A stretch of DNA of 64,000 nt from Niameybacter massiliensis (GTDB taxonomy: Bacteria; Bacillota; Clostridia; Lachnospirales; Cellulosilyticaceae). The stretch lies in NCBI RefSeq assembly GCF_001282685.1, contig NZ_LN875035.1, positions 3,290,411 to 3,354,410 of the forward strand, written 5' to 3'. The translations under genes and the position numbers were made by a program. Shown one piece after another: positions 1-64,000 of the stretch (the first letter of the stretch is position 1; each line of letters opens with the position of its first letter). Under the pieces are notes generated by a model. That model had not been told where the DNA came from and ran no database searches. It saw nothing but the letters and a program-made list of their open reading frames with translations.

Positions 1-1312
1 ATGGTTTAAAGTATTCAATACTTTCTGCTGAAAGTTGAATTCTTAATGCTGGTTGCATAGAAGCAAATGGTAATTCTAATTTACACTGCATATATGTATC
101 TTCTTGAATATCTTCAAGCATTACTTCTGTTGTAATATATCTTATCTCATCGTTATCTAAGTAATTGACTTCAAGTGGTTCGTATACACCATCTCTAAGA
201 ATATTGAACCCTTTAACAACATTTTTAAATCCTAGCCCATCTTTATCTATTTTTAAAGTGAGATAGACTTTACCATTTCTAATCTTTGCTGGTACCACAC
301 CTTTTTCAAAGAAGTCTGCTGCCATTGAATTTTCATCTTTTGTTTCATGTAAAACATTGATACTTGCTGTATGTGTTGCACTAGACACAATATCTACCCA
401 TGGGTCTACCAAGTTTTCTCGCGCTTGAATTGTAATATCTTGATAAATAACTTCAGCATCTAAATTTGTTCTATCTTTAGCACCTACTTTATAAATACCT
501 GGCTCAAGATTTTCAAATGTAGACTCTTCGTTCCAATTTTCTCCTCCATCTATTGTGTACTCATATTTTCCACTTCCACCTACTACTTGAATAGCAATTC
601 TGCCATCTTCAGCTTTATATATGGTTTCATCAACATGTGTAACTGTCATTTTTAAAGGGTCAATTCTTTCTTGATCTAATAATTCTTTAAAATATTTTTT
701 GCTCTCCTCTGTTAGCTGAATTCTTAATTTAGGCTGCATAGAACCCATAAATGGTATTTCTAACTTACACTGTATATATGTATCCTCTTCAATATCTTCA
801 AGTATAACTTCTGTTGTTATGTATCTTATCTTGTTATCCTCTAAATAGTCTAGTTCCAATGCCTGACATCCATTTTCATTACATAGATTGAGCCCCTTAA
901 TAACGTTGCTAAAAAATGTACTGTCTTTATAAACTTTTAAAGTAAGGTGTACTTTACCATTTTCAATTCTTGCTGGTATATTACTTTTCTCAAAATATGA
1001 AGCTGACATGGAACTTTTATTTTGTGTTTCATGTAAGATATTGATACTCGCCTTATGAGTTACACTAGAGACAATGCTTTCCCATGGGTCTTGTGCTACT
1101 GGTTGTATATCTAATGCTGCACTTGTGGTCTTTTGTGCAACCTCAAGTGCTGAACCTGTTGTTGTACTGATTTGATCATTGTCTGTATAAAGTGTCTCAT
1201 GTTGTATTTTATTTTCGTTCGCAAGTACTGTTACACTTTGACTTATTGTCCCTGTTATTACTGTACAGCACAATGCCATATTCGCTAATTTATATCTCAA
1301 TGATTTTGCCAT
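1..1312 (-). CDS. NEAT-domain surface protein, C-terminus cut by window edge
   Basis: The frame is open from an ATG at 1312 to the left edge (437 codons), with AAGGAG 11 nt upstream. About 31 N-terminal residues form a signal peptide ending in SVTVLA. Two NEAT-like modules follow (about residues 75-205 and 303 to the edge). They share the patterns ASIN-LHET, SM-x3-5-F-E-K, NGK-V-x-LTLK and EDTY, so they arose by duplication. A module of about 80 residues between them (GGSGKYEYTIDGGENW) looks like a SprB- or Ig-type repeat. NEAT domains usually bind heme or hemoproteins at the cell wall. Where heme-binding members carry YxxxY, both modules read SMQP-x-LRIQL, so heme binding is doubtful. The wall anchor would lie outside the window. 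Confidence 0.75.
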   Translation of the reverse strand, partial: MAKSLRYKLANMALCCTVITGTISQSVTVLANENKIQHETLYTDNDQISTTTGSALEVAQKTTSAALDIQPVAQDPWESIVSSVTHKASINILHETQNKSSMSASYFEKSNIPARIENGKVHLTLKVYKDSTFFSNVIKGLNLCNENGCQALELDYLEDNKIRYITTEVILEDIEEDTYIQCKLEIPFMGSMQPKLRIQLTEESKKYFKELLDQERIDPLKMTVTHVDETIYKAEDGRIAIQVVGGSGKYEYTIDGGENWNEESTFENLEPGIYKVGAKDRTNLDAEVIYQDITIQARENLVDPWVDIVSSATHTASINVLHETKDENSMAADFFEKGVVPAKIRNGKVYLTLKIDKDGLGFKNVVKGFNILRDGVYEPLEVNYLDNDEIRYITTEVMLEDIQEDTYMQCKLELPFASMQPALRIQLSAESIEYFKP

Positions 1313-1362
1313 TATTATTCCAACTCCTTATTTGTTAATTTTCTGTAATCTGAACTTCACAA

Positions 1363-1392
1363 ACTATAGCATCTAATTTTTTGTGATGTCAA
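1363..1392 (-). promoter_or_regulatory. Sigma-A-type promoter of the NEAT gene
   Basis: On the minus strand TTGACA (1392-1387) is followed after 18 nt by TATAGT (1368-1363). This places the start about 45 nt before the ATG at 1312. Confidence 0.6.
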
Positions 1393-1429
1393 TCCACTCA
1401 GACAGAGTTGGTATTCATAGATACATAAT

Positions 1430-1444
1430 TGATAACAATTTTCA
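1430..1444. promoter_or_regulatory. Fur-like box between divergent genes
   Basis: TGATAACAATTTTCA matches the 7-1-7 Fur consensus TGATAAT-N-ATTATCA at 12 of 14 positions. TTGATA (1429-1434), overlapping it, could be the -35 of the rightward operon, with TTTACT 17 nt later as a weak -10. That would make the Crp-DUF454-NosP operon iron-repressed. The assignment is inference from motif and context. Confidence 0.5.
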
Positions 1445-1499
1445 TTTATCCTTTACTTTTTCCTTTTTTTAATATATCCTATTACAGTAATCTATATTT

Positions 1500-1516
1500 T
1501 TGAGATTAAATCTCAA
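1500..1516. promoter_or_regulatory. Perfect 17-bp palindrome, probable operator
   Basis: TTGAGATTAAATCTCAA is an exact inverted repeat (8+1+8) ending four bases before the AAGGAGG ribosome site of the Crp-like gene. The TTGA...TCAA ends resemble sites of Crp/Fnr proteins, so autoregulation is plausible. Its position argues that the TTG at 1500 is not the translation start. Confidence 0.5.
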
Positions 1517-1535
1517 TATCAAGGAGGCATTTAAA

Positions 1536-2222
1536 CTGTTTGCATCATATATAAATACCTTAAAAAAGATTTCTTTATTCAAAAATATGACTCCTAAAGA
1601 AATTAACGCTTTGCTTCTAGAACTTTCTACAACTATCAAACACTATGAGCAAGGTTCATATATTTGTACCCAAAATCAAGATTTCAATAAGATCGGCATA
1701 GTATTAAAAGGTAAAGTAATGTGCAGCCGTACTTGCCTATGCCACAATGCAACATTTTCTCATATTTTAAAAATATATGAGAGTTTTGGCGAAGACCTTG
1801 TCTGCGCAGGCCATGATAGTCTTCCCTACGATGTCATTGCCTTAGAAAATACAACATTGTTGTTTATTAAAGTGAAGGATTTACTTTTACTTGGGCACCC
1901 TTATAGCCCTTACATAAATAAGTTTCTTATCAATTTACTATCGCTTATTGCTAATCGTCATTTAATTTCAACTGAACAGATAGAATACACACGTATTCCC
2001 TCTCTTAAAAGGCGTGTTGCTGCTTTCTTACTCAACCAATATGAACAGACAGGGCAATTACTCTTTACTACTTCATTAAGTCGTTGTGAAATGGCTAGTT
2101 ATTTAAGTGTGACACGCCCTGCCCTTTCAAAGGTTTTATCAGAACTAAAAAAAGAAGAGATTATTGACTACTACAAGGATTCTTTCAAAATTCAAAATCT
2201 CGATAAATTAATGCAATTATAG
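1536..2222 (+). CDS. Crp/Fnr-family transcriptional regulator
   Basis: Dimeric DNA-binding regulator with an N-terminal cyclic-nucleotide-binding-like barrel and a C-terminal winged helix (SRCEMASYLSVTRPALSKVLSEL). A frame runs from a TTG at 1500, but AAGGAGG at 1521-1527 fits a CTG at 1536 (8-nt gap), giving the family-typical start FASYINTLKKISLFKNMT. No ATG lies in the right place. The barrel carries C-x3-C-x-C-H, where a metal or Fe-S ligand could bind. Fnr's usual N-terminal cysteine cluster is absent. The gene leads an operon with the DUF454 and NosP-like genes. Confidence 0.85.
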   Translation: MFASYINTLKKISLFKNMTPKEINALLLELSTTIKHYEQGSYICTQNQDFNKIGIVLKGKVMCSRTCLCHNATFSHILKIYESFGEDLVCAGHDSLPYDVIALENTTLLFIKVKDLLLLGHPYSPYINKFLINLLSLIANRHLISTEQIEYTRIPSLKRRVAAFLLNQYEQTGQLLFTTSLSRCEMASYLSVTRPALSKVLSELKKEEIIDYYKDSFKIQNLDKLMQL

Positions 2223-2239
2223 AAAGGATAATCATATCT

Positions 2240-2608
2240 ATGTCTAAAATTTTTTATATTACTGTAGGATTTATTTCTTTAATTCTCGGTGTAATTGGTG
2301 TTATATTACCTATTTTACCTACTACCCCATTCCTCTTGCTTACTTCTGTTTGTTTCGCAAAAGGATCAACAAGATTTCATAACTGGTTTACACATACCAA
2401 ACTTTATGAAAAACATCTTGATAGCTTTGTTACAGAGCGATCAATGCTCCTAAAAACTAAAATATGTACATTAGCTTTTGCTTCTATCATGCTACTCTTC
2501 CCTCTTATTTTTGTAGACAATATTTTTGTAAAAGTATTTATCATATTCCTATATATCTTTAAGTATTATTATTTTATATTTAAGATAAAAACCATCAAAA
2601 CAGTATAA
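2240..2608 (+). CDS. DUF454 (YbaN-like) inner-membrane protein
   Basis: Small membrane protein of 122 residues with the YbaN/DUF454 signature: an N-terminal helix GFISLILGVIGVILPILPTTPFLLL, then CFAKGS and a short soluble loop (FHNWFTHTKLYEKHL), then two more hydrophobic helices near residues 78-115. The family's biochemical role is not established. It starts 17 nt after the Crp-like stop and 18 nt before the next gene, so the three genes are one transcription unit. The Fur-like box upstream suggests an iron or heme link, which is inference. Confidence 0.8.
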   Translation: MSKIFYITVGFISLILGVIGVILPILPTTPFLLLTSVCFAKGSTRFHNWFTHTKLYEKHLDSFVTERSMLLKTKICTLAFASIMLLFPLIFVDNIFVKVFIIFLYIFKYYYFIFKIKTIKTV

Positions 2609-2626
2609 ACAAAGAGAGGTTCTTAC

Positions 2627-2923
2627 ATGGGACGTATAGAAACAGAAAAACAAGTTGTAACCCATATGATTGAAATTTACTGTCACAAACATCATCATGC
2701 ATCTGATCTTTGTACAGAATGTGCTAACTTACAAGCTTATGCTCTTAAACGTCTTTCTCATTGTAGATATGCTGAAAACAAAACCTTTTGTAGCCAATGC
2801 CAAACCCATTGCTATGCGCCTAAGTACAAAGAAGAAATCAAAAAGGTTATGAAATTTAGCGGTCCTCGAATATTCTTCAAACATCCTATTCTCGTTACAA
2901 AACACATGCTTAATCTCAATTAA
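2627..2923 (+). CDS. Nitrous oxide-stimulated promoter (NosP-like) family protein
   Basis: A 98-residue cytosolic protein with seven cysteines in CxxC-type pairs (LCTEC, FCSQCQTHCY) and a histidine-rich YCHKHHH near the N-terminus, ending in the family pattern KVMKFSGPRIFFKHPILVTKHML. This matches the family named nitrous oxide-stimulated promoter, whose function is unknown. The Cys/His pattern implies metal binding, probably zinc or iron. SD AGAGAGG is 9 nt before the ATG. Last gene of the Crp-led operon, followed by a strong terminator. Confidence 0.75.
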   Translation: MGRIETEKQVVTHMIEIYCHKHHHASDLCTECANLQAYALKRLSHCRYAENKTFCSQCQTHCYAPKYKEEIKKVMKFSGPRIFFKHPILVTKHMLNLN

Positions 2924-2962
2924 GTGAAAGACTGCATATCATTATTAATAATCAAAATAAAT

Positions 2963-3008
2963 AAAAGGGCTATAAAACTAGAAATTTGATTAGTTTTATA
3001 GCCCTTTT
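2963..3008. terminator. Bidirectional intrinsic terminator
   Basis: Perfect 18-bp stem (2963-2980 with 2991-3008), 10-nt loop, T-rich on both sides. It ends the NosP-like operon and could also serve asnB from the other strand. Confidence 0.85.
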
Positions 3009-3119
3009 ATATTGTTAAAGTTGACCATTTATTTTTTAACGCTTTATACCTTTTCTGGGTACCTTCGTCTTCTCATTTAAAGTTTAAATAACATCCTGCT
3101 ACGTTTCCCATTGTATCTA

Positions 3120-4952
3120 TTATAATTGTATATCTACATTATAATTGACTAACCAATAATCAAGTTGTAATAACCAAGCAAGAAGCTGTGGTTTTGACAT
3201 CAATTGACCAAACCAAGTTACATTCTGTGTAGCTAAAATATCTTCTAATGCTACTTTATTAATGAGCTCTTTGATTCTACAATCACTGTCGTTTAATCTT
3301 GACTCTAAAAGTTTGATAACCTTTGCTTCATATGCTGGATTATGGGTTTTTGGATAAGGACTCTTCTTACGATTGAGGATTTTATCTGGTAAATAGTCTT
3401 GCATTGCTTCTCTTAAGAGCGCCTTTTCTACTTGATTTTTGAACTTAATTTCCCAAGGTACATTATAAATAAATTCTAATATACGATGGTCTGCAAAAGG
3501 TACCCTTACCTCTACACCACTAGCCATACTCATACGGTCTTTTCTTTCTAACAATGATGTCATAAAGTAGTGTACGGATAAGCATGTCGCAATTCTGCTT
3601 TGTCTCATGCTTGCATTATCAGAGTCAAGCACTGGACATTCTGCTACACTCTTTTGATATACAGATTGTGCAAATGCAAGACCTTCATCTGGTTTGACCC
3701 ATTTATCTTGGAAAAGGCTAGCCCTCTTCGTTGCATCATGAATCCATGGGAAGAAGCCACTTTGAAGCATTTCTGGACGATAAAACCAAGGATATCCACC
3801 AAAGATTTCATCTGCACATTCTCCTGATAATACTACTGTGTGTTCTTTTTTAACTTGGCTACAATAGTAGAGTAAAGAAGAATCTATATCTGCCATACCT
3901 GGTAAGTCACGATATAATGTGGCATCATATAGTAATTTAATTAAGCTATCAATATCAGCCGTTAGCACTTGATGATGTGTTCCTAATTCATGAGCCAGAT
4001 AACGTGCATACTCATCATCACTTTGTGGTTGGAACAAGGTTGCATGGAAGTTCTCTTTATTTCCAGCATACTCAAAAGAATACGTTCCAAGCTGTCTACC
4101 TTCTGCTGCATATTTTCTAGCTGCTACACTACTTATAATAGAAGAATCTAATCCACCGGAAAGTAAAGTAGCAAGGGGTACGTCTGATACAAGTTGCCTT
4201 GTAATAGCATCTGTTACTAATCTTTTTGTTTCTTCTACTGCATCTTGTTCAGTTCCCTCAAATGCCTTCGCTTCTAATTCCCAATACTTTGTAAGCTTCA
4301 ATCCTGATTTGTTGTAAACACCATAATAGCCTGTAGGAATTTCTAAAATATCTTTAAATACACTTGTTCCACCTATTTTAGTAGGCGCTAAGTAAAGAAG
4401 TTGCCATAAACCTTCTTGATCTAAGACACTTTTAACCTGGTCATGAGCAAGTAACCCCTTTACTTCAGATGCAAACAATAAGGTACTACCAACTTGTGTA
4501 TAGAAGAAAGGTTTAATACCAAATCGATCACGTGCTAAATAAACCTCATGTTTGCTTTCATCCCATACTGCAAAGGCAAAGATTCCGTTTAAGTAATTTG
4601 CACATTGTTCCTTAAGTAAAATATAAAGATACAAAACAACTTCTGTATCACATGTCGTTTGTAACTTCACACCTGCCTTTTCAATCATCTTAGTCAGTTC
4701 AGGTGTATTATAAATTTCACCATTATAAACAATGGTATACTTCCTACCTTCATAAACTCTTGTCATAGGTTGAAGACCTCTTTCAACATCCATAATTGCT
4801 AAACGGTTATGCTGAAAAGCTACACCTTTTGCTACATACACCCCTTGTTGGTCTGGCCCCCTGTGAGCAAGAGCTTCTCCCATTTTTCTAACGCACCCCT
4901 CATTTGCTCTTTCTTCATGTATAAAATCAACGATACCACATATTGAACACAT
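3120..4952 (-). CDS. asnB: Asparagine synthetase (glutamine-hydrolysing)
   Basis: Makes asparagine from aspartate, ATP and glutamine in the cytosol. The N-terminal class II glutaminase domain (about residues 1-210) has RLAIMD, YNGEIYN and the C-terminal synthetase domain has LSGGLDSS (pyrophosphate loop) and SGECADEIFGGY. I place the start at ATG 4952, after CAGGAGG, rather than the further frame start at 4976, because this puts a cysteine at position 2 (MCSICGIVDF) to act as the nucleophile after Met removal. Family members normally begin MCGI; here three residues precede the CGI motif. About 610 residues, full length. Confidence 0.95.
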   Translation of the reverse strand: MCSICGIVDFIHEERANEGCVRKMGEALAHRGPDQQGVYVAKGVAFQHNRLAIMDVERGLQPMTRVYEGRKYTIVYNGEIYNTPELTKMIEKAGVKLQTTCDTEVVLYLYILLKEQCANYLNGIFAFAVWDESKHEVYLARDRFGIKPFFYTQVGSTLLFASEVKGLLAHDQVKSVLDQEGLWQLLYLAPTKIGGTSVFKDILEIPTGYYGVYNKSGLKLTKYWELEAKAFEGTEQDAVEETKRLVTDAITRQLVSDVPLATLLSGGLDSSIISSVAARKYAAEGRQLGTYSFEYAGNKENFHATLFQPQSDDEYARYLAHELGTHHQVLTADIDSLIKLLYDATLYRDLPGMADIDSSLLYYCSQVKKEHTVVLSGECADEIFGGYPWFYRPEMLQSGFFPWIHDATKRASLFQDKWVKPDEGLAFAQSVYQKSVAECPVLDSDNASMRQSRIATCLSVHYFMTSLLERKDRMSMASGVEVRVPFADHRILEFIYNVPWEIKFKNQVEKALLREAMQDYLPDKILNRKKSPYPKTHNPAYEAKVIKLLESRLNDSDCRIKELINKVALEDILATQNVTWFGQLMSKPQLLAWLLQLDYWLVNYNVDIQL

Positions 4953-4982
4953 ATAATTTCCCTCCTGTACAAGCACAAAAAT

Positions 4983-5030
4983 AAAAAGACCCCTTAAGTG
5001 TTTTCATTCATGGATACACTTAAGACGCCT
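4983..5030 (-). terminator. Terminator between phosphotransferase gene and asnB
   Basis: A 9-bp core stem (4993-5001 with 5016-5024) is followed on the minus strand by TCTTTTTATTTTT. It lies directly before the asnB ribosome site, so it terminates the upstream gene or attenuates asnB. Confidence 0.6.
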
Positions 5031-5055
5031 TTGTCTTCTGTACTATTCTATTCGT

Positions 5056-5988
5056 CTATTTAAAATTGTTGCCTGTCTTATACCACTTTGGTACAATTTT
5101 AGCAAAATACTCATAGTCTTCTATTGCCTCGTAGCATCGTCTTTTCATACCTTCTACTTCTTCGTCCCCAAACTTTTCAGCCCATACAATAGAATATAAG
5201 GCTGCATGTGCTACATATACAGAAAGTACCCTCCAAAATATTTCTGGTGGCTCGTAGTCAAAGTATCCATCTATTTGTCCTTTTGAAAAAGGTATGCTAA
5301 TCTCTTTAGCAAAGCTCTGTATCTTATAAAATTCCTCGTATTGATCCCCATATTTCCACCTATTAAAATCGATAATACCTAGCTTTCCATCTGGTGTTAA
5401 AATCATATTTCCTGGATGGAAGTCCCCGTGCAAATAAACTGCTGGATAAGGATTTAGTAGATGAATATTTTCTTCTACATATGTAATGATCCCTTCATCA
5501 TTTGGGATCCGATTACTACTCAATTTATACTTTTCTATCCCACCAAGCTTTCTTTGTTTTCTATCTTGTAGATGCCTATCTTCTTTAGCCACTTTAATTT
5601 GATGAATAGCTTTTAGTATTCTCCCCGCTTCTAATCCCAAAGCATATTGCTCTTCAATAGGTAACCGATCTAAGCACTCATTAAGTGGGGTTCCTTCTAC
5701 CCATGTTAAAATCATATAAACGGATTGCTCTTCATTACATGTTCCAAACTCAACTGCTTGCGACATCACTGCATCAATCTTATTCGCCTTTTGTAAAAAT
5801 TGATATTCCTTTTGTTTTTCTTCATATAGTGAACCATCTGCTATACGTATAAGAAATTTATTTTTTTCTTTATCTTCAACGTAATATTTTTTGTCCATGG
5901 ACCAACCTTCATTAATTTGTTTAATCACTTGCCATGTTGAATAATGAGGTATGCCTTCTACTGGATATATTAGTAATGGCTTTGCCAT
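5056..5988 (-). CDS. Aminoglycoside/choline-kinase-type phosphotransferase
   Basis: A 310-residue protein-kinase-fold small-molecule kinase. The catalytic loop reads HGDFHPGNMIL and the metal-binding segment LGIIDFNRWKYGD, both typical of the APH family (PF01636). The ATG at 5988 follows GGGGGTGAG; a longer frame to 6024 lacks a good ribosome site. The substrate cannot be read from sequence. Family members phosphorylate aminoglycosides, homoserine, choline or other hydroxylated metabolites. No resistance genes adjoin it, so I would not call it a resistance enzyme. Confidence 0.8.
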   Translation of the reverse strand: MAKPLLIYPVEGIPHYSTWQVIKQINEGWSMDKKYYVEDKEKNKFLIRIADGSLYEEKQKEYQFLQKANKIDAVMSQAVEFGTCNEEQSVYMILTWVEGTPLNECLDRLPIEEQYALGLEAGRILKAIHQIKVAKEDRHLQDRKQRKLGGIEKYKLSSNRIPNDEGIITYVEENIHLLNPYPAVYLHGDFHPGNMILTPDGKLGIIDFNRWKYGDQYEEFYKIQSFAKEISIPFSKGQIDGYFDYEPPEIFWRVLSVYVAHAALYSIVWAEKFGDEEVEGMKRRCYEAIEDYEYFAKIVPKWYKTGNNFK

Positions 5989-6212
5989 CTTCTCACCCCC
6001 ACTTGCTAGCATATGGTAACCCAATTACACCCCAATATGCTTTTATCTAAATTAAGTTTTAAGCTTATTGTATCTCTATACATGCTATATTTCAATTCTA
6101 AATCTATCTTTATTTTTTATTCAAAACTAATAATTTGTTTTTGAATAACTTTTACATTTTATTCCTTATTGAGCCATATTATATAAATATAGATTTTGTG
6201 GAGGTGAATGAT

Positions 6213-6560
6213 ATGTATTATACTTTTGCTACAACTTTAATACTCCTGGGTATTTTTCTTTTAGCTTTCTTTTTTTCAATTAATGATGCTACGTTGCTTA
6301 CTTGCTTGCCTCTTATCAAAGGACATTCTATACAACATGAAAGATTACTTCATTCTAAAGTAGCTTGCGCGCTTATTCGTTGTTTGAAAGGCTTAGAAGT
6401 TACTTTCCTTCTCCTTTTAGCCGTTACCACCTTTGTCATTGGTGAAACTTCTTTTTATAGCATTATTTTCCCATTCTTTTGCATAGGAACATTGAGTTTG
6501 ATCATCATTGATTTATTTTTACCCCTTATTATTGATTCTTTTCTCATACACTCTAATTAA
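6213..6560 (+). CDS. Small membrane protein of unknown function
   Basis: I do not recognise this protein. It has 115 residues starting MYYTFATTLILLG. The ATG at 6213 is preceded by GGAGGTGA, so the open stretch back to 6135 is leader. Three to four hydrophobic segments are visible (about residues 5-25, 60-80, 85-110), with a short basic loop containing HERLLHSK between the first two. It stands alone between divergent neighbours, with a weak hairpin terminator downstream. Confidence 0.6.
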   Translation: MYYTFATTLILLGIFLLAFFFSINDATLLTCLPLIKGHSIQHERLLHSKVACALIRCLKGLEVTFLLLLAVTTFVIGETSFYSIIFPFFCIGTLSLIIIDLFLPLIIDSFLIHSN

Positions 6561-6613
6561 AAATACTCCTCATGAAAATCATTATCTATTGATTGACATG
6601 AGAAGTATTTTTT
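6559..6613 (+). terminator. Imperfect hairpin terminator
   Basis: AAATACTCCTCATG pairs imperfectly with CATGAGAAGTATTT and is followed by seven T, just after the small membrane protein gene. The rest of the gap to 6770 shows nothing I can name. Confidence 0.55.
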
Positions 6614-6770
6614 TGATGTATCCAAGATTTTATTTTTTAATCATCATTGGATATAGCCTTTATTGCTAATCATCCCTTATTTCATTAATAGCTCATTGGC
6701 GACTTTATTCCATCATAATAATAGAAACGTTTGACCTCTAACTATAGCTAATCCATACTGCGATAGTCTC

Positions 6771-7196
6771 CTATTCACAAGTACACTTACATTCATATCT
6801 AATAATGCCTGGATATTTCTCACCTAAACTATTCACTTCAAAGCCTATCTTTCTATAGAAACCAACTGCATCATCATCCGTTTCTGCTAATATGCAGGCT
6901 GGTTTATAGAACTCTTTTATACATTTAATCATTTGATATCCAATGCCTTGATGTTGCCTCTCTTTTAAAATAGCAATGTCCAGTATCTCTACTCTGTAAC
7001 TCTCTACATAATTTAAAATAACAATGCCACAAAACTTATCATCTATATTTGCACCTAAGGCAATAACTCTGTCATCATCCATATACCTTTGGGCTCTAGC
7101 ATTTAATTTTTCTTCAGTAGGCATATATGTACTTTGGGCTAGTATTGTTAGAATATCTTTAGCCTTTAAATACTCCTTTATATTAATCATTTCCAT
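6771..7196 (-). CDS. GNAT-family N-acetyltransferase
   Basis: A 141-residue acetyl-CoA-dependent acyltransferase. Motif A is visible as ILDIAILKERQHQGIGYQMIKCI, with the pyrophosphate-binding Q-x-x-G-I-G form, followed by a C-terminal GFYRKIGFEV typical of motif B. The acceptor is unknown. Start ATG 7196 follows GGGGGAAG. The last residues CKCTCE form a cysteine-rich tail not required by the fold. It sits at the edge of the decayed mobile island. Confidence 0.8.
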   Translation of the reverse strand: MEMINIKEYLKAKDILTILAQSTYMPTEEKLNARAQRYMDDDRVIALGANIDDKFCGIVILNYVESYRVEILDIAILKERQHQGIGYQMIKCIKEFYKPACILAETDDDAVGFYRKIGFEVNSLGEKYPGIIRYECKCTCE

Positions 7197-7275
7197 TTTT
7201 CTTCCCCCTCAAAATAAAAAGGCTTGATATATATTGCTATTAATCAAGTCTCTTCATTTATGCACTATTATTTTT

Positions 7276-7440
7276 TTAGTTCTTATCCACATCTTTGACT
7301 AATCTAATAGCTTGCAATATTTTATCTACCTTAGATTGCTTACCACCCATTATAGGCGTAAAGATTAGTTCTATAATATCATGGACTGTTAAATCTTTTC
7401 CTGTTTAACGGCCTAATAATACTTCATAAGCCATTGATAG
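7276..7440 (-). pseudogene. C-terminal remnant of an Rpn/PD-(D/E)XK transposase-like protein
   Basis: The minus-strand frame reads AYEVLLGR, a stop, then TGKDLTVHDIIELIFTPIM, continuing with an Lys-rich helix to a stop at 7276. This resembles the C-terminal helical region of Rpn-family recombination-promoting nucleases. The in-frame stop and missing N-terminus show decay. Weakly similar coding debris continues to about 7640 in shifting frames (for example IQVYLGAINKDS). Confidence 0.45.
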
Positions 7441-7739
7441 CCAATAACTTACGAATCTTTGTTAATTGCACCTAAATAAACTTGAATAGGTAATGTACGG
7501 TTTAGGAAACCTGCCATTTATGCTTTTGTGCTGTCTTTCCTAAACTCTGTACCCTTTGGTACTCAACCCCTTCAGGCATTTCTTCTCGTCGCCCTCTTTG
7601 TTATTTCTGTCTAGCGACGACGTTTTGACGTCCTAACAATTTAAATAAGTTTGCACTACTTAGGGATAATGCACACTATTTGAAAAAAGTGTCTTTAAAA
7701 CTACCTTCTCCGTAAAATTAAAAGGCTCTAGTGTAAGTA

Positions 7740-7985
7740 TTAAACTATACCTACGTCTAGAGCCTCGAAAATACCACTATCTAACTTTTCTGCTGTTTCC
7801 TTTTCTACCTCTCCTATAACATGTGAGTAAATATCCATTGTTGTTGAAATGGATGCATGTCCTAGCCTTTGCTGAGCTACCCTTGGATTAATGCCAATGT
7901 GTTAGGCAATTCTAGCTCCCTTATACTACTCTCTGTCTTTGGATCTTTTGTTACGTTTTTTACTTTTCTGCATTTAGTACACCTA
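7740..7985 (-). pseudogene. Decayed tyrosine recombinase (integrase)
   Basis: The C-terminal part reads GINPRVAQQRLGHASISTTM then DIYSHV, the LGH-x-S and catalytic Tyr boxes of phage/Tn916-type integrases. Upstream, in another frame, is NVTKDPKTESSIRELELPNT, the conserved KTxSSxR-x-LxLP segment that should precede the R and HxxR boxes. The part between is deleted, with a frame change and a TAA, so the gene is dead. It marks the island as the relic of an integrative element. Confidence 0.75.
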
Positions 7986-8090
7986 TTGCTATTTTTTCAA
8001 TTTTCTTCCTCTTATATAATAATTTTTATCCTTCTAGCCTATTATTAGGTATCAATCCCCTTACCTGACTCTTCATCAGATAAGTGCTTC

Positions 8091-9299
8091 TTAATTATAT
8101 CTTGTAGTCGTCATATATATTTTAGCATACACAACCCCTACGACCATAATCCCTATTCCTGAAATCAAGAAGTATGTCTGTACTCCAATTATTTCAGCCA
8201 TAACACCCGATATTGCAATCCCTATAGGTGTACCAATTACCATTAGTGCTCCAGATAAGGATAGTACTCTTCCTAAATAGGAATTCTCTATCTTCTCTTG
8301 AAATACTATTGTCTGTAAACCTTGATAAAATGGTGATGCAAAGCCTAATAACGCTGTTAAAACAACAAATCCACTGAATGCCTGTGTCGATAATATTCCT
8401 GAAAATGTAAGAGATATTCCCATTCCAATAGTAGCAATCGCTACATAAATAATTTTATTCCTTTTTAACTTAAGCCTACTAAGTAGTACTGCTCCCATTA
8501 GCATTCCAATAGCAAATATAATCTCTACAAAGCCTGCATGCCACTCACTTTTATTAAAATACCCTAGTGTCATCATTGGATAAAGCACAAAAATAGGCAT
8601 ATATATTATTGAAAACATAGCCCCTGCCATCATAAATCCTACAAGTTTATTTTCCTTTAGAACAACTATTCCTTCCTTCATTTCAGTAAAGAAATGATTT
8701 TCCACAGCCTCAGCAGTTTCTCTGTTTTTAGGGATCTTTGCAACGAATATGCATGCAATCGCTATTATTGCACCTATGCAATCTAGAAAAACAATATATT
8801 CTAGCTTCCAAACTGTAAATAAGGCTGCCGCAATAGCAGGACTCAGTATAAGAGATATAGATTGGAGTGTTTGTGAATAACCTGCATACTTGCTTAATTC
8901 ACTTTCTGGAACAATCAGTGGAGTTACTGCTTGTAAGCAAGGTTGATGAAATGCCGTTCCAATAGAACGCACTGCTAAAACTACCATGATAATCCATATA
9001 GGAATATTTCCACCCAAGCCTGCAATAACAATTACCAAGCTCGCTAATGCAATTACAATATCTGATACAATCATCATTTGCTTCCGATCAGAGCGATCTA
9101 TATATACACCTACAAAAAATCCTAAAATACCTTGTGGAAGAAAAGCCATAATTCCTGATAATGCAATAATAGATGGCGCATTGGTTTCAGCAATTAAATA
9201 CCATACGATTGCCATCTGTAAAATTGAACTTGTTAGTTGTGAAATAGCTTGTCCAAAATACAGTATAAAGAAATTTTTATTCATCTTTCTTTTATTCAT
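8091..9299 (-). CDS. MFS efflux transporter, Mef-like (macrolide-efflux family)
   Basis: Twelve-helix proton-coupled exporter of about 402 residues. Segments such as GQAISQLTSSILQMAIVWYL, YIDRSDRKQMMI, RSIGTAFHQPCLQAVTPLIV and AGYSQTLQSISLILSPAIAA follow the streptococcal MefA sequence closely as I remember it, so macrolide-type drugs are the likely substrate. The ATG at 9299 follows AAGGAG; the frame also opens at a TTG at 9344, which lies in the leader. A ribosome-type attenuator precedes it and no mel/msrD ABC-F gene follows. The gene lies between decayed integration remnants, so it was probably acquired horizontally. Confidence 0.85.
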   Translation of the reverse strand: MNKRKMNKNFFILYFGQAISQLTSSILQMAIVWYLIAETNAPSIIALSGIMAFLPQGILGFFVGVYIDRSDRKQMMIVSDIVIALASLVIVIAGLGGNIPIWIIMVVLAVRSIGTAFHQPCLQAVTPLIVPESELSKYAGYSQTLQSISLILSPAIAAALFTVWKLEYIVFLDCIGAIIAIACIFVAKIPKNRETAEAVENHFFTEMKEGIVVLKENKLVGFMMAGAMFSIIYMPIFVLYPMMTLGYFNKSEWHAGFVEIIFAIGMLMGAVLLSRLKLKRNKIIYVAIATIGMGISLTFSGILSTQAFSGFVVLTALLGFASPFYQGLQTIVFQEKIENSYLGRVLSLSGALMVIGTPIGIAISGVMAEIIGVQTYFLISGIGIMVVGVVYAKIYMTTTRYN

Positions 9300-9349
9300 C
9301 TTTTCATTCTCCTTAGTTAGTGATTGATTTTGACAATATGGCAAAAATA

Positions 9350-9375
9350 AAAGCTATGGATTTTTCCATAGCTTT
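9350..9375 (-). terminator. Attenuator terminator before the Mef-like gene
   Basis: AAAGCTATGG pairs with CCATAGCTTT (10 bp, 6-nt loop), followed on the minus strand by TATTTTTG. It lies in the leader, about 50 nt before the ATG at 9299. Confidence 0.8.
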
Positions 9376-9394
9376 CTACTTAAAAGTATATAAA

Positions 9395-9504
9395 GGTATG
9401 GAAATAATTTAAAATTACAAATTGGTAATATAAATAAACCATCATAGCAAATGGCCTTTAATTACCTTATTTCATTGTAATTTTATTGTTTTTCCATACC
9501 ACAT
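9395..9504 (-). promoter_or_regulatory. Leader with competing antiterminator pairings
   Basis: On the minus strand, segment 1 GGTATGGAAA (9500-9491) pairs perfectly with segment 2 TTTCCATACC (9404-9395). Segment 2 can instead pair through TTTCCATA with TATGGAAA in the 5' arm and loop of the terminator at 9375-9350. Segment 1 lies inside a 10-codon reading frame. This is the layout of ribosome-stalling attenuation known for inducible macrolide and lincosamide resistance genes. Confidence 0.6.
9472..9504 (-). CDS. Putative 10-residue leader peptide MWYGKTIKLQ
   Basis: ATG at 9504 to TGA at 9472. Segment 1 of the attenuator covers codons 2-5, so a ribosome stalled there would free segment 2 and prevent termination. 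A TATAAT sequence ends only about 11 nt before the ATG and no clear SD is present, so the message would be nearly leaderless if that promoter is used. This is a candidate only. Confidence 0.4.
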   Translation of the reverse strand: MWYGKTIKLQ

Positions 9505-9779
9505 TTATTTTGCCTATTATACAAAATCAAATATGAGGAGCAGTATCATTCCCTTCATACCATATTGTCATTTTTTATTTTATATAAAAAAATATCTTTA
9601 GTCAACTTGTTTACTACGTAATACTGTTTACTTTTATTACCCACACTATTCATATATAAATTATTTAACCTTCAAGTCGCCCATTTGACGCCCTAAAGAC
9701 GACGACTACCTAAAAAAAGACGACCTTAATGACCACTAATTGCAATTCTCTAGTAGTTTCTCTATAAAACAAAAACCTT

Positions 9780-10080
9780 ACACCCCTTGAAAATCAAGTA
9801 CTTGTAAGACTTTATTCATTGCACCTGATAGGATTCGAACCTACGACGCACGGTTTAGGAAACCGTAGCTTATCCCGCACATCATTTGTTTAGCTATCCA
9901 AAAAATATTCTTTATTATAATAGCGTTTACTATCATTAATTCTATACATAAAAAAGTCATCCTTTTAATACCATAATGACGAAGACTAACTGAAAAAAGG
10001 CCACCAAGCCTTTCCCCCTTAAAATTTAAGTAATTATAAAACCCTTATTATATGCCTAATAGGCTTAAGATCTCACAATG
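9780..10080. repeat. Degenerate duplication of the tRNA-end/integrase-tail block
   Basis: The block at about 9780-9850 (CCCCTTGAAAATCAAGTA onward through the tRNA T arm) has a decayed copy at about 10015-10080 (CCCCTTAAAATTTAAGTA onward). The stretch before each, with GACGACGACTACC near 9703 and GACGAAGACTAAC near 9977, also matches. This suggests two successive insertions at the same tRNA site followed by decay. No intact gene is present between 9505 and 10080. Confidence 0.5.
9820..9877 (-). pseudogene. tRNA-Arg(CCT) 3' fragment, likely attachment-site remnant
   Basis: On the minus strand the anticodon arm ACGGT-TTCCTAA-ACCGT (9866-9850), T arm (9844-9828) and 3' acceptor strand CAGGTGC (9827-9821) are intact. 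The 5' acceptor strand and the 5' half of the D arm are missing. Integrative elements often leave such 3' tRNA copies at their ends. The 15-nt core ACGGTTTAGGAAACC recurs near 7500. Confidence 0.7.
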
Positions 10081-10084
10081 CAAC

Positions 10085-10142
10085 AAAAGCTAGCCTAAGT
10101 TGCCTCCCCTCCAAAATCATGGGCAAACTTAAGCTAGCTTTA
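10085..10142 (-). terminator. Terminator of the candidate large RNA
   Basis: AAGCTAGCTTAAGTTTGCC pairs with GGCAACTTAGGCTAGCTT around a loop containing GGAGGGG, followed on the minus strand by TTTTGTTG. Confidence 0.65.
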
Positions 10143-10580
10143 TAGGTGACATGTTTTAGCGGACTCTTATTATACAACTTCATCAATAGGGTGTGTGTAT
10201 AAGGAGTTATTCTGGTTCCCTTCTAGCCGATTCTCGTCCTTACTAAAGCGCCTGGTATCCCTGCCGGTGCAAGAGGTCGCAATGACTTTACACTTTTAAT
10301 CGTCTGGCCACTTGTAACACATAAGAGGTACTGTCTTGGTTCCATCCAACATTTATACAATATGTATTATTGATTCCATTATGAGATTGAATCCTTATCC
10401 TTTTCATCCATCATCTTGGTGTCACCTCCAAGATGGGGATGCCTAAGAAACAAGTTTGCCTTTTGGGAGGGGAGGCAAAAGTTATGGCTTCTTTCTTAGT
10501 GGTATAGTAGGTTGGGCATCTAGAATACCAACGCACCATACTTTTATATTAGGGTTACTTTATACTGCATGTCTCTTAAT
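10085..10580 (-). ncRNA. Candidate large structured non-coding RNA
   Basis: A minus-strand unit of about 500 nt with a promoter, a terminator and no credible gene. The 5' segment at 10480-10453 contains TGCCTCCCCTCCCAAAA. It is complementary to TTTTGGAGGGGAGGCA inside the 3' hairpin (10118-10100), so the ends can close the molecule. The same 3' segment also folds into the terminator, so two forms compete. A hairpin at about 10413-10436 has 8-bp arms. I do not recognise an Rfam class; RNase P, tmRNA, SRP and T-box signatures are absent. Neighbouring tRNA and integrase relics suggest an element-borne RNA. Confidence 0.5.
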
Positions 10581-10586
10581 ATACTA

Positions 10587-10615
10587 AGTATATAACTTTT
10601 CTGATTATTTTACAA
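10587..10615 (-). promoter_or_regulatory. Promoter of the candidate large RNA
   Basis: On the minus strand TTGTAA (10615-10610), 17 nt, TATACT (10592-10587). No gene follows on that strand until the efflux transporter. Confidence 0.6.
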
Positions 10616-10909
10616 TATACAAAATATATAATTTTTATATTTTTATCTATTCTATTTCTCAAAGTTCTTTAAAATATCCCCTCTATTTTAAGCACTATTT
10701 TGTATACTCTTTATATTATAGCTTTCACTTATTTCAATCACTTGTAAAGCCCCACCTACAGCTACTTCTTCATCGACAAAGTCTACCTCAAAGTACTACG
10801 TCCATAACCCAGCAGTTTGGATAATAAGCCTTGGGATAGACGTGATATAAGTTTTACTACAATCAAAAAGCTAACTTAAATCTACCTGTTGGTTTTGTAT
10901 CTAAACAGT

Positions 10910-10947
10910 AATAGGAGGTACTGAAATGAATCTCAGTACCTCCTATT
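10910..10947. terminator. Hairpin downstream of pheT
   Basis: A 15-bp perfect stem (10910-10924 with 10933-10947). It lies 34 nt after the pheT stop on the minus strand and is T-rich mainly on the plus side. The 300 bp between it and the RNA promoter hold only short open fragments I cannot name. Confidence 0.65.
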
Positions 10948-10980
10948 ATTTGTCTTATTATAAGTTCTACAATCTGTATC

Positions 10981-13371
10981 TTATTGTTCTCTTAATTTTG
11001 CTCCAATAACCATTTCAAGACCATTTAAGATTTTCTTCATTGGTTTTTGAATGTCTTCATCTGCAAGTGTACGATCAGGTGCTCTAAACACAAGGTTGTA
11101 AGCTACTGATTTGAAACCTTCTTCAATTTGTTTACCTTGGTAAACATCGAAGAGTTCACAGCTTTCAAGGAGTTTACCAGCTCTTTGTTTGATGACTTTT
11201 TCAATATCACCTACAAGTACGTCTGCTGCTACTAACATAGCGATGTCTCTTGTTGAAGATGGGAATTTAGGAAGGGCACTGTAGCTACGTGCTTTTTCCA
11301 TATTGTTAAGAATCATAGCAAGGTCAAGCTCTGCTACATAAGTTTTAGCTTCTAAACCGTAGTTTTTAGCTACTTGTGGGTGAATTTCACCGAAGTAACC
11401 ACAAACTTTACCACCAATTAAAAGGTTAGCTGTACGACCTGGGTGCATGAATACTAACTCTGTATTTCTTTCAAGTTCTACTTTTTGAACATGAAGGTCT
11501 TCCATTAAAGATTCTACAAGACCTTTAAGTGTGTAGAAGTCTACATCTTTGCCGTACATACCTACAGTAAGTTTTTTGATCTCGTTTGGAAGTTCTTGTC
11601 CTTCTACTTTTTCAAAGATTTTGCCTACTTCGTAAAGCATAGCTGTTTCATTTCTACGGTTATAGTTAATAGAAAGTGAATTTAAGATACCATTTAAAGT
11701 AGTTGTACGCATGATACTGAAGTCTTCACCTAGTGGGTTTGTAATCGTTAATACATTTCTAAGTGGACTATCAGCTGGAATGCAAAGTTTATCAAATACT
11801 TTTGGACTTTCGAATGTATAAGTTACAGCACCATGTACACCGTATCTACTCATAAGATGACGAATTTCTGTTACTGTTTCTTGTTCAAAGTTTTTGTGTC
11901 CAACTGTTGGTGTACCTCTTTCAAGTGTTACTTCGATTTTATCATAGCCATAAAGTCTAGCAACTTCTTCTGCAAGGTCAGCCATCATTGTAATGTCTGG
12001 TCTGAATGTTGGAAGTGTAACTGTTTTTGCTTCTGTGTTCACTTCAAACTCAAGACTTTCGAAGTAAGCTTTCATTTCTTCTTCAGTTACTTTTGTTCCA
12101 AGGTAATTATTGATCCATTGTAAATCATATGAAATTGTAAGTTTTTCACGTTTTACTGGATATACATCAATAACGCCAGATACAACTTCACCAGCACCTG
12201 TCATATTGATAAGTTGTGCTGCACGGTCTACTGCATCTGTAATGTTGTTTGGATCAAGACCTTTAACGTATTTTTTAGATGAGTCACTGCTAATACCAAG
12301 TTTTTTAGAAGTTTGACGTACATTGTATCCATTGAAGTTAGCACATTCAAAAAGAATTGTAGTTGTTTCTTCTGTTACTTTTGTATCTTCTCCACCCATA
12401 ACACCTGCGATTGCTACTGGTTTTTCTTCATCTGCAATAACAAGCATTGTGTTATCAAGTTCTACTTCATCACCGAATAAAGTAACCATTTTTTCTCCGT
12501 CTTTTGCATTACGTACGATTACATGGTGACCTTTAAGTTTATCGTAATCAAAAGCATGCATTGGTTGACCAAATTCAAGAAGCATGTAGTTTGTAATATC
12601 TACAATGTTGTTAATAGGTCTAAGACCTGCTGATAAAAGACGGTCTTTTAACCATTTTGGTGATGGACCTACTTTTACATTTTTGATAATACGTGCTGCG
12701 TATCTTGGGCAAAGTACTTCATTTTCAATTGTTACTTTTGCCATGTCAGCTGCATTACCTGCAACTTCTTCAACTTTGATTTCTGGGTATTTGAAAGGTT
12801 TTTTGAAAGTCGCAGCTGCTTCTCTCGCAATCCCTAAAATACTGAAACAATCTGGTCTATTTGATGTAATTTCATATTCTACTACTTCTTCGCCAAGACC
12901 AAAGAAAGGTTTTACATCTGAACCTAATTCAATTGGCTCATGGAAGATATATACACCATCTTCTGGTGCATCTTCGAAGTCACTTGCAGCAAAACCAAGT
13001 TCTTCTACTGAACAGAACATACCTTGTGATTCTACACCACGAAGTTTACCTGTTTTAATTTTAAGACCACCATGAAGTGTTGCACCCTCAAGTGATACAG
13101 GAACAACATCCCCTGTATTTACATTCGTTGCAGCTGTAACGATTTGAAGAAGTTCACTTCCACCGATATCCACTTTCATTACACGAAGTTTATCTGCATC
13201 AGGATGTTGAGTTGTTTCAACAATTTTACCTGCAACAACTTTAGTAATCTCTTCTCCACTCACTTCAACTGTTTCAACTTTAGAGCCAGACATTGTCATT
13301 GCATCTATATAAGTATTTATATCTACATCAATATCTACATATTGTTTTAACCAAGACATAGGTACGTTCAT
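10981..13371 (-). CDS. pheT: Phenylalanine--tRNA ligase beta subunit
   Basis: Large subunit of the (alpha-beta)2 enzyme that charges tRNA-Phe. At 796 residues it is full length: an N-terminal OB-fold tRNA-binding domain (about 40-150, VVAGKIVETTQHPDADKLRV), B3/B4 editing domain (about 210-400, with FGQPMHAFD), B5 domain (about 405-475), and a C-terminal anticodon-binding ferredoxin-like domain (SALPKFPSSTRDIAML). Start ATG 13371 follows AGGAAG. It is separated from pheS by an unusual spacer of about 500 bp but has no evident promoter of its own, so it probably depends on the T-box upstream of pheS. Confidence 0.97.
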   Translation of the reverse strand: MNVPMSWLKQYVDIDVDINTYIDAMTMSGSKVETVEVSGEEITKVVAGKIVETTQHPDADKLRVMKVDIGGSELLQIVTAATNVNTGDVVPVSLEGATLHGGLKIKTGKLRGVESQGMFCSVEELGFAASDFEDAPEDGVYIFHEPIELGSDVKPFFGLGEEVVEYEITSNRPDCFSILGIAREAAATFKKPFKYPEIKVEEVAGNAADMAKVTIENEVLCPRYAARIIKNVKVGPSPKWLKDRLLSAGLRPINNIVDITNYMLLEFGQPMHAFDYDKLKGHHVIVRNAKDGEKMVTLFGDEVELDNTMLVIADEEKPVAIAGVMGGEDTKVTEETTTILFECANFNGYNVRQTSKKLGISSDSSKKYVKGLDPNNITDAVDRAAQLINMTGAGEVVSGVIDVYPVKREKLTISYDLQWINNYLGTKVTEEEMKAYFESLEFEVNTEAKTVTLPTFRPDITMMADLAEEVARLYGYDKIEVTLERGTPTVGHKNFEQETVTEIRHLMSRYGVHGAVTYTFESPKVFDKLCIPADSPLRNVLTITNPLGEDFSIMRTTTLNGILNSLSINYNRRNETAMLYEVGKIFEKVEGQELPNEIKKLTVGMYGKDVDFYTLKGLVESLMEDLHVQKVELERNTELVFMHPGRTANLLIGGKVCGYFGEIHPQVAKNYGLEAKTYVAELDLAMILNNMEKARSYSALPKFPSSTRDIAMLVAADVLVGDIEKVIKQRAGKLLESCELFDVYQGKQIEEGFKSVAYNLVFRAPDRTLADEDIQKPMKKILNGLEMVIGAKLREQ

Positions 13372-13399
13372 TTTTCCAACTTCCTTTCTTATCTATCAT

Positions 13400-13879
13400 C
13401 TTTATATACTTTTATCTTATTTAATCGAACTACATTATCGTTATAATCTATCACAGATGTTTCTGTTTCTCCCCCTTTATCCCTCTCAGGATCTAAGGAG
13501 CTTACCAGTACTCGTAATAATGAAGTGAAAAGTATCTAGGCCACTTCTAGAAGTTTAGCTAGAGTGTTTACATTGAGTATTCAAACTCCATGCAGTCACC
13601 AAATCCACCCTTTACTTTCCGTTCCTTATCAAAGTTCCTAGGAAACCTATGGATGTTTGGCAAGGTGGATGTCTAGAGGTTGAAGCATGAAATATGCCTC
13701 TGGAGCATTTGTAGAGATGCATGAATTATAAATAAGATGGTTTTAGCCACACTGTTTGAGCGTTAGCGAGTTTGTGGCGTTATCTTATTTATAATGAAAT
13801 AGCAGCTCTTAAAATGTGGAAGGAGCATATGGAATGCTCAAACTCTATATAGCCACCGTCTTCCCACATTCTCTCTTCC
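13400..13879 (-). other. Structured spacer between pheS and pheT
   Basis: No reading frame of note. It holds a 14-bp inverted repeat (about 13726-13739 with 13780-13793) enclosing a second stem GCCACA/TGTGGC and the sequence GAGCGTTAGCGAG. A stem pairs AATGTGG-GAAG-type arms at about 13818-13870. ATCCACC/GGTGGAT arms lie at about 13604 and 13665. Two related segments (GGTG-x-CT...GAGTTTGA) occur on the minus strand near 13850 and 13590. pheS and pheT usually abut, so this is an insertion of small palindromic elements or a structured RNA. Confidence 0.5.
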
Positions 13880-14899
13880 CTAGAACTGTGATAAGAATCT
13901 CACATCATTTTCGTAGAATAATCTTAAATCGTTAATATCGTATTTAAGCATTGTTAAACGTTCCACACCCATACCAAATGCGAATCCTTGGTATTTAGTT
14001 GAGTCGATACCAGCCATTTCAAGTACTTTGGGATGTACCATACCACATCCTAAAATTTCAATCCAGCCAGAACCTTTACATACGTTACAGCCTTTACCAC
14101 CACACATTACACAGCTTACATCTACTTCAGCACTTGGCTCTGTGAATGGGAAGTAGTGAGGTCTAAATTTAACTTGTACTTTATCTCCGAAGAATTTCTT
14201 AGCAAACTCAGCAAGTACCCCTTTAAGGTCACCAAATGTAATATTTTCATCGATTACAAGACCTTCAATTTGGTGGAATACTGGTGAATGTGTTGCGTCT
14301 GACTCATCAGAACGGTATACACGTCCTGGAGCAATCATACGAATAGGAAGTGCTTGTTCTTCCATTGTGTGTACTTGTACTGGTGATGTAGCTGTACGAA
14401 GTACTAAGTTATTTGTAAAGTAGAATGTATCTTGTTCATCACGAGCTGGATGTTCTTCTCCTAAGTTAAGGGCATCAAAGTTGTAGTAAGCTGTTTCAAC
14501 TTCACGACCATCTACAATTTCATATCCCATTCCCATAAAGATGTTTTCTAATGCTTCAAGTGTTTTATGAAGTGGATGCATATGTCCTTTGTTCATTTTT
14601 TTACCTGGCATTGTGATATCAATAACTTCTTCTTTAAGTTTTTGATTTACAGCTTCGCTTTCAAGAGCTACCTTTTTATCAGATAAGGCTGTTTCTAATG
14701 CTTCACGCACCTCATTTGCCATTTGACCTACTACTGGTCTTTCTTCTGCTGTTAAATCTTTCATTCCTCTAAGAACAGCTGTAAGCTCACCTTTTTTACC
14801 TAAGTATTGTACTCTTAAGTCTTCTAATACTTTAAGATCACTTGCACTTTGTATTGCACTTAATGCAACTTGTTGAATTTGCTCTAATTTTTCTTTCAC
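13880..14899 (-). CDS. pheS: Phenylalanine--tRNA ligase alpha subunit
   Basis: Catalytic subunit that activates phenylalanine and transfers it to tRNA-Phe. At 339 residues it is full length. An N-terminal coiled coil (1-85) binds tRNA. Class II motifs follow: motif 2 around [22 protein letters not shown] and motif 3 [26 protein letters not shown] lines the Phe pocket. A CxxC-xx-GC-xx-C stretch ([12 protein letters not shown]) could bind zinc, as in many Firmicutes. The ATG at 14899 follows AAAGGAG. Controlled by the T-box leader immediately upstream. Confidence 0.97.
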
Positions 14900-14949
14900 T
14901 TTTCTTACTCCTTTCTGGACTTTAAACTTACTTTTATAATTTTAGAAAT

Positions 14950-15205
14950 AAAAAAAGCTCCATCCCTCCGAAAAGGGACGAAGCTTGACTCCGCGGTACC
15001 ACCCAAATTTTTATACTAAGTATAAACACTTTAATAGCTATAACGCGCAACCGATACTTCCTACTTCTTTCAATCTAGATGAAAAGGATTCAAAAGTACT
15101 GCTCCAATGTGAAATTCACTTTTCTACAGGGCCAAAAGGTGCTTACAGCCGGTGACACCTTCTCTCTTTATGGTTCTAAAAAAGCTACTTTGCATTTTCC
15201 TAGCA
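14950..15205 (-). promoter_or_regulatory. T-box riboswitch, phenylalanine-specific
   Basis: The minus-strand leader of pheS carries the T-box core TGGGTGGTACCGCGG (15005-14991), a terminator (14985-14951) ending in seven T, and a long Stem I. Its specifier region reads GTGAATTTCACATTGG and includes a UUC Phe codon. Uncharged tRNA-Phe would pair with the specifier and T-box bulge and favour antitermination. Specificity follows from both the codon and the downstream gene. Confidence 0.93.
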
Positions 15206-15224
15206 TTTCATACTATTATATCAA

Positions 15225-15662
15225 TTATTGTACTATACATTCATTTCTTGTCAAGTCAAAAAGTTTTTCTTCCATAGTCATACTAATCTCCATTAAAAGG
15301 ATAAGACTTTCGCCTTCTTCCATGACATTATATCTAGCAAGTGTATGACCATTTTGATAGTAATTCCAAAATTCTACTAATCTCTCATAGTGACAAGCTA
15401 TGAGCTCATGCCTTTCGTTTATACTATTCATCAGTTCCTCATACTGTTTGTAATTCCCACCCAACCTGTAGTTCATAATAAGTTCACGTTCTCTAAGATG
15501 ATGAAAGCCTATTATATTTTCTTTAACAAAAGCTAGACAAATAGACCACATTACCTTGTCTACCCTTTGATCTTGTACTAGAGAAACGAGCTCACTTTTC
15601 ATCTGTCTCAAAATACTCTTAATTGTTAAATGTTCTTTCTGAATAATCTCCATAGTATCCAT
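15225..15662 (-). CDS. Hemerythrin-like HHE-domain protein (tentative)
   Basis: A 145-residue helical protein beginning MDTMEIIQKEHLTIKSIL. Histidines and carboxylates occur in the spaced pattern of hemerythrin-like four-helix bundles: EH near 11, FHHLRERE near 53-60, ERHELIACHYE near 83-93. That fold binds a diiron or heme cofactor and often senses oxygen or nitric oxide. The full ligand set cannot be assigned with certainty. The ATG at 15662 has GAGGTG in front. It stands alone upstream of the pheS T-box. Confidence 0.5.
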   Translation of the reverse strand: MDTMEIIQKEHLTIKSILRQMKSELVSLVQDQRVDKVMWSICLAFVKENIIGFHHLRERELIMNYRLGGNYKQYEELMNSINERHELIACHYERLVEFWNYYQNGHTLARYNVMEEGESLILLMEISMTMEEKLFDLTRNECIVQ

Positions 15663-15829
15663 ATTAGCACCTCGTTTTTATAATGTATCAACATTATTGC
15701 CAAATTTTTAGGTTTTTTAAACTTAAAGATTGAAACTTGCTTACTCTTGTCAATCTGTCCGCTTTTTAGTATTATGAATAGGTATGCTTAAATGAATGAA
15801 TGACTGATATTTCTAAGGAGGATCTTTGC

Positions 15830-17095
15830 ATGCTAACTCGCGGAAACTGTATTGTTGGGCAATCCGGAGGCCCTACTGTTGCTATAAATGCTTCTTTAAG
15901 TGGCGTTTTACAAGGTATATTAGAATCGGAGAACTATAACTCGGTATATGGGATGGTTAATGGTATTGAAGGCTTACTTCAAGGCAAGTATCTCAATTTA
16001 TCGGAAACTTTTACGACCCAAGAATCTCTTGATACTCTTTCTATTACGCCTTCTATGTTTTTAGGCTCCTGTCGTTTTAAATTACCTCATTATGAAGTTG
16101 CTCCTGAGGTTTATGAAATACTATTTAAGTTCTTTACTACTCACAATATTACAACTGTATTTTACATTGGCGGTAATGACTCTATGGATACCGTTGTTAA
16201 ACTCTCTTCTTATGCTGAATTAAAAAATTTCCCTATTCGTATCGTTGGTATTCCAAAAACTATTGATAATGACTTACCAATGACTGATCACACACCTGGT
16301 TTTGGTAGTGCTGCAAAATTCGTTGCTACTACAATGCTCGAAATTGCACATGATACTTATATTTATAATATTCCATCTGTAACTATTATTGAAATTATGG
16401 GCCGTAATGCTGGCTGGTTAACTGCAAGTGCTGCACTGGCTCGTACAACATATTCTTGTGCACCTGACCTTATTTATTTACCTGAAGCAGCTTTTTCTCT
16501 TGAACAATTTGTAGAAGATATAAAACGTGTTCAAAAAGAACGCAAAAATATTATTGTAGCTGTATCTGAAGGTATTAAAGATGCAGAAGGTAACTATATT
16601 TCAGCAACTGGAACAAGCGTAGATGCCTTTGGTCATAAACAACTTTGTGGTGCTGGGAAAACACTTGAAAATTACTTAAAAGACCAACTTGGTTGTAAAG
16701 TACGTTCTGTAGAGCTTAATGTGACACAACGTTGTGCGGCACATGTGGCTTCTAAAACAGATATTGATGAGAGTGTTCTCATTGGTAAAGCTGCTGTACA
16801 AGCTGCTATAGATGGACTAACAGCAAGTATGATGTGCTATAACCGTATAAGTGATGCACCATACCAAGTTGAGATTGTTCCTCATGCCATTGAAGATATT
16901 GCTAATAAGGAAAGAATTATTCCAAGATCTTGGATTAATGAAGCAGGTAATGATGTAACAGAAGACATGCTTACCTATCTTCGTCCTTTAATCGAAGGCG
17001 AAACTTTAGTAGGCTACAAAAATGGTCTTCCTATTTATTGTGATATTACACATCTTCATAATAAACACTTCTTTGAGCATTTAGAAGAAAATTAA
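15830..17095 (+). CDS. pfp: Diphosphate-dependent phosphofructokinase
   Basis: Converts fructose 6-phosphate to the 1,6-bisphosphate, probably with pyrophosphate as donor. Motifs: GQSGGPTVAINASL near the N-terminus, GGNDSMDTV, PKTIDNDLPMTDHTPGFGSA and MGRNAGWL. The Lys in PKTIDND, in place of the Gly of ATP enzymes, marks the PPi type. The usual GGDD reads GGND, a variant that leaves donor preference to be tested. The ATG at 15830 follows AAGGAGG; the in-frame ATG at 15800 lacks a ribosome site. About 421 residues. Monocistronic. Confidence 0.85.
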   Translation: MLTRGNCIVGQSGGPTVAINASLSGVLQGILESENYNSVYGMVNGIEGLLQGKYLNLSETFTTQESLDTLSITPSMFLGSCRFKLPHYEVAPEVYEILFKFFTTHNITTVFYIGGNDSMDTVVKLSSYAELKNFPIRIVGIPKTIDNDLPMTDHTPGFGSAAKFVATTMLEIAHDTYIYNIPSVTIIEIMGRNAGWLTASAALARTTYSCAPDLIYLPEAAFSLEQFVEDIKRVQKERKNIIVAVSEGIKDAEGNYISATGTSVDAFGHKQLCGAGKTLENYLKDQLGCKVRSVELNVTQRCAAHVASKTDIDESVLIGKAAVQAAIDGLTASMMCYNRISDAPYQVEIVPHAIEDIANKERIIPRSWINEAGNDVTEDMLTYLRPLIEGETLVGYKNGLPIYCDITHLHNKHFFEHLEEN

Positions 17096-17134
17096 GAAGC
17101 TATTATAGGATTAATTAATCTATATTAAATAGAT

Positions 17135-17183
17135 AAAAGAGGTATATAATGAGAGATTCTTCCTCTCGTTATATACCTCTTTT
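17135..17183. terminator. Bidirectional terminator, pfp and ABC exporter
   Basis: AAAAGAGGTATATAA pairs with TTATATACCTCTTTT around an inner GAGAG/CTCTC. It lies between convergent genes. Confidence 0.85.
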
Positions 17184-17203
17184 CATGTCTTATAGAATAT
17201 TTT

Positions 17204-18817
17204 TTATGATAACGCTTTAAAATATGCTACTCCTTTAGTATTCAAATACTTATAACTTCCTAAAGTCAATCCGATTAGCAACACCGTAAGGATGATTAAT
17301 CTCATATTTTGAGCTATCCCTGGTAGGACCATCACAAGACCAACAGGAATAACTATACTTAACAATCCTATTACCATCGTAAGCATGACTGGTGCGCCTT
17401 GTTTAACCACTTGCACTTCACTTGTCCAGTCTAGCTTAGGGTATTTTAAATTCATATTAAGCCCTACCATACCTATCAAAGTAGAGTATATAAGTGGAAT
17501 GACAAACACTAGTATACTTTGTACAAGATCTAATTGGAATGTAAAAATCATAATAATACCACTTACTAGAATCGCTGGTACTGTTATTGTAAGTTGAATG
17601 AGTAACTTACTTATAAATATCTTTTCTATTGGAATAGGTGAAGAATGTAAAATCCATAGGTTCTTTCCTTCTAATGAAATAGCGGAAGCTGTTGTACATG
17701 TTAAGACCATAAAGAACGCCGCAACAATAGGTGCAAATTGCCCTACATATATTCCTATATTAGAGACACCCAGTGCGCTTTCAATCTCACTCATATCAAA
17801 GAAACATAGACTAATAGCAAATACTAAAAGTAGTACAGACCCTATTGCTGTATTCATTACATATAAACTAGAGCTAAAATATCTTCTTAGTTCCTTCTTA
17901 TAAAGTGCCATTAAAGGGGATGTACCTTTGAGCTCACCTAATTTATATACTGTATGAGTGCCAGAAGTTGCAAGTCTTGTTTGAATCTGTTTAAAGTATC
18001 TTCCCAATATGACTATGAATATACCAAAACTTAATAATGAGATAACTATAAATACTAGCAAACCTCCTATTTGATTACTACAAACACCATTGCCATACAT
18101 GAGTGCAAATGGATAGACTTTCTGTATAAATCCTTCTAACATTTGCCCCACTACATCCATATTTTCTAATGCACTTTCAGTTGCTTGCCCTATTGTTCCT
18201 GTACTTGCAAATATTGCGACCACTACTGCCATTGATAAGACTATGCTAATAATGTTGGTATGCTTAGATTTTGAAGCAATTACAGTAATAATTGTTCCAA
18301 TAATAGCACCTAATATAATTGGAATAAAAGGTACACATAAAAGTCCTATAATGTATTTAATCCAAAAACCTATACTCGCCTGTACCATTATGCTATAGAG
18401 TACACCTGCTGGTATCATAATAATCGCTAAGAATAAGAAATTCATACTATATAGCCAAATGATACGACTAGCGATAATATAAGATGTCTTAATAGGTAAA
18501 CTCATTAATAGATCATAATCTTTAAAACTAAATAGTACACCATTTACCTTATAAATTGTTGTAAGAAACAAAATCATACTGGTAAGGGTCATAACAAGTG
18601 GCAAATATAAGGATTCCATATTCCACTCTAATAAATTGAATAAGAGAATACCGTTATATGTAGCCGACATAAGAACAAACATCATGCCTATTAATAAAAA
18701 TAAAAAGCTCATACCTAAAACTTTTGTTTTCTTCTTAGGATCATTCTCATGAAGCATTTTATTAATATTACCTGTAGCCATTAATTGGATTTTAAATAGA
18801 TACCATACCTTATTCAT
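17204..18817 (-). CDS. ABC-2-type exporter permease
   Basis: A 537-residue membrane protein with about twelve predicted helices, in two halves separated by a cytosolic segment near residues 275-305 (LGRYFKQIQTRLATSGTHTVYKLGELKGTSPLMALYKKELRR). The KELRR stretch before the second half is the coupling-helix region common in ABC-2 permeases. It starts 8 nt inside the upstream ATPase gene, so the two proteins form one transporter. The substrate is unknown. The divergent SdpR/SdpI pair suggests membrane stress or peptide antibiotics, which is inference. Confidence 0.8.
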   Translation of the reverse strand: MNKVWYLFKIQLMATGNINKMLHENDPKKKTKVLGMSFLFLLIGMMFVLMSATYNGILLFNLLEWNMESLYLPLVMTLTSMILFLTTIYKVNGVLFSFKDYDLLMSLPIKTSYIIASRIIWLYSMNFLFLAIIMIPAGVLYSIMVQASIGFWIKYIIGLLCVPFIPIILGAIIGTIITVIASKSKHTNIISIVLSMAVVVAIFASTGTIGQATESALENMDVVGQMLEGFIQKVYPFALMYGNGVCSNQIGGLLVFIVISLLSFGIFIVILGRYFKQIQTRLATSGTHTVYKLGELKGTSPLMALYKKELRRYFSSSLYVMNTAIGSVLLLVFAISLCFFDMSEIESALGVSNIGIYVGQFAPIVAAFFMVLTCTTASAISLEGKNLWILHSSPIPIEKIFISKLLIQLTITVPAILVSGIIMIFTFQLDLVQSILVFVIPLIYSTLIGMVGLNMNLKYPKLDWTSEVQVVKQGAPVMLTMVIGLLSIVIPVGLVMVLPGIAQNMRLIILTVLLIGLTLGSYKYLNTKGVAYFKALS

Positions 18818-19523
18818 GACGTGTCAACTCCATAAATAAATCTTCTAAGCTCTGATTACCTTTAACATCTTCTGTTTTGCCTGTAACAACTAATCTCCCT
18901 TTTTGAATAATTGCTAACTTATTACATAACTTTTCTGCTACTTCTAATACATGGGTAGAGAAAAATATAGCACCGCCTTCAGCACACACCTCTTGCATAA
19001 TTTGTTTTAACGTATGAGCTGCTTTAGGATCAAGTCCTACAAAAGGTTCATCTAATATAAGTAATTTAGGTTTATGCACTAAGGCTGCAATAATGGCTAA
19101 TTTTTGCTTCATCCCATGTGAATAGGAGGAAATTAAGTCTCCTAAGCTACTTGTTAGCTCAAATTGGTCAGCGTATTTTTTAATACGTGACTCTCTTTCT
19201 TCTTTTGCTACGCCATATATATCTGCAATAAAACTTAAGTATTGTATGCCTGTCAAATGCTCATATAAATCCGGATTATCAGGTATATAAGCAATCTTAG
19301 ATTTGCATTCAAGAGGATTTTTGAGGATAGATGTTCCGTCTATCTCTATTTCTCCTTCTTCAAAATCAAGTATCCCAACGACTGCCTTTAAAGTTGTTGT
19401 TTTCCCTGCTCCATTGTGACCTATAAAGCCATATAAATCTCCCTTATCTATATGAAGGTTCAAATCATCTACTGCCTTTTTTCCACCTTTATATATTTTT
19501 GAAAAATGTCTAATACTAAGCAT
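18810..19523 (-). CDS. ABC transporter ATP-binding protein
   Basis: A 237-residue ATPase driving the permease downstream. Walker A is GHNGAGKTT, the signature YSHGMKQKL, Walker B LLILDEP, and the switch His lies in FFSTHVLE. I prefer the ATG at 19523 (MLSIRHFSKIYKG, 8 nt after AGGGAAG); a GTG three codons earlier at 19532 is also possible. It overlaps the permease gene by 8 nt. A palindromic operator shared with the divergent sdpR lies about 60 bp upstream, so the exporter may be under SdpR control. Confidence 0.88.
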   Translation of the reverse strand: MLSIRHFSKIYKGGKKAVDDLNLHIDKGDLYGFIGHNGAGKTTTLKAVVGILDFEEGEIEIDGTSILKNPLECKSKIAYIPDNPDLYEHLTGIQYLSFIADIYGVAKEERESRIKKYADQFELTSSLGDLISSYSHGMKQKLAIIAALVHKPKLLILDEPFVGLDPKAAHTLKQIMQEVCAEGGAIFFSTHVLEVAEKLCNKLAIIQKGRLVVTGKTEDVKGNQSLEDLFMELTRHE

Positions 19524-19581
19524 AGTATTCACTTCCCTTTCCTTTTACGGCTTGCATTTTTAAATAAAAAGGTATATCATT

Positions 19582-19611
19582 TAATTAGATATTTAGATAT
19601 TTATCTAATTA
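19582..19611. promoter_or_regulatory. SdpR/ArsR-type operator
   Basis: TAATTAGATA and TATCTAATTA form a perfect 10-bp inverted repeat with a 10-bp AT-rich centre, in the divergent intergenic region. TATAAT at 19620-19625 serves sdpR, so the palindrome covers its -35 region. Confidence 0.65.
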
Positions 19612-19671
19612 CCTAACATTATAATACGATTTATCTTAAAGTCAACTATTTTAGAGAAAGAGGTACTACCT

Positions 19672-19938
19672 ATGAATGATCTTTTTAAAGCTTTATCAGA
19701 CCCTTCTAGACGAAGGATTATTCAGCTTCTCAAAAATGGTGATCTCTCTGCTGGCGAAATTGCAGAACACTTTGATATGGCAAAACCATCCATTAGTCAC
19801 CATTTGAACTTACTTAAACAAGCAAATCTCGTTACATCTGAAAAACAAGGTCAAAGTGTTATTTATTCTTTAAATACAACAACACTCCAAGATGCCCTTA
19901 CATTCTTTTTTGATTTAATGAATAAGGAGGATAAATGA
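19672..19938 (+). CDS. sdpR: ArsR/SmtB-family repressor, SdpR-like
   Basis: An 88-residue winged-helix repressor (LFKALSDPSRRRIIQLLKNG; recognition helix near MAKPSISHHLNLLKQANLV). No metal-binding ELCV(C)D motif is present, as in SdpR. In Bacillus subtilis SdpR represses the sdpRI operon and is sequestered at the membrane by SdpI bound to the SdpC toxin. Here it overlaps sdpI by four bases (ATGA). The palindrome at 19582-19611 is the likely operator. Confidence 0.8.
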   Translation: MNDLFKALSDPSRRRIIQLLKNGDLSAGEIAEHFDMAKPSISHHLNLLKQANLVTSEKQGQSVIYSLNTTTLQDALTFFFDLMNKEDK

Positions 19939-20591
19939 TTATGAAAACCAAAAATCCTATGATTATAAGCATCGCTATTATAACTATCATTTCTTTCATT
20001 GCTACTGTATGTCTATACAATCAATTACCAGCTCAAATACCTATTCATTTTAATAGTGCAGGTGAAATTGATAACTATGGTCCTCGTAGTTTTGCTTTTT
20101 TTACAGCTATTTTACCACTCCTAATGTTAGCTTTTCTAAAAGTGGTTCCTAAGATAGATCCAAAAGGAGATGCTTATTTAAAACATGGTAAAGCTTATAA
20201 TATCTTTATTTTATTTATTCTTCTCCTACTCATTATTATTCACTGGGTAACTATGGGGATCGCTCTTGGCTTAACCCTTTCTGTTAATAAAATTGTACCA
20301 CCTCTTACTGGTATTCTTTTTATTGTTATAGGAAACTACATGCCACAAATTAAACAAAACTATACACTAGGTATTAAGGTACCTTGGACTTATAATGATG
20401 AAGCTAACTGGCGTGCTACACATCGTGTTGGTGGATACTGTTTTGTCTTTGCAGGTATCTGCTTTATCATAACCGGATTTGTACCTACTCAATTTGTTAC
20501 CATCATGACCATTATCTCTTTTGTACTGTTATTTTTCCCTATACTTTATTCTTATTTATTCTTTAGAAAAAACAAGTCTAAAAAGAATTAA
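19935..20591 (+). CDS. sdpI: SdpI-like immunity/signalling membrane protein
   Basis: A 218-residue protein with about six helices, combining an N-terminal DUF1648 domain (LPAQIPIHFNSAGEIDNYGPRSFA) and a C-terminal SdpI domain (VIGNYMPQIKQNYTLGIKVPWTYNDEANWRATHRVGGY). In B. subtilis SdpI gives immunity to the cannibalism toxin SdpC and relieves SdpR repression. No sdpABC genes are nearby, so this copy may defend against toxins of others. SD AAGGAGG lies at the sdpR end. Confidence 0.85.
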   Translation: MIMKTKNPMIISIAIITIISFIATVCLYNQLPAQIPIHFNSAGEIDNYGPRSFAFFTAILPLLMLAFLKVVPKIDPKGDAYLKHGKAYNIFILFILLLLIIIHWVTMGIALGLTLSVNKIVPPLTGILFIVIGNYMPQIKQNYTLGIKVPWTYNDEANWRATHRVGGYCFVFAGICFIITGFVPTQFVTIMTIISFVLLFFPILYSYLFFRKNKSKKN

Positions 20592-20649
20592 TATGCAAGT
20601 TTATTCATTACAACTTGCCAATTATCAATAATTAATATGATATATTTTT

Positions 20650-20705
20650 AAAAAGCTTGCATAAAAAGTCACTTTTCGTTAAAAGTCTTTGATTGCAAGC
20701 TTTTT
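20650..20705 (+). terminator. Terminator after sdpI
   Basis: A 12-bp stem (20650-20661 with 20694-20705) ending in a T run, with a second inner stem AAAGTC/AAAGTCTTT-like. Confidence 0.65.
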
Positions 20706-20729
20706 CCCTGCTTTGCAATTCTCCGACCG

Positions 20730-20759
20730 TTGACATTCAAGATTTTAGCATTGTACAAT
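20730..20759 (+). promoter_or_regulatory. Promoter of the aroF-tyrA-aroA operon
   Basis: TTGACA (20730-20735), 18 nt, TACAAT (20754-20759), 45 nt before the aroF ATG. I see no T-box or attenuator in the short leader. Confidence 0.75.
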
Positions 20760-20804
20760 AGATCTATAAAAGGTAAAATAGGGTTATAAAAGGAGGTTTG
20801 TACT

Positions 20805-21818
20805 ATGATTATTGTTATGAAACATACTGCAACATCAGATGAGATTAATACAGCCGTTAAGCAAATAGAAAACGCTGGCCTTTCAGCACATATTTCTCAA
20901 GGTGCTGTTGTAACGATTATTGGTGTTGTTGGAGATAAATCTTTATTAAGTAGTGACTGCCTTTGTTCATTGAATGGAGTAGATAAAATCGTGCCTGTAA
21001 CTGAGACTTATAAATTAGCTAATCTTAAATTTCATCCGGAACCAACAAAAGTCAAACTTGGCAACTGTGAGGTTGGTGGTAAACAACTTATCATTATGGC
21101 TGGCCCATGTGCCATTGAAAGCCGTGATCAACTTCTTGAATCTGCAGATGCAGTAAAAATGGGTGGTGCAACTGTACTACGCGGTGGTGCTTATAAACCA
21201 CGTACATCACCTTATTCTTTCCAAGGTCTTGAAGAAGAAGGCCTTAAATATATGCAAGAAGCAAGGGAAAAAACTGGACTTTCTATTGTTTGTGAAGTAA
21301 CAAGCATTAGTGCAGTAGAAACTGCTTCTAAATATGTAGACATTCTTCAAATAGGTGCTCGTAATATGCAAAACTTCGAGCTCTTAAAGGCTGCAGGTAA
21401 AACAAATATTCCTGTACTTTTAAAACGTGGTCTTTCTGCTACTATTGATGAATGGCTTAATGCTGCTGAATACATTATGAGCGAAGGAAATCAAAATGTT
21501 ATTCTTTGTGAACGTGGTATTCGTACATTTGAAACAGCAACGCGTAATACACTAGATATTAGTGCTATTCCTGTTATCAAATCAAAAAGTCACTTACCAA
21601 TCATTGTGGATCCAAGCCATGCTTGTGGTAAGCGTCCATATATTCCAAGTCTAGCAAAAGCTGCTATTGCTGCTGGTGCTGACGGACTTATGATAGAAGT
21701 TCACCCTAATCCAAAAATTGCTTTGTCCGATGGTCCTCAATCTCTTGATCCCCAAGACTTCAAAGTGCTTATGGATGAACTTCGCCCAATAGCTGAGGCA
21801 ATGGGTAGAACGATCTAA
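20805..21818 (+). CDS. aroF: 3-deoxy-7-phosphoheptulonate (DAHP) synthase, with N-terminal ACT-like domain
   Basis: First enzyme of the shikimate pathway: condenses phosphoenolpyruvate and erythrose 4-phosphate in the cytosol. At 337 residues it has an N-terminal ferredoxin-like regulatory domain (about 1-70) as in the Thermotoga-type enzymes, then the barrel with GPCAIES, LRGGAYKPRTSPYSFQG, LCERGIRTFE and DPSHACGKR. The regulatory domain suggests feedback by an aromatic amino acid. ATG 20805 follows AAAGGAGGT. First gene of an operon whose next ATG directly abuts the stop. Confidence 0.93.
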   Translation: MIIVMKHTATSDEINTAVKQIENAGLSAHISQGAVVTIIGVVGDKSLLSSDCLCSLNGVDKIVPVTETYKLANLKFHPEPTKVKLGNCEVGGKQLIIMAGPCAIESRDQLLESADAVKMGGATVLRGGAYKPRTSPYSFQGLEEEGLKYMQEAREKTGLSIVCEVTSISAVETASKYVDILQIGARNMQNFELLKAAGKTNIPVLLKRGLSATIDEWLNAAEYIMSEGNQNVILCERGIRTFETATRNTLDISAIPVIKSKSHLPIIVDPSHACGKRPYIPSLAKAAIAAGADGLMIEVHPNPKIALSDGPQSLDPQDFKVLMDELRPIAEAMGRTI

Positions 21819-22919
21819 ATGCGTATTGGTATCATCGGTCTTGGTCTTATCGGGGGATCAATTGCCAAGACACTCAAAAAAGTTCATGCACAAAATAGTT
21901 ATATTATTGGCTATGATACCGATTCTCTTTCTTGTGCTAAAGCTCTAGATGAGGGTGCTATTGACCATATTGCAGTAGAAATAGGTGAAGATTTCGTAGA
22001 TTGTAATGTTATCTTTCTTTGTACGCCTGTTTCTGCTATTGATAAGGTAGCAGCTAAGCTACTACCTTATGTTTCTAAAGACTGTATTTTAACTGATATA
22101 GGAAGTACAAAACATGATACTGTAGAAAAAATAGGACGTCTTATTTCACATAGTCCTAAAAAGTGCTATTTCATAGGAGGACATCCTATGACTGGTTCTG
22201 AGCAATCAGGCTATGAAGCTTCTACTAGCTATCTTTTTGAAAATGCTTACTATATTTTAACACCATTAAAGGGGACACCTGACTTTATTCTATTCATTAT
22301 GCAAAAAATGATAGAACGTCTTGGTGCTATTGCTATTACTCTAGAACCAGATTATCATGACTTTGCTACTGCTGCTGTTAGTCACTTGCCACATATTATT
22401 GCAAGTAGTTTGGTCCATCTTGTAAAAAATAATGATGGAGATGAGCATCTCTTACACACATTAGCTGCTGGAGGATTTAAAGATATTACACGTATAGCCT
22501 CCTCTAATCCGGCTATCTGGCAAGATATCTGTCTCTCTAATAAAACAAATATTCAAACTTGCCTTAAGAAATTTATAGACTCTTTAAGTGAGTTTTCAAA
22601 TATACTTGATATGGAAGAAGCTGATAATCTTTATGACTTCTTTAATGAAGCTAGAAATTATCGTGACTCCTTCCAAGATGGTATTAAACCTGACATTGCT
22701 AAAGTATATACAATCTTTGTAGATGCAGAAGATGAACCTGGTATTATTGCATGCATTGCAACACTCCTTAGTTCTCACAGTATTAATATTAAAGATATTG
22801 GCATTGTTAACCACAGAGAATTTTCAAGCGGCGTACTCCGTATTGCTTTTGGTCACAAGCATGATATGCAAAAAGCACATCAATTACTTACTAAGCACAA
22901 CTATACGGTCTATTGCTAA
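21819..22919 (+). CDS. tyrA: Prephenate dehydrogenase with ACT domain
   Basis: Oxidative decarboxylation of prephenate to 4-hydroxyphenylpyruvate, the tyrosine branch. An N-terminal Rossmann domain carries GLGLIGGS; GGHPMTGSE and HLPHIIASSL are catalytic-domain signatures. Residues from about 293 to the end form an ACT domain (YTIFVDAEDEPGIIACIATLL), a site for tyrosine feedback. 366 residues. It follows aroF with no gap (TAAATG), implying translational coupling. Confidence 0.92.
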   Translation: MRIGIIGLGLIGGSIAKTLKKVHAQNSYIIGYDTDSLSCAKALDEGAIDHIAVEIGEDFVDCNVIFLCTPVSAIDKVAAKLLPYVSKDCILTDIGSTKHDTVEKIGRLISHSPKKCYFIGGHPMTGSEQSGYEASTSYLFENAYYILTPLKGTPDFILFIMQKMIERLGAIAITLEPDYHDFATAAVSHLPHIIASSLVHLVKNNDGDEHLLHTLAAGGFKDITRIASSNPAIWQDICLSNKTNIQTCLKKFIDSLSEFSNILDMEEADNLYDFFNEARNYRDSFQDGIKPDIAKVYTIFVDAEDEPGIIACIATLLSSHSINIKDIGIVNHREFSSGVLRIAFGHKHDMQKAHQLLTKHNYTVYC

Positions 22920-22943
22920 TATTTGAATTAAAGGAGTTTTGTT

Positions 22944-24224
22944 ATGATTATACAACCTGCATCATCTCTTAAGGGGACTTTATCTATTCCTGGAGATAAA
23001 TCTATCTCTCATCGCAGTATTATGTTTGGAAGTATTGCGGAAGGGGAAACACGTATTTACAACTTTCTAATGGGCGATGACTGTTTATCTACTATTCGTT
23101 GTTTTCGTCAATTAGGTATTCATATTGAAATGTGTCCAGACTCTATCTTAGTTCAAGGAAAAGGCCTCCATGGCCTAAGTAAGTCTGATACTATATTAGA
23201 TTGTGGTAATAGCGGAACAACCACTAGATTAATCTCTGGTATTCTTGCTGGACAATCTTTTACTTCTACTTTAACTGGAGATGCTTCTATTCAAAAGCGT
23301 CCTATGAATCGTATTATGGTTCCACTTAAAGCTATGAACGCTCATATTGAAGGTAAAGATGATAGCTACTGTCCACTAACTATTACACCAAGTACATTAA
23401 CTGGTATCAACTATGCTTCACCTGTTGCTAGTGCCCAAGTTAAATCTTGTATTCTTCTAGCAGGTTTATACGCAGATAGCCCTGTTACTGTATCTGAGCC
23501 TAGTATTTCTAGAGATCACACTGAACGTATGCTTAAAGCCTTCGGAGCTAAGATTGAGACAGAAGGTAAATGTGTAACTGTTCATCCTAATAGTCATTTA
23601 ACAGGTCGTGAAGTTATTGTACCTGGTGATATTTCTTCTGCTGCTTTCTTTATGGTAGCTGGATTAATCGTTCCAAACAGCAAGCTCACCCTCAAAAATG
23701 TAGGCATTAATCCTACACGTCGCGGACTCTTAGACGCATTATTAGAAATGGGTGGACGTATTACTTGCCTAAATGAACGTGAACTCTGTGGTGAACCTGT
23801 ATGTGATATGATTGTAGAATCATCTCATTTAAAAGGTATTACAATCAGTGGTGATATTATCCCAACCATGATTGATGAAATTCCTGCTTTTGCTGTAGCT
23901 GCTCTCTTTGCAGAAGGTACTACAACAGTTAAAGATGCAAAAGAACTACGTGTTAAGGAATCTAATCGTATTGATACAATGACTAATGAGCTCACTAAAA
24001 TGGGAGCACATATTACGCCTCAAGAAGATGGGCTCATCATAGAAGGTGGCTATCCTCTTCAAGGTGCTAAGCTTGAAAGCTATGATGATCATCGTATTGC
24101 TATGAGCTTAGCCGTTGCTTCACTGATGGCTTCTTCTCCTTCTGAGATAGAAAATAGTGAATGTGTACGTATTTCTTATCCTCATTTCTTTGAGCATTTA
24201 AAAGAGGTTAGTATGTATGATTAA
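22944..24224 (+). CDS. aroA: 3-phosphoshikimate 1-carboxyvinyltransferase (EPSP synthase)
   Basis: Transfers enolpyruvate from PEP to shikimate 3-phosphate. 426 residues with PGDKSISHRSIMFGS, DCGNSGTTTRLISG, GDASIQKRPMNRIM, SRDHTERML and the C-terminal LRVKESNRID and DDHRIAMS. Both halves of the inside-out barrel are complete. SD AAAGGAG. The final eight codons form the left arm of the operon terminator. aroC lies about 18 kb away, so the shikimate genes are split. Confidence 0.95.
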   Translation: MIIQPASSLKGTLSIPGDKSISHRSIMFGSIAEGETRIYNFLMGDDCLSTIRCFRQLGIHIEMCPDSILVQGKGLHGLSKSDTILDCGNSGTTTRLISGILAGQSFTSTLTGDASIQKRPMNRIMVPLKAMNAHIEGKDDSYCPLTITPSTLTGINYASPVASAQVKSCILLAGLYADSPVTVSEPSISRDHTERMLKAFGAKIETEGKCVTVHPNSHLTGREVIVPGDISSAAFFMVAGLIVPNSKLTLKNVGINPTRRGLLDALLEMGGRITCLNERELCGEPVCDMIVESSHLKGITISGDIIPTMIDEIPAFAVAALFAEGTTTVKDAKELRVKESNRIDTMTNELTKMGAHITPQEDGLIIEGGYPLQGAKLESYDDHRIAMSLAVASLMASSPSEIENSECVRISYPHFFEHLKEVSMYD

Positions 24225-24245
24225 TCATACATACTAACCTCTTTT
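24200..24245. terminator. 46-bp perfect palindrome, terminator embedded in aroA end
   Basis: Left arm 24200-24222 and right arm 24223-24245 are exact complements with no spacer. The centre TGATTAATCA contains the aroA stop codon TAA. The right arm ends CTCTTTTC. Confidence 0.85.
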
Positions 24246-24296
24246 CATTTGTACATATTAATTGGAACTGTAATATTTGCAATACTTTATATACAT

Positions 24297-24326
24297 TTGC
24301 GTAATACTTTAGTTATATGGTATAAT
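24297..24326 (+). promoter_or_regulatory. Promoter of the secreted-protein gene
   Basis: TTGCGT (24297-24302), 18 nt, TATAAT (24321-24326), shortly before the CTGGAGG ribosome site. Confidence 0.6.
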
Positions 24327-24343
24327 TTACCTGGAGGTGTATT

Positions 24344-25432
24344 ATGAAAAATTATATAAAACTTATTTGCATCCTTTGTCTCTTACTCATGACACCAGTA
24401 TATGCTAATACACAATATACTTTAAAAGTGAACGATATCTCTTATCAATTAAGTACACCACTGATTGAGAGGAATGATACGCTCTATATGGACTTAAATG
24501 AACTTGCAAATATTTTATTTACTCATGTAACTGTAGATGAGGAAACATACGTTTTAAACTTTCAAGATAAAACTTATGAATTAAAGGCTAATGTGAAAAC
24601 TGTTTCAAAAGGTATAGAAAAGTACATATTATCGACTCCACCAGTAGCAATAGATAATAAAGTCTATGTTCCTATTGAGTTATTCGAGATAATCCTTGGT
24701 AAAGATAATCTAGATATAGCACAAGGCAACATACAAATTACTTGCCCTACTCTATTTTCACGTAACTCTGATTCACCTGAAGAACATACTTATATTCTAT
24801 CCCCTTATAACTTAAACAATTTACCTAAACATATTATGGCCCTCAGTACAGAAGATACGATTACCAATGCTATTAATACTGCTATTACCAATAAGGACTA
24901 CATCAGTTTCTTAGATAATTCTAATCAAACTAAAGTAACTGACTATCTAAGATCTCGTCTAACTTTTTCTCCTTATAATAATATCCAAGTATCTTACCGT
25001 ATCATTAATACACATACGTACCCAAATCAAATTACAGATACTGTAACGCTTCCTCTAAAAATTGATTTCTACGGAAGTACAATCCGCCTTAAACTTGGTG
25101 AGGATCAATGGACTTATCCGACGATTTGGTCTACTTATTATCCTAAACGTTCTCTAACTGATATGGACTTACAAAAATCTGTAGATACAACTATTATGCG
25201 TGCTCTTTATGAATACTATCGTAATAAGCATGATTTAAGAGATGATAAATACTTTAGTCCTTTCACTATTAGCTCTTCAAATAGGACTAATGAAATGCTT
25301 CATGATGCTTATAGTATTTCATATAGAAATGATGATACTTTAAAAGAATATGAAACCTCTTATACTATTAGTATCCAACGTATCCATCAATCAGGCAAAC
25401 TACATTTTGTTATTGATATCATTAGTAAATAA
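24344..25432 (+). CDS. Secreted protein with copper-amine-oxidase N-terminal-like domain
   Basis: 362 residues with a signal peptide (MKNYIKLICILCLLLMTPVYA). Residues about 25-130 hold two copies of the V-N-x-I-x-Y / DTLYMDLNELANIL / VYVPIELFEIIL pattern found in the copper amine oxidase N-terminal-like domain, which is common in clostridial surface proteins and does not imply an oxidase. The rest (130-362) I do not recognise; it is rich in Tyr, Thr and Asn. Single gene with its own promoter and a strong terminator. Confidence 0.7.
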   Translation: MKNYIKLICILCLLLMTPVYANTQYTLKVNDISYQLSTPLIERNDTLYMDLNELANILFTHVTVDEETYVLNFQDKTYELKANVKTVSKGIEKYILSTPPVAIDNKVYVPIELFEIILGKDNLDIAQGNIQITCPTLFSRNSDSPEEHTYILSPYNLNNLPKHIMALSTEDTITNAINTAITNKDYISFLDNSNQTKVTDYLRSRLTFSPYNNIQVSYRIINTHTYPNQITDTVTLPLKIDFYGSTIRLKLGEDQWTYPTIWSTYYPKRSLTDMDLQKSVDTTIMRALYEYYRNKHDLRDDKYFSPFTISSSNRTNEMLHDAYSISYRNDDTLKEYETSYTISIQRIHQSGKLHFVIDIISK

Positions 25433-25475
25433 AGCAAACAGGGAACAAAACATTATGTTTTGTTCCCTGTTTGCT
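25433..25475. terminator. Bidirectional terminator with 20-bp stem
   Basis: Perfect 20-bp arms (25433-25452 and 25456-25475) with a 3-nt loop. It lies between convergent genes and touches the stop codon of the minus-strand gene. Confidence 0.85.
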
Positions 25476-26119
25476 TATGAGATAAAACGATCCTTTAATA
25501 CCCCTTGATAATTAATAAGTCTTGTAAGTTCAATAAATACTATATCGTATAAAAGGTCTACACCTTTTTCATTTAATGCGGTACCTTCTTCATTTATAAA
25601 TTGCTCCTCATACTGAGGCTGCTTTCTCATAATACTGAATAAATCTATAATAGGACAGTCGTGCTTAGCACTGACTGTTTTCGCTCTATATGTATATTGG
25701 CTAATTCTACTATTACTACATCCCCTATCCTCTTTGCTCTCTTTCATTGGGATAGGTGTAATAAGTATAGGAATAGGCATACATCCATTTAATCCTGTTC
25801 TATTATTAGAAGACTTAATCTCATTTATTAAGTTATCTAATTCATTTTCATATGTATCAAGTGAAACAAATGTTGCATTGTTGGTGTTAAGCTCTTCTAA
25901 ACTTAATTCAACAAAGACTATATTAGGATTATAAACGAGAACTTTAGATTTTAAGTTTTCATTATACTTCTTGCTCGTACCTTCTTTTAGCCTAACATCT
26001 AGAAACTGCCAAGATATATTAGGGTAATACAAAGGTAAATACTTCTCTAATCTATCCATATAATGTTCCATTAACTTAGTTTGTGTTTTCCCATATCCTA
26101 CTATAGTGGTTTTAATCAT
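25475..26119 (-). CDS. SGNH-hydrolase-like protein lacking the catalytic residues
   Basis: 214 residues. The layout resembles SGNH/GDSL hydrolases: an N-terminal strand and loop (TTIVGYGKTQT where G-D-S would stand), PNIVFVELSLEEL, a central PIPILITPIPM and a C-terminal NEEGTALNEKGVDLLYDIV at the D-x-x-H block. The Ser of GDS and the Asp and His of block V are missing, so activity is unlikely. The ATG at 26119 follows GGAGGAG; the GTG at 26134 overlaps that site. Fold assignment is tentative. Confidence 0.45.
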   Translation of the reverse strand: MIKTTIVGYGKTQTKLMEHYMDRLEKYLPLYYPNISWQFLDVRLKEGTSKKYNENLKSKVLVYNPNIVFVELSLEELNTNNATFVSLDTYENELDNLINEIKSSNNRTGLNGCMPIPILITPIPMKESKEDRGCSNSRISQYTYRAKTVSAKHDCPIIDLFSIMRKQPQYEEQFINEEGTALNEKGVDLLYDIVFIELTRLINYQGVLKDRFIS

Positions 26120-26192
26120 CTGCAACTCCTCCACATCTGAACTTGACTTCCATTGTATATTATATATTCTTTTTAGACGATATACAATATTC

Positions 26193-27698
26193 TTACAGAT
26201 TAAGTTGATTCATTTTAGCTTCAATCTTAGCAGATTCTTTAACAGACACCTTACTTACTACATAGCAACAAAGACATGCAAAAATAAATCCTGGTAGAAT
26301 TTCGTAGATATAAAAGATCCAAATACCCGGGAATGTAGCTTTAAGCATTGGCCATATAAGAGCTACTAATCCTCCTACTATCATTCCTGCTATAGCTCCT
26401 TGTTTGGTCATACGCTTCCAAAATAGAGAAATAAGAATAACAGGTCCAAAACTTGCTCCAAATCCTGCCCAAGCCCAAGATACTAATCCTAATACTGAAC
26501 TATTAGGATTTAATGCTATATATCCTGCAATCAGTGCAACAGCCATAACAGTTATTCTTCCTACCCACACTAATTCTTTATCTTTAGCTGTTGGTCTAAT
26601 AATACCTCTATAAAAATCTTCTGATACTGCTGATGCTGTTACAAGAAGCTGTGAATCTGCTGTACTCATAATTGCTGCTAGAATAGCAGAAAGTAAAATG
26701 CCAGATAGAATAAGAGGAGAATACTTCCCTACTAATAAAATAAAGATATTTTCTGATTCTACTTGGCTTAACCCTGTAAATGCTACATGCCCAATAAGTC
26801 CAACAATGGTAGCCATAATGAGCGAAATAATAACCCATCCTGTAGCAATACGCCTTGACCTTGTAATCTCTTCAGGATCTTTGATTGCCATAAAACGTGT
26901 TAAAATATGTGGCTGTCCAAAATATCCTAGTCCCCAAGCTAATGAAGATAAAATGCCAACGATCATCATTAAAGTATTTTGTGGCGCACCTGTTGGCACA
27001 AGGGCCTCCATTAAAAATGGATTCAGTAAAACAGGCTCTATAGTATTTACAATCGTTCCTATTCCACCCACACTAAAGATAACAATAGAAGGCAAAATAA
27101 CTAATGTAGCAAACATCAAAATACCTTGAATAAGATCTGTCCAACATACTGCCATAAATCCGCCCATAAACGTATAGCTTACAACTACAATAACGCCTAT
27201 TATAACTGCAACCTTATAGTCAATTCCAAATACAGTTCCAAATAATTTACCACTAGCAACAAAAGCTGAGGCTGTATAAATTAAAAAGAAAATAAGAATA
27301 AATAGTGATGATGCTACTCTTAAAATTTTACTAGTATCTTCAAAACGATTTTCTAAATAAGAGGATATTGTAATAGAATCATCTAACTTTTCTGTTGCTA
27401 CTCTTAATCTCTTTGCAACAATACGCCAATTTAGATATGTACCTATAGCTAAGCCTATGGCCATCCAAATAGATCCTGAAAGCCCTGTTAAATATGCTGC
27501 TCCTGGTAGGCCCATTAATAGCCATCCACTCATATCAGAAGCCTGCGCACTCATAGAAACTACCCATTTACCAAGCTGTCTTCCTCCTAATACATAGTCT
27601 GATAAATTATGAGTCTTTCTGTAAAAAAATGCTCCAATCCCCAACATCATTGCTAAATATAAAACGAATGTTATCAATATAACTATTTCTCTATTCAT
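26193..27698 (-). CDS. putP: Sodium/proline symporter
   Basis: A 501-residue solute:sodium symporter with about 13 helices. The first helix, GRQLGKWVVSMSAQASDMSGWLL and GLGYFGQPHILTRFMAI match the PutP subgroup; Na+-site serines lie in SMSAQASD and in STADSQLLVTASAVSEDFYR. It imports proline with sodium for osmotic or nutritional use. Single gene, ATG 27698 preceded by AAGGGGG. No proline-degradation genes adjoin. Confidence 0.9.
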   Translation of the reverse strand: MNREIVILITFVLYLAMMLGIGAFFYRKTHNLSDYVLGGRQLGKWVVSMSAQASDMSGWLLMGLPGAAYLTGLSGSIWMAIGLAIGTYLNWRIVAKRLRVATEKLDDSITISSYLENRFEDTSKILRVASSLFILIFFLIYTASAFVASGKLFGTVFGIDYKVAVIIGVIVVVSYTFMGGFMAVCWTDLIQGILMFATLVILPSIVIFSVGGIGTIVNTIEPVLLNPFLMEALVPTGAPQNTLMMIVGILSSLAWGLGYFGQPHILTRFMAIKDPEEITRSRRIATGWVIISLIMATIVGLIGHVAFTGLSQVESENIFILLVGKYSPLILSGILLSAILAAIMSTADSQLLVTASAVSEDFYRGIIRPTAKDKELVWVGRITVMAVALIAGYIALNPNSSVLGLVSWAWAGFGASFGPVILISLFWKRMTKQGAIAGMIVGGLVALIWPMLKATFPGIWIFYIYEILPGFIFACLCCYVVSKVSVKESAKIEAKMNQLNL

Positions 27699-27814
27699 TT
27701 TATTCCCCCTTATATATAAATTTTCTTATGTATTATTATACATTTAACTCTGTATCATTTCAACGTGTTAAAGTATATTTTTAGAATTTTTTATACTAAT
27801 TTTACATAAAAAAT

Positions 27815-27846
27815 AGGTAATAAAAGGCCCCTCCCTTTTATTACCT
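27815..27846 (-). terminator. Terminator of the PemK-like gene
   Basis: A 13-bp stem (27815-27827 with 27834-27846), followed on the minus strand by ATTTTTTATG. Confidence 0.75.
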
Positions 27847-27870
27847 AAAGTTTTTTATATTATCTTGTAA

Positions 27871-28392
27871 TTATTTATCTAATAGCATCTTATTTACGTT
27901 TTGTACAATATATTCTCTATCTGTAATTACATCATAAAAACCTTTTCCACAATAGAGACGCTGTATGTCTACTGTACGCATATCACTTAACTGTAGCCTT
28001 GTTAGCATTCCGTTCTTAAAGTTATTTACTGCTATATCCAATTGAAACTCTGGATCTGGTGGTAATGAATCAGCTTTTACAGATGTTGTTGGAATAACAA
28101 CAAACTTGCTTTTAAAGTATTTAAATACATAGCACCAATGTCCCCCATAGAGTTCTTTTGGAAATCCCCTGGTTAAATTAAAATAAGCAATTTGATGTAC
28201 TTTAGGTATATGCTTAGGTCGATAAAATGTAGTTGATGGATCACCTGTTTGCTTAGGTGTTAATTCATCATAGAAATAAGATAATTGTCCTACATGATAC
28301 TCTAGATCTGTTACAAACCCTTCTACATCTGTATAATTCTTTAGTTCTTTGAGTGCATTTGATATCCCATGCATTCTAGCATCAATATCCAT
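27871..28392 (-). CDS. PemK/MazF-like protein, orphan
   Basis: 173 residues. From about residue 60 the pattern HIPKVHQIAYFNLTRGFPKE, GGHWCYVFKYF, KFVVIPTTSVKA and LSDMRTVDIQRLY matches clostridial PemK-like proteins (PF02452), in which RGF-P, IPxTS and MRTVD-x-R form the RNase site. The first 55 residues are a helical extension. No antitoxin frame adjoins on either side, so it is either a solitary toxin-fold RNase or has a distant partner. Confidence 0.6.
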   Translation of the reverse strand: MDIDARMHGISNALKELKNYTDVEGFVTDLEYHVGQLSYFYDELTPKQTGDPSTTFYRPKHIPKVHQIAYFNLTRGFPKELYGGHWCYVFKYFKSKFVVIPTTSVKADSLPPDPEFQLDIAVNNFKNGMLTRLQLSDMRTVDIQRLYCGKGFYDVITDREYIVQNVNKMLLDK

Positions 28393-28572
28393 GGTTTCCC
28401 CCCTTACAAAATCTCCAATACCTTATTATTTTACCACGGTTCAATTAAAAATTAAAGTTAATTTTTGATTTATTTCTATATTTTTCCATTTAATCTTATA
28501 TCTCTCTATCTTAAGAATTTTACTTCCAAAATTCTTCGCATTTGGACAGTTGTTTATTTAAACAAACAAGAA

Positions 28573-28601
28573 ATAGGGCACTAAATTACTTAGCACCCTA
28601 T
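28573..28601 (-). terminator. Terminator of purH
   Basis: ATAGGG-C-ACTAA pairs with TTAG-x-CACCCTAT, 15 nt after the purH stop. A second inverted repeat GTTTGTTTAAATAAACAAC follows. The AT-rich stretch from 28393 holds nothing else. Confidence 0.6.
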
Positions 28602-28616
28602 CTTGAATCTTTATGT

Positions 28617-30167
28617 TTAGTGTTTAAAATGTCTCATACCTGTAAAGACCATTGCAATTCCAGCTTCGTTACATGCTTTAATAGAATCTTCATCACGAAT
28701 AGAACCACCTGGTTGAATAATTGCTGTAATACCTGCAGCAGCTGCTGCCTTTACACAATCATCAAATGGGAAGAATGCATCTGATGCTAAAACGCTACCT
28801 TTTACACCTTCTTCTCCTAAGAATTCCATACCATGATCGATAGCTTGTGTCGTTGCCCAAATACGGTTTGTTTGACCGCCACCCATTCCAACTGACATGC
28901 CATCTTTTGCAAGTGCAATACCATTAGATTTTACATGTTTTACAAGCTTCCATGCAAAGTGTAAATCTTCCATCTCTTTTTCAGAAGGTGTACGCTCTGT
29001 TACTATTTTAAGCTCTTCTTCTATTAAAAGTTCTAAGTCTTTTTGTTGAACAATTAATCCACCATCTACTTTTTTCATTGTTAATGCATGTGGATCAGAG
29101 TATGTAATATTTTCAAGTTTTAATACACGTAAGTTTTTCTTAAGTTTAAATACTTCAAGTGCCTCTTCTTCGTAACCTGGCGCAATAACAATTTCAAAGA
29201 AGATTTTACACATTTCTTCTGCTGTTGCTTTATCAATTATTTGGTTTGTTACAATAATACCACCAAAGATAGAAACAGGATCTGCTGTATAAGCTTTTTG
29301 GTAGGCTTCAAGTACATTGTTTCCTACACCAACACCGCATGGATTAGCATGTTTAACTGCTACTACAGCTGGTTCACTAAATTCACGAAGTAGTTCAAGT
29401 GCACCATTTGCATCATTAATATTGTTATATGAAAGTTCTTTACCATTTAATTGTACTGCATCAGCAAGTGTTCCTTTTGTTTTTCCAACTTCTTTATAGA
29501 ACGCTGCACCTTGATGAGGATTTTCTCCGTAGCGCATATCTTGAACTTTTTCAAATGTCATTGTAAATGTATTTGGTAAACTATAATCACCACGTTGTTC
29601 TCTTAAGTAGTTAGCAATCATTGTATCGTAGTTTGCTGTGTGTTCAAATACTTTAGTTGCAAGATAGAAGTTTGTATCTACACTTACTTTGTTATTTGCT
29701 CTTAATTCCTCTAATACAACAGCGTAATCAGTAGGGTCTACTACTACTGTTACATCATGATTATTTTTTGCTGCTGAACGAAGCATAGTTGGACCACCAA
29801 TATCAATGTTTTCTATTGCTTCTTCTAATTTAACGCCTTCTTTAAGGATTGTTTGTTTGAAAGGATAAAGGTTAACTACTACAAGATCAATATTTGAAAG
29901 GCCTAATTCTTGCATTTGTTTTTGATGTTCTTCGTTATCACGAATATTAAGAAGTCCAGCATGAATAGCAGGATGAAGTGTTTTAACACGACCATCTAAA
30001 CATTCTGGAAAACCTGTTACATCAGAAATACCAATTACTTCTACGCCTGCGTTTTGTAAAACATTAAAAGTTCCACCTGTTGAAATAATCTCTACGCCTA
30101 AACTTACAAGCTCTTTAGCAAATTCTACGATTCCTGTTTTGTCTGATACACTAATTAATGCTCTCAT
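28617..30167 (-). CDS. purH: Bifunctional AICAR transformylase / IMP cyclohydrolase
   Basis: Last two steps of de novo IMP synthesis. 516 residues, full length. The N-terminal cyclohydrolase (about 1-195) starts [20 protein letters not shown] and has STGGT. The C-terminal transformylase has [36 protein letters not shown]-like [10 protein letters not shown] and [11 protein letters not shown]. The ATG at 30167 follows AAAGGAGAG. It is alone here, with other pur genes elsewhere, and is under a ZTP riboswitch. Confidence 0.96.
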
Positions 30168-30220
30168 GACTCTCTCCTTTTAATTGTAAATATATTTTTA
30201 TTGTGTAATTTTAAAGCAAT

Positions 30221-30330
30221 AAAAAGACCGTCTGGACGCTACTTATATACTATGTAGTGCCCAGACGGTCGACTTTCCATTTCTATACTCCCCGCAGTTC
30301 ATTCTGCTAATCCGTCAGTCATATAGAAAC
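30221..30330 (-). promoter_or_regulatory. ZTP (pfl) riboswitch
   Basis: The minus-strand leader of purH has TGACTGACGG near its start and the conserved ACCGTCTGGGCA (30270-30259) at the 3' side, variants of the ZTP consensus (GUGACUGGCG, CCGCCUGGGCA). The latter is also the 5' arm of a terminator ending at about 30220 with TTTTTATT (GCGTCCAGACGGTC is the 3' arm). ZTP or ZMP accumulates when 10-formyl-THF is short; binding should block termination and raise purH. Confidence 0.9.
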
Positions 30331-30362
30331 TTTATTTAATTTTAAATTCTACTAGTTAGCTA

Positions 30363-31712
30363 TTAGATAATAAGTTTGATTACAAATAAAGCTGCCATAA
30401 TGTACATAACAATACTTACATCTTTTGCTTTACCTGAGAATACTTTTACTAATACATATGAGATACCACCAAATACGATACCTTCTGAAATACTATAAGC
30501 AAGAGGCATCATGATAAGTGTTAAGAATGCTGGAAGAGCTTCTGTAATATCACTGAAGTCTACTTTTGTAATACTTTCAAGCATTAAAACACCTACTACG
30601 ATAAGTGCTGGTGCTGTTGCAAAAGAAGGAATAGCAATGAAGATTGGTGCTGCGAATAATGCTAATGCAAAACAAGCTGCTGTTGAAAGTCCTGTAAGAC
30701 CTGTACGTCCACCTGCAATAACCCCTGCACTACTTTCAACGAATGTTGTTACTGTTGAAGTACCAAGAAGAGCTCCTGCTGTTGTACCAACTGCATCTGC
30801 AAATAATGCTTGTTTTACACGTGGTAATTCACCTTTTTCATCTAAGTAATCAGCTTTTGCTGCTACTCCGATAAGTGTACCTAATGTATCAAATAAATCT
30901 ACGAATAAGAATGAGAATACTACTACTACGAAAGTTAAAATACTATCTATACTACCAAATACTTCACTCATAGGTGGGAATTTGAAAGCTACTTCACTAA
31001 GTCCACCGAATAACCCTTGGCCTGATGCAAAGTTAGGAATAAGTGAGTAAACACCTGCTTCAACGTCTACTACGTACCAACCAATAAGTTCTGCTCCAAT
31101 TCCAAGTAAGTAAGTTGCTACGATACCAATAAGTACTGCTCCTGGTACGTTACGCTTCATTAATACTACGATTAATACTACACCAAACATACAAAGTACT
31201 GTTTGTGGTGTTGTCATGTTACCAAGTGCTAAGAATGTTGCACTATCTGCTACGATAACGCCTGCACCTTTAAGACCAATGAAAGCAATAAATAAACCAA
31301 TACCTGCACTAACTGCATACTTCATACATTTTGGAATTGCATTGAAAAGTGCTTCACGAACATTAAATGCTGTTAAGATAAGGAAGATAATCCCTTCTAC
31401 GAATACTGCAAATAATGCAAATTGCCAACTATGCCCCATACCTAATACTACTGTAAATGCGAAGAATGCATTAAGTCCCATACCTGGTGCAAGTGCAAAT
31501 GGATAGTTTGCTACAAGTGCCATAACAGCTGTCCCTATAACTGATGCAAGAACTGTTGCTACGAATACCCCATGTTTATCCATACCTGCTGCACTTAAAA
31601 TGTCTGGGTTAACTGCTAATATGTAAGCCATTGTCATGAAAGTTGTAATACCAGCTAAAATCTCTGTCTTTACTGTGGTCTTGTTCTCTTGAAGTTTGAA
31701 AAATTTCTCCAC
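30363..31712 (-). CDS. Adenine/guanine/hypoxanthine permease (AzgA/PbuG-type NCS2)
   Basis: 449-residue purine importer with about 12-14 helices. MEKFFKLQENKTTVKTEILAGITTFMTMAYIL at the N-terminus, APGMGLNAFFAF, and the C-terminal FVESSAGVIAGGRTGLTGLSTA mark the AzgA subgroup of NCS2. The start is GTG 31712 behind AAAGGGGG. Upstream lie a promoter and PurBox-like repeats rather than a guanine riboswitch. It salvages bases for the same pathway as purH. Confidence 0.88.
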   Translation of the reverse strand: MEKFFKLQENKTTVKTEILAGITTFMTMAYILAVNPDILSAAGMDKHGVFVATVLASVIGTAVMALVANYPFALAPGMGLNAFFAFTVVLGMGHSWQFALFAVFVEGIIFLILTAFNVREALFNAIPKCMKYAVSAGIGLFIAFIGLKGAGVIVADSATFLALGNMTTPQTVLCMFGVVLIVVLMKRNVPGAVLIGIVATYLLGIGAELIGWYVVDVEAGVYSLIPNFASGQGLFGGLSEVAFKFPPMSEVFGSIDSILTFVVVVFSFLFVDLFDTLGTLIGVAAKADYLDEKGELPRVKQALFADAVGTTAGALLGTSTVTTFVESSAGVIAGGRTGLTGLSTAACFALALFAAPIFIAIPSFATAPALIVVGVLMLESITKVDFSDITEALPAFLTLIMMPLAYSISEGIVFGGISYVLVKVFSGKAKDVSIVMYIMAALFVIKLII

Positions 31713-31785
31713 AATAACTACCCCCTTTAAATGTTTATAATTAATATTTATGTACGACCTATTAGACTTTATGTCTCATAGTGTT

Positions 31786-31814
31786 ATATTACATGAGAAA
31801 TTTGGTTAGGTCAA
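31786..31814 (-). promoter_or_regulatory. Promoter of the purine permease gene
   Basis: On the minus strand TTGACC (31814-31809), 17 nt, TAATAT (31791-31786). Confidence 0.65.
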
Positions 31815-31817
31815 TAG

Positions 31818-31863
31818 TTTTTTCGAACATTTTATTTTTTATAAACCCTAACGTTCGATTTAA
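31818..31863. promoter_or_regulatory. Pair of inverted PurBox-like sites
   Basis: TTTTTCGAACATT (about 31819-31831) matches the B. subtilis PurR box AWWWCCGAACWWT at 11 of 13 positions. An inverted copy centred on GTTCG (31853-31857) matches at about 10. They lie immediately upstream of the permease -35 and are about 18 bp apart, close to the 16-17 bp of known PurR sites. Their match to PurR is inference. Confidence 0.45.
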
Positions 31864-31990
31864 TTCATTCTCTATATTTCACCTAACTCTATTAAATTTA
31901 TTTAATTATTTTATAAATAATACAAGCATATATTTGTCCCTATTTCATATATATGTAATAGGACATTTCATATTTCAAAGGAGGGTAACA

Positions 31991-32611
31991 ATGTCTGGTC
32001 CAAAATTTATGGTCTTTAAACTCAAAGATCTACGTATCCCTTTTATTATGTTAGTTGTCGCTGTCGTTGCTTTTTCTTTCTTTATGTTGAAAGGTAGTAA
32101 CGATGCTACACCAACCTTTGCACCCGATAACAGCTATGAGGATGGTATGTACATAGCAAACATTGCTTTCACAGACGCAGATATGGATTTAGTAGTAGAA
32201 ATCAAAGACAAACAAATCGCTTCTATTGCTTTAGAAGGATTTGACGAATCAGAAAGAATGCTTTATTCAGATTTAAATGATAGCATTTCTTTTGTCAATG
32301 ATTATATTACTTCTACTCAATCTGTTGAACTTCCTGATGCAAGTAATGTCACTGCATCTACAAGCATTCTAATGGATGCTGTAAAGATCGCTCTTTCTGA
32401 AAAGAATGACGCAGTCCTTACAACTACTTACGAAGTCCCACTTCTTGAAGCCATCACTGAAGAAGTTCCTGAAGAAATGGCTGAAGACAAATCAGACGAT
32501 GCATTAGCTGAAGATGTTTTATCTGAAACTGTTATCTCTGATGATATGGGCGAAGTTCAAGACGCTGCTCCTAGCGATGCAGATTCTATGGACGATAGTA
32601 TTGAAGATTAA
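31991..32611 (+). CDS. Membrane-anchored FMN-binding-like domain protein
   Basis: 206 residues with one N-terminal helix (IPFIMLVVAVVAFSFFML), then an extracellular domain: YEDGMYIANIAFTDADMDLVVEIKDKQIASIAL and a C-terminal SNVTASTSILMDAVKIAL. This is the layout of FMN-binding domains (G-x-Y...dG-I...SGAT-S/T), but the flavinylation motif SGAT is replaced by NVTAS. A 55-residue acidic tail follows. ATG 31991 has AAAGGAGGG. Divergent from the purine permease. Confidence 0.55.
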   Translation: MSGPKFMVFKLKDLRIPFIMLVVAVVAFSFFMLKGSNDATPTFAPDNSYEDGMYIANIAFTDADMDLVVEIKDKQIASIALEGFDESERMLYSDLNDSISFVNDYITSTQSVELPDASNVTASTSILMDAVKIALSEKNDAVLTTTYEVPLLEAITEEVPEEMAEDKSDDALAEDVLSETVISDDMGEVQDAAPSDADSMDDSIED

Positions 32612-32616
32612 TATGT

Positions 32617-32654
32617 AATAAAGCTCCTTGAGTGCATTCTCAAGGAGCTTTATT
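32617..32654 (+). terminator. Terminator after the FMN-binding-like gene
   Basis: A 16-bp perfect stem (32617-32632 with 32639-32654), T-rich after. The remaining gap to phoU shows only the phoU terminator. Confidence 0.85.
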
Positions 32655-32837
32655 ATTTTCTTTATAGATGAAATCTAATAAAATAACATAAATAAAAACT
32701 TTACCTACTTAATTTCAGATATATATTAACCCTATTAGATTTATATCTATTGTCTCTCCTACTTCTTCACCTTGTATCTTACTGTATTAAATTAACTTTT
32801 CTCTAGCATAGCATATTTGTTATCCACTATATACAAA

Positions 32838-32878
32838 AATAGAAAAGAGTACCGCTTTATGCGATACCCTTTCTGCTT
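32838..32878 (-). terminator. Terminator of the pst-phoU operon
   Basis: On the minus strand GGGTATCGC...GCGGTACTC folds with one mismatch and is followed by TTTTCTATTTTTG. Confidence 0.6.
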
Positions 32879-32885
32879 TGTTTTA

Positions 32886-33539
32886 TTATAATTCACCTGT
32901 TAGGTTGTAAATTAACCATTCAGCAATGTTTGTAATATGATCTGCAATACGTTCTAAGTATTTAACAATCATAATATAGGCTGCACCACTTGGTACAAAA
33001 TCACTGTTTTTACTCATTTCAATTGTAATCTCTTTGAAGATTTTAGTGAACTCTTCATCGATTTTATCATCGTACTGACAAATCTCTTTGAGTTTATCTA
33101 AATCTTTTTGCATGAAATTATCTAAAGTTCTACTGAGCATCTCTCTTACATGTGTTGCCATTTTCTCAATATGACGTTTATAAGCGATTTCTTTAGTCCA
33201 TACGCCATCTTCTAGTGTTAAGCTATAAGTACAAATATCTTCGCAGTGATCTCCAATACGTTCCATATCTGTTACACTTTTAAGCATAGACATAATAAGT
33301 CTTAAGTCTCTAGCAATAGGTTGTTGATGTGTAATGAGACTTACACATTTTTTCTCGATTTCTACTTCCATCTCATCGATAAGGTCATCGCTTTTAATAA
33401 CTTGTTTTGCTAATTCTTTATTTTGCTCGGTTACTGCTTCTATGGTATTAGCAACAAGTGTCTCAACTTGATTACCCATCTTAATCATTTCTAATCTAAG
33501 ATCTTCTAATTCTTTTTCAAATACTCTTCTTGGTGACAT
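32886..33539 (-). CDS. phoU: Phosphate-transport regulator PhoU
   Basis: 217-residue helical protein of two three-helix PhoU repeats, each with the E(D)-x3-D-x3-D-type metal cluster (DLIDEMEVEIEKKC; RIGDHCEDI and, in the second half, RIADHITNIAEW). It represses Pho signalling when phosphate is plentiful and modulates PstSCAB. ATG 33539 is 8 nt after AAGGAG; a GTG at 33548 is less likely. Last gene of the pst operon, 14 nt after pstB. Confidence 0.94.
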   Translation of the reverse strand: MSPRRVFEKELEDLRLEMIKMGNQVETLVANTIEAVTEQNKELAKQVIKSDDLIDEMEVEIEKKCVSLITHQQPIARDLRLIMSMLKSVTDMERIGDHCEDICTYSLTLEDGVWTKEIAYKRHIEKMATHVREMLSRTLDNFMQKDLDKLKEICQYDDKIDEEFTKIFKEITIEMSKNSDFVPSGAAYIMIVKYLERIADHITNIAEWLIYNLTGEL

Positions 33540-33553
33540 ATTCCCCACTCCTT

Positions 33554-34306
33554 TTAGCCAAATCTTCCTGTGATATAGTCTTCTGTTCTTTGATCTCTTG
33601 GTTGGTCAAAGATTTTATCTGTTGCATCAACTTCAACTAATTCCCCTAAAAGGAAGAATGCTGTTTTATCAGAAATACGTGCTGCTTGTTGCATGTTATG
33701 TGTAACAATAACAATTGTGTATTGTTTTTTAAGTTCATTAATGAGATCTTCGATTTTTAATGTTGAAATTGGATCAAGAGCTGATGTTGGTTCATCCATA
33801 AGTAAGATTTCTGGATTCATTGCAATACTACGTGCAATACAGATACGTTGTTGTTGCCCACCAGATAAACTTGTTGCACTTTTACGTAAATGATCTTTTA
33901 CTTCATCCCAAATAGCTGCTTTTCTTAAACTATCTTCAACTATTTTGTCTAATTCACTTTTCTTTTTGATTCCTTGCATACGTGGTCCGTAAGCAATATT
34001 ATCATAAATACTCATTGGGAATGGATTTGGTTTTTGGAATACCATTCCTACTTTTTTTCTAAGTTCAATAGGGTTCATATTAAAAATATCTTGCCCCTTA
34101 AACTTAATGCTACCATCAACCTTTGTGCCTTCAACTAAATCACTCATACGATTTAAGATACGAAGAAATGTAGATTTACCACAACCTGAAGGTCCAATAA
34201 AAGCTAATACTTCATTCTTTTTTACTTCTAAATTTATATTTTTGAGCGCCTTGAAATCTCCATAGTAGAAAGATAAATCCGATACGCTTATAATGTTATT
34301 TTCCAT
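33554..34306 (-). CDS. pstB: Phosphate ABC transporter ATPase PstB
   Basis: 250 residues. Walker [13 protein letters not shown], signature LSGGQQQR, Walker [13 protein letters not shown], switch His in IVTHNMQQA. Powers phosphate import by PstC/PstA. Its start overlaps the end of pstA by 11 nt. Sequence and length are canonical. Confidence 0.97.
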
Positions 34307-35168
34307 GTTTCATCTTCCTTCCAATTACATAAGTTAATAAGTTCAGTGTAAGTACTACTAATAATAGAACAATCGCTGTTCCATAAGCTTCTTCTAACGA
34401 AATACCTTCTTTAGCTAACATATAAAGGTGTACTGATAAAGTCCTACCTGATTCCATAACATTTGAAGGTACTCTAAATACCATACCTGCTGTTAAGTAA
34501 ATTGCTGCTGTTTCACCAATGATACGTCCTGTACTAAATACAATCCCTGTTAAAATACCTGGTACTGCACTAGGTAATACAACTTTCATGATTGTTGCAA
34601 ATTTTGATGCCCCAAGTGCAAGTGAACCTTCTCTATAGCTTAAAGGTACTGTTTTTAAAGCTTCCTCTGTAGTTTTTACAACTGTTGGAAGGATCATAAG
34701 TGCTACTGTTAAGCCCCCTGCAAGGATACTGTAGCCCATTTTGAGTTGTGTTACAAAGAACATCATTCCAAATAACCCAAATAGAATAGAAGGAACAGCC
34801 GCTAAACATTCAATAGCAAAACGTAAGCTCTTTACGAATTTTGATTGTTTTGCATATTCACTTAGATAAATAGATGTTCCCATTCCAACTGGTACTGCAA
34901 TTACAAGCCCCATAAGTACCATATATATAGTTGTTATAATAGCTGGCATAAGTCCTGCTATATTAACATGACCTATCCCCTTCATAAAGATATAAGATAA
35001 GATCCAAATAAGCATTGCAAATGTAGAGAATGCAATTAAACCAATAACACCATAAATAATTTTTTCTTTTGTTGAAACATATTTAAATGGATTATTATTC
35101 TTTTTCGCTGGTTTTTGTTCAGCTACTGGAGTTTCCTGTACCGTATTACCACTAAGCTTTGCTTCCAC
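34296..35168 (-). CDS. pstA: Phosphate ABC transporter permease PstA
   Basis: 290 residues, six helices after a cytosolic N-terminal stretch of about 30 residues rich in Lys and Asn. The EAA loop reads [29 protein letters not shown], typical of PstA. Pairs with PstC in the membrane. Overlaps the end of pstC by 17 nt, indicating translational coupling. Confidence 0.95.
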
Positions 35169-36024
35169 GGCCTTCCCTCCTTTCTGAATAATTATTGATT
35201 ATATGTGTAATTACGTTGATTGCAATAATAAGGATGAATAAAATCATACCTGTTGCAAAAAGTGCTTGTTGATGTATACCTGAAGCATAACCCATTTCGA
35301 TTGCGATATTCGCTGTAAGCGTTCTTACTGGGTCAGTAATGCTTGTTGGAAGTAATGCTGTATTTCCTGCTACTAGGATAACAGCCATTGTTTCACCAAG
35401 TGCACGTCCTGTTGCTAAAATAATACCTGCTAAAGTTCCTGATTTAGCTGCTTTCAGCTGAACTTTGAATATATATTGTAATTTACTTGCGCCAAGTGCT
35501 AACGCACCTTCTTTAAATTCATTTGGTACTGCTCTTAAACTTACTTCTGTCATACGAATAACTGTAGGAAGTACCATTAATGCTAAGATGAAAATAACAG
35601 CAAGTAAGCTACTTCCTGCTCCTTTTCCACCAAAGAATTTATTAATCATTGGTACAACTACCATAAGCCCCCAGAATCCATAAATAACTGAAGGAATCCC
35701 TGCTAATAAGTCTACTGCTGCTGAAAGAATTTTTGCGAGTTTACTAGGAAGAATTTCTACTAAGACAATTGCTGTACAAATTCCAACTATAATGGCTACA
35801 AGCATAGCCCCTGCCGTACCATAAAGGCTGGAAACGAGCATTGGGAAAATCCCAAAGATTTCACCTGAAGGCATCCAATTGGTGCCGGTTAAAAATTTCC
35901 AAAGACTAGTATGTTGAAAGAATGGAAGTCCATTGACTACGATATAGAATCCCATAAATGCAACTACTGAGATTGTAAGAGCTGCAAAACACCAGAACAC
36001 TTTCTTCATTATTCTATCCATCAT
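35152..36024 (-). CDS. pstC: Phosphate ABC transporter permease PstC
   Basis: About 290 residues, six helices. EAA loop EFKEGALALGASKLQYIFKVQLKAA; ATGRALGETMAVILVAGN follows. Several starts are possible (GTG 36030, ATG 36024, ATG 36021); AAGGTG lies just in front, so 36024 or 36021 is preferred. It begins about 50 nt after pstS. Confidence 0.95.
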   Translation of the reverse strand: MMDRIMKKVFWCFAALTISVVAFMGFYIVVNGLPFFQHTSLWKFLTGTNWMPSGEIFGIFPMLVSSLYGTAGAMLVAIIVGICTAIVLVEILPSKLAKILSAAVDLLAGIPSVIYGFWGLMVVVPMINKFFGGKGAGSSLLAVIFILALMVLPTVIRMTEVSLRAVPNEFKEGALALGASKLQYIFKVQLKAAKSGTLAGIILATGRALGETMAVILVAGNTALLPTSITDPVRTLTANIAIEMGYASGIHQQALFATGMILFILIIAINVITHIINNYSERREGRGSKA

Positions 36025-36078
36025 GATCACCTTATTAATTATAATGGATAAGAGGCTAAAAGCCCCTTATCATATTTT

Positions 36079-36987
36079 CTATTTAACTGAGATATATTTT
36101 TCGCTAACGATTTCTTGACCTTCATCACCTAAGATAAAGTCTACGAATTCTTTTGTTACTTCTGGAGCCTCTTTACTTGTTAAGATAAGAAGTGGTCTAG
36201 AAATACTGAATGAGCCATCTTTTACACTTTCAACTGTTGGTTCTACACCATCAACACTGATTGCTTTTACTGTTTCATCAATGAATCCTAAAGATACGAA
36301 ACCTACTGCACCTTCTTTAGAAGCAACTGTTGCTTTCATTGTACCGTTACCTTCTGCGATAAGAGCACCTTGTGACATAGAAGAAACTTTTTTACCATCG
36401 ATTTCTTTTTCAAGTTTAAGGATTTCTTCGAAAGCACCTCTTGTACCAGAACCATCTTCACGAGATACTACGATGATTGGTTGATCAGTCCCACCAACTT
36501 CACTCCAGTTAGTAACTGTTCCTTCAAAGATATCTTTAATTTGATCTTTTGTTAAATCTGTTACACCATTTGTTGGGTTTACTACTACTGCAATACCATC
36601 GTATGCAATTGTTGTAACTTCAAAGTTTTCATTTTCTTCTTCTGCTTTAAGTTCACGTGATACCATACCGATATCTGCTGTTCCATCATGTGCTGCTTTA
36701 ACACCCGCAGATGAACCTACACCTTGAACTTCTACTACTACTTCTGGTTGAACTTCTTTATATTTTTCTGCTAAGCTTTCCATTGGTACGGCTACTGTTG
36801 TTGAACCAACTGCTACAACTTTACCGCCTGCTTTTTGTGTATCTTCTTTTTGTGTATCAGAAGCTTGTGTATTTTCAGTAGCTGAACCTGTTGGTGCTGG
36901 TGTACTTGTTGTACCACCTGAACATCCTGTTAACATTGCCATTCCAATTGTTGCTACGCCTAATATTCTTAAAAATTTATTTTTCAT
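36079..36987 (-). CDS. pstS: Phosphate-binding lipoprotein PstS
   Basis: 302 residues. Lipobox LTGC gives a lipidated Cys after a 21-residue signal, then a Thr/Ser/Pro linker and the periplasmic-binding fold from about residue 53 (VVAVGSTTVAVPMESLAEKY). The phosphate site includes SREDGSGTRGAF. Captures phosphate outside the membrane for PstCA. First gene of the operon; Pho-box repeats lie about 70 bp upstream. Confidence 0.95.
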   Translation of the reverse strand: MKNKFLRILGVATIGMAMLTGCSGGTTSTPAPTGSATENTQASDTQKEDTQKAGGKVVAVGSTTVAVPMESLAEKYKEVQPEVVVEVQGVGSSAGVKAAHDGTADIGMVSRELKAEEENENFEVTTIAYDGIAVVVNPTNGVTDLTKDQIKDIFEGTVTNWSEVGGTDQPIIVVSREDGSGTRGAFEEILKLEKEIDGKKVSSMSQGALIAEGNGTMKATVASKEGAVGFVSLGFIDETVKAISVDGVEPTVESVKDGSFSISRPLLILTSKEAPEVTKEFVDFILGDEGQEIVSEKYISVK

Positions 36988-37058
36988 TTTTTATTGCCCC
37001 CTTATGTAATTTACGAGATTAAGGATACCCCCCTAATGTTCAAAACATATTTGAGTTA

Positions 37059-37075
37059 TGTTAAATCTATGTTAA
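37059..37075 (-). promoter_or_regulatory. Pho box (PhoP-binding repeats)
   Basis: Two TTAACA hexamers on the minus strand (37075-37070 and 37064-37059), exactly 11 bp apart, as for Bacillus PhoP sites (TTNACA repeats). A weaker TTAAAG lies just upstream. Position before pstS fits induction by phosphate starvation. Confidence 0.65.
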
Positions 37076-37232
37076 ATTCTTTAACAGACTAGCACAATTT
37101 TTACTAATCTCATTATTAATAGGAAAGAATACCTTCCATATATATAAAACAATCTATTATTATAGATTGTCAGCATAAAAGCAATTTGTTAGAGTATATT
37201 TAGAAACTGTAAATTATATGGAGATGATAATC

Positions 37233-38441
37233 ATGCTAGGATTAGCTTTAGAAGGCGGCGGTGCAAAAGGAGCCTTCCACATTGGTGCTATTAAGGCCTT
37301 TCTTGAAAATGGCTATGAATTTGATGGTGTTGTTGGAACATCTATAGGTGCTTTTAACGGTGCTTTAGTTTCACAAGGCGACTTTAATAAACTCTATGAG
37401 CTTTGGATTAACTTAGAGCCCTCTACCTTATTTGATATAGATGATGGGTATATGGGAAAGATGGTTCAGAGTGAACTCTCTTTAGATATGATTAAGTATT
37501 TGAAAAACCGTGCAAAAGCATTTATTGAAAATGGCGGTATTGATACTGGAAAGCTAAGAAATGTTTTAGATCAACTTATAGATGAAGATAAACTTCGTAC
37601 CTCTAACCGAGATTTTGGAATGGTTACTGTATCTATTCCTGACTTTAAACCTGTAGAAATTTATAAAGAACTTATTCCTGATGGAAAAATTAAAGATTAT
37701 ATTATGGCAAGTGCCAGTTTTCCAGGCTTTAAACTTTGCCCTCTAGATGGGAAGTACTATATAGATGGAGGCATTCATGATAATTGTCCTGTCAATCTAC
37801 TTCTTAGAAAAGGATATGATAAGATTATTGCTATACGCACTTCAAGCAGTGATAAATTTTCAAAGCTCGACCCACATAATGCTGAGATTATTAATGTTTT
37901 ACCTTCAGAAGATTTGGGTACAACCCTCTTATTTACTAATGAGCTTATTAAGCAAAATATTAAATTAGGCTATTATGATGCTTTAAAAGTAATCCGTGGC
38001 CTAAAAGGACAGCGGTACTATATTGAACCTGTAGATGATGAAATAATTTGGAATAAGCTTCAAACGCTCTCCGATGAGATTATTTTTGAAATTGGTAAGC
38101 ATCTTAAATTGCCCGAAATGAATAGTAAACGTATGCTCTTTGAGAAAATCATTCCCACCTTTGCTAATCTACTTAAGCTTTCCCCTACTGCAACTTACCA
38201 AGATATTCTCATTGCACTTTTAGAACCTCTTGCTACACGTTGCTCTGTTGAGAAATATGAAATTTATACACTTTCTTCTTTTATTACGACTATAGAAGAG
38301 CATCTCTTGAAGATTTCTCCTTCTTATCGTAAGAATCCTCATCGTTTTAAGATTAAACGATTACCTCTTGCTAAACTTCACCATCCTAGCACAGAAGAAC
38401 TTGCCTATATTATGTTGGAATCCTTTTATAAAGAATTATAG
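37233..38441 (+). CDS. Patatin-like phospholipase
   Basis: About 402 residues. The N-terminal patatin domain has GGGAKGAFHIG (oxyanion loop), GTSIG (G-x-S-x-G nucleophile elbow) and DGG in YYIDGGIHDNCP, which supplies the catalytic Asp. A probable lipid acyl hydrolase, cytosolic or membrane-associated (no signal peptide). The C-terminal 150 residues are helical and unassigned. The ATG at 37233 is preceded by GGAG; the in-frame ATG at 37218 lacks a ribosome site. Confidence 0.85.
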   Translation: MLGLALEGGGAKGAFHIGAIKAFLENGYEFDGVVGTSIGAFNGALVSQGDFNKLYELWINLEPSTLFDIDDGYMGKMVQSELSLDMIKYLKNRAKAFIENGGIDTGKLRNVLDQLIDEDKLRTSNRDFGMVTVSIPDFKPVEIYKELIPDGKIKDYIMASASFPGFKLCPLDGKYYIDGGIHDNCPVNLLLRKGYDKIIAIRTSSSDKFSKLDPHNAEIINVLPSEDLGTTLLFTNELIKQNIKLGYYDALKVIRGLKGQRYYIEPVDDEIIWNKLQTLSDEIIFEIGKHLKLPEMNSKRMLFEKIIPTFANLLKLSPTATYQDILIALLEPLATRCSVEKYEIYTLSSFITTIEEHLLKISPSYRKNPHRFKIKRLPLAKLHHPSTEELAYIMLESFYKEL

Positions 38442-38447
38442 ATATAA

Positions 38448-38600
38448 AAAAAGACGCCCTTGGGGAAGGCGTCTTTTTGTCCGTTTATATATTCATACAA
38501 ACTGAAAAAGGGATAAATAATATGGGGAGATTTTAATCTCAGAGTGAGATATGTAGCTTTAATTGTTAGGGAAGATTAGGCTACATATCATTCGCTCATG
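38448..38600 (-). ncRNA. Small-RNA repeat, copy 1 of 4
   Basis: Minus-strand unit: a 9-bp hairpin (38588-38580 with 38557-38549) with a 22-nt loop holding CTTCCC; then GAGATTAAAATCTCCCC; ATTTATCCC; and a terminator stem GACGCC/GGCGTC (38453-38473) with a T run. No open frame is conserved between the copies. The terminator also serves the patatin gene on the plus strand. Copies 1 and 2 share a further 19-nt upstream block ending TTCAAGAG. Confidence 0.6.
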
Positions 38601-38632
38601 TGACTATATTAATCCATACTCTTGAATAAGTT

Positions 38633-38649
38633 ATGAAGATAATCTTCAT
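38633..38649. promoter_or_regulatory. Perfect 17-bp palindrome upstream of sRNA copy 1
   Basis: ATGAAGAT-A-ATCTTCAT (8+1+8). It lies where a promoter for the minus-strand unit would be expected; copy 2 keeps only one arm (CTTCAT). Confidence 0.35.
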
Positions 38650-38683
38650 TTTTCAAAAAAAATATGAAATCCTTTTCACAAAA

Positions 38684-38838
38684 AAAAGACGCCCTTGGGG
38701 AAGGCGTCTTTTGATCCGTTTATATATTGATACAAACTGAAAAAGGGATAAATAATATGGGGAGATTTTAATCTCAGAGTGAGATCTATAGCTATAACTG
38801 TTAGGGAAGATTATGCTATACATCATCTGCTCATGTAA
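38684..38838 (-). ncRNA. Small-RNA repeat, copy 2 of 4
   Basis: Same layout as copy 1. The hairpin stem reads TATAGC/GCTATA (38820-38815 with 38792-38787) instead of GTAGC/GCTAC, a compensatory G-C to A-T change at 38788/38819 compared with 38553/38584. The CTTCCC loop, CTCCCC, TATCCC and the terminator (38688-38708) are conserved. Confidence 0.6.
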
Positions 38839-38940
38839 CTATCATATCTTATCCTCTTGAATAAGTTATGAAGACAATTTTCTTTTCTAGATAAAATATG
38901 AAATTATTTTCATAAGCATTTCTAGTTCTTATTTTACTCA

Positions 38941-39088
38941 AAAAAAAGACGCCTTGGGGATGGCGCCTTCTTTTTTTTCCGTTTATATTATACAAACTGA
39001 AAAAGGGATAATAATATGGGGAGATTTTAATTTTAGAGCGAGTTATGTAGCTTCAACTGTTAGGGAAGATTTCTGCTACATCTCTTCT
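38941..39088 (-). ncRNA. Small-RNA repeat, copy 3 of 4
   Basis: Nearly identical to copy 4 over about 145 nt, starting AATATATGAAGAGAAG. Hairpin ATGTAGC/GCTACAT with CTTCCC in the loop. The terminator pair has one change, G-U in the minus-strand RNA but A-C on the plus strand, which supports the minus strand as the transcribed one. A TAATAT -10 lies at 39100-39095. Confidence 0.6.
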
Positions 39089-39210
39089 CTTCATATATTA
39101 TTTTAAAGGCTTACAGTGAATTTGATTTGAAGGAAATTTTAATAAATTAACAACTTTCTTAGTCCATAAAATGAATTACATAATACTCTCTAAACAATAA
39201 TATAAAGCAA

Positions 39211-39237
39211 AAAAGGCAGAACCAAAGTTCTGCCTTT
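39211..39237 (-). terminator. Terminator of the cold-shock gene
   Basis: AAAGGCAGAACTTTGGTTCTGCCTTTTTT on the minus strand, read as a 9-bp stem with a T run, just after the stop. Confidence 0.85.
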
Positions 39238-39255
39238 AAAATAACTGTTGAGTTA

Positions 39256-39456
39256 TTATGCTTTTGTAACGTTCTCTGCTTGAGCGCCACGTGGACCCTT
39301 AGTAAGGTCGAAGTTTACTTTTTGTCCTTCTTCAAGAGATTTGAATCCATCTCCTTGAATTGCTGAGAAATGTACGAATACGTCATCTCCATCTTCTCTT
39401 GAAATAAATCCAAAACCTTTTTCTGCGTTAAACCATTTAACTGTACCTGTCATCAT
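39256..39456 (-). CDS. Cold-shock protein, CspA family
   Basis: 66 residues, a single OB-fold. RNP1 KGFGFI and RNP2 VFVHF bind single-stranded RNA or DNA. Acts as an RNA chaperone at low temperature or in growth. The start has two adjacent ATGs after AGGAGGT. It has a leader of about 150 nt, a feature of cold-regulated csp genes. Flanked by small-RNA copies 3 and 4, which may be linked to it by duplication or function. Confidence 0.95.
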
Positions 39457-39641
39457 GTGCGGTACCTCCTAATATGAATTTCTGTAATCTACGTAAACAA
39501 AAAAAATTCACATAATATTACAGATTATATTAAGTAACATATATAATCTCTAATAACATGTGAATCTCAATTAACACGTGAAGCGATATAGCTGACTACT
39601 GAATACTTTTATAGTATACGCCGTTTCTTTACAAAAGTCAA
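39457..39641 (-). promoter_or_regulatory. csp promoter and long 5' leader
   Basis: Minus strand TTGACT (39641-39636), 17 nt, TATACT (39618-39613). The leader runs about 150 nt to the ATG and contains related segments TTCACGTGTTA and TTCACATGTTA that could support alternative folds. Cold-responsive leaders of this length are known for csp genes; a temperature response here is inference. Confidence 0.6.
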
Positions 39642-39713
39642 GGATAAATTTATAATAACTTACTTTTATTGAAGTTCCTAATCTATAATTAATAAAGTTA
39701 CCTTTCTCTCAAA

Positions 39714-39861
39714 ACAAAAAAGACGCCTTGGGGATGGCGTCTTCTTTGTTTCCGTTTATATTATACAAACTGAAAAAGGGATAATAATATGGGGAGATTT
39801 TAATTTTAGAGCGAGTTATGTAGCTTCAACTGTTAGGGAAGATTTCTGCTACATCTCTTCT
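39714..39861 (-). ncRNA. Small-RNA repeat, copy 4 of 4
   Basis: Best-defined copy: TTGTTA (39896-39891), 17 nt, TAATAT (39873-39868), then a unit of about 148 nt with hairpin ATGTAGC/GCTACAT (CTTCCC loop), CTCCCC, TATCCC and a GACGCC/GGCGTC terminator at 39722-39741. It lies upstream of csp on the same strand but ends before the csp promoter. Confidence 0.65.
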
Positions 39862-39944
39862 CTTCATATATTATTATGCCTGTAATTTTTTAACAAAATA
39901 TGACGCCCACTCTAATAAATTAAGAACTTTTTATAAAGAAATCT

Positions 39945-40844
39945 TTATGCTGTTTTTTTAGATAGTTGCCATATTAATATACCACTTACCACAATCATAA
40001 AACCTGTAGTTAATATACTTCCTTCCATTCCAAAAGGCCCACCATTCCATATAGAAGCCTCTCCTATGTGAGTTTTAAATAAGCTAACATCTAATGCATT
40101 TCCACTCACATTGATTCCAAATACATTTCCTTGAAAGAGATTCCAAGCTGTATGGAATCCACATGCACCCCATAGATTTTCCTCTTTTAAGACTAACAGA
40201 CACAGCATCAATCCACACATCAAAATATTAATTAAACTGATAGCAGTGACACCACTATTCCCTAAATGTAATAACGAGAAAACAACTGAGGAGAAGATAA
40301 TCCCTTTATAAACACCATACTTTACAGCAATAGATTGAAACATATAGCCACGTACTAATATCTCTTCTGCAGCTCCTTGAATAATCCAAGCCGTAAGAAT
40401 GAGGCCAAAAAGTATTACGCCATTAATACCTATAGGAAGATTAGATACAGTTAATGTTATTTCACCTTTAAACTGTAAAATACTTATTACTAATAAAACT
40501 CCAATAACAGCTATAGCCATTCCTTTTAAATAACTTGATATAACATGATTTTTGAAGAATCCAAGACTCTCTACTTTACGCTTCTCTATATAAGAAACAT
40601 AAAGTAAAATACCTCCTCCAGCTATTGCAAAGGAAATAGCATATTGCATGTATTGTAAATAAATAAGGCTAAGTTCTGTTTCATTATTTCCAAAGATAGT
40701 AACTCCTATAATAGATGCTACTCCTATTCCTACGGAAAGCAATATTGTAAATATAAAAGGCATTAAAATAATGGAAACAATACTTGCTCCTTTGCCAACC
40801 TTAGCTGCTTCTAACATTTTGTTATCTTCAAGCATATTACTCAC
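39945..40844 (-). CDS. CPBP-family intramembrane metalloprotease (CAAX protease-like)
   Basis: 299 residues, about eight helices. The core motif AAEEILVRGYMFQ (motif 1, Glu-Glu-x3-Arg), FSLLHLGN (motif 2 His) and AWNLFQG-like HTAWNLFQGN (motif 3) are present, so it should be catalytically competent. Family members process prenylated or peptide substrates, some giving bacteriocin immunity; the substrate here is unknown. It starts 23 nt after yajC and may be cotranscribed with tgt-yajC. Confidence 0.85.
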   Translation of the reverse strand: MSNMLEDNKMLEAAKVGKGASIVSIILMPFIFTILLSVGIGVASIIGVTIFGNNETELSLIYLQYMQYAISFAIAGGGILLYVSYIEKRKVESLGFFKNHVISSYLKGMAIAVIGVLLVISILQFKGEITLTVSNLPIGINGVILFGLILTAWIIQGAAEEILVRGYMFQSIAVKYGVYKGIIFSSVVFSLLHLGNSGVTAISLINILMCGLMLCLLVLKEENLWGACGFHTAWNLFQGNVFGINVSGNALDVSLFKTHIGEASIWNGGPFGMEGSILTTGFMIVVSGILIWQLSKKTA

Positions 40845-40867
40845 TCCTTAGAAAAAGAAGAGGATGA

Positions 40868-41251
40868 TTATTCCTCATCCTCTTCCTCGTATTCTTCATA
40901 TTCATCTTCTTCGTATTCATCTTCATCATCTACCACTGGCTCTGCAGCTTTAGAGATTGTAAGGTTTGGTGCACCTACTGATGCAACTGCTACTCTTTTA
41001 ACTGGGATACGAACACTTTTGTTAAGGCCAAGTTCAATAATAAATAAGTCATTGATGATATCTACAACTTTACCATAAATACCTGTTGTAAGTAATACTT
41101 CATCCCCTACTTTGATAGACCCTTGCATATCCGCTACTTGTTTGTCTCTTTTCTTTTGTGGACGGATAATTAAGAAGTACATAATTAAAAAGAAAAATCC
41201 AAGGTAAAGCACTGTTGACATAAGCATTCCGCCTGTTGATGCTGTTTGCAT
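40868..41251 (-). CDS. yajC: Preprotein translocase subunit YajC
   Basis: 127 residues. One N-terminal helix (VLYLGFFFLIMYFLIIRPQKKR) with the RPQKKR hallmark, then a small domain with VGDEVLLTTGIYGKV, and a tail of about 30 residues almost entirely Glu, Asp and Tyr. Accessory to SecDF in protein export. The ATG at 41251 follows GGAGGAG; the upstream ATG at 41266 overlaps it. Next to tgt as in many bacteria. The acidic tail is longer than usual. Confidence 0.92.
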   Translation of the reverse strand: MQTASTGGMLMSTVLYLGFFFLIMYFLIIRPQKKRDKQVADMQGSIKVGDEVLLTTGIYGKVVDIINDLFIIELGLNKSVRIPVKRVAVASVGAPNLTISKAAEPVVDDEDEYEEDEYEEYEEEDEE

Positions 41252-41275
41252 AATTTTCTCCTCCATTATTATAAA

Positions 41276-42430
<1,155 letters not shown>

Positions 42431-42577
42431 CTACCATACAGTTTACAAGAAAAAGTATGTTATTACAAGAATCCTCTTCTGTATTTTTATCATTTTTTCC
42501 TACTTTTAGTCACAGTTATTGAAGGTATTCTAATAATTTGTTACAATTAAGACAAATCATTCAAGGGAGGTTTTCAT

Positions 42578-43747
42578 ATGTCCGGTTCTATTTTTGGCAA
42601 ATATTTTACTGTATCTACTTTTGGTGAATCTCATGGCCCTGCCATTGGTGTCATTATTGATGGCTGCCCTTCTAATATACCTCTTTCAAAGGAAGATATT
42701 ATGAAGAACATGGCTAGAAGAAAACCTGGCAATCCTAAAATTGCCACTGCGCGTAAAGAATCTGATGAAATAGAAATTTTATCAGGGGTATTTAACGGAA
42801 AAACTACGGGCACCCCTATCTGTCTTATGATTCGTAATGAAGACCAACGTTCTCATAATTACGACCATTTAAAAGACATTTATCGTCCTTCACATGCTGA
42901 CTATACTTATCACTTAAAATATGAAAATCGTGACTATCGTGGAGGTGGACGTGCCTCTGCTCGTGAGACAGCTGCTCGTGTTGCTGCCGGTAGTGTGGCT
43001 ATGCTCGTTTTAAAGGAACTCGGTATTCACATTCAAGCTTACACTAAAGCACTTGGAACAATTACTGTTAATGATGATGAAATAAATTATAACGAAATTC
43101 CAAATAATCTTCTTTCTATGCCTCATGTTGCAAAGGCAGATGCTGCACTGGAGCTTATTGCACAGATGAAAGAAGAACAAGATTCTATAGGCGGTATAGT
43201 AGAATGTCAAGTTACAGGCCTACCTGTAGGTATTGGTGAACCTGTATTTGATCGTCTAGATGCATGTCTTGGACAAGCCATTATGAGTATTAATGCAGTT
43301 AAAGCTTTTGAAGTAGGTGAAGGCGTAAAGGCTAGCTCTATGAAAGGCTCTACATATAACGATGCTTTTTATACCACTACTGAATTAGATCATTATGGCG
43401 AGGCAAACTATAAAAGTCATGGATTCTCAGGCAATGCTCATCCACTTTGCAAAAGGGTGTTGAAACATACTAACCATTCTGGTGGTATACTGGGTGGTTT
43501 ATCTGATGGATCACCGGTTGTCTTCCGTGCTCATTTTAAACCTACACCTTCTATTGCTAAGCCTCAACAAACGCTTAATCATAATCTTGAAAATGTAGAA
43601 GTTTCTATTCAAGGTCGTCATGATCCAACGGTTGTCGCACGTGCTGTGGTTGTGGTAGAATCTATGGCAGCACTTACTATTTGTGATTTACTTCTTCGTG
43701 GTGCAACCTCAAGAATTGATCAAGTGAAAGCTGCTTACCAACATTAA
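42578..43747 (+). CDS. aroC: Chorismate synthase
   Basis: Converts EPSP to chorismate with reduced FMN, the last shikimate step. 389 residues. Signatures: FGESHGPAIGVIIDG, YRGGGRASARETAARVAAG and the C-terminal RHDPTVVARAVVVVESM. SD AAGGGAGG before ATG 42578. Separated from aroF-tyrA-aroA. Confidence 0.96.
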   Translation: MSGSIFGKYFTVSTFGESHGPAIGVIIDGCPSNIPLSKEDIMKNMARRKPGNPKIATARKESDEIEILSGVFNGKTTGTPICLMIRNEDQRSHNYDHLKDIYRPSHADYTYHLKYENRDYRGGGRASARETAARVAAGSVAMLVLKELGIHIQAYTKALGTITVNDDEINYNEIPNNLLSMPHVAKADAALELIAQMKEEQDSIGGIVECQVTGLPVGIGEPVFDRLDACLGQAIMSINAVKAFEVGEGVKASSMKGSTYNDAFYTTTELDHYGEANYKSHGFSGNAHPLCKRVLKHTNHSGGILGGLSDGSPVVFRAHFKPTPSIAKPQQTLNHNLENVEVSIQGRHDPTVVARAVVVVESMAALTICDLLLRGATSRIDQVKAAYQH

Positions 43748-43766
43748 TTTACAGCTTAGGTGAACA

Positions 43767-44189
43767 ATGAAAAAATTAAAGTTAGTTTGGAAAATATTAA
43801 AAAGTACAAATGCCGATAAGATTGTTATAAGCTTTTTTATCTTTATTCTTTTTATGGGTTTTATTTTTGAACTAGTTGAACCTAGTATTAATTCCTATGG
43901 GGATAGCCTATGGTACTGCTTTACCGTTGTTTCAACAATAGGTTTTGGTGACTTCTATGCAGTTACAACTCTAGGTAGGCTTTTAACTGTACTTTTAAGT
44001 TTTTATGGGATATTTGTCATTGCACTTATTCCTGGTATTGTTGTTAGTTTCTACATGGAATTTATGAAAATTAAAGCGAATGAAAGTACAGCTACTTTCC
44101 TAGAAAAATTAGAGCACTTAGAGGATCTTTCTAAGGAAGAATTAGCTGAGATTTCTGCTAAAGTACGCGAAAAAAAATACAAGATGTAA
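43767..44189 (+). CDS. Two-helix potassium channel-like protein
   Basis: 140 residues: helix (about 20-40), pore loop with selectivity filter TIGFGDFYAVT, second helix (about 70-95), and a charged C-terminal coiled tail. TIGFGD is a variant of the K+ filter TVGYGD. Probably a homotetrameric K+ channel. It begins 19 nt after aroC on the same strand without a strong SD of its own. Confidence 0.8.
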   Translation: MKKLKLVWKILKSTNADKIVISFFIFILFMGFIFELVEPSINSYGDSLWYCFTVVSTIGFGDFYAVTTLGRLLTVLLSFYGIFVIALIPGIVVSFYMEFMKIKANESTATFLEKLEHLEDLSKEELAEISAKVREKKYKM

Positions 44190-44192
44190 ATA

Positions 44193-44240
44193 AAAGTACG
44201 TCTCCATAAGACTTTGTAAAGTCAAATGAAGACGTGCTTT
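44193..44240. terminator. Bidirectional terminator
   Basis: AAAAGTACGTCT pairs with AGACGTGCTTTT between convergent genes, around an inner GACTTTGTAAAGTC hairpin. Confidence 0.7.
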
Positions 44241-44744
44241 TTATAATCCTAAGAATGATATTTGAGATAAGCCTTTTACTACTAAAAATAGTAGAGCTAC
44301 CATTAGTATAAAATAAACAATCTCTTCTCCTCTTTCTCCTGTATGTATTTTACCTATTATTTTATATTTGTATTTTGTAAAAGGGTATAGTAAAGGTACA
44401 CCTTTAGGATTTAGCATATCTAAGAGTAAATGTGATAAATATCCTAATACTACTCCTAATCCAACATAATTAGTTCCAAATAGCAAATACACTATTCCCC
44501 ACATTATACCTAAGCCCAATAAACTATGTGTTCCTTTTCGATGTCCTAGCTTTTTAAATGGGTAATGTAATAAGCTCATTTGTTGACTAATAAAACTTTG
44601 AGGATGATCTATATCTGGCAACAAGCTTCCTGCAGTTGCTCCAATGTAATAACAAGTAAATTCTAGTTCAGACAAAGTGAAAAAATGTTGATGAATAACG
44701 CCGGCTAAAACTATTCCTCCTACTATATGAGTTTTATACGTCAT
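44241..44744 (-). CDS. YdjM-like membrane-bound metal-dependent hydrolase
   Basis: 167 residues. The YdjM/DUF457 pattern: N-terminal H (THIVGG), GSLLPDIDHPQS, LGHRKGTHSLLGL and HLLLDMLNPKGVPLLYPF, whose His/Asp cluster suggests a metal site at the membrane face; four to five helices. Physiological substrate unknown; some homologues are SOS-regulated, but I see no LexA site here. ATG 44744 follows GGAGGTGG. Confidence 0.8.
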   Translation of the reverse strand: MTYKTHIVGGIVLAGVIHQHFFTLSELEFTCYYIGATAGSLLPDIDHPQSFISQQMSLLHYPFKKLGHRKGTHSLLGLGIMWGIVYLLFGTNYVGLGVVLGYLSHLLLDMLNPKGVPLLYPFTKYKYKIIGKIHTGERGEEIVYFILMVALLFLVVKGLSQISFLGL

Positions 44745-44829
44745 TTTTCCACCTCCTTATATTTTAGCTTATGTATTTTACTACTTGTCTTATGACAATA
44801 TACCACATTCCCTTTAAAGTGATAACAAT

Positions 44830-44865
44830 AAAAATGAGGACTGTCCCGTAACAGTCCTCATTTTT
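44830..44865. terminator. Terminator after the CAP-protein gene
   Basis: A 15-bp perfect stem (44830-44844 with 44851-44865), T-rich on both sides. Confidence 0.8.
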
Positions 44866-44939
44866 ATATGCATTTGTATGTATGCTGTATTTTTATATGT
44901 ATGTTTCGCTATTTTATCTATTAATTTGTATGTTTTATA

Positions 44940-45716
44940 TTATTTGCCAATGAACATTTGTGTCCAGTAATGTCCTTGAGCATCATATCCTATACCAATA
45001 TGTGTGAAGCTTGAATTAAGAATGTTTGCACGGTGTCCTGGGCTATTCATCCATCCTTTTACTACTGCTTCTGGTGTTTGATAACCTTGTGCAATGTTTT
45101 CACCGGCACTTCTATAGCTAATACCAAATTGTTTTAACATATCAAATGGTGATCCATATGTTGGGCTTGTATGATCAAAATATTTATTTTGTCTCATATC
45201 TGTAGACTTAGTTCTTGCTACTTTTCTAACGCTTTCATCCATTGTTAAAGGTTTTAAACCATTTTTAGAACGTTCAACGTTAACAAGTTCTAATACTTTA
45301 TTTTCATACGCTGTTTGAGAGCTTACTTCTGTACCTGTTCCTGGTTTACTTGTATCTGGTGTTTCTGTATCTGGTTTACTTGGTACTGAAATATCTGGTA
45401 ACCAACCTGGTTTATTTGTTGCTGGTTTGTCAGTATCTGGTTCACTTGGTAATTCTACATCTGGACAATTATTATCTGAGCAACCTGGTAACCATTCTGG
45501 ACAATCTGTTGATGGTCTGTTTATAGTTGGACAACTTGGTAACCAATTTGAGCAATCTTGTGATGACTTATTACCTGTTTGAGAACAACTATTAGAGTTT
45601 CCAACTTTAATAACACACCCATTTTTATATGTAAGTTCCTTTGCTTGTACTGAAGCTGTTGCTGAAAGTGCAGTTATTCCCATTAATGTTAAAGTAAATA
45701 ATTTTTTAAGTTTCAT
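44940..45716 (-). CDS. Secreted CAP-domain (SCP/PR1-like) protein with W-L-P repeats
   Basis: 258 residues: signal peptide ending SVQA, then about 105 residues of Cys/Pro/Ser-rich linker with three to four repeats around WLP (NWLPSCP, EWLPGCS, GWLPDIS), then the CAP domain: VLELVNVERSKNGLKPL, FDHTSPTYGSPFDML, AGENIAQG, GWMNSPGHRANIL. His and Glu residues of the CAP cleft are kept. Such YkwD-type proteins are common in spore formers; function is uncertain. The ATG at 45716 follows AAAGGAG. A promoter (TTGTAA, 16 nt, TATAAT) and a TGTTACA/TGTAACA inverted repeat lie upstream. Confidence 0.85.
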   Translation of the reverse strand: MKLKKLFTLTLMGITALSATASVQAKELTYKNGCVIKVGNSNSCSQTGNKSSQDCSNWLPSCPTINRPSTDCPEWLPGCSDNNCPDVELPSEPDTDKPATNKPGWLPDISVPSKPDTETPDTSKPGTGTEVSSQTAYENKVLELVNVERSKNGLKPLTMDESVRKVARTKSTDMRQNKYFDHTSPTYGSPFDMLKQFGISYRSAGENIAQGYQTPEAVVKGWMNSPGHRANILNSSFTHIGIGYDAQGHYWTQMFIGK

Positions 45717-45987
45717 AATACGTCTCCTTTTTTCAAGTCGAATTTTAAAGTTGTTACATTTTTGTTCGTTGTTTGTAACATCTTTGTAATATTTATTATA
45801 CACATTTTTTCCATCTTTACAAGTCTTTTCAAGAATTTTAGCTTTTCCATATTATTACATTTCCTATTTTATCCTTATTTTTTCCTATCTTACCCTTTTA
45901 TATTACAAACTTATTAATTCATTTAACATTTAGTCTATGTAAAAAAGTGGGTTAGTTCCCACCTTCCCCCCTTTTCTCTAACATATA

Positions 45988-46053
45988 AATCATAAATAAA
46001 AATAGAAGAGGATATACCCAAAGGTATATCCTCTTCTATTTTTATTTATGATT
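45988..46053. terminator. Hairpin with 31-bp perfect stem
   Basis: Arms 45988-46018 and 46023-46053 are exact complements around a 4-nt loop (CAAA). It lies just after the stop of the HAD gene and acts as its terminator; the stem is about three times normal length. The 135 bp on to the CAP gene's upstream region hold nothing else visible. Confidence 0.85.
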
Positions 46054-46063
46054 CTGCTACTAT

Positions 46064-46840
46064 TTATAAACATCTCTCTCTAATAATATCTAGTACCTTA
46101 CCTGTTTTAGCAATATGTTTAGCATGTTGCTTCATTTCTACTGGAGCATGTTCCATTACATAACTTTCTTCTACCTCATTCAACATAGATACATCATTGA
46201 AATAATCACCAAATGCCATACATTCTGCTGGATCTATCTGATACTTCTGTTGAAGGAATCTAACCCCTGCACCTTTACTAGTTTGAATACTTCCTATATC
46301 CACCCAATTTTTACCCGATACTGTAATCGCAAAATGTTCTCCCCATTTTTCTTTTAAAACATTCTCTATTTCTTTTGTTATACCTTCTCTATGATAAAAG
46401 GCTATTTTAATAATATCTTCTTTTATATCATCACTACTATCTACATTCTGAAGACTATAATAATACTTAGCAATCTCATCTTCAAAGTGAGGATCCACTG
46501 AAAGATTATAAGCAGTATCTTTACAGCAGATAATCATCTGTATTCCTTCTATTTGCTTTCCTGTTTCAATGACCTGTCTTGCTTTTTGCTGATCTAAATA
46601 GGTTACACCTATTTCATGTCCTTGATGTTTAATCATAGCACCATTGTCTGCAATTACATAAATACAGTCTAATACTGCTTTAAAATCATTTTCTACTGTT
46701 GCACCTTGCCTGCCAGTTGCTACAGCAAATTTTATATTTTTCTTATTAAGTGCATGAATTACTTCAAAAGTTTCTTTTGAAAAGCTTCCATCCTCTAATG
46801 CTAACGTTCCATCTAAATCTGAAATAATCAGTTTAATCAT
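46064..46840 (-). CDS. Cof-type HAD-superfamily phosphatase
   Basis: 258 residues. HAD motif I DLDGTLAL (nucleophile Asp), motif II in AVATGR, motif III near Lys-204 region (QTSKGAGV), motif IV GDYFNDVSM. The C2B cap lies between about residues 80 and 190. Cof-family enzymes dephosphorylate sugar phosphates, FMN or PLP; the substrate is not readable here. ATG 46840 after AGAGGTG. Confidence 0.88.
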   Translation of the reverse strand: MIKLIISDLDGTLALEDGSFSKETFEVIHALNKKNIKFAVATGRQGATVENDFKAVLDCIYVIADNGAMIKHQGHEIGVTYLDQQKARQVIETGKQIEGIQMIICCKDTAYNLSVDPHFEDEIAKYYYSLQNVDSSDDIKEDIIKIAFYHREGITKEIENVLKEKWGEHFAITVSGKNWVDIGSIQTSKGAGVRFLQQKYQIDPAECMAFGDYFNDVSMLNEVEESYVMEHAPVEMKQHAKHIAKTGKVLDIIRERCL

Positions 46841-46926
46841 TTTAAGTCACCTCTTTTTAGTATTCTTCTTTTTTGCCTCATAATACTTTGTTATAATGTG
46901 GATAATGGAGTTAGGAGGAATTCCCA

Positions 46927-47763
46927 ATGAAAAAATTTAAAATACCTTTAATAGTTATCTCTAGTATATTAGGCCTCGCACTCACTATCTATATTTTGTT
47001 AGGTTTTCATGCTGCTAACAACATGTTTTTTGCACCACAAGTTAGCCATGTTTCTATAGAAGAAGTTCTTGATCAACCTAGTTTCTCTGATGAAGATTAT
47101 GCCTTACTCTATGCTCAAACAGGTATTGCTAAACCTATGATAGATATCTTGAAACAACAACCTGATTTTAAAACAAAAATGTTATCTTTTCAATCCAATT
47201 ACTTTAAACCTCAAAATGTAGTTAAAACAAAAATGACTCCTTTTACAAATATTGATAAAGTACTTAATGAGAAAGGTGAAATGATTCCAGCCTTTGAACT
47301 AGCACCTTATGAAAATGGTTACATCTTCTTATCTAAATCTACTTACACATATAATTGGCGTCATGGACATGCTGGCCTTGTTATTGATAGTATACGTGGT
47401 AAAATGTTAGAATCACTAGAACCATTTACACTTAGTATGGAGCAAGATGCTTCTTGGTGGTCTTATCGTCCTACCTTTAAAATGATGCGTCTAAAAGATG
47501 TAGACCAAGCTTTCTTAGATGAAATTGCAAACTTTGCTGCTACTTCTATGCAAGGTATTCCTTATAATATTCTTGCTATGAAAACCAATAAGACCATTCC
47601 TACAAGTACCCATTGTTCACATATTGTATGGCATACTTTTAAGCAATTTGGTATTGACCTAGATAGCTCTGGTGGTATCTTTGTTTCCCCTGGGGATATT
47701 GGACGTAGCCCCTATTTAGAAACACTGCAAATCTATGGATTTGATCCTAGTAAGGATTGGTGA
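46927..47763 (+). CDS. Permuted papain-like (YaeF/YiiX) hydrolase
   Basis: 278 residues with one N-terminal membrane anchor (IPLIVISSILGLALTIYILLGF). The catalytic His lies in WRHGHAGLVID and the Cys in TSTHCSHIVWHTF, in the permuted order of the YiiX/PF05708 family; FVSPGDIGRSP closes the fold. Likely an amidase or thioesterase facing outward; substrate unknown. It precedes and slightly overlaps the next gene, so the two may act together. Confidence 0.8.
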   Translation: MKKFKIPLIVISSILGLALTIYILLGFHAANNMFFAPQVSHVSIEEVLDQPSFSDEDYALLYAQTGIAKPMIDILKQQPDFKTKMLSFQSNYFKPQNVVKTKMTPFTNIDKVLNEKGEMIPAFELAPYENGYIFLSKSTYTYNWRHGHAGLVIDSIRGKMLESLEPFTLSMEQDASWWSYRPTFKMMRLKDVDQAFLDEIANFAATSMQGIPYNILAMKTNKTIPTSTHCSHIVWHTFKQFGIDLDSSGGIFVSPGDIGRSPYLETLQIYGFDPSKDW

Positions 47764-47768
47764 TACTT

Positions 47769-48827
47769 ATGAAACAAACATATAAAAAGCGATTAGCCTT
47801 AATAGTTACTGGACTAGCTATAAGCCTAATCGCTTTAGTTATCCTCATAAAAACTTTTCTTCCCCCTAAGTTATACACAGAATTAATCATAAATGCACAA
47901 AATAGTGTGGATTTGACTGATATCTCTATCTATGGTTCTGATTTTACTTACAAACAAATTCATGCTTTTACTTTTTCTGGTCAAGATCTAAAAGCTACTT
48001 CACAAAACTTTGTTCCTTACTCAGAGGGCTTTATAGAACAAAATCAATTTAAAAACTATCAAAAAATATTTTCTCAAAATGGTCAACCTCTAACCTCAAC
48101 CTTTCAAGATTACTATGAAACAGATACCTTTACCTTCTTTGCCTTTCCTGGAGATTTAAGTACCTTTCGTATTCTTGAAAATGCTACAGGTAAGCTTTCC
48201 TCTCTTAACTTACCGCAAAAGCTTTATACCCACTCTATGTATGTATCTGATATGAGAGTTATAGATAACCAACTTATTATCTTAGCTGGTGAAGCCATGA
48301 GCTACCATGCTCTTATTTATACTGTAGATTTAAATACCTTTGATGTCATTGATTATAAACGCTTAGAGACACATCCTTCTGCATTAAATAGCATGCACTA
48401 TACGCTTACAGATAATGGGCTAGCCCTTTTTATAGCAGGTAATACCTTACAAATTTATAATCCTTTAGATGATACTTTATCCTACTTCCCTCTTCCCTTT
48501 GAAGCTGAAGGTGTTCTATGCAATACTCAATATACATTTACCTATGCTTTACAAGAGAATGAAGTAAAATATCTACTTTTGGAAAATAAGGAACTTCTCT
48601 ATCAGAAATCAGTTCCCACTCCTTACCTACTTTCACTCCCGTCTTCTTGGCCAAAAGTACTCGATCTTACTCTTAAAGATAATCTCGTCTATCTCTTGCT
48701 AGAGGACTTATCTGGTCCTCGCTTTAAGAATTATCTTTCAGTATATAACCTTGATACACAAGAGATGAGTTTTTGTCTTGGTATTAGTGATAGTAATCCA
48801 CTCATTTTAACAGGATTTCAAAATTAA
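47769..48827 (+). CDS. Membrane-anchored protein of unknown function
   Basis: I do not recognise this protein. 352 residues with one N-terminal membrane helix (LIVTGLAISLIALVILI) and a large outer part rich in Tyr, Leu and Thr in short strand-like repeats (for example DNQLIILAGEAMSYHALIYTVDLNTFDVIDYKRL), which suggests a beta-propeller. The ATG at 47769 follows TTGGTGA and lies 6 nt after the stop of the papain-like gene. Probably a partner of that enzyme. Confidence 0.55.
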   Translation: MKQTYKKRLALIVTGLAISLIALVILIKTFLPPKLYTELIINAQNSVDLTDISIYGSDFTYKQIHAFTFSGQDLKATSQNFVPYSEGFIEQNQFKNYQKIFSQNGQPLTSTFQDYYETDTFTFFAFPGDLSTFRILENATGKLSSLNLPQKLYTHSMYVSDMRVIDNQLIILAGEAMSYHALIYTVDLNTFDVIDYKRLETHPSALNSMHYTLTDNGLALFIAGNTLQIYNPLDDTLSYFPLPFEAEGVLCNTQYTFTYALQENEVKYLLLENKELLYQKSVPTPYLLSLPSSWPKVLDLTLKDNLVYLLLEDLSGPRFKNYLSVYNLDTQEMSFCLGISDSNPLILTGFQN

Positions 48828-48841
48828 ATCCATAAATTGTG

Positions 48842-48950
48842 TTTACAATTCTAACAATTGTGATATACTTAATATTGCATTAGACTTACGTGAGGACTTA
48901 CTCCTTATAAAAAAGCCCCACCAAGTAAATACTTGGTAGGGCTTTTTTGT
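48842..48950 (+). ncRNA. Possible short RNA with own promoter and terminator
   Basis: TTTACA (48842-48847), 16 nt, TATACT (48864-48869) is followed 40 nt later by a terminator (48910-48949) without a coding frame, defining a transcript of about 75 nt. The terminator is shared with uppP on the other strand, so chance juxtaposition is possible. Confidence 0.3.
48910..48949. terminator. Bidirectional terminator
   Basis: AAAAAAGCCC-x-ACCAAGTA pairs with TACTTGGT-x-GGGCTTTTTT; T runs on both sides. Ends uppP. Confidence 0.85.
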
Positions 48951-48954
48951 ATGC

Positions 48955-49776
48955 CTATCTTAAGAAGAAATAGGCAAGAACAATAATACCTAACACAATA
49001 CGATAGTATCCAAATGCTTTAAAGTCATGTTTCTTAATATAGCCCATTAAGAACTTAATTGCTAAAATAGATACTACGAATGCCACAACCATTCCTACTA
49101 AAAGGATAGTCAGCTCCATACTTGTAAATACAAATCCAAATTTAAGAAGCTTTAATAAGCTTGCTCCAAACATAACTGGAATAGCTAGGAAGAATGTAAA
49201 TTCTGCTGCTACAAAACGTGAGGTTCCAATTAATATAGCACCAATAATTGTTGCTCCTGAACGTGATGTACCTGGGATAAGTGCAAGAACTTGAAATACA
49301 CCGATCATAAGCGCAGCTTTATAAGTTAATTGATCTAAAGTCTGTATCTTTGCTACCTTATCTTTATTACGATTTTCAATAATAATAAAGAGTACCCCAT
49401 AAATAATCAGCATTAATGCTACTGTTTGGTAATTATAAAATAGTTCGTCTAATAAATCATCAAAAGGTAGACCAATAATCATAGCTGGTAATACAGCCAC
49501 AATTACTTTTAACCATAAGTTGATGGTATCTTTTTTAATTGTTACCTTATCTTTAAAAGAAATAGGAAATAGCTTATTCCAGAACAAGACAACAACTGCC
49601 ATAATAGCTCCTAGTTGCACAACTACAAAGAACATTTCTTTAAATTGTGGTGTTACATTGAGCTTAATAAATTCATCTGCTAAAATCATGTGACCTGTAC
49701 TACTAATTGGTAACCACTCTGTAATACCTTCAATGATTCCTAATATAATCGCTTTAAAAATTTCAATAAAATCCAT
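48955..49776 (-). CDS. uppP: Undecaprenyl-diphosphatase
   Basis: 273 residues, about eight helices. Motif [16 protein letters not shown] and the phosphate-binding [10 protein letters not shown] are the BacA signatures. Regenerates the C55-P lipid carrier for peptidoglycan synthesis; extra dosage gives bacitracin tolerance in other bacteria. ATG 49776 ([13 protein letters not shown]) follows AGAGAGGA; the longer frame to 49812 is leader. Confidence 0.95.
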
Positions 49777-49980
49777 TTTCTGTCCTCTCTTATCTTTTTG
49801 TTTAGCAAACACTGTTTACTCTTTTGTTTTCCATATTTCTGCAAACTACAGCTAGTATAACATACTTTTTATAAGTTTAAAATTTAAAAGCTAACTTAAG
49901 TCCTCCATTTAATTTCACAGGCATTTGACTTAAGCTAGCTTAACTAACATCAAAATAATTGTTTTAAAATAATATTTTTA

Positions 49981-50715
49981 TTATAAGTCCATAAGCACAA
50001 TCTTACTTGTCCAGTACACTGTCGTACCATCAAGGCTCGTTCCTTGAATAAGTGTGCTCCCATCTTCATCTAATCCTCTTATTACACGTACTTGGTCACC
50101 CTCTACTAAAGATGTAACATAGTTGGTTTGAATACTGCGAATCGGATTTTTAGTGCGTTCATCACAATCAAGCATATCTGTTGCCCAGCGTACATAATGT
50201 GCATTATTCATATGTCCATTGATATCAATTTCACCACTACGCACTTTACGAATATCTTCTTTTATAACTTCTACAGGTGCTTTAAGTTTTGGAAGCTCCT
50301 CACCTTCATAAGGCCAATTGAGCTTTTGCATAGGTCCTTCTAACTTTTGCACACGTAAGGGTCTATGTGTATGATAGTCCATTAAAATATAATCTCCAAT
50401 GATATATCCAAGTTGCCTATCTTCTTCATCAAAAATATCAAATCTTCTTACACAAAACAACTTGTCAACACCTACAGGATAAGTCTCAATACGTATATGT
50501 TGTTGCCACTTTGGGTAACTATCTAAATGCATTTTTGCACGAGACACAATCCAATACATTTGCTGATCTTCATCTAATGTAAAATCAATACCTAGTTCTA
50601 AAGCATGCTCACCACTTACTTCTTGCATATAATCTACAAGAGCATTCATTGTTAAATTGTAATTAAAGTCTACATCTCTAAAATTAACTTTAAAGATTTT
50701 GCTATATTTAGTCAT
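49981..50715 (-). CDS. Acyl-ACP thioesterase
   Basis: 244 residues, double hot-dog fold (PF01643). N-terminal KIFKVNFRDVDFNYNLTMNALVDYMQE, WIVSRAKMHLDSYPKW and the catalytic region NGHMNNAHYVRW. Releases fatty acids from acyl carrier protein. The ATG at 50715 follows GGAGGGG. It begins 18 nt after the SDR gene, so the two are cotranscribed. Confidence 0.87.
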   Translation of the reverse strand: MTKYSKIFKVNFRDVDFNYNLTMNALVDYMQEVSGEHALELGIDFTLDEDQQMYWIVSRAKMHLDSYPKWQQHIRIETYPVGVDKLFCVRRFDIFDEEDRQLGYIIGDYILMDYHTHRPLRVQKLEGPMQKLNWPYEGEELPKLKAPVEVIKEDIRKVRSGEIDINGHMNNAHYVRWATDMLDCDERTKNPIRSIQTNYVTSLVEGDQVRVIRGLDEDGSTLIQGTSLDGTTVYWTSKIVLMDL

Positions 50716-50732
50716 AGCTCCCCTCCTCTCTC

Positions 50733-51494
50733 CTATTTTTTCTGAGTACTGCGTACAAGTAATGTACTTAGCCTGATCGGACATAATGACATAACTACGG
50801 TAGATAATTTATTAGTCATTCCAGGGATAATAATAGCCTTATGCTTTTTAATTCCTTTGTAAGCACATTTTGCAACTTGCTCTGGTGTCATCGTTGTCAA
50901 GCTAGCAAGTCCAGACTTTTGCATCCTTGCCTTTTTAATAAACTCTGTTTTTGTAGGGCCTGGGCATAGTATACTTACATGAATCCCTTTATCCTTCCAT
51001 TCATTACGTAGCGCCATAGATAGTGATAATACATAAGATTTAGAAGCATAATACACTGCCATATATGGACCTGGAGCAAAGGCTGCTGTCGATGCAACTT
51101 GAAGTACAGTACTACCTAACCCAAGATAAGGATACACTTTTTTCGTCAAATAGGTAAAACCTTTAATATTTGTATCAATACTAATTAAGTCTTCTTCTTC
51201 ACTCATTTCTTCAAATGCTCCGAAGAATCCAACACCTGCATTATTTACAAACAAATCTATCTTTCTATTTTGACTTTTTATGTATGAAATCAGGTGGTCT
51301 ATCTCCTCTAGTTGAGTAACATCCACACTTACTACTTGTACTACTACATTATAAGTCTTCTCTAACTCTATTTGCAAATCTTTTAAATTCTTCAAATTTC
51401 TTGCGCTAAGCAATAAATCATAACCTTCTTTGGCTAACAAGTAGGTCAAAGCCCTCCCTATACCGCTAGTTGCTCCTGTTACTAATGCGTACAC
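50733..51494 (-). CDS. Short-chain dehydrogenase/reductase
   Basis: 253 residues. NAD(P) motif TGATSGIGRA, NNAG (VNNAGVG), catalytic Ser in ASTAAF and Tyr-x3-Lys in YYASKSY. Arg in SARN favours NADPH. Similar to the classical SDRs acting on lipids or sugars; the neighbouring thioesterase suggests a lipid role. First gene of the pair; ATG 51494. Confidence 0.9.
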   Translation of the reverse strand: MYALVTGATSGIGRALTYLLAKEGYDLLLSARNLKNLKDLQIELEKTYNVVVQVVSVDVTQLEEIDHLISYIKSQNRKIDLFVNNAGVGFFGAFEEMSEEEDLISIDTNIKGFTYLTKKVYPYLGLGSTVLQVASTAAFAPGPYMAVYYASKSYVLSLSMALRNEWKDKGIHVSILCPGPTKTEFIKKARMQKSGLASLTTMTPEQVAKCAYKGIKKHKAIIIPGMTNKLSTVVMSLCPIRLSTLLVRSTQKK

Positions 51495-51566
51495 TTTTTT
51501 CTCCTTTCACTAACCTTATTAGATGATTCCCAAAAATCAAGTTCTTTATAGAACAGTTAATAAAAA

Positions 51567-51653
51567 ATTGTCACAGTATCTAACTCATTCATTCTAAAGC
51601 TTAAGAGAGGTTAAAACCTCAAAACCTAGAACTACATGTATACTGTGACAACC
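51567..51653 (-). terminator. Long-armed hairpin between queA and SDR gene
   Basis: TTGTCACAGTAT and ATACTGTGACAA (12 bp) enclose about 60 nt with an inner GAGGTTTTAACCTC hairpin, and a T run follows on the minus strand. Probably the queA terminator. Being also the leader of the SDR gene, an attenuator role cannot be excluded. No preQ1 consensus is seen. Confidence 0.6.
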
Positions 51654-51675
51654 TTAATATTTAATATAAATCAAT

Positions 51676-52701
51676 CTATTTAATAAACATAGCGTCTCCA
51701 AAACTAAAGAAACGATATTTCTCTTTAACTGCTTCATTATAAGCATGTAATACTTGATCACGACCTGCTAAAGCACTTACAAGCATAATAAGTGTTGATT
51801 CTGGTAAATGGAAGTTGGTAAATAATCTATCTACACATTTGAACTTATAGCCTGGATAAATAAAGATATTTGTCCAACCACTACCTGCACATATAACGCC
51901 ATCTTCAGTAGCATTAGATTCTAATGTTCTTGTGCTAGTTGTACCAACTGAAATAATTTTGCCGCCATTAGCTTTGGCATCATTGATAATCTTAGCATTT
52001 TCTTCATCAATAATATAGAATTCTGAGTGCATTTCATGTTCTAAAATATCTTCTACTTTTACTGGTCTGAAAGTACCTAACCCAACATGTAGTGTTACAT
52101 AGGCGATATGCACACCTTTTTCTTTAATTTGTTCTAATAATTCTTTTGTAAAGTGTAAGCCAGCTGTAGGTGCTGCAGCACTGCCTTCATGTTTTGAGTA
52201 TACTGTTTGGTAGCGTTCTTTATCTTCTAATTTCTCATGAATATATGGTGGAAGTGGCATTTCACCAAGTTGATCTAGTACCTCTTCAAAAATCCCTTCA
52301 TATTCAAAAGTTACAATTCGTTTTCCATCTTCAATTATTTCTTTAATTGTCGCTGTTAAAATACCGTCTCCAAATACAATACGGTCTCCAATACGTGCTT
52401 TCTTCCCTGGTTTTACAAGAACTTCCCAATCTTTTTCACTTTTTCTTGTAAGAAGTAAAAACTCTACTTTTCCACCAGAACCTTCTCTTGCTCCAAAAAG
52501 TCTTGCTGGAATAACACGTGTATCATTAAGTACTAAACAATCTCCAGGATTTAAATAAGTTATCATATCATAAAAATGTTTATGTTGTATTTCACCTGTT
52601 ACTTTATCAAGTACCATAAGTTTTGATGCTGTACGTTCTTCAAGAGGAACTTGAGCTATAAGTTCTTCTGGTAAGTCAAAATAAAAGTCTGATGTATTCA
52701 T
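51676..52701 (-). CDS. queA: tRNA preQ1(34) S-adenosylmethionine ribosyltransferase-isomerase
   Basis: Transfers the ribosyl part of SAM to preQ1-tRNA, making epoxyqueuosine. 341 residues, full length. [17 protein letters not shown] at the start, [21 protein letters not shown] and [15 protein letters not shown] are the family signatures. Monocistronic here; acts after Tgt. Confidence 0.96.
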
Positions 52702-52910
52702 ACGTTCTCCAATCTGTCCTATACCTTAGTCTTTATCTTAATAGATTTTCTAAGTTTATCTATTCATTTTTATTGTCTCTCATAATATAATTCTACCTAT
52801 AATAGTACGTTTTTAGCCTGTATTCGTCAAGCTAGCTATAAAATTTCTCCCGTTATCTCTTCCAAGAATCAATAGAAAATTGTTTTCTATAATGATATTT
52901 CCTATATAAG

Positions 52911-52957
52911 CTAATAAAAAAGAGTTGCTACATTTCATGTAACAACTCCTTTTATTA
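52911..52957 (-). terminator. Terminator of the SpoIID-like gene
   Basis: AGGAGTTGTTACA pairs with TGTAGCAACTCTTTTTT on the minus strand, T-rich. Confidence 0.75.
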
Positions 52958-52959
52958 GC

Positions 52960-54576
52960 TTATTGAACTTTTACACCATCATAATAATACTCAATAATTT
53001 CTTTATATGTAAATCCTGCTTCTGCCATACCTTTAGCACCATATTGAGACATACCTACACCATGGCCATATCCATAACCATAGATTGTTAAGTCTCCATA
53101 TACTGTTGCTGGTTTGCTAGAAGATGTATAATCACCATCTATTTCTACCTTATTCCCACTAGATGAAGTAAAGGTATCACTTGTGATGATTTCATCTGCA
53201 CTTTGGATATATACAGTATCAGCTACCTTTGAGTAGGTAACTTCTGTTTCAATCCAAAGTCCTTCTATATCCATTTCTACTGTTCCATCACTCGTTATAA
53301 TTGTTGCTTTACCTGTACTGCTTGTTCCTGGTTTGATACTTACATTTGGTGTATTTGATCCACTATAAGGTACAAATTGATACATACGACTTTTTAAGGA
53401 ACCATCATTACTTCCGTTAAAGAACGTTCTTGTATTTTCTTTTGTTACTGTATATTCGCCTTTTGTTCCTAATATGGTAAGAGAATTGACACGTCCACTT
53501 TGTGAATAACTATCAATACGTACGCCCTCTACTGTACCAACGTCTTTCCCTGCATTCGCAACACATTTTTCTATTTCTTTTAAAGTAATTTGACGTGTCC
53601 ATGGCACATGATCTGTTTCGTAAGGATCTGGCTTTGCTACTAGATAAGGAACACTATTGCCCCATACATACTTAGCATCTGCTGTATATCCACCACTACT
53701 TGCGCTATATACTGTTTCAGCAACTGCTCCATTATACATGGCTACTTCTCCTGCTGTCGCATCAACAGCTGCCGTTGTTCTCTTATCTTCAGAAGTAATC
53801 CCTCTATACACTTGGCTAGTTGTTGTATCCACTAAGTTATATCCTCTAGATACAAATCTATTGTATTGGAAAGTTGCCATACTTCTTGCAGCTACTGCTT
53901 GAGCCTTAAGGGATTCTACGTGCCAAGAAGCCGACACTTCACAAGGTACAACCCCATATAAGTAATCTTCCATATTCACTTGGTTTACAGCTGTAAGTCC
54001 TTTACTTTGTCCGTTGACAACTTCTATAACACCTCTATAGATTCTATTTGCTCCAACGCCTGTAGCTGGGAAATTATATTGACTATATCCCCCTCTAAAT
54101 CCTAAAGGTTGCTCATCATTTTCACTGACTAACAGGACTTCTCCTTTTGTACTTTTTATCCCAATACGTTTGTTATTACTTGATACTTTATAATCTGCAT
54201 CAAAATCATCCGTTGTGTAGATTTGGTATTTTCCAGGTTCTATGTAGGCTACAACTGCTTCATCATCATATATTTCTAAAGCTTTGTATGCATCTTCAAA
54301 TTCATTATAAACTTCTTTATAACCATAATATGTAGTACTATCTAGTGATACTGATATATCACTAGAATCTAAATATCCCTCTTTAATCCACTTTTCACCT
54401 TCAAAATATCCGATTGCAATGGATTCCTCACTTTTAATTTGAATTGTAGCTGCATCTTTATAAACAGATTCAAGCCCTATTCTAATAGATTCTGGCGCTT
54501 TAGCTTGAAGTATTGTTGGAATCGTAAGTACCAACACCCCAACTAAAGTTATTATCTTGTGTTGATTTAGGCGCAA
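52960..54576 (-). CDS. SpoIID/LytB-domain secreted protein
   Basis: 538 residues. Signal peptide (HKIITLVGVLVLTIPTILQAKA), an N-terminal 150-residue domain, then SpoIID: YLYGVVPCEVSASWHVESLKAQAVAARS, SGGYTADAKYVWG, ending YGHGVGMSQYGAKGMAEAG. SpoIID enzymes are lytic transglycosylases that cleave denuded glycan strands during engulfment; vegetative paralogues exist. Start is TTG 54576, 7 nt after GAGGGGG. A Ser/Gly/Thr insert near residues 400-490 enlarges it beyond the usual length. Confidence 0.9.
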   Translation of the reverse strand: MRLNQHKIITLVGVLVLTIPTILQAKAPESIRIGLESVYKDAATIQIKSEESIAIGYFEGEKWIKEGYLDSSDISVSLDSTTYYGYKEVYNEFEDAYKALEIYDDEAVVAYIEPGKYQIYTTDDFDADYKVSSNNKRIGIKSTKGEVLLVSENDEQPLGFRGGYSQYNFPATGVGANRIYRGVIEVVNGQSKGLTAVNQVNMEDYLYGVVPCEVSASWHVESLKAQAVAARSMATFQYNRFVSRGYNLVDTTTSQVYRGITSEDKRTTAAVDATAGEVAMYNGAVAETVYSASSGGYTADAKYVWGNSVPYLVAKPDPYETDHVPWTRQITLKEIEKCVANAGKDVGTVEGVRIDSYSQSGRVNSLTILGTKGEYTVTKENTRTFFNGSNDGSLKSRMYQFVPYSGSNTPNVSIKPGTSSTGKATIITSDGTVEMDIEGLWIETEVTYSKVADTVYIQSADEIITSDTFTSSSGNKVEIDGDYTSSSKPATVYGDLTIYGYGYGHGVGMSQYGAKGMAEAGFTYKEIIEYYYDGVKVQ

Positions 54577-54650
54577 TGATGTTCCCCCTCTTTTGTTAAG
54601 TTCTAATCTCTTTATCTTAACTCCATTATATAAGGAGAACTGCCAAAAAT

Positions 54651-55640
54651 CTACAATTTATAGTAATCTGTACAAGTTTTAAGATCCGTTAACCAAAGTT
54701 GTATGTTTTTATCGTCAAAAGTTGTATGATACATTTCTACTAAATACTCTTGTAACTCTCTTATCGTAATTTCTCTTGATTGTTTTGGAATGATCTCTGT
54801 TTTAAAATTTATTTTCATCTTATGTTCTAGCTGTCTTGTTGCACTGTATATGACTGCCTCTTTATAGGCATCATAAAAGGCCTTCCAACTTTCATGGCTA
54901 GAATATTGCCAGTAATTTTTCCAACATTCTTTGCACTTTCTCCATATAACATGGTCCATATTGATTTTATACCCTGGATAATACTTATAAAGTGCCTCTA
55001 AATAATTCATTTCCTCTGTTTGAGCCCTTGTTAACCACTTAGCTATAGGTAAAAGGTGAAAGGGTTTCCTTCTTTCATAAATAAAAAGTGTCTCTATGTA
55101 TGGATGCCTAACAAGCATATAGGGGAATTCTACGCCATGCCAAGTTGGTATATCCATAATGATGTGGAACTTCACTCTGTTACGTTTCCCCAGTCGATAT
55201 AGTACTTGGCTAAGATCCTCATATCTTAACTTACTTGGCCTTTCTGCTACAAAGTCCCAAAATAGTCCTGTTGCATTACTTTGCCCTATTAATACTAGGA
55301 AGATCTCATCTGCATTTAAGCGTTTAATTCCCATCTGTAAGCATTCTTCAAATGTCTCTTTCTCAGAGCTCTTTGCAAGTACCATCTCATGGCGCTCAAT
55401 CTTCTCTTCTCCATCGTAAAAATATTCGTATAGTCCCCCTCTTTTGACCTGACCAATTTCATCTTTTAAGGAACTAAACCGTTTGTACATCGCTAGGCAA
55501 CTGTTTTCTAGTATATAGCCTCGGGCAAAAATTTTAATTTCTGGATGATCCACTTTTCCAAGAAGTTCAATTTCTTCCTCGATCAAGGCTGCTATCTCAC
55601 AATTGCCACTTCCATAGACCAATACATTACATCCTGCCAT
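54651..55640 (-). CDS. Clostripain-like (C11) fold protein lacking catalytic residues
   Basis: 329 residues. The order of segments follows C11 peptidases: NVLVYGSGNCEIAALIEEEIELL, RGGLYEYFYDGEEKIERHEM, FEECLQMGIKRLNADEIFLVLIG, LRYEDLSQVLYRLGKR and KFHIIMDIPTWHGVEFPYML. Where C11 has D-H-G the protein reads G-Q-S, and where the Cys nucleophile stands (DaC) it reads DIP. It is therefore a probable pseudoenzyme. Fold assignment is by pattern only. Confidence 0.45.
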   Translation of the reverse strand: MAGCNVLVYGSGNCEIAALIEEEIELLGKVDHPEIKIFARGYILENSCLAMYKRFSSLKDEIGQVKRGGLYEYFYDGEEKIERHEMVLAKSSEKETFEECLQMGIKRLNADEIFLVLIGQSNATGLFWDFVAERPSKLRYEDLSQVLYRLGKRNRVKFHIIMDIPTWHGVEFPYMLVRHPYIETLFIYERRKPFHLLPIAKWLTRAQTEEMNYLEALYKYYPGYKINMDHVIWRKCKECWKNYWQYSSHESWKAFYDAYKEAVIYSATRQLEHKMKINFKTEIIPKQSREITIRELQEYLVEMYHTTFDDKNIQLWLTDLKTCTDYYKL

Positions 55641-55707
55641 AGCTCGTACCTCCTATTTTATTACTTCTATCATTATATGTTGGAAGTTTTTTAAAGATAA
55701 CACAAAA

Positions 55708-55738
55708 AGAGGCATATAACTTTAAATTATATACCTCC
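55708..55738 (-). terminator. Terminator of the glycerate operon
   Basis: AGGTATATAA pairs with TTATATGCCT, followed on the minus strand by CTTTTTG. Confidence 0.7.
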
Positions 55739-55758
55739 TTGCTTGTCTAGTATGACTG

Positions 55759-57015
55759 TTAAAGAATAATTCCCCAAATAATTGTTGATACAATAGTAAT
55801 AACAATACCAATTAATGATTCATAAGGGATGAGTTTTAAACGTTCTGATAGATTCATATTTGTTGCACCTGCTGTAGCATGGAAGAATGAACCATGTGGT
55901 AAATGATCAAGTACTGTTGCACCTGCATGTACCATTGCCGCACCTGCAAGTGGCATAATACCTGCTGAAAGGATAGCTGGTCCAAATGTAGCTGATGCAA
56001 TCGTTGTTCCTGCTGTGGTTGAAGCTGTAGCCGCTCCCATTAAAATACCTGAGATTGGGGCTAATAAAAACTCTGGCATATTCATGCTATTAAGTAAAGA
56101 AATAGTTGTTGCTTGAAGTGTTGATGCTTTAATAATACCTGCTACCGCACCTGTTCCAATAAGTAAAACTGTTACAGGCATCATTTTAGATAATCCAAAA
56201 GTAATATACTCATTTGTATTTCTCCATTTGCCAGTAGCAATAACACCGATTAATCCTCCAATAGGAAGTGCAATAAGTGGGTCTACTGTAATACCAGCAA
56301 TTGGTCTAAGCGCTAAAAGGATAATGGATACTAATGGTCCAATAATTGCTGCAAAGAAACTTGGAAGTTCTTCTTGGTTTTCTTCTACCGCTGTCTCTTG
56401 AATTACTTCTCCTTTTTTAGTAAGGAATTTAACAACGATAACCGTTGTAATTAGACCAACAATAGCTGGAATTAAGTTAGCAACCATAAGACTTGAAAGT
56501 TCTACTCCAAAGTTTTCTGCTGCTGAGATTGTATTTGGATTAGGTGAAATAATATTACCACATTTTCCTCCACCAATCATTGCAAAAAGTATTGCCATTT
56601 TAGAATAATTAAGCTTTTTACCGATAGCTAATGCAATAGGCGCTACCGTAATAACTGCAATATCAATAAATACACCTGTAGATGTTAAAATCATTGTTGC
56701 TAATGCTAACGCAAAGAGTGCACGTTTCTCACCTAAGGTTTTAACAATTTGATCAGCTATCTTAGCTGCTGAACCTGTTTTAATTAAAATACCTGCTAGT
56801 ACTCCAGATGTTACAATTCTTAAAATAGCTGGCATAATATCTTTGGCTCCGCCAATCATTGTACTGACTGTACCATCTAGTCCTGCTCCACCTACAAGGC
56901 CTCCTACAACAGCTCCTAAGATAAGACTATAAGCTGGTTGAACCTTTTTGATAATAAGAATAATTGCAACTGCTAAACCTAAGATGGCTCCCAATGTAGT
57001 AATTTGTAGTTCCAT
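55759..57015 (-). CDS. GntP-family permease (gluconate/glycerate type)
   Basis: 418 residues, about 12 helices. GAVVGGLVGGAGLDG, GVFIDIAVITVAPIAL, GGGKCGNIISPNPNT and LDHLPHGSFFHAT are typical GntP segments. Likely a proton-coupled importer of glycerate, judged by the glycerate kinase gene 32 nt upstream in the operon and CdaR beyond it. ATG 57015 with GGAGCGGG. Confidence 0.88.
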   Translation of the reverse strand: MELQITTLGAILGLAVAIILIIKKVQPAYSLILGAVVGGLVGGAGLDGTVSTMIGGAKDIMPAILRIVTSGVLAGILIKTGSAAKIADQIVKTLGEKRALFALALATMILTSTGVFIDIAVITVAPIALAIGKKLNYSKMAILFAMIGGGKCGNIISPNPNTISAAENFGVELSSLMVANLIPAIVGLITTVIVVKFLTKKGEVIQETAVEENQEELPSFFAAIIGPLVSIILLALRPIAGITVDPLIALPIGGLIGVIATGKWRNTNEYITFGLSKMMPVTVLLIGTGAVAGIIKASTLQATTISLLNSMNMPEFLLAPISGILMGAATASTTAGTTIASATFGPAILSAGIMPLAGAAMVHAGATVLDHLPHGSFFHATAGATNMNLSERLKLIPYESLIGIVITIVSTIIWGIIL

Positions 57016-57047
57016 TTCTCCCGCTCCTTTTCAAGTACAAATATCTA

Positions 57048-58187
57048 TTATTTATATAGTCTAATTAAATTGAAAACTTGTTCTACTGTTTTAGTCATAT
57101 TTTGTTTTGCATTTTCAGGATTCATAGCATCCTCTAATGACATTGCAGCATTAACGATTGAGAAGTAAGCATCTATCCCCTCTTCATTACATTTTTTCGC
57201 TTCATTTGCTAATGCTCCTGCAAAACCTAGAACTGGTAGATTATACTTCTTAGCTAATTTAGCTACACCTATTGGAGCTTTTCCCATAGCTGTTTGATTA
57301 TCCAGTCTTCCCTCTCCTGTAATAACTAAATCTGCATCTTTTAAGTCTTCTTCTAATTTAATTTCTTTAAGAATAATTTGAATACCAGATTCTAATTTCC
57401 CATTTAAGAATGCCATAAATCCAAATCCTAGTCCCCCTGCTGCTCCTGCACCAGGAACTTGTGAAAAGTCTTGTTGCTTAAATGTTTTTACAACCTCTGC
57501 AAAGTTTCGTAGACCTTGATCTAAACGTTCTACCATCTCTGGTGTTGCTCCTTTTTGAGGCCCATAAATAGCTGCTGCTCCATTTTCTCCATAAAGAGGA
57601 TTATCTACATCACATGCTATTTTAAATTCACATTCTCTAAGCTCTGGTAGTACTTTGCTTGTATCAATTCCTACTATTTGTTCTAACCCTTGTCCACCTT
57701 GTCCTACTTCTTGTCCGTTAATATCTATAAATTTAAATCCTAATGCCATAAGCATGCCTATACCTGCATCATTAGTAGCACTTCCACCAATACCTACAAT
57801 GAATTTTCTACATCCCTCTTCAATACATTTTCGAATAATCTCACCTACACCATAAGTTGTTGTATAAAGTGGATTTCTATCGTTCATTGGAACAAGAGGA
57901 AGTCCAGCTGCTTCTGCCATTTCAATAATAGCTGTTTCATGACCTTCTAACATACCATATCTAGCATTTACACGCTCTTTTAAAGGACCTGTTACCTCTA
58001 GTGTTTGCATACTACCACCCATTCCACTTACTAGTGCTTGCGCAGTTCCTTCTCCTCCATCTGCAAGTGGTTTGATAATGACTTGTGCCGTATGATCTAT
58101 ATTCAAGATACCTTGTTTAATTGCATTACCTGCTTCTATTGATGTTAAACTACCTTTTAATGAGTCAATTGCCACAACTATTTTCAC
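57048..58187 (-). CDS. glxK: Glycerate kinase (GlxK/GarK family)
   Basis: 379 residues. MKIVVAIDSLKGSLTSIEAG, IIKPLADGGEGTAQ, GIGGSATNDAG, GAGAAGGLGFG and VITGEGRLDNQT are the GlxK family signatures. Phosphorylates glycerate with ATP to 2-phosphoglycerate (GarK-type) feeding glycolysis. Upstream of the GntP permease and probably under CdaR control. Confidence 0.93.
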   Translation of the reverse strand: MKIVVAIDSLKGSLTSIEAGNAIKQGILNIDHTAQVIIKPLADGGEGTAQALVSGMGGSMQTLEVTGPLKERVNARYGMLEGHETAIIEMAEAAGLPLVPMNDRNPLYTTTYGVGEIIRKCIEEGCRKFIVGIGGSATNDAGIGMLMALGFKFIDINGQEVGQGGQGLEQIVGIDTSKVLPELRECEFKIACDVDNPLYGENGAAAIYGPQKGATPEMVERLDQGLRNFAEVVKTFKQQDFSQVPGAGAAGGLGFGFMAFLNGKLESGIQIILKEIKLEEDLKDADLVITGEGRLDNQTAMGKAPIGVAKLAKKYNLPVLGFAGALANEAKKCNEEGIDAYFSIVNAAMSLEDAMNPENAKQNMTKTVEQVFNLIRLYK

Positions 58188-58298
58188 GTTTGATCACTCC
58201 TTTTGTACACATTATACTATATGACAAATAAATAACTATGTTCCAAATACCAATTATAATGTATACTTACCCCCTATATCTGTTACACATAACAAATT

Positions 58299-59384
58299 CT
58301 ATTGCATGCCTTTCATATAAATTCCTAGATAAATCCTAATAGATTGTTTAAAATTACGAGGATTAATACCTATTTTATTTTGAATCTTATCTAATCGATA
58401 CTGTACTGTGTTTTTGTGAATAAAAAGACGTTCTGCTGTCTCTTTCAAAGACATATTGCATTCATAGTAACAATTTAAAAGTTCAATCTCTTCCTCTGTT
58501 AAGCTCCCTACTACTGTACTTATATATTTATCTTTTGTTGATTTTGGCAAACTTTCAAGTATAAGCTCAATATCTAGCTCACTGCTATCTACTATAAATT
58601 GCTCATTGCGCTTAGCATATTTAAGTGCTAATAATGCTGAATCATAAGCATCTTTAATATGTTCTAGTGTCTCTGGTACGCCTATCCCACAGTATATACT
58701 TCTTTGAGCATATTCATCTAACCTAGGCATGAGTTTTTTCAGCTCTGTCATTCTCTTTTTAGGGATTAAAATAATAAAATGATTAGGGTAATTGTACATA
58801 TAAAGTTCCACATTATATTCACCTAAAAGTTTATAAATCCTATTTTCTATTTCTATAAAATCTGCATATTTTTTAGATGTTTCAACCACAATACACTGAT
58901 ATAATTCACCTGCTTTTATATGAAGTCTTTGCATCATATGCTCAATAGCTTCTTTGTTAGCGCCTTTTTCATAAATACACATATTCATCAGATGCTGAAT
59001 CATTTTCTTTCTAGATTCATAATGTCCCATGATCTGTTCTTCTTTAATGAAAATTTCTGTAATCTTAGATGCTAAAAATCCATATTTCATAATTGTCTCT
59101 GGATTACCTGTAATACCTATTACCCCAAAGACCTCGTTATCTATAATAATAGGGTAATTGACACCTCTCTTAGCCCCTTCAAAATTTCTCTCGTTTTGTA
59201 CCATTACCATACGTCTTGTTATTATTGCTTCATACCCAGCTTCATGAAAACTTCCTATACGTGTCTTATCTGTACTAGAAATGATGATACCTTGTTTATT
59301 TATAAAGTTAATATCTTTTTCTACAACTTGACTAATTGCATCTACAATTTGTTGTCCTAATGCTGCATCTATAGTTCCTACCAT
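58299..59384 (-). CDS. cdaR: CdaR-type sugar-diacid regulator
   Basis: About 361 residues: N-terminal diacid-recognition domain (GQQIVDAISQVVEKDINFINKQGIIISSTD, IIIDNEVFGVIGITGNP) and C-terminal PucR/HTH_30 (LNCYYECNMSLKETAERLFIHKNTVQYRLDKIQNKIG). In E. coli CdaR activates glucarate/galactarate/glycerate genes. The downstream glxK and GntP genes make glycerate the likely signal. The ATG at 59384 follows AAAGGA; a longer frame to 59408 exists. Confidence 0.88.
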   Translation of the reverse strand: MVGTIDAALGQQIVDAISQVVEKDINFINKQGIIISSTDKTRIGSFHEAGYEAIITRRMVMVQNERNFEGAKRGVNYPIIIDNEVFGVIGITGNPETIMKYGFLASKITEIFIKEEQIMGHYESRKKMIQHLMNMCIYEKGANKEAIEHMMQRLHIKAGELYQCIVVETSKKYADFIEIENRIYKLLGEYNVELYMYNYPNHFIILIPKKRMTELKKLMPRLDEYAQRSIYCGIGVPETLEHIKDAYDSALLALKYAKRNEQFIVDSSELDIELILESLPKSTKDKYISTVVGSLTEEEIELLNCYYECNMSLKETAERLFIHKNTVQYRLDKIQNKIGINPRNFKQSIRIYLGIYMKGMQ

Positions 59385-59488
59385 TTTATATTTCCTTTCT
59401 TCATCCATACTTACTCAAATGTCTAACTTTATTCATTATATATTTATAATTACCTATATAGGTATTATTTATTTTTAATGATTATAAT

Positions 59489-59530
59489 AAAAGAGGATAA
59501 TTCCTCTGTTAAGATGAACTATCCTCTTTT
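59489..59530. terminator. Terminator of the 38-residue gene
   Basis: AAAAGAGGATA pairs with TATCCTCTTTT (11 bp) with a 20-nt loop, T runs both sides. Confidence 0.65.
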
Positions 59531-59535
59531 ACTTA

Positions 59536-59652
59536 CTATTTGTATGAAGTTTTTTTCTCTGGCTCTCCATGATTATTTTGTTCATCATGAAGTTTTTGTC
59601 TACGTTTTCCTTTTTGCATTGGGTTGTTAGAACCTGACTTGTTTTGATACAT
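59536..59652 (-). CDS. Small basic protein of 38 residues
   Basis: MYQNKSGSNNPMQKGKRRQK begins the protein, followed by LHDEQNNHGEPEKKTSYK. AAAGGATGTG is about 7 nt before the ATG, and a terminator follows, so it is a complete small gene. Very hydrophilic, with a composition like small acid-soluble spore proteins of the SspP/SspN kind, but I cannot assign it. Confidence 0.5.
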   Translation of the reverse strand: MYQNKSGSNNPMQKGKRRQKLHDEQNNHGEPEKKTSYK

Positions 59653-59706
59653 AGGTACACACATCCTTTCAAAGATATTATTTACCTATTACAAACTCTT
59701 TATCTA

Positions 59707-60459
59707 TTAATTCTTAAACTCTTTATTAACAATTGATACCATACCCTTTAAAGCTTCTGCTATAATGAGTTCACCTTTTTCTTGTGAACTTGTTCTTCCA
59801 ATAGATAAAAGACCAGAAGCTGGTACTAAATCTTTTGGAATTGGATAAACCTGATATGTTGGTACTTCTTCAATTTTTTCTTCAATAAGTCTGTCCATAT
59901 GCACAGTTTCTGGTGCAAATTTTAAAATAAGAGAAGTCTCAGTGATTGCTGCATGTTCTAATGCCCAACCTGGGAAAGGTACTTCATCAAATACCTTATC
60001 TATTGTCTCTTGTGTAATCAGATCCCACCAACTCATCATGACAATCTTTGTCCCTTCTGGCATATGTCTACTTACTAGATCAATCGCCTCTAATAAGAAG
60101 GCCTGATTTTCAAAATGAGAGTTCACTACAGCTATTTGCTTTACACCATCACGGATGAGTTCTTCTAAAATATCTTGTACAAGTGCAATTAAAGTTGCAC
60201 CATTTAAGTCAATTGTCCCTGCGAATAAAGGACCACCGCCTGAAGCTGGTTGTGATTTATAGCCATAGTTAATAGCAGGCATCACAATCCCATTTACCTC
60301 TTGTGCTAAAAGTTCTGCAAAACCTTCTGATATAATTGTATCTGTAAATAACGGTAAATGAGGCCCGTGCTGCTCTACTGAACCTACTGGTAATATTACA
60401 ACATCTTTATCTTTTCTTTCATTAAATTCATACCATGTCATATGTTTCATTTGTGTCAT
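59707..60459 (-). CDS. Creatininase-family amidohydrolase
   Basis: 250 residues. Metal and active-site pattern VGSVEQHGPHLPLFTDTI (Glu, His, Asp ligands), GYKSQPASGGGPLFAGTIDL, and NSHFENQAFL in place of the usual NGHGGN. Family members hydrolyse cyclic amides such as creatinine or act in mycofactocin-like and FAPy pathways. Substrate unknown; the substitution of NGHGGN argues against true creatininase. ATG 60459. Confidence 0.82.
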   Translation of the reverse strand: MTQMKHMTWYEFNERKDKDVVILPVGSVEQHGPHLPLFTDTIISEGFAELLAQEVNGIVMPAINYGYKSQPASGGGPLFAGTIDLNGATLIALVQDILEELIRDGVKQIAVVNSHFENQAFLLEAIDLVSRHMPEGTKIVMMSWWDLITQETIDKVFDEVPFPGWALEHAAITETSLILKFAPETVHMDRLIEEKIEEVPTYQVYPIPKDLVPASGLLSIGRTSSQEKGELIIAEALKGMVSIVNKEFKN

Positions 60460-60524
60460 AGTGTTTATCTCCCTATTATCTATTATTCATTTATAATTAT
60501 ATCAAATAATCCAAAATAATGTTG

Positions 60525-62048
60525 CTATCTTATCGGAATTATTGTATCTTCTATTACAATACTTTCAACTTGATTCACATCAATTAAATTGGGCAAACTT
60601 ATTTCTGTCCCTCCCATTGTACTAAAGCTTATACTATAATCTGATAAAATGCTTTCATCATTACTGATTCCTACCTTATCTACTTTATTTCCTAGCTCAC
60701 TAGTTGTATCTTTACTATCTTCTTCAATGATCACACCTTGCTGTACATTCAGATGCTGAGTAAACCATAAATTAAATCGTGTACTCATACTATTAGAAAA
60801 TAGTCCCAACTTGCGCCCATCTTTCATCAGTAAATAACCTGATAAGTCTTTCATAAGTTCTGTATTTTTACTACCTTCTATCTTCACACCTAATGCTGAT
60901 AGTTTAATTTCATTAATTTTAACTTTTAAATTGTCTTTTTCAATTATTACATTGGGTCTAATACGTTTTGTATTATGATTAGAATCTAATCTAAAGGTTA
61001 CTTGCCATTTCCCATCAGATATCAAATTAAAATAATCATAGTCTACTCCCATTTCTAAGTATGGTAAGTCTGCTTCTGTTATATCTTCAAATTGGTCACT
61101 CATTTTATGCAATCCATTTGTAGTGTCCCAAGTTCCACTACCACTATTATACTCTATTTCTGCTCCCGTACGTGTATCGATTAACTTTACATGGGTTTGT
61201 AAGAGTTCTTCTCCTATTGAATCTTGATAACTTGTAATAATATGAAGTACATCATCTATAAATCTTACTTGATCTAACTTAAATTGTGGTATCTCTTCAC
61301 TTATTGTCAAACCTAATCCTTGATCTATGCTATATTCTTCCCATGCTTTATCATCAGATACAACTTTTTTACTTTCTTCGTAGGCTTTATTTAAATCTAA
61401 CCGGGTTGTGGTATGTCCAGCCTCCCATTTTCCAAGACATGATGCTGTTAACTCTATATCTTTTCCAGATAGCTTTTTATCTCCTGAGACTTGTATCACA
61501 CTAAAAAGCTTCTTACCATCTTCAGATAAGTAGTGTTGGCTTCCCCATCCTAAGCCTCCTGACTCATTGATATGAAGTTGTATCCTTAATGGCATACTTT
61601 CTTTTTCAAATGTTTTACCATCTTGTCTTTCAAAGCTAGTTATAATAATACCTGATTTATCATCAATGACCGCTTCTTCAACCTTAAATATAATACCTTC
61701 TGCAATAAATTGCTTTTGTACACTCTGTGCTTCTTTCTCTATTAAACTAAATGATTCCCCCCACAATGTTCTAAGCTGTTCATTAGTTCCCACTGCAACT
61801 ACTGTAATAGCCATAATTCCTATCAGAGCAATAAGTGGTAAGAAGTATCTTTTGCGTCCTTTTAATTTTTTCTTCTCTTCTTTCTTCTTTTCAAAGGATA
61901 CTACCTGCTGCTGTGAAATACCTGCCATAGCTTTCTCTTTAATTCGAGTCAAATCTAATTGCTTACCTTCTCTCTCTTCTTCTAATTTGATATTCTCTAA
62001 TAAGTCTATATCTAGCTCATCCATTAATTCGGTAATCTTCTTATTCAC
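60525..62048 (-). CDS. DUF4179 anti-sigma-type membrane protein
   Basis: About 507 residues: a cytosolic N-terminal 65 residues (likely sigma-binding), a membrane helix (YFLPLIALIGIMAITVVAV), and a large extracellular DUF4179-type beta-rich sensor. I place the start at GTG 62048, which overlaps the sigma gene stop by 8 nt and has AGAGGGG in front; the frame is open further back inside the sigma gene. It should hold the ECF sigma factor until an outside signal arrives; the signal is unknown. Confidence 0.82.
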   Translation of the reverse strand: MNKKITELMDELDIDLLENIKLEEEREGKQLDLTRIKEKAMAGISQQQVVSFEKKKEEKKKLKGRKRYFLPLIALIGIMAITVVAVGTNEQLRTLWGESFSLIEKEAQSVQKQFIAEGIIFKVEEAVIDDKSGIIITSFERQDGKTFEKESMPLRIQLHINESGGLGWGSQHYLSEDGKKLFSVIQVSGDKKLSGKDIELTASCLGKWEAGHTTTRLDLNKAYEESKKVVSDDKAWEEYSIDQGLGLTISEEIPQFKLDQVRFIDDVLHIITSYQDSIGEELLQTHVKLIDTRTGAEIEYNSGSGTWDTTNGLHKMSDQFEDITEADLPYLEMGVDYDYFNLISDGKWQVTFRLDSNHNTKRIRPNVIIEKDNLKVKINEIKLSALGVKIEGSKNTELMKDLSGYLLMKDGRKLGLFSNSMSTRFNLWFTQHLNVQQGVIIEEDSKDTTSELGNKVDKVGISNDESILSDYSISFSTMGGTEISLPNLIDVNQVESIVIEDTIIPIR

Positions 62049-62610
62049 CAAGGCCACCCCTCTCTTTAAAAACCTTTTGCAATTTTTGTTTTCCTCTATG
62101 GAGTTTGGTTCCAACTGTAGCCACTTCCATACCTAATGCCTTTGCAATCTCTGATAATTTTTCTAGATAAAAATATCTTCTTATAAAAATTTCTCCATCA
62201 GGCTCAGGTAAACTTCTAATGACATCCATAATCAAAGCATGTTCTTCCTTGGCTAGCATTTCATTTTCTGGTATACCTTCTTCTGCTATTCCTCTATATT
62301 TAATTTCATCTTCTTCTAAAGGTAATATCACTTTACCTCCTATGGCTCTCAATTTATTAATCGTTTTATTCCTCGCCATTGCACCTAAATAACTTTTTAA
62401 TGCACCTTCTCCAATATTAAGCTTGTCTTTGTTCTCCCACATTTTAATAAATACATCTGCACAAATCTCCTCCATATCTTCTTTAGTAAGACGGCTCCCA
62501 GCAACCTTTATGACTACCCTAGATATGTAAGAGGCATAACAATCTATTAATTTCTCATAATAAAATACTTGGCCTGTTTGTATGCCTTGTATCAATTCCT
62601 TTTCTTTCAT
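62041..62610 (-). CDS. ECF RNA polymerase sigma factor
   Basis: 189 residues. Region 2 near residues 12-80 (FYYEKLIDCYASYISRVVIKVAG, ICADVFIKMWENK, GALKSYLGAMARNKTINKLR) and region 4 (GEIFIRRYFYLEKLSEIAKALGMEVATVGTKLHRGKQKLQK). The insert between them carries a conserved-looking LPLEEDE. Cotranscribed with its anti-sigma gene. The 310 bp upstream is AT-rich; it probably contains an autoregulated promoter, which I cannot place. ATG 62610 follows AGGAGGG. Confidence 0.93.
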   Translation of the reverse strand: MKEKELIQGIQTGQVFYYEKLIDCYASYISRVVIKVAGSRLTKEDMEEICADVFIKMWENKDKLNIGEGALKSYLGAMARNKTINKLRAIGGKVILPLEEDEIKYRGIAEEGIPENEMLAKEEHALIMDVIRSLPEPDGEIFIRRYFYLEKLSEIAKALGMEVATVGTKLHRGKQKLQKVFKERGGLGE

Positions 62611-62847
62611 AGTGCCCTCCTTTTTCTGCTTTCATTTATATAGACACTCTAACTACTCATTATTTTCCCTTTTACTTAATTTTTTATATGTTATATTTTC
62701 CCATTCTACACAAATATATAAATAGACATCCACTTTAAGCAGCATTTTAACACATTTAAACTTTAAGATACACCTTGCCAAGATATAGCAATCATTCACT
62801 TACATCTATAAAAATGTTCAAATAGGTACTACTTCCCTAGATAAAAT

Positions 62848-62898
62848 AAAAGAGGTTAAGACATAAACCCTATCATTTGTTTATGTTTTAACCTCTCT
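62848..62898 (-). terminator. Terminator of guaD
   Basis: AGAGGTTAA-x-ACATAAAC pairs with GTTTATGT-x-TTAACCTCT between 62849 and 62898, T-rich on the minus-strand side. Confidence 0.75.
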
Positions 62899-62922
62899 AT
62901 AAACTGTTTAATTATTCTTCTA

Positions 62923-64000
62923 TTATACTTCTTTTCCTGCTACATATTTACCAACAATATTTCTATCATCTGCTAGATACATCATTCTTTCCACTCGTTC
63001 TTTAATACTTAATTGTAACGGTGTTTCTAAATTCTCATCATCTAGTATGACTGCATCAAATTCATAACCTGCCTCAAAACTTCCTACTTTTCCGAAGAAA
63101 CTTCCACCACCTTTAGTTGCTAGGTAGAAGGCCTCTTCAAAAGTTAATGGTGCTAGGCTATTGTCTACTAAGCGCCATCTCATTTTAGACATAACAATGG
63201 CATCTTGCATAGCATAGAAAATAGAAAGCTTACTTCCTGCTGCTACATCACTTCCTAGCCCAATAGGAATATGATACTCCATATACTTACGAATTGGCGC
63301 AATGCCTGATGCAAGATTGGCATTTGACTCAGGACAATGTGCAACATACACTTGATTCTCTTTTAAAAGCTTCATTTCTTCTTCTGAACAATAAACACAG
63401 TGTGCCATAACAGTCTTACACTCTTTATCTATTAATCCATATTGATGATATACATCTGCATAACAACTACTTTGTGGAAATAGTTCTTGTACTAATTGGA
63501 TTTCACCCATATTCTCTGATAGGTGAGATTGCACTGGTAGCTGATATTTTTCTTGTACATCATGTAGTTTTTCTAATAGCTCTCCCGAGCAAGATGGTAC
63601 AAATCTTGGTGTAATCATTGGCTTCGTATTTTTGAATTTACTTTGAACTGTATCGATCCATTTCTCTGTTGCAATAACAGATTCTGCTGCACTACTCTCG
63701 CATAAATAATCTGGTGCATTTTGGTCCATATTGACTTTACCAACGTACGTAATAAGCCCTGTAGCTTCTAGCTGTTCCATTAATATTTCTGTACTATGTG
63801 GATGGATTGTTCCAAAGATACATGCACGCGTTGTTGTTGTTTGCTTTAAGTCGGAAGCAAATTTTTGATAAGCTTGTCGTGCATAGCCTTCATCTTCATA
63901 TTTTGCTTCTTCAGGGAAGGTATAAGCATTTAGCCAATCTAAAAGCTCCTTATCCATCCCTAATCCTCTAAATGTATATTGTGGTGCATGAGTATGAAGA
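62923..64000 (-). CDS. guaD: Guanine deaminase, N-terminus cut by window edge
   Basis: Hydrolyses guanine to xanthine, feeding purine salvage or breakdown. The frame continues past an internal ATG at 63957 to the edge, reading LHTHAPQYTFRGLG, whose H-x-H is the first zinc site of the amidohydrolase fold and precedes the typical GMDKELLDWL. So the true start is outside. Further signatures: QSHLSENMGEI (zinc His), VMAHCVYCSEEE and GLGSDVAAGSKLSI. The visible 359 residues cover most of the enzyme. Confidence 0.92.
   Translation of the reverse strand, partial: LHTHAPQYTFRGLGMDKELLDWLNAYTFPEEAKYEDEGYARQAYQKFASDLKQTTTTRACIFGTIHPHSTEILMEQLEATGLITYVGKVNMDQNAPDYLCESSAAESVIATEKWIDTVQSKFKNTKPMITPRFVPSCSGELLEKLHDVQEKYQLPVQSHLSENMGEIQLVQELFPQSSCYADVYHQYGLIDKECKTVMAHCVYCSEEEMKLLKENQVYVAHCPESNANLASGIAPIRKYMEYHIPIGLGSDVAAGSKLSIFYAMQDAIVMSKMRWRLVDNSLAPLTFEEAFYLATKGGGSFFGKVGSFEAGYEFDAVILDDENLETPLQLSIKERVERMMYLADDRNIVGKYVAGKEV

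Follow-up and report, generated by a model that had tools for sequence, protein, structure and literature searches.

A candidate family of C-rich small RNAs in relatives of Cellulosilyticum and Epulopiscium

Results

Four similar units on the minus strand of the window (the whole 64,000-nt stretch of DNA analysed here) appear to represent an uncatalogued RNA family common to relatives of Cellulosilyticum and the giant bacterium Epulopiscium. Judged by its sequence, it is a new family of a known kind, the base-pairing C-rich sRNAs, and we consider it probable that its members are LhrC-like, multi-site C-rich sRNAs that are controlled by a response regulator and block Shine-Dalgarno sequences. 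The sequence evidence presented below supports the family, its structure and strand, its promoter motif and its syntenic locus. The units are listed with their scores under R2, the broader of two covariance models.

38446..38599, minus strand: sRNA unit c1, predicted start to T-run (alignment A1; R2 76.7 bits)
38680..38834, minus strand: sRNA unit c2 (alignment A1; R2 77.3 bits)
38938..39093, minus strand: sRNA unit c3, 99% identical with c4 over 131 nt, weakest promoter (R2 91.2 bits)
39714..39866, minus strand: sRNA unit c4, copy closest to tgt-yajC (R2 90 bits)

Genome self-search and alignment both find the four minus-strand units, with 5' hairpin and C-rich segments, that the first-pass annotation had described. 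A 205-nt c4 query matched exactly four places in its own genome at 83-100% identity (c4 against c3, c2 and c1: 98, 83 and 86%), beyond which a looser DNA search gave only weak matches of E 0.36 or worse; c3 and c4 look recently duplicated. From 5' to 3', a unit comprises a 5' hairpin with a CUUCCC loop, a linker AAUCUCCCCAUAUUA(U)UUAUCCC, a middle hairpin with arms CAGUUUGU..AUAAACGG and a terminator with a C-rich loop (UCCCCA). The CTTCCC, CTCCCC and TATCCC segments singled out earlier have the same letters in all four copies (alignment A1), and each 3' end indeed carries its own GACGCC/GGCGTC-type hairpin followed by T's; absent from that description were a fourth C-rich site, the terminator loop UCCCC, and the conserved middle hairpin. 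The compensatory stem change reported for c2 is real at one pair, G-C (38553/38584) becoming A-U (38788/38819), and is accompanied by a broken pair in the same stem (A-U to G-G). The A-U to G-U change in the c3 terminator, read from alignment and RNAfold, keeps pairing on the minus strand only, as had been claimed.

Relatives and subtypes

A DNA search brought up the first homologues in a set of 24 genomes from the same family. Searching related genomes with a covariance model, as the first-pass annotation had suggested, was rewarding: R2 found 19 units in 16 of the 24 genomes (60-108 bits), the same 16 that were found with the first model, R1. The remaining four R2 hits in these genomes, at 27-37.1 bits, were plain terminators on inspection of their places. 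Across the order sample, R2 matched 17 of 392 genomes at E 0.001, namely the 16 of the same family plus G249 (36.8 bits), and R1 matched 21 of 295 at E 0.01, five of them outside the family, with a narrow margin between its lowest member (45.5 bits) and the outside match in G249 (42.8 bits). The G249 match (L059) has CUCUCCCC ahead of a terminator and no visible middle hairpin. Weaker model matches were discarded, those at L060-L063 (outside the family) and at L050, L053, L058, L207 and L211 (inside it) because they look like ordinary terminators and that at L051 because it looks like a chance match. Among 84,980 species genomes, a DNA pattern gave 13 loci: six in Cellulosilyticum, three in Epulopiscium MAGs, one in Sporanaerobium hydrogeniformans and three in Clostridia MAGs. 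Since the units are conserved in other genomes, a chance origin is excluded. Only the window's genome has more than one copy (four); each of the 15 other member genomes has one.

Three subtypes can be distinguished. The window units, subtype A, have four C-rich sites in all four copies. Subtype B (Cellulosilyticum and others) has a short 5' hairpin, CUCCCC and a terminator-loop CCCC, and subtype C (three Epulopiscium MAGs; L064, L068, L069) has a 5' loop UCCCC(C), CUCCC and UAUCCC, with no C's in the terminator. Both keep only part of the C-rich set of subtype A, and the C-rich arm shifts position among subtypes, with at least two arms in each of the 19 units. On inspection by eye of both strands, no ORF in the units is kept between subtypes; as an encoded peptide, the ATG-AAC-GGA frames of subtype B and the ATG-GGG-AGA frames of the other strand were rejected, neither being kept in the window copies (by eye).

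Genomic locus

Two genes mark the surroundings of the cluster.

39256..39456, minus strand: cspA-type cold-shock gene between c4 and c3 (recognition and annotated plasmid matches)
40868..41266, minus strand: yajC-like gene, marker of the conserved locus (named by recognition)

The gene order in the window, which we take by recognition to be aroC, tgt, yajC, a CPBP-type gene, c4, cspA, c3, c2 and c1, puts the cluster at the same place as the relatives' locus. There, the unit lies downstream of a yajC-like gene in 10 of the 13 loci (with one gene between in L071), and in eight the opposite flank has a lysA-like gene pointing towards it, once after another gene; L072 starts near a contig end, so that only its lysA side is visible. 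At these loci yajC, lysA and uppP are presumed identities by recognition, and tgt was confirmed by search. Two of the 13 lie elsewhere: L069 near an uppP-like gene, and L064 (1-945, Epulopiscium MAG) immediately after a fragment of a histidine kinase and a regulator gene of OmpR type whose best NCBIfam match, VanR, is below cut-off. Outside the 13 loci, G001 has its unit 5.8 kb from tgt. In G019 (L225), which by the models has no unit, yajC is followed directly by a terminator and lysA. This terminator has a loop other than CCCC, so that what the terminator does and what the loop does can be told apart. The stretches read after tgt in G009, G011, G012, G013, G014 and G021 contain no unit.

The earlier description of the units as arranged around a cold-shock gene looks incidental: the relatives' unit is usually found downstream of yajC, and no cspA was noticed by eye among the ORFs around the 13 units. 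The cspA-type gene is probably not part of the system. Its plasmid search matched 568 records, and of the 20 listed, 19 are annotated cold-shock genes and one (H1) is unannotated over the same query stretch. The 5' region of the gene (39208-39544, minus strand) nearly reaches the Rfam cspA thermoregulator score, at 73.5 bits against 78.

Structure and strand

The conserved hairpins of the window units are as follows.

38448..38478, minus strand: c1 terminator hairpin with CCCC loop (terminator scan and RNAfold)
38684..38712, minus strand: c2 terminator hairpin with CCCC loop (terminator scan and RNAfold)
38941..38974, minus strand: c3 terminator hairpin with CCCC loop (RNAfold and hand pair count)
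39715..39748, minus strand: c4 terminator hairpin with CCCC loop (RNAfold and hand pair count)
39752..39772 (c4), 38979-38999 (c3), 38716-38739 (c2) and 38481-38504 (c1), minus strand: middle hairpin (RNAfold and pair count)

Of the four terminators, those of c1 and c2 appear in the terminator scan as minus-strand hits and that of c4 as a plus-strand hit only; that of c3 is missing from the list. With the minus-strand sequence, RNAfold predicts all four hairpins. Because the MAFFT alignments A2, A3, A6 and A7 had either the terminators of the window copies or the middle hairpin of c1/c2 out of place, pairs were counted on sub-alignments. For the terminator (A8), 10 of the 19 units were used, with all window copies, L071, L008 (a duplicate of L076) and subtype C (three units) left out; in these 10 rows 94.5% of cells are paired and CCCC is invariant in the loop. 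Two-sided changes affect 26 cells, where shuffles average 8.6, and none of 500 shuffles has as high a covariation score; two-sided changes affect 7 of 11 pairs, a count matched by 84 of 500 shuffles, and pair types show no excess, 486 of 500 shuffles reaching the observed number. A hand count of the terminator (without c1, c2, L071, subtype C and one duplicate) gave five G-U cells versus no A-C cells out of 132.

The middle hairpin was counted in A5 (10 rows used, the rest being identical or differing in length; seven distinct), where 95.2% of cells pair versus 34-57% when slid. Six of its nine pairs vary, all by one-sided G-U/A-U exchange that would give A-C on the other strand; there are no two-sided changes among the seven distinct rows, and the covariation score is matched by 181 of 500 shuffles. 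In the short subtype, the 5' hairpin (A9, 10 of the 12 subtype B rows) is 98.9% paired, with covariation matched by 17 of 500 shuffles. From the initial alignment, which was imperfect, RNAalifold recovered the terminator only, with 8 of 12 pairs compensated. When the rows were combined (A10, 16 rows), pairing held for 88.9% of cells and no shuffle of 500 matched the covariation score. The region from AAUCUCCC through the middle hairpin is strongly conserved.

Promoters and candidate regulators

A predicted promoter or, for c3, a promoter-like region precedes each window unit.

38606..38637, minus strand: c1 promoter, TTCATA-N5-TTCAAG-N9-TAATAT (score 3.7, third best window site)
38841..38872, minus strand: c2 promoter, TTCATA-N5-TTCAAG-N9-TATGAT (score 4.1, second best window site)
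39100..39131, minus strand: c3 promoter-like region, TTCAAA-N5-TTCACT-N9-TAAAAT (read from sequence)
39873..39904, minus strand: c4 promoter, GTCATA-N5-TTAAAA-N9-CATAAT (score 17.5, top window site)

The units are preceded by direct repeats that recur every 11 bp, in their usual form TTCAW..-TTCATA-N5-TTAAWA, and stop 9 bp short of the -10, a geometry typical of OmpR/PhoB-family regulators. The unit promoters carry a response-regulator-like repeat motif, from which we infer control by such a regulator. Both strands of the 64-kb window were scanned with a matrix trained on 15 units from other genomes (effective sample 4.1 sequences; -10 and register chosen by eye). At 17.5, the c4 promoter tops all 1,596,560 background positions (maximum 8.6); background sequence reaches the c2 and c1 scores five to six times per Mb, and the c3 promoter was not recovered, being absent from the 14 window sites listed.

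Among the 23 OmpR-type domains in G000, only the upstream region of L098 passes p<0.05 with the matrix from other genomes (0.0093, uncorrected for 23 tests); when the matrix includes the window copies, L100 (0.040) and L106 (0.025) pass beside L098 (0.011). L098 is an OmpR-family regulator gene adjoining an ftsH-like gene, with a similar site at its own promoter, and the 25 NCBIfam matches shown for the regulator are all below cut-off (MtrA, YycF, VanR, PieR and BaeR first). Ten orthologue promoters were scored, from 19 near-full-length orthologues of which seven were missed by the start-codon pattern; the best site falls in the same register in eight (fractions 0.011 to 0.091) and does not in two. 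One genome (G015) has the sRNA without a close L098 orthologue, and five (G008, G009, G011, G012 and G019) have the orthologue without the sRNA. An L098-type protein as the putative regulator of the sRNA is a lead, not a result. Most of the 12 regions printed from upstream of the OmpR-family regulator gene (L119-L137) share a conserved, autoregulatory-looking promoter, CTTTTCACTTTCTTCATA-N9-TATAAT.

As a variant of the main proposal, the sRNA might belong to the phosphate (Pho) regulon and not to that of another two-component system. About 1.5 kb separates c1 from the pst genes (33554-36987), and pstS promoters of the family share the geometry, with TTAAC-type half-sites that repeat after 11 bp and lie 9 bp ahead of the -10 (5 of 19 pstS loci by pattern, more by eye). 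We hold this variant to be somewhat unlikely, given that the half-sites differ (TTCATA/TTAAWA for the sRNA, TTAACA/TTAACA for pstS), that the window's pstS promoter does not stand out with the sRNA matrix (a fraction of 0.23 of background upstreams reaches its score) and that relatives keep pstS elsewhere, for instance 1.8 Mb off (G001) or on a separate contig (G018, G023). PhoB control was accordingly set aside: the geometry is alike, the half-sites are other and the sRNA matrix is not supportive.

The pstS promoter of the window (37044-37075, minus strand) is itself Pho-box-like, TTAACA-N5-TTAACA-N9-TATGTT, with similar sites before pstS in several relatives.

Discussion

Under the main proposal, each unit would be transcribed independently into a trans-acting regulatory RNA of about 150 nt, switched on when an OmpR/PhoB-type response regulator binds the 11-bp direct repeats beside the -10. 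Up to four C-rich arms (the 5' loop CUUCCC, single-stranded CUCCCC and UAUCCC, and the terminator loop UCCCC) would be exposed and would pair with G-rich Shine-Dalgarno regions of target mRNAs, blocking translation as LhrC does in Listeria; the four copies in the window's genome would raise the dose. We infer each of these steps, namely transcription, response-regulator control, target pairing and repression. What stands of the earlier suggestion of a multicopy translation-repressing sRNA is the multicopy, C-rich, minus-strand family, with its promoter, covarying terminator and cross-genus conservation; the repressing role, through Shine-Dalgarno pairing, is suggested only by resemblance to LhrC and RsaE. 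Target prediction with the C-rich sRNA, put forward earlier as a way to find mRNA partners, did no better than shuffled controls over 653 start regions (about 17.5% of the genome, plus the window): the best duplex, at -30.1 kcal/mol, was matched by 17 of 150 shuffled queries, and, averaged over all regions, the sRNA scored 1.5 sd better than its shuffled versions. The top target, a permease-like gene with two-site pairing, failed both shuffles and conservation, the gene having no match at E<=1e-40 in 23 other genomes.

The units have the sequence traits of base-pairing C-rich sRNAs of Firmicutes: their own promoter, their own intrinsic terminator and exposed C-rich sites. As the first-pass annotation had sensed in recognising no named family, no Rfam 15 family reaches its cut-off on the units, nor does any above-cut-off match touch a unit in the loci of eight relatives. 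A permissive scan matches the units best to Phe_leader, in the 3' halves (26-34 bits, cut-off 55, E 0.002 to 0.09), and we take these matches to reflect shared terminator features. RsaE/RoxS of Staphylococcus and Bacillus is a low-GC sRNA whose UCCC/C-rich loop is thought to bind Shine-Dalgarno regions; it resembles the window units in this loop and differs in architecture, and its Rfam model has no match listed in the window or the eight relatives' loci. Streptococcal csRNAs, several small sRNAs per genome, are controlled by CiaR, an OmpR-type regulator. They are like the present units in number, with response-regulator-like repeats here set against that OmpR-type control; the sole match to their Rfam model (RF02379) is on the plus strand, at 24.7 bits against a gathering cut-off of 57. 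Rfam includes an LhrC model, for which no match was listed by cmscan of 38400-39950 (up to E 10) or of the eight relatives' loci (up to E 1).

The multicopy arrangement recalls LhrC1-5 of Listeria monocytogenes (PMC4132741). According to that study, LhrC requires LisRK and carries UCCC in loop A, the linker and the terminator loop, any of which can bind target mRNA, the C-rich arm being a known mRNA-binding motif of several low-GC sRNAs (PMC4132741). The two-component control of the LhrC promoter is paralleled by the response-regulator-like repeats of the window units, for which Shine-Dalgarno blocking of the LhrC type is predicted. Unlike LhrC, the window units have an extra middle hairpin, and the family occurs singly in the 15 other member genomes. 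The units share the LhrC design without detected homology, which looks like convergence on repeated UCCC arms, a terminator loop used as an arm and a response-regulator-like promoter.

Other readings of the units were weighed against this LhrC-like one. The conserved linker and middle hairpin exceed the length that a seed needs and the target prediction was not significant, as might be expected of an RNA that works mainly by binding a protein (ribosomal or RNA-binding) and not by mRNA pairing; we think this unlikely, as what recurs inside every unit is the C-rich arm, the known mRNA-binding motif of several low-GC sRNAs (PMC4132741). In the plus-strand sequence the C-rich segments appear as GGGGA/GGGA, each unit having some four GGA motifs, and with the c4 terminator listed on that strand the units could be imagined as a sponge for a CsrA-type protein. 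Such a sponge is very improbable, since the promoter motif, the terminator at the unit's 3' end and the wobble pairs all fit the minus strand and the scan, which ends at 39990, lists no terminator on the plus strand past c4; we reject it on the strand evidence of promoter matrix and wobble pairs. We give hardly any credence to functionless decayed repeats or mobile terminator elements, even with a tandem array in one genome and the recent look of the c3/c4 duplication: covariation and synteny disfavour decay, the changes being compensatory, the promoter conserved and the unit kept in single copy at one locus across genera, downstream of yajC in 10 of 13 named loci.

A bolder extension of the LhrC-like proposal, tentative and on balance doubtful, is that this is a hitherto undescribed core sRNA of the lineage to which Cellulosilyticum and Epulopiscium belong, with an ftsH-linked system of the OmpR family in the role that LisRK has for LhrC. 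A strongly conserved core of ~45 nt would have been retained as the C-rich arms moved among hairpin loop, linker and terminator loop in the three subtypes, with the ftsH-linked two-component system as driver and envelope stress as a guess at the signal. If true, this would be a case of parallel evolution of an sRNA regulon alongside LisRK-LhrC, with giant Epulopiscium-type cells among its carriers. Among the open-licence literature matches listed for Cellulosilyticum, Epulopiscium, Lachnospiraceae/C. lentocellum sRNAs and sibling CU-rich sRNAs, none describes the family in its listing or opening abstract lines, a result too narrow to prove novelty in print; the bacterial family, for which those matches describe no sRNA, would gain a well-conserved one.

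At gathering scores, the only Rfam matches in the window are two elements away from the units. One is a T-box leader at 14971-15210 (minus strand, 125 bits), and the other is a ZTP riboswitch at 30252-30332 (minus strand, 55 bits), directly upstream of a purH-like gene (28617-30167, named by recognition).
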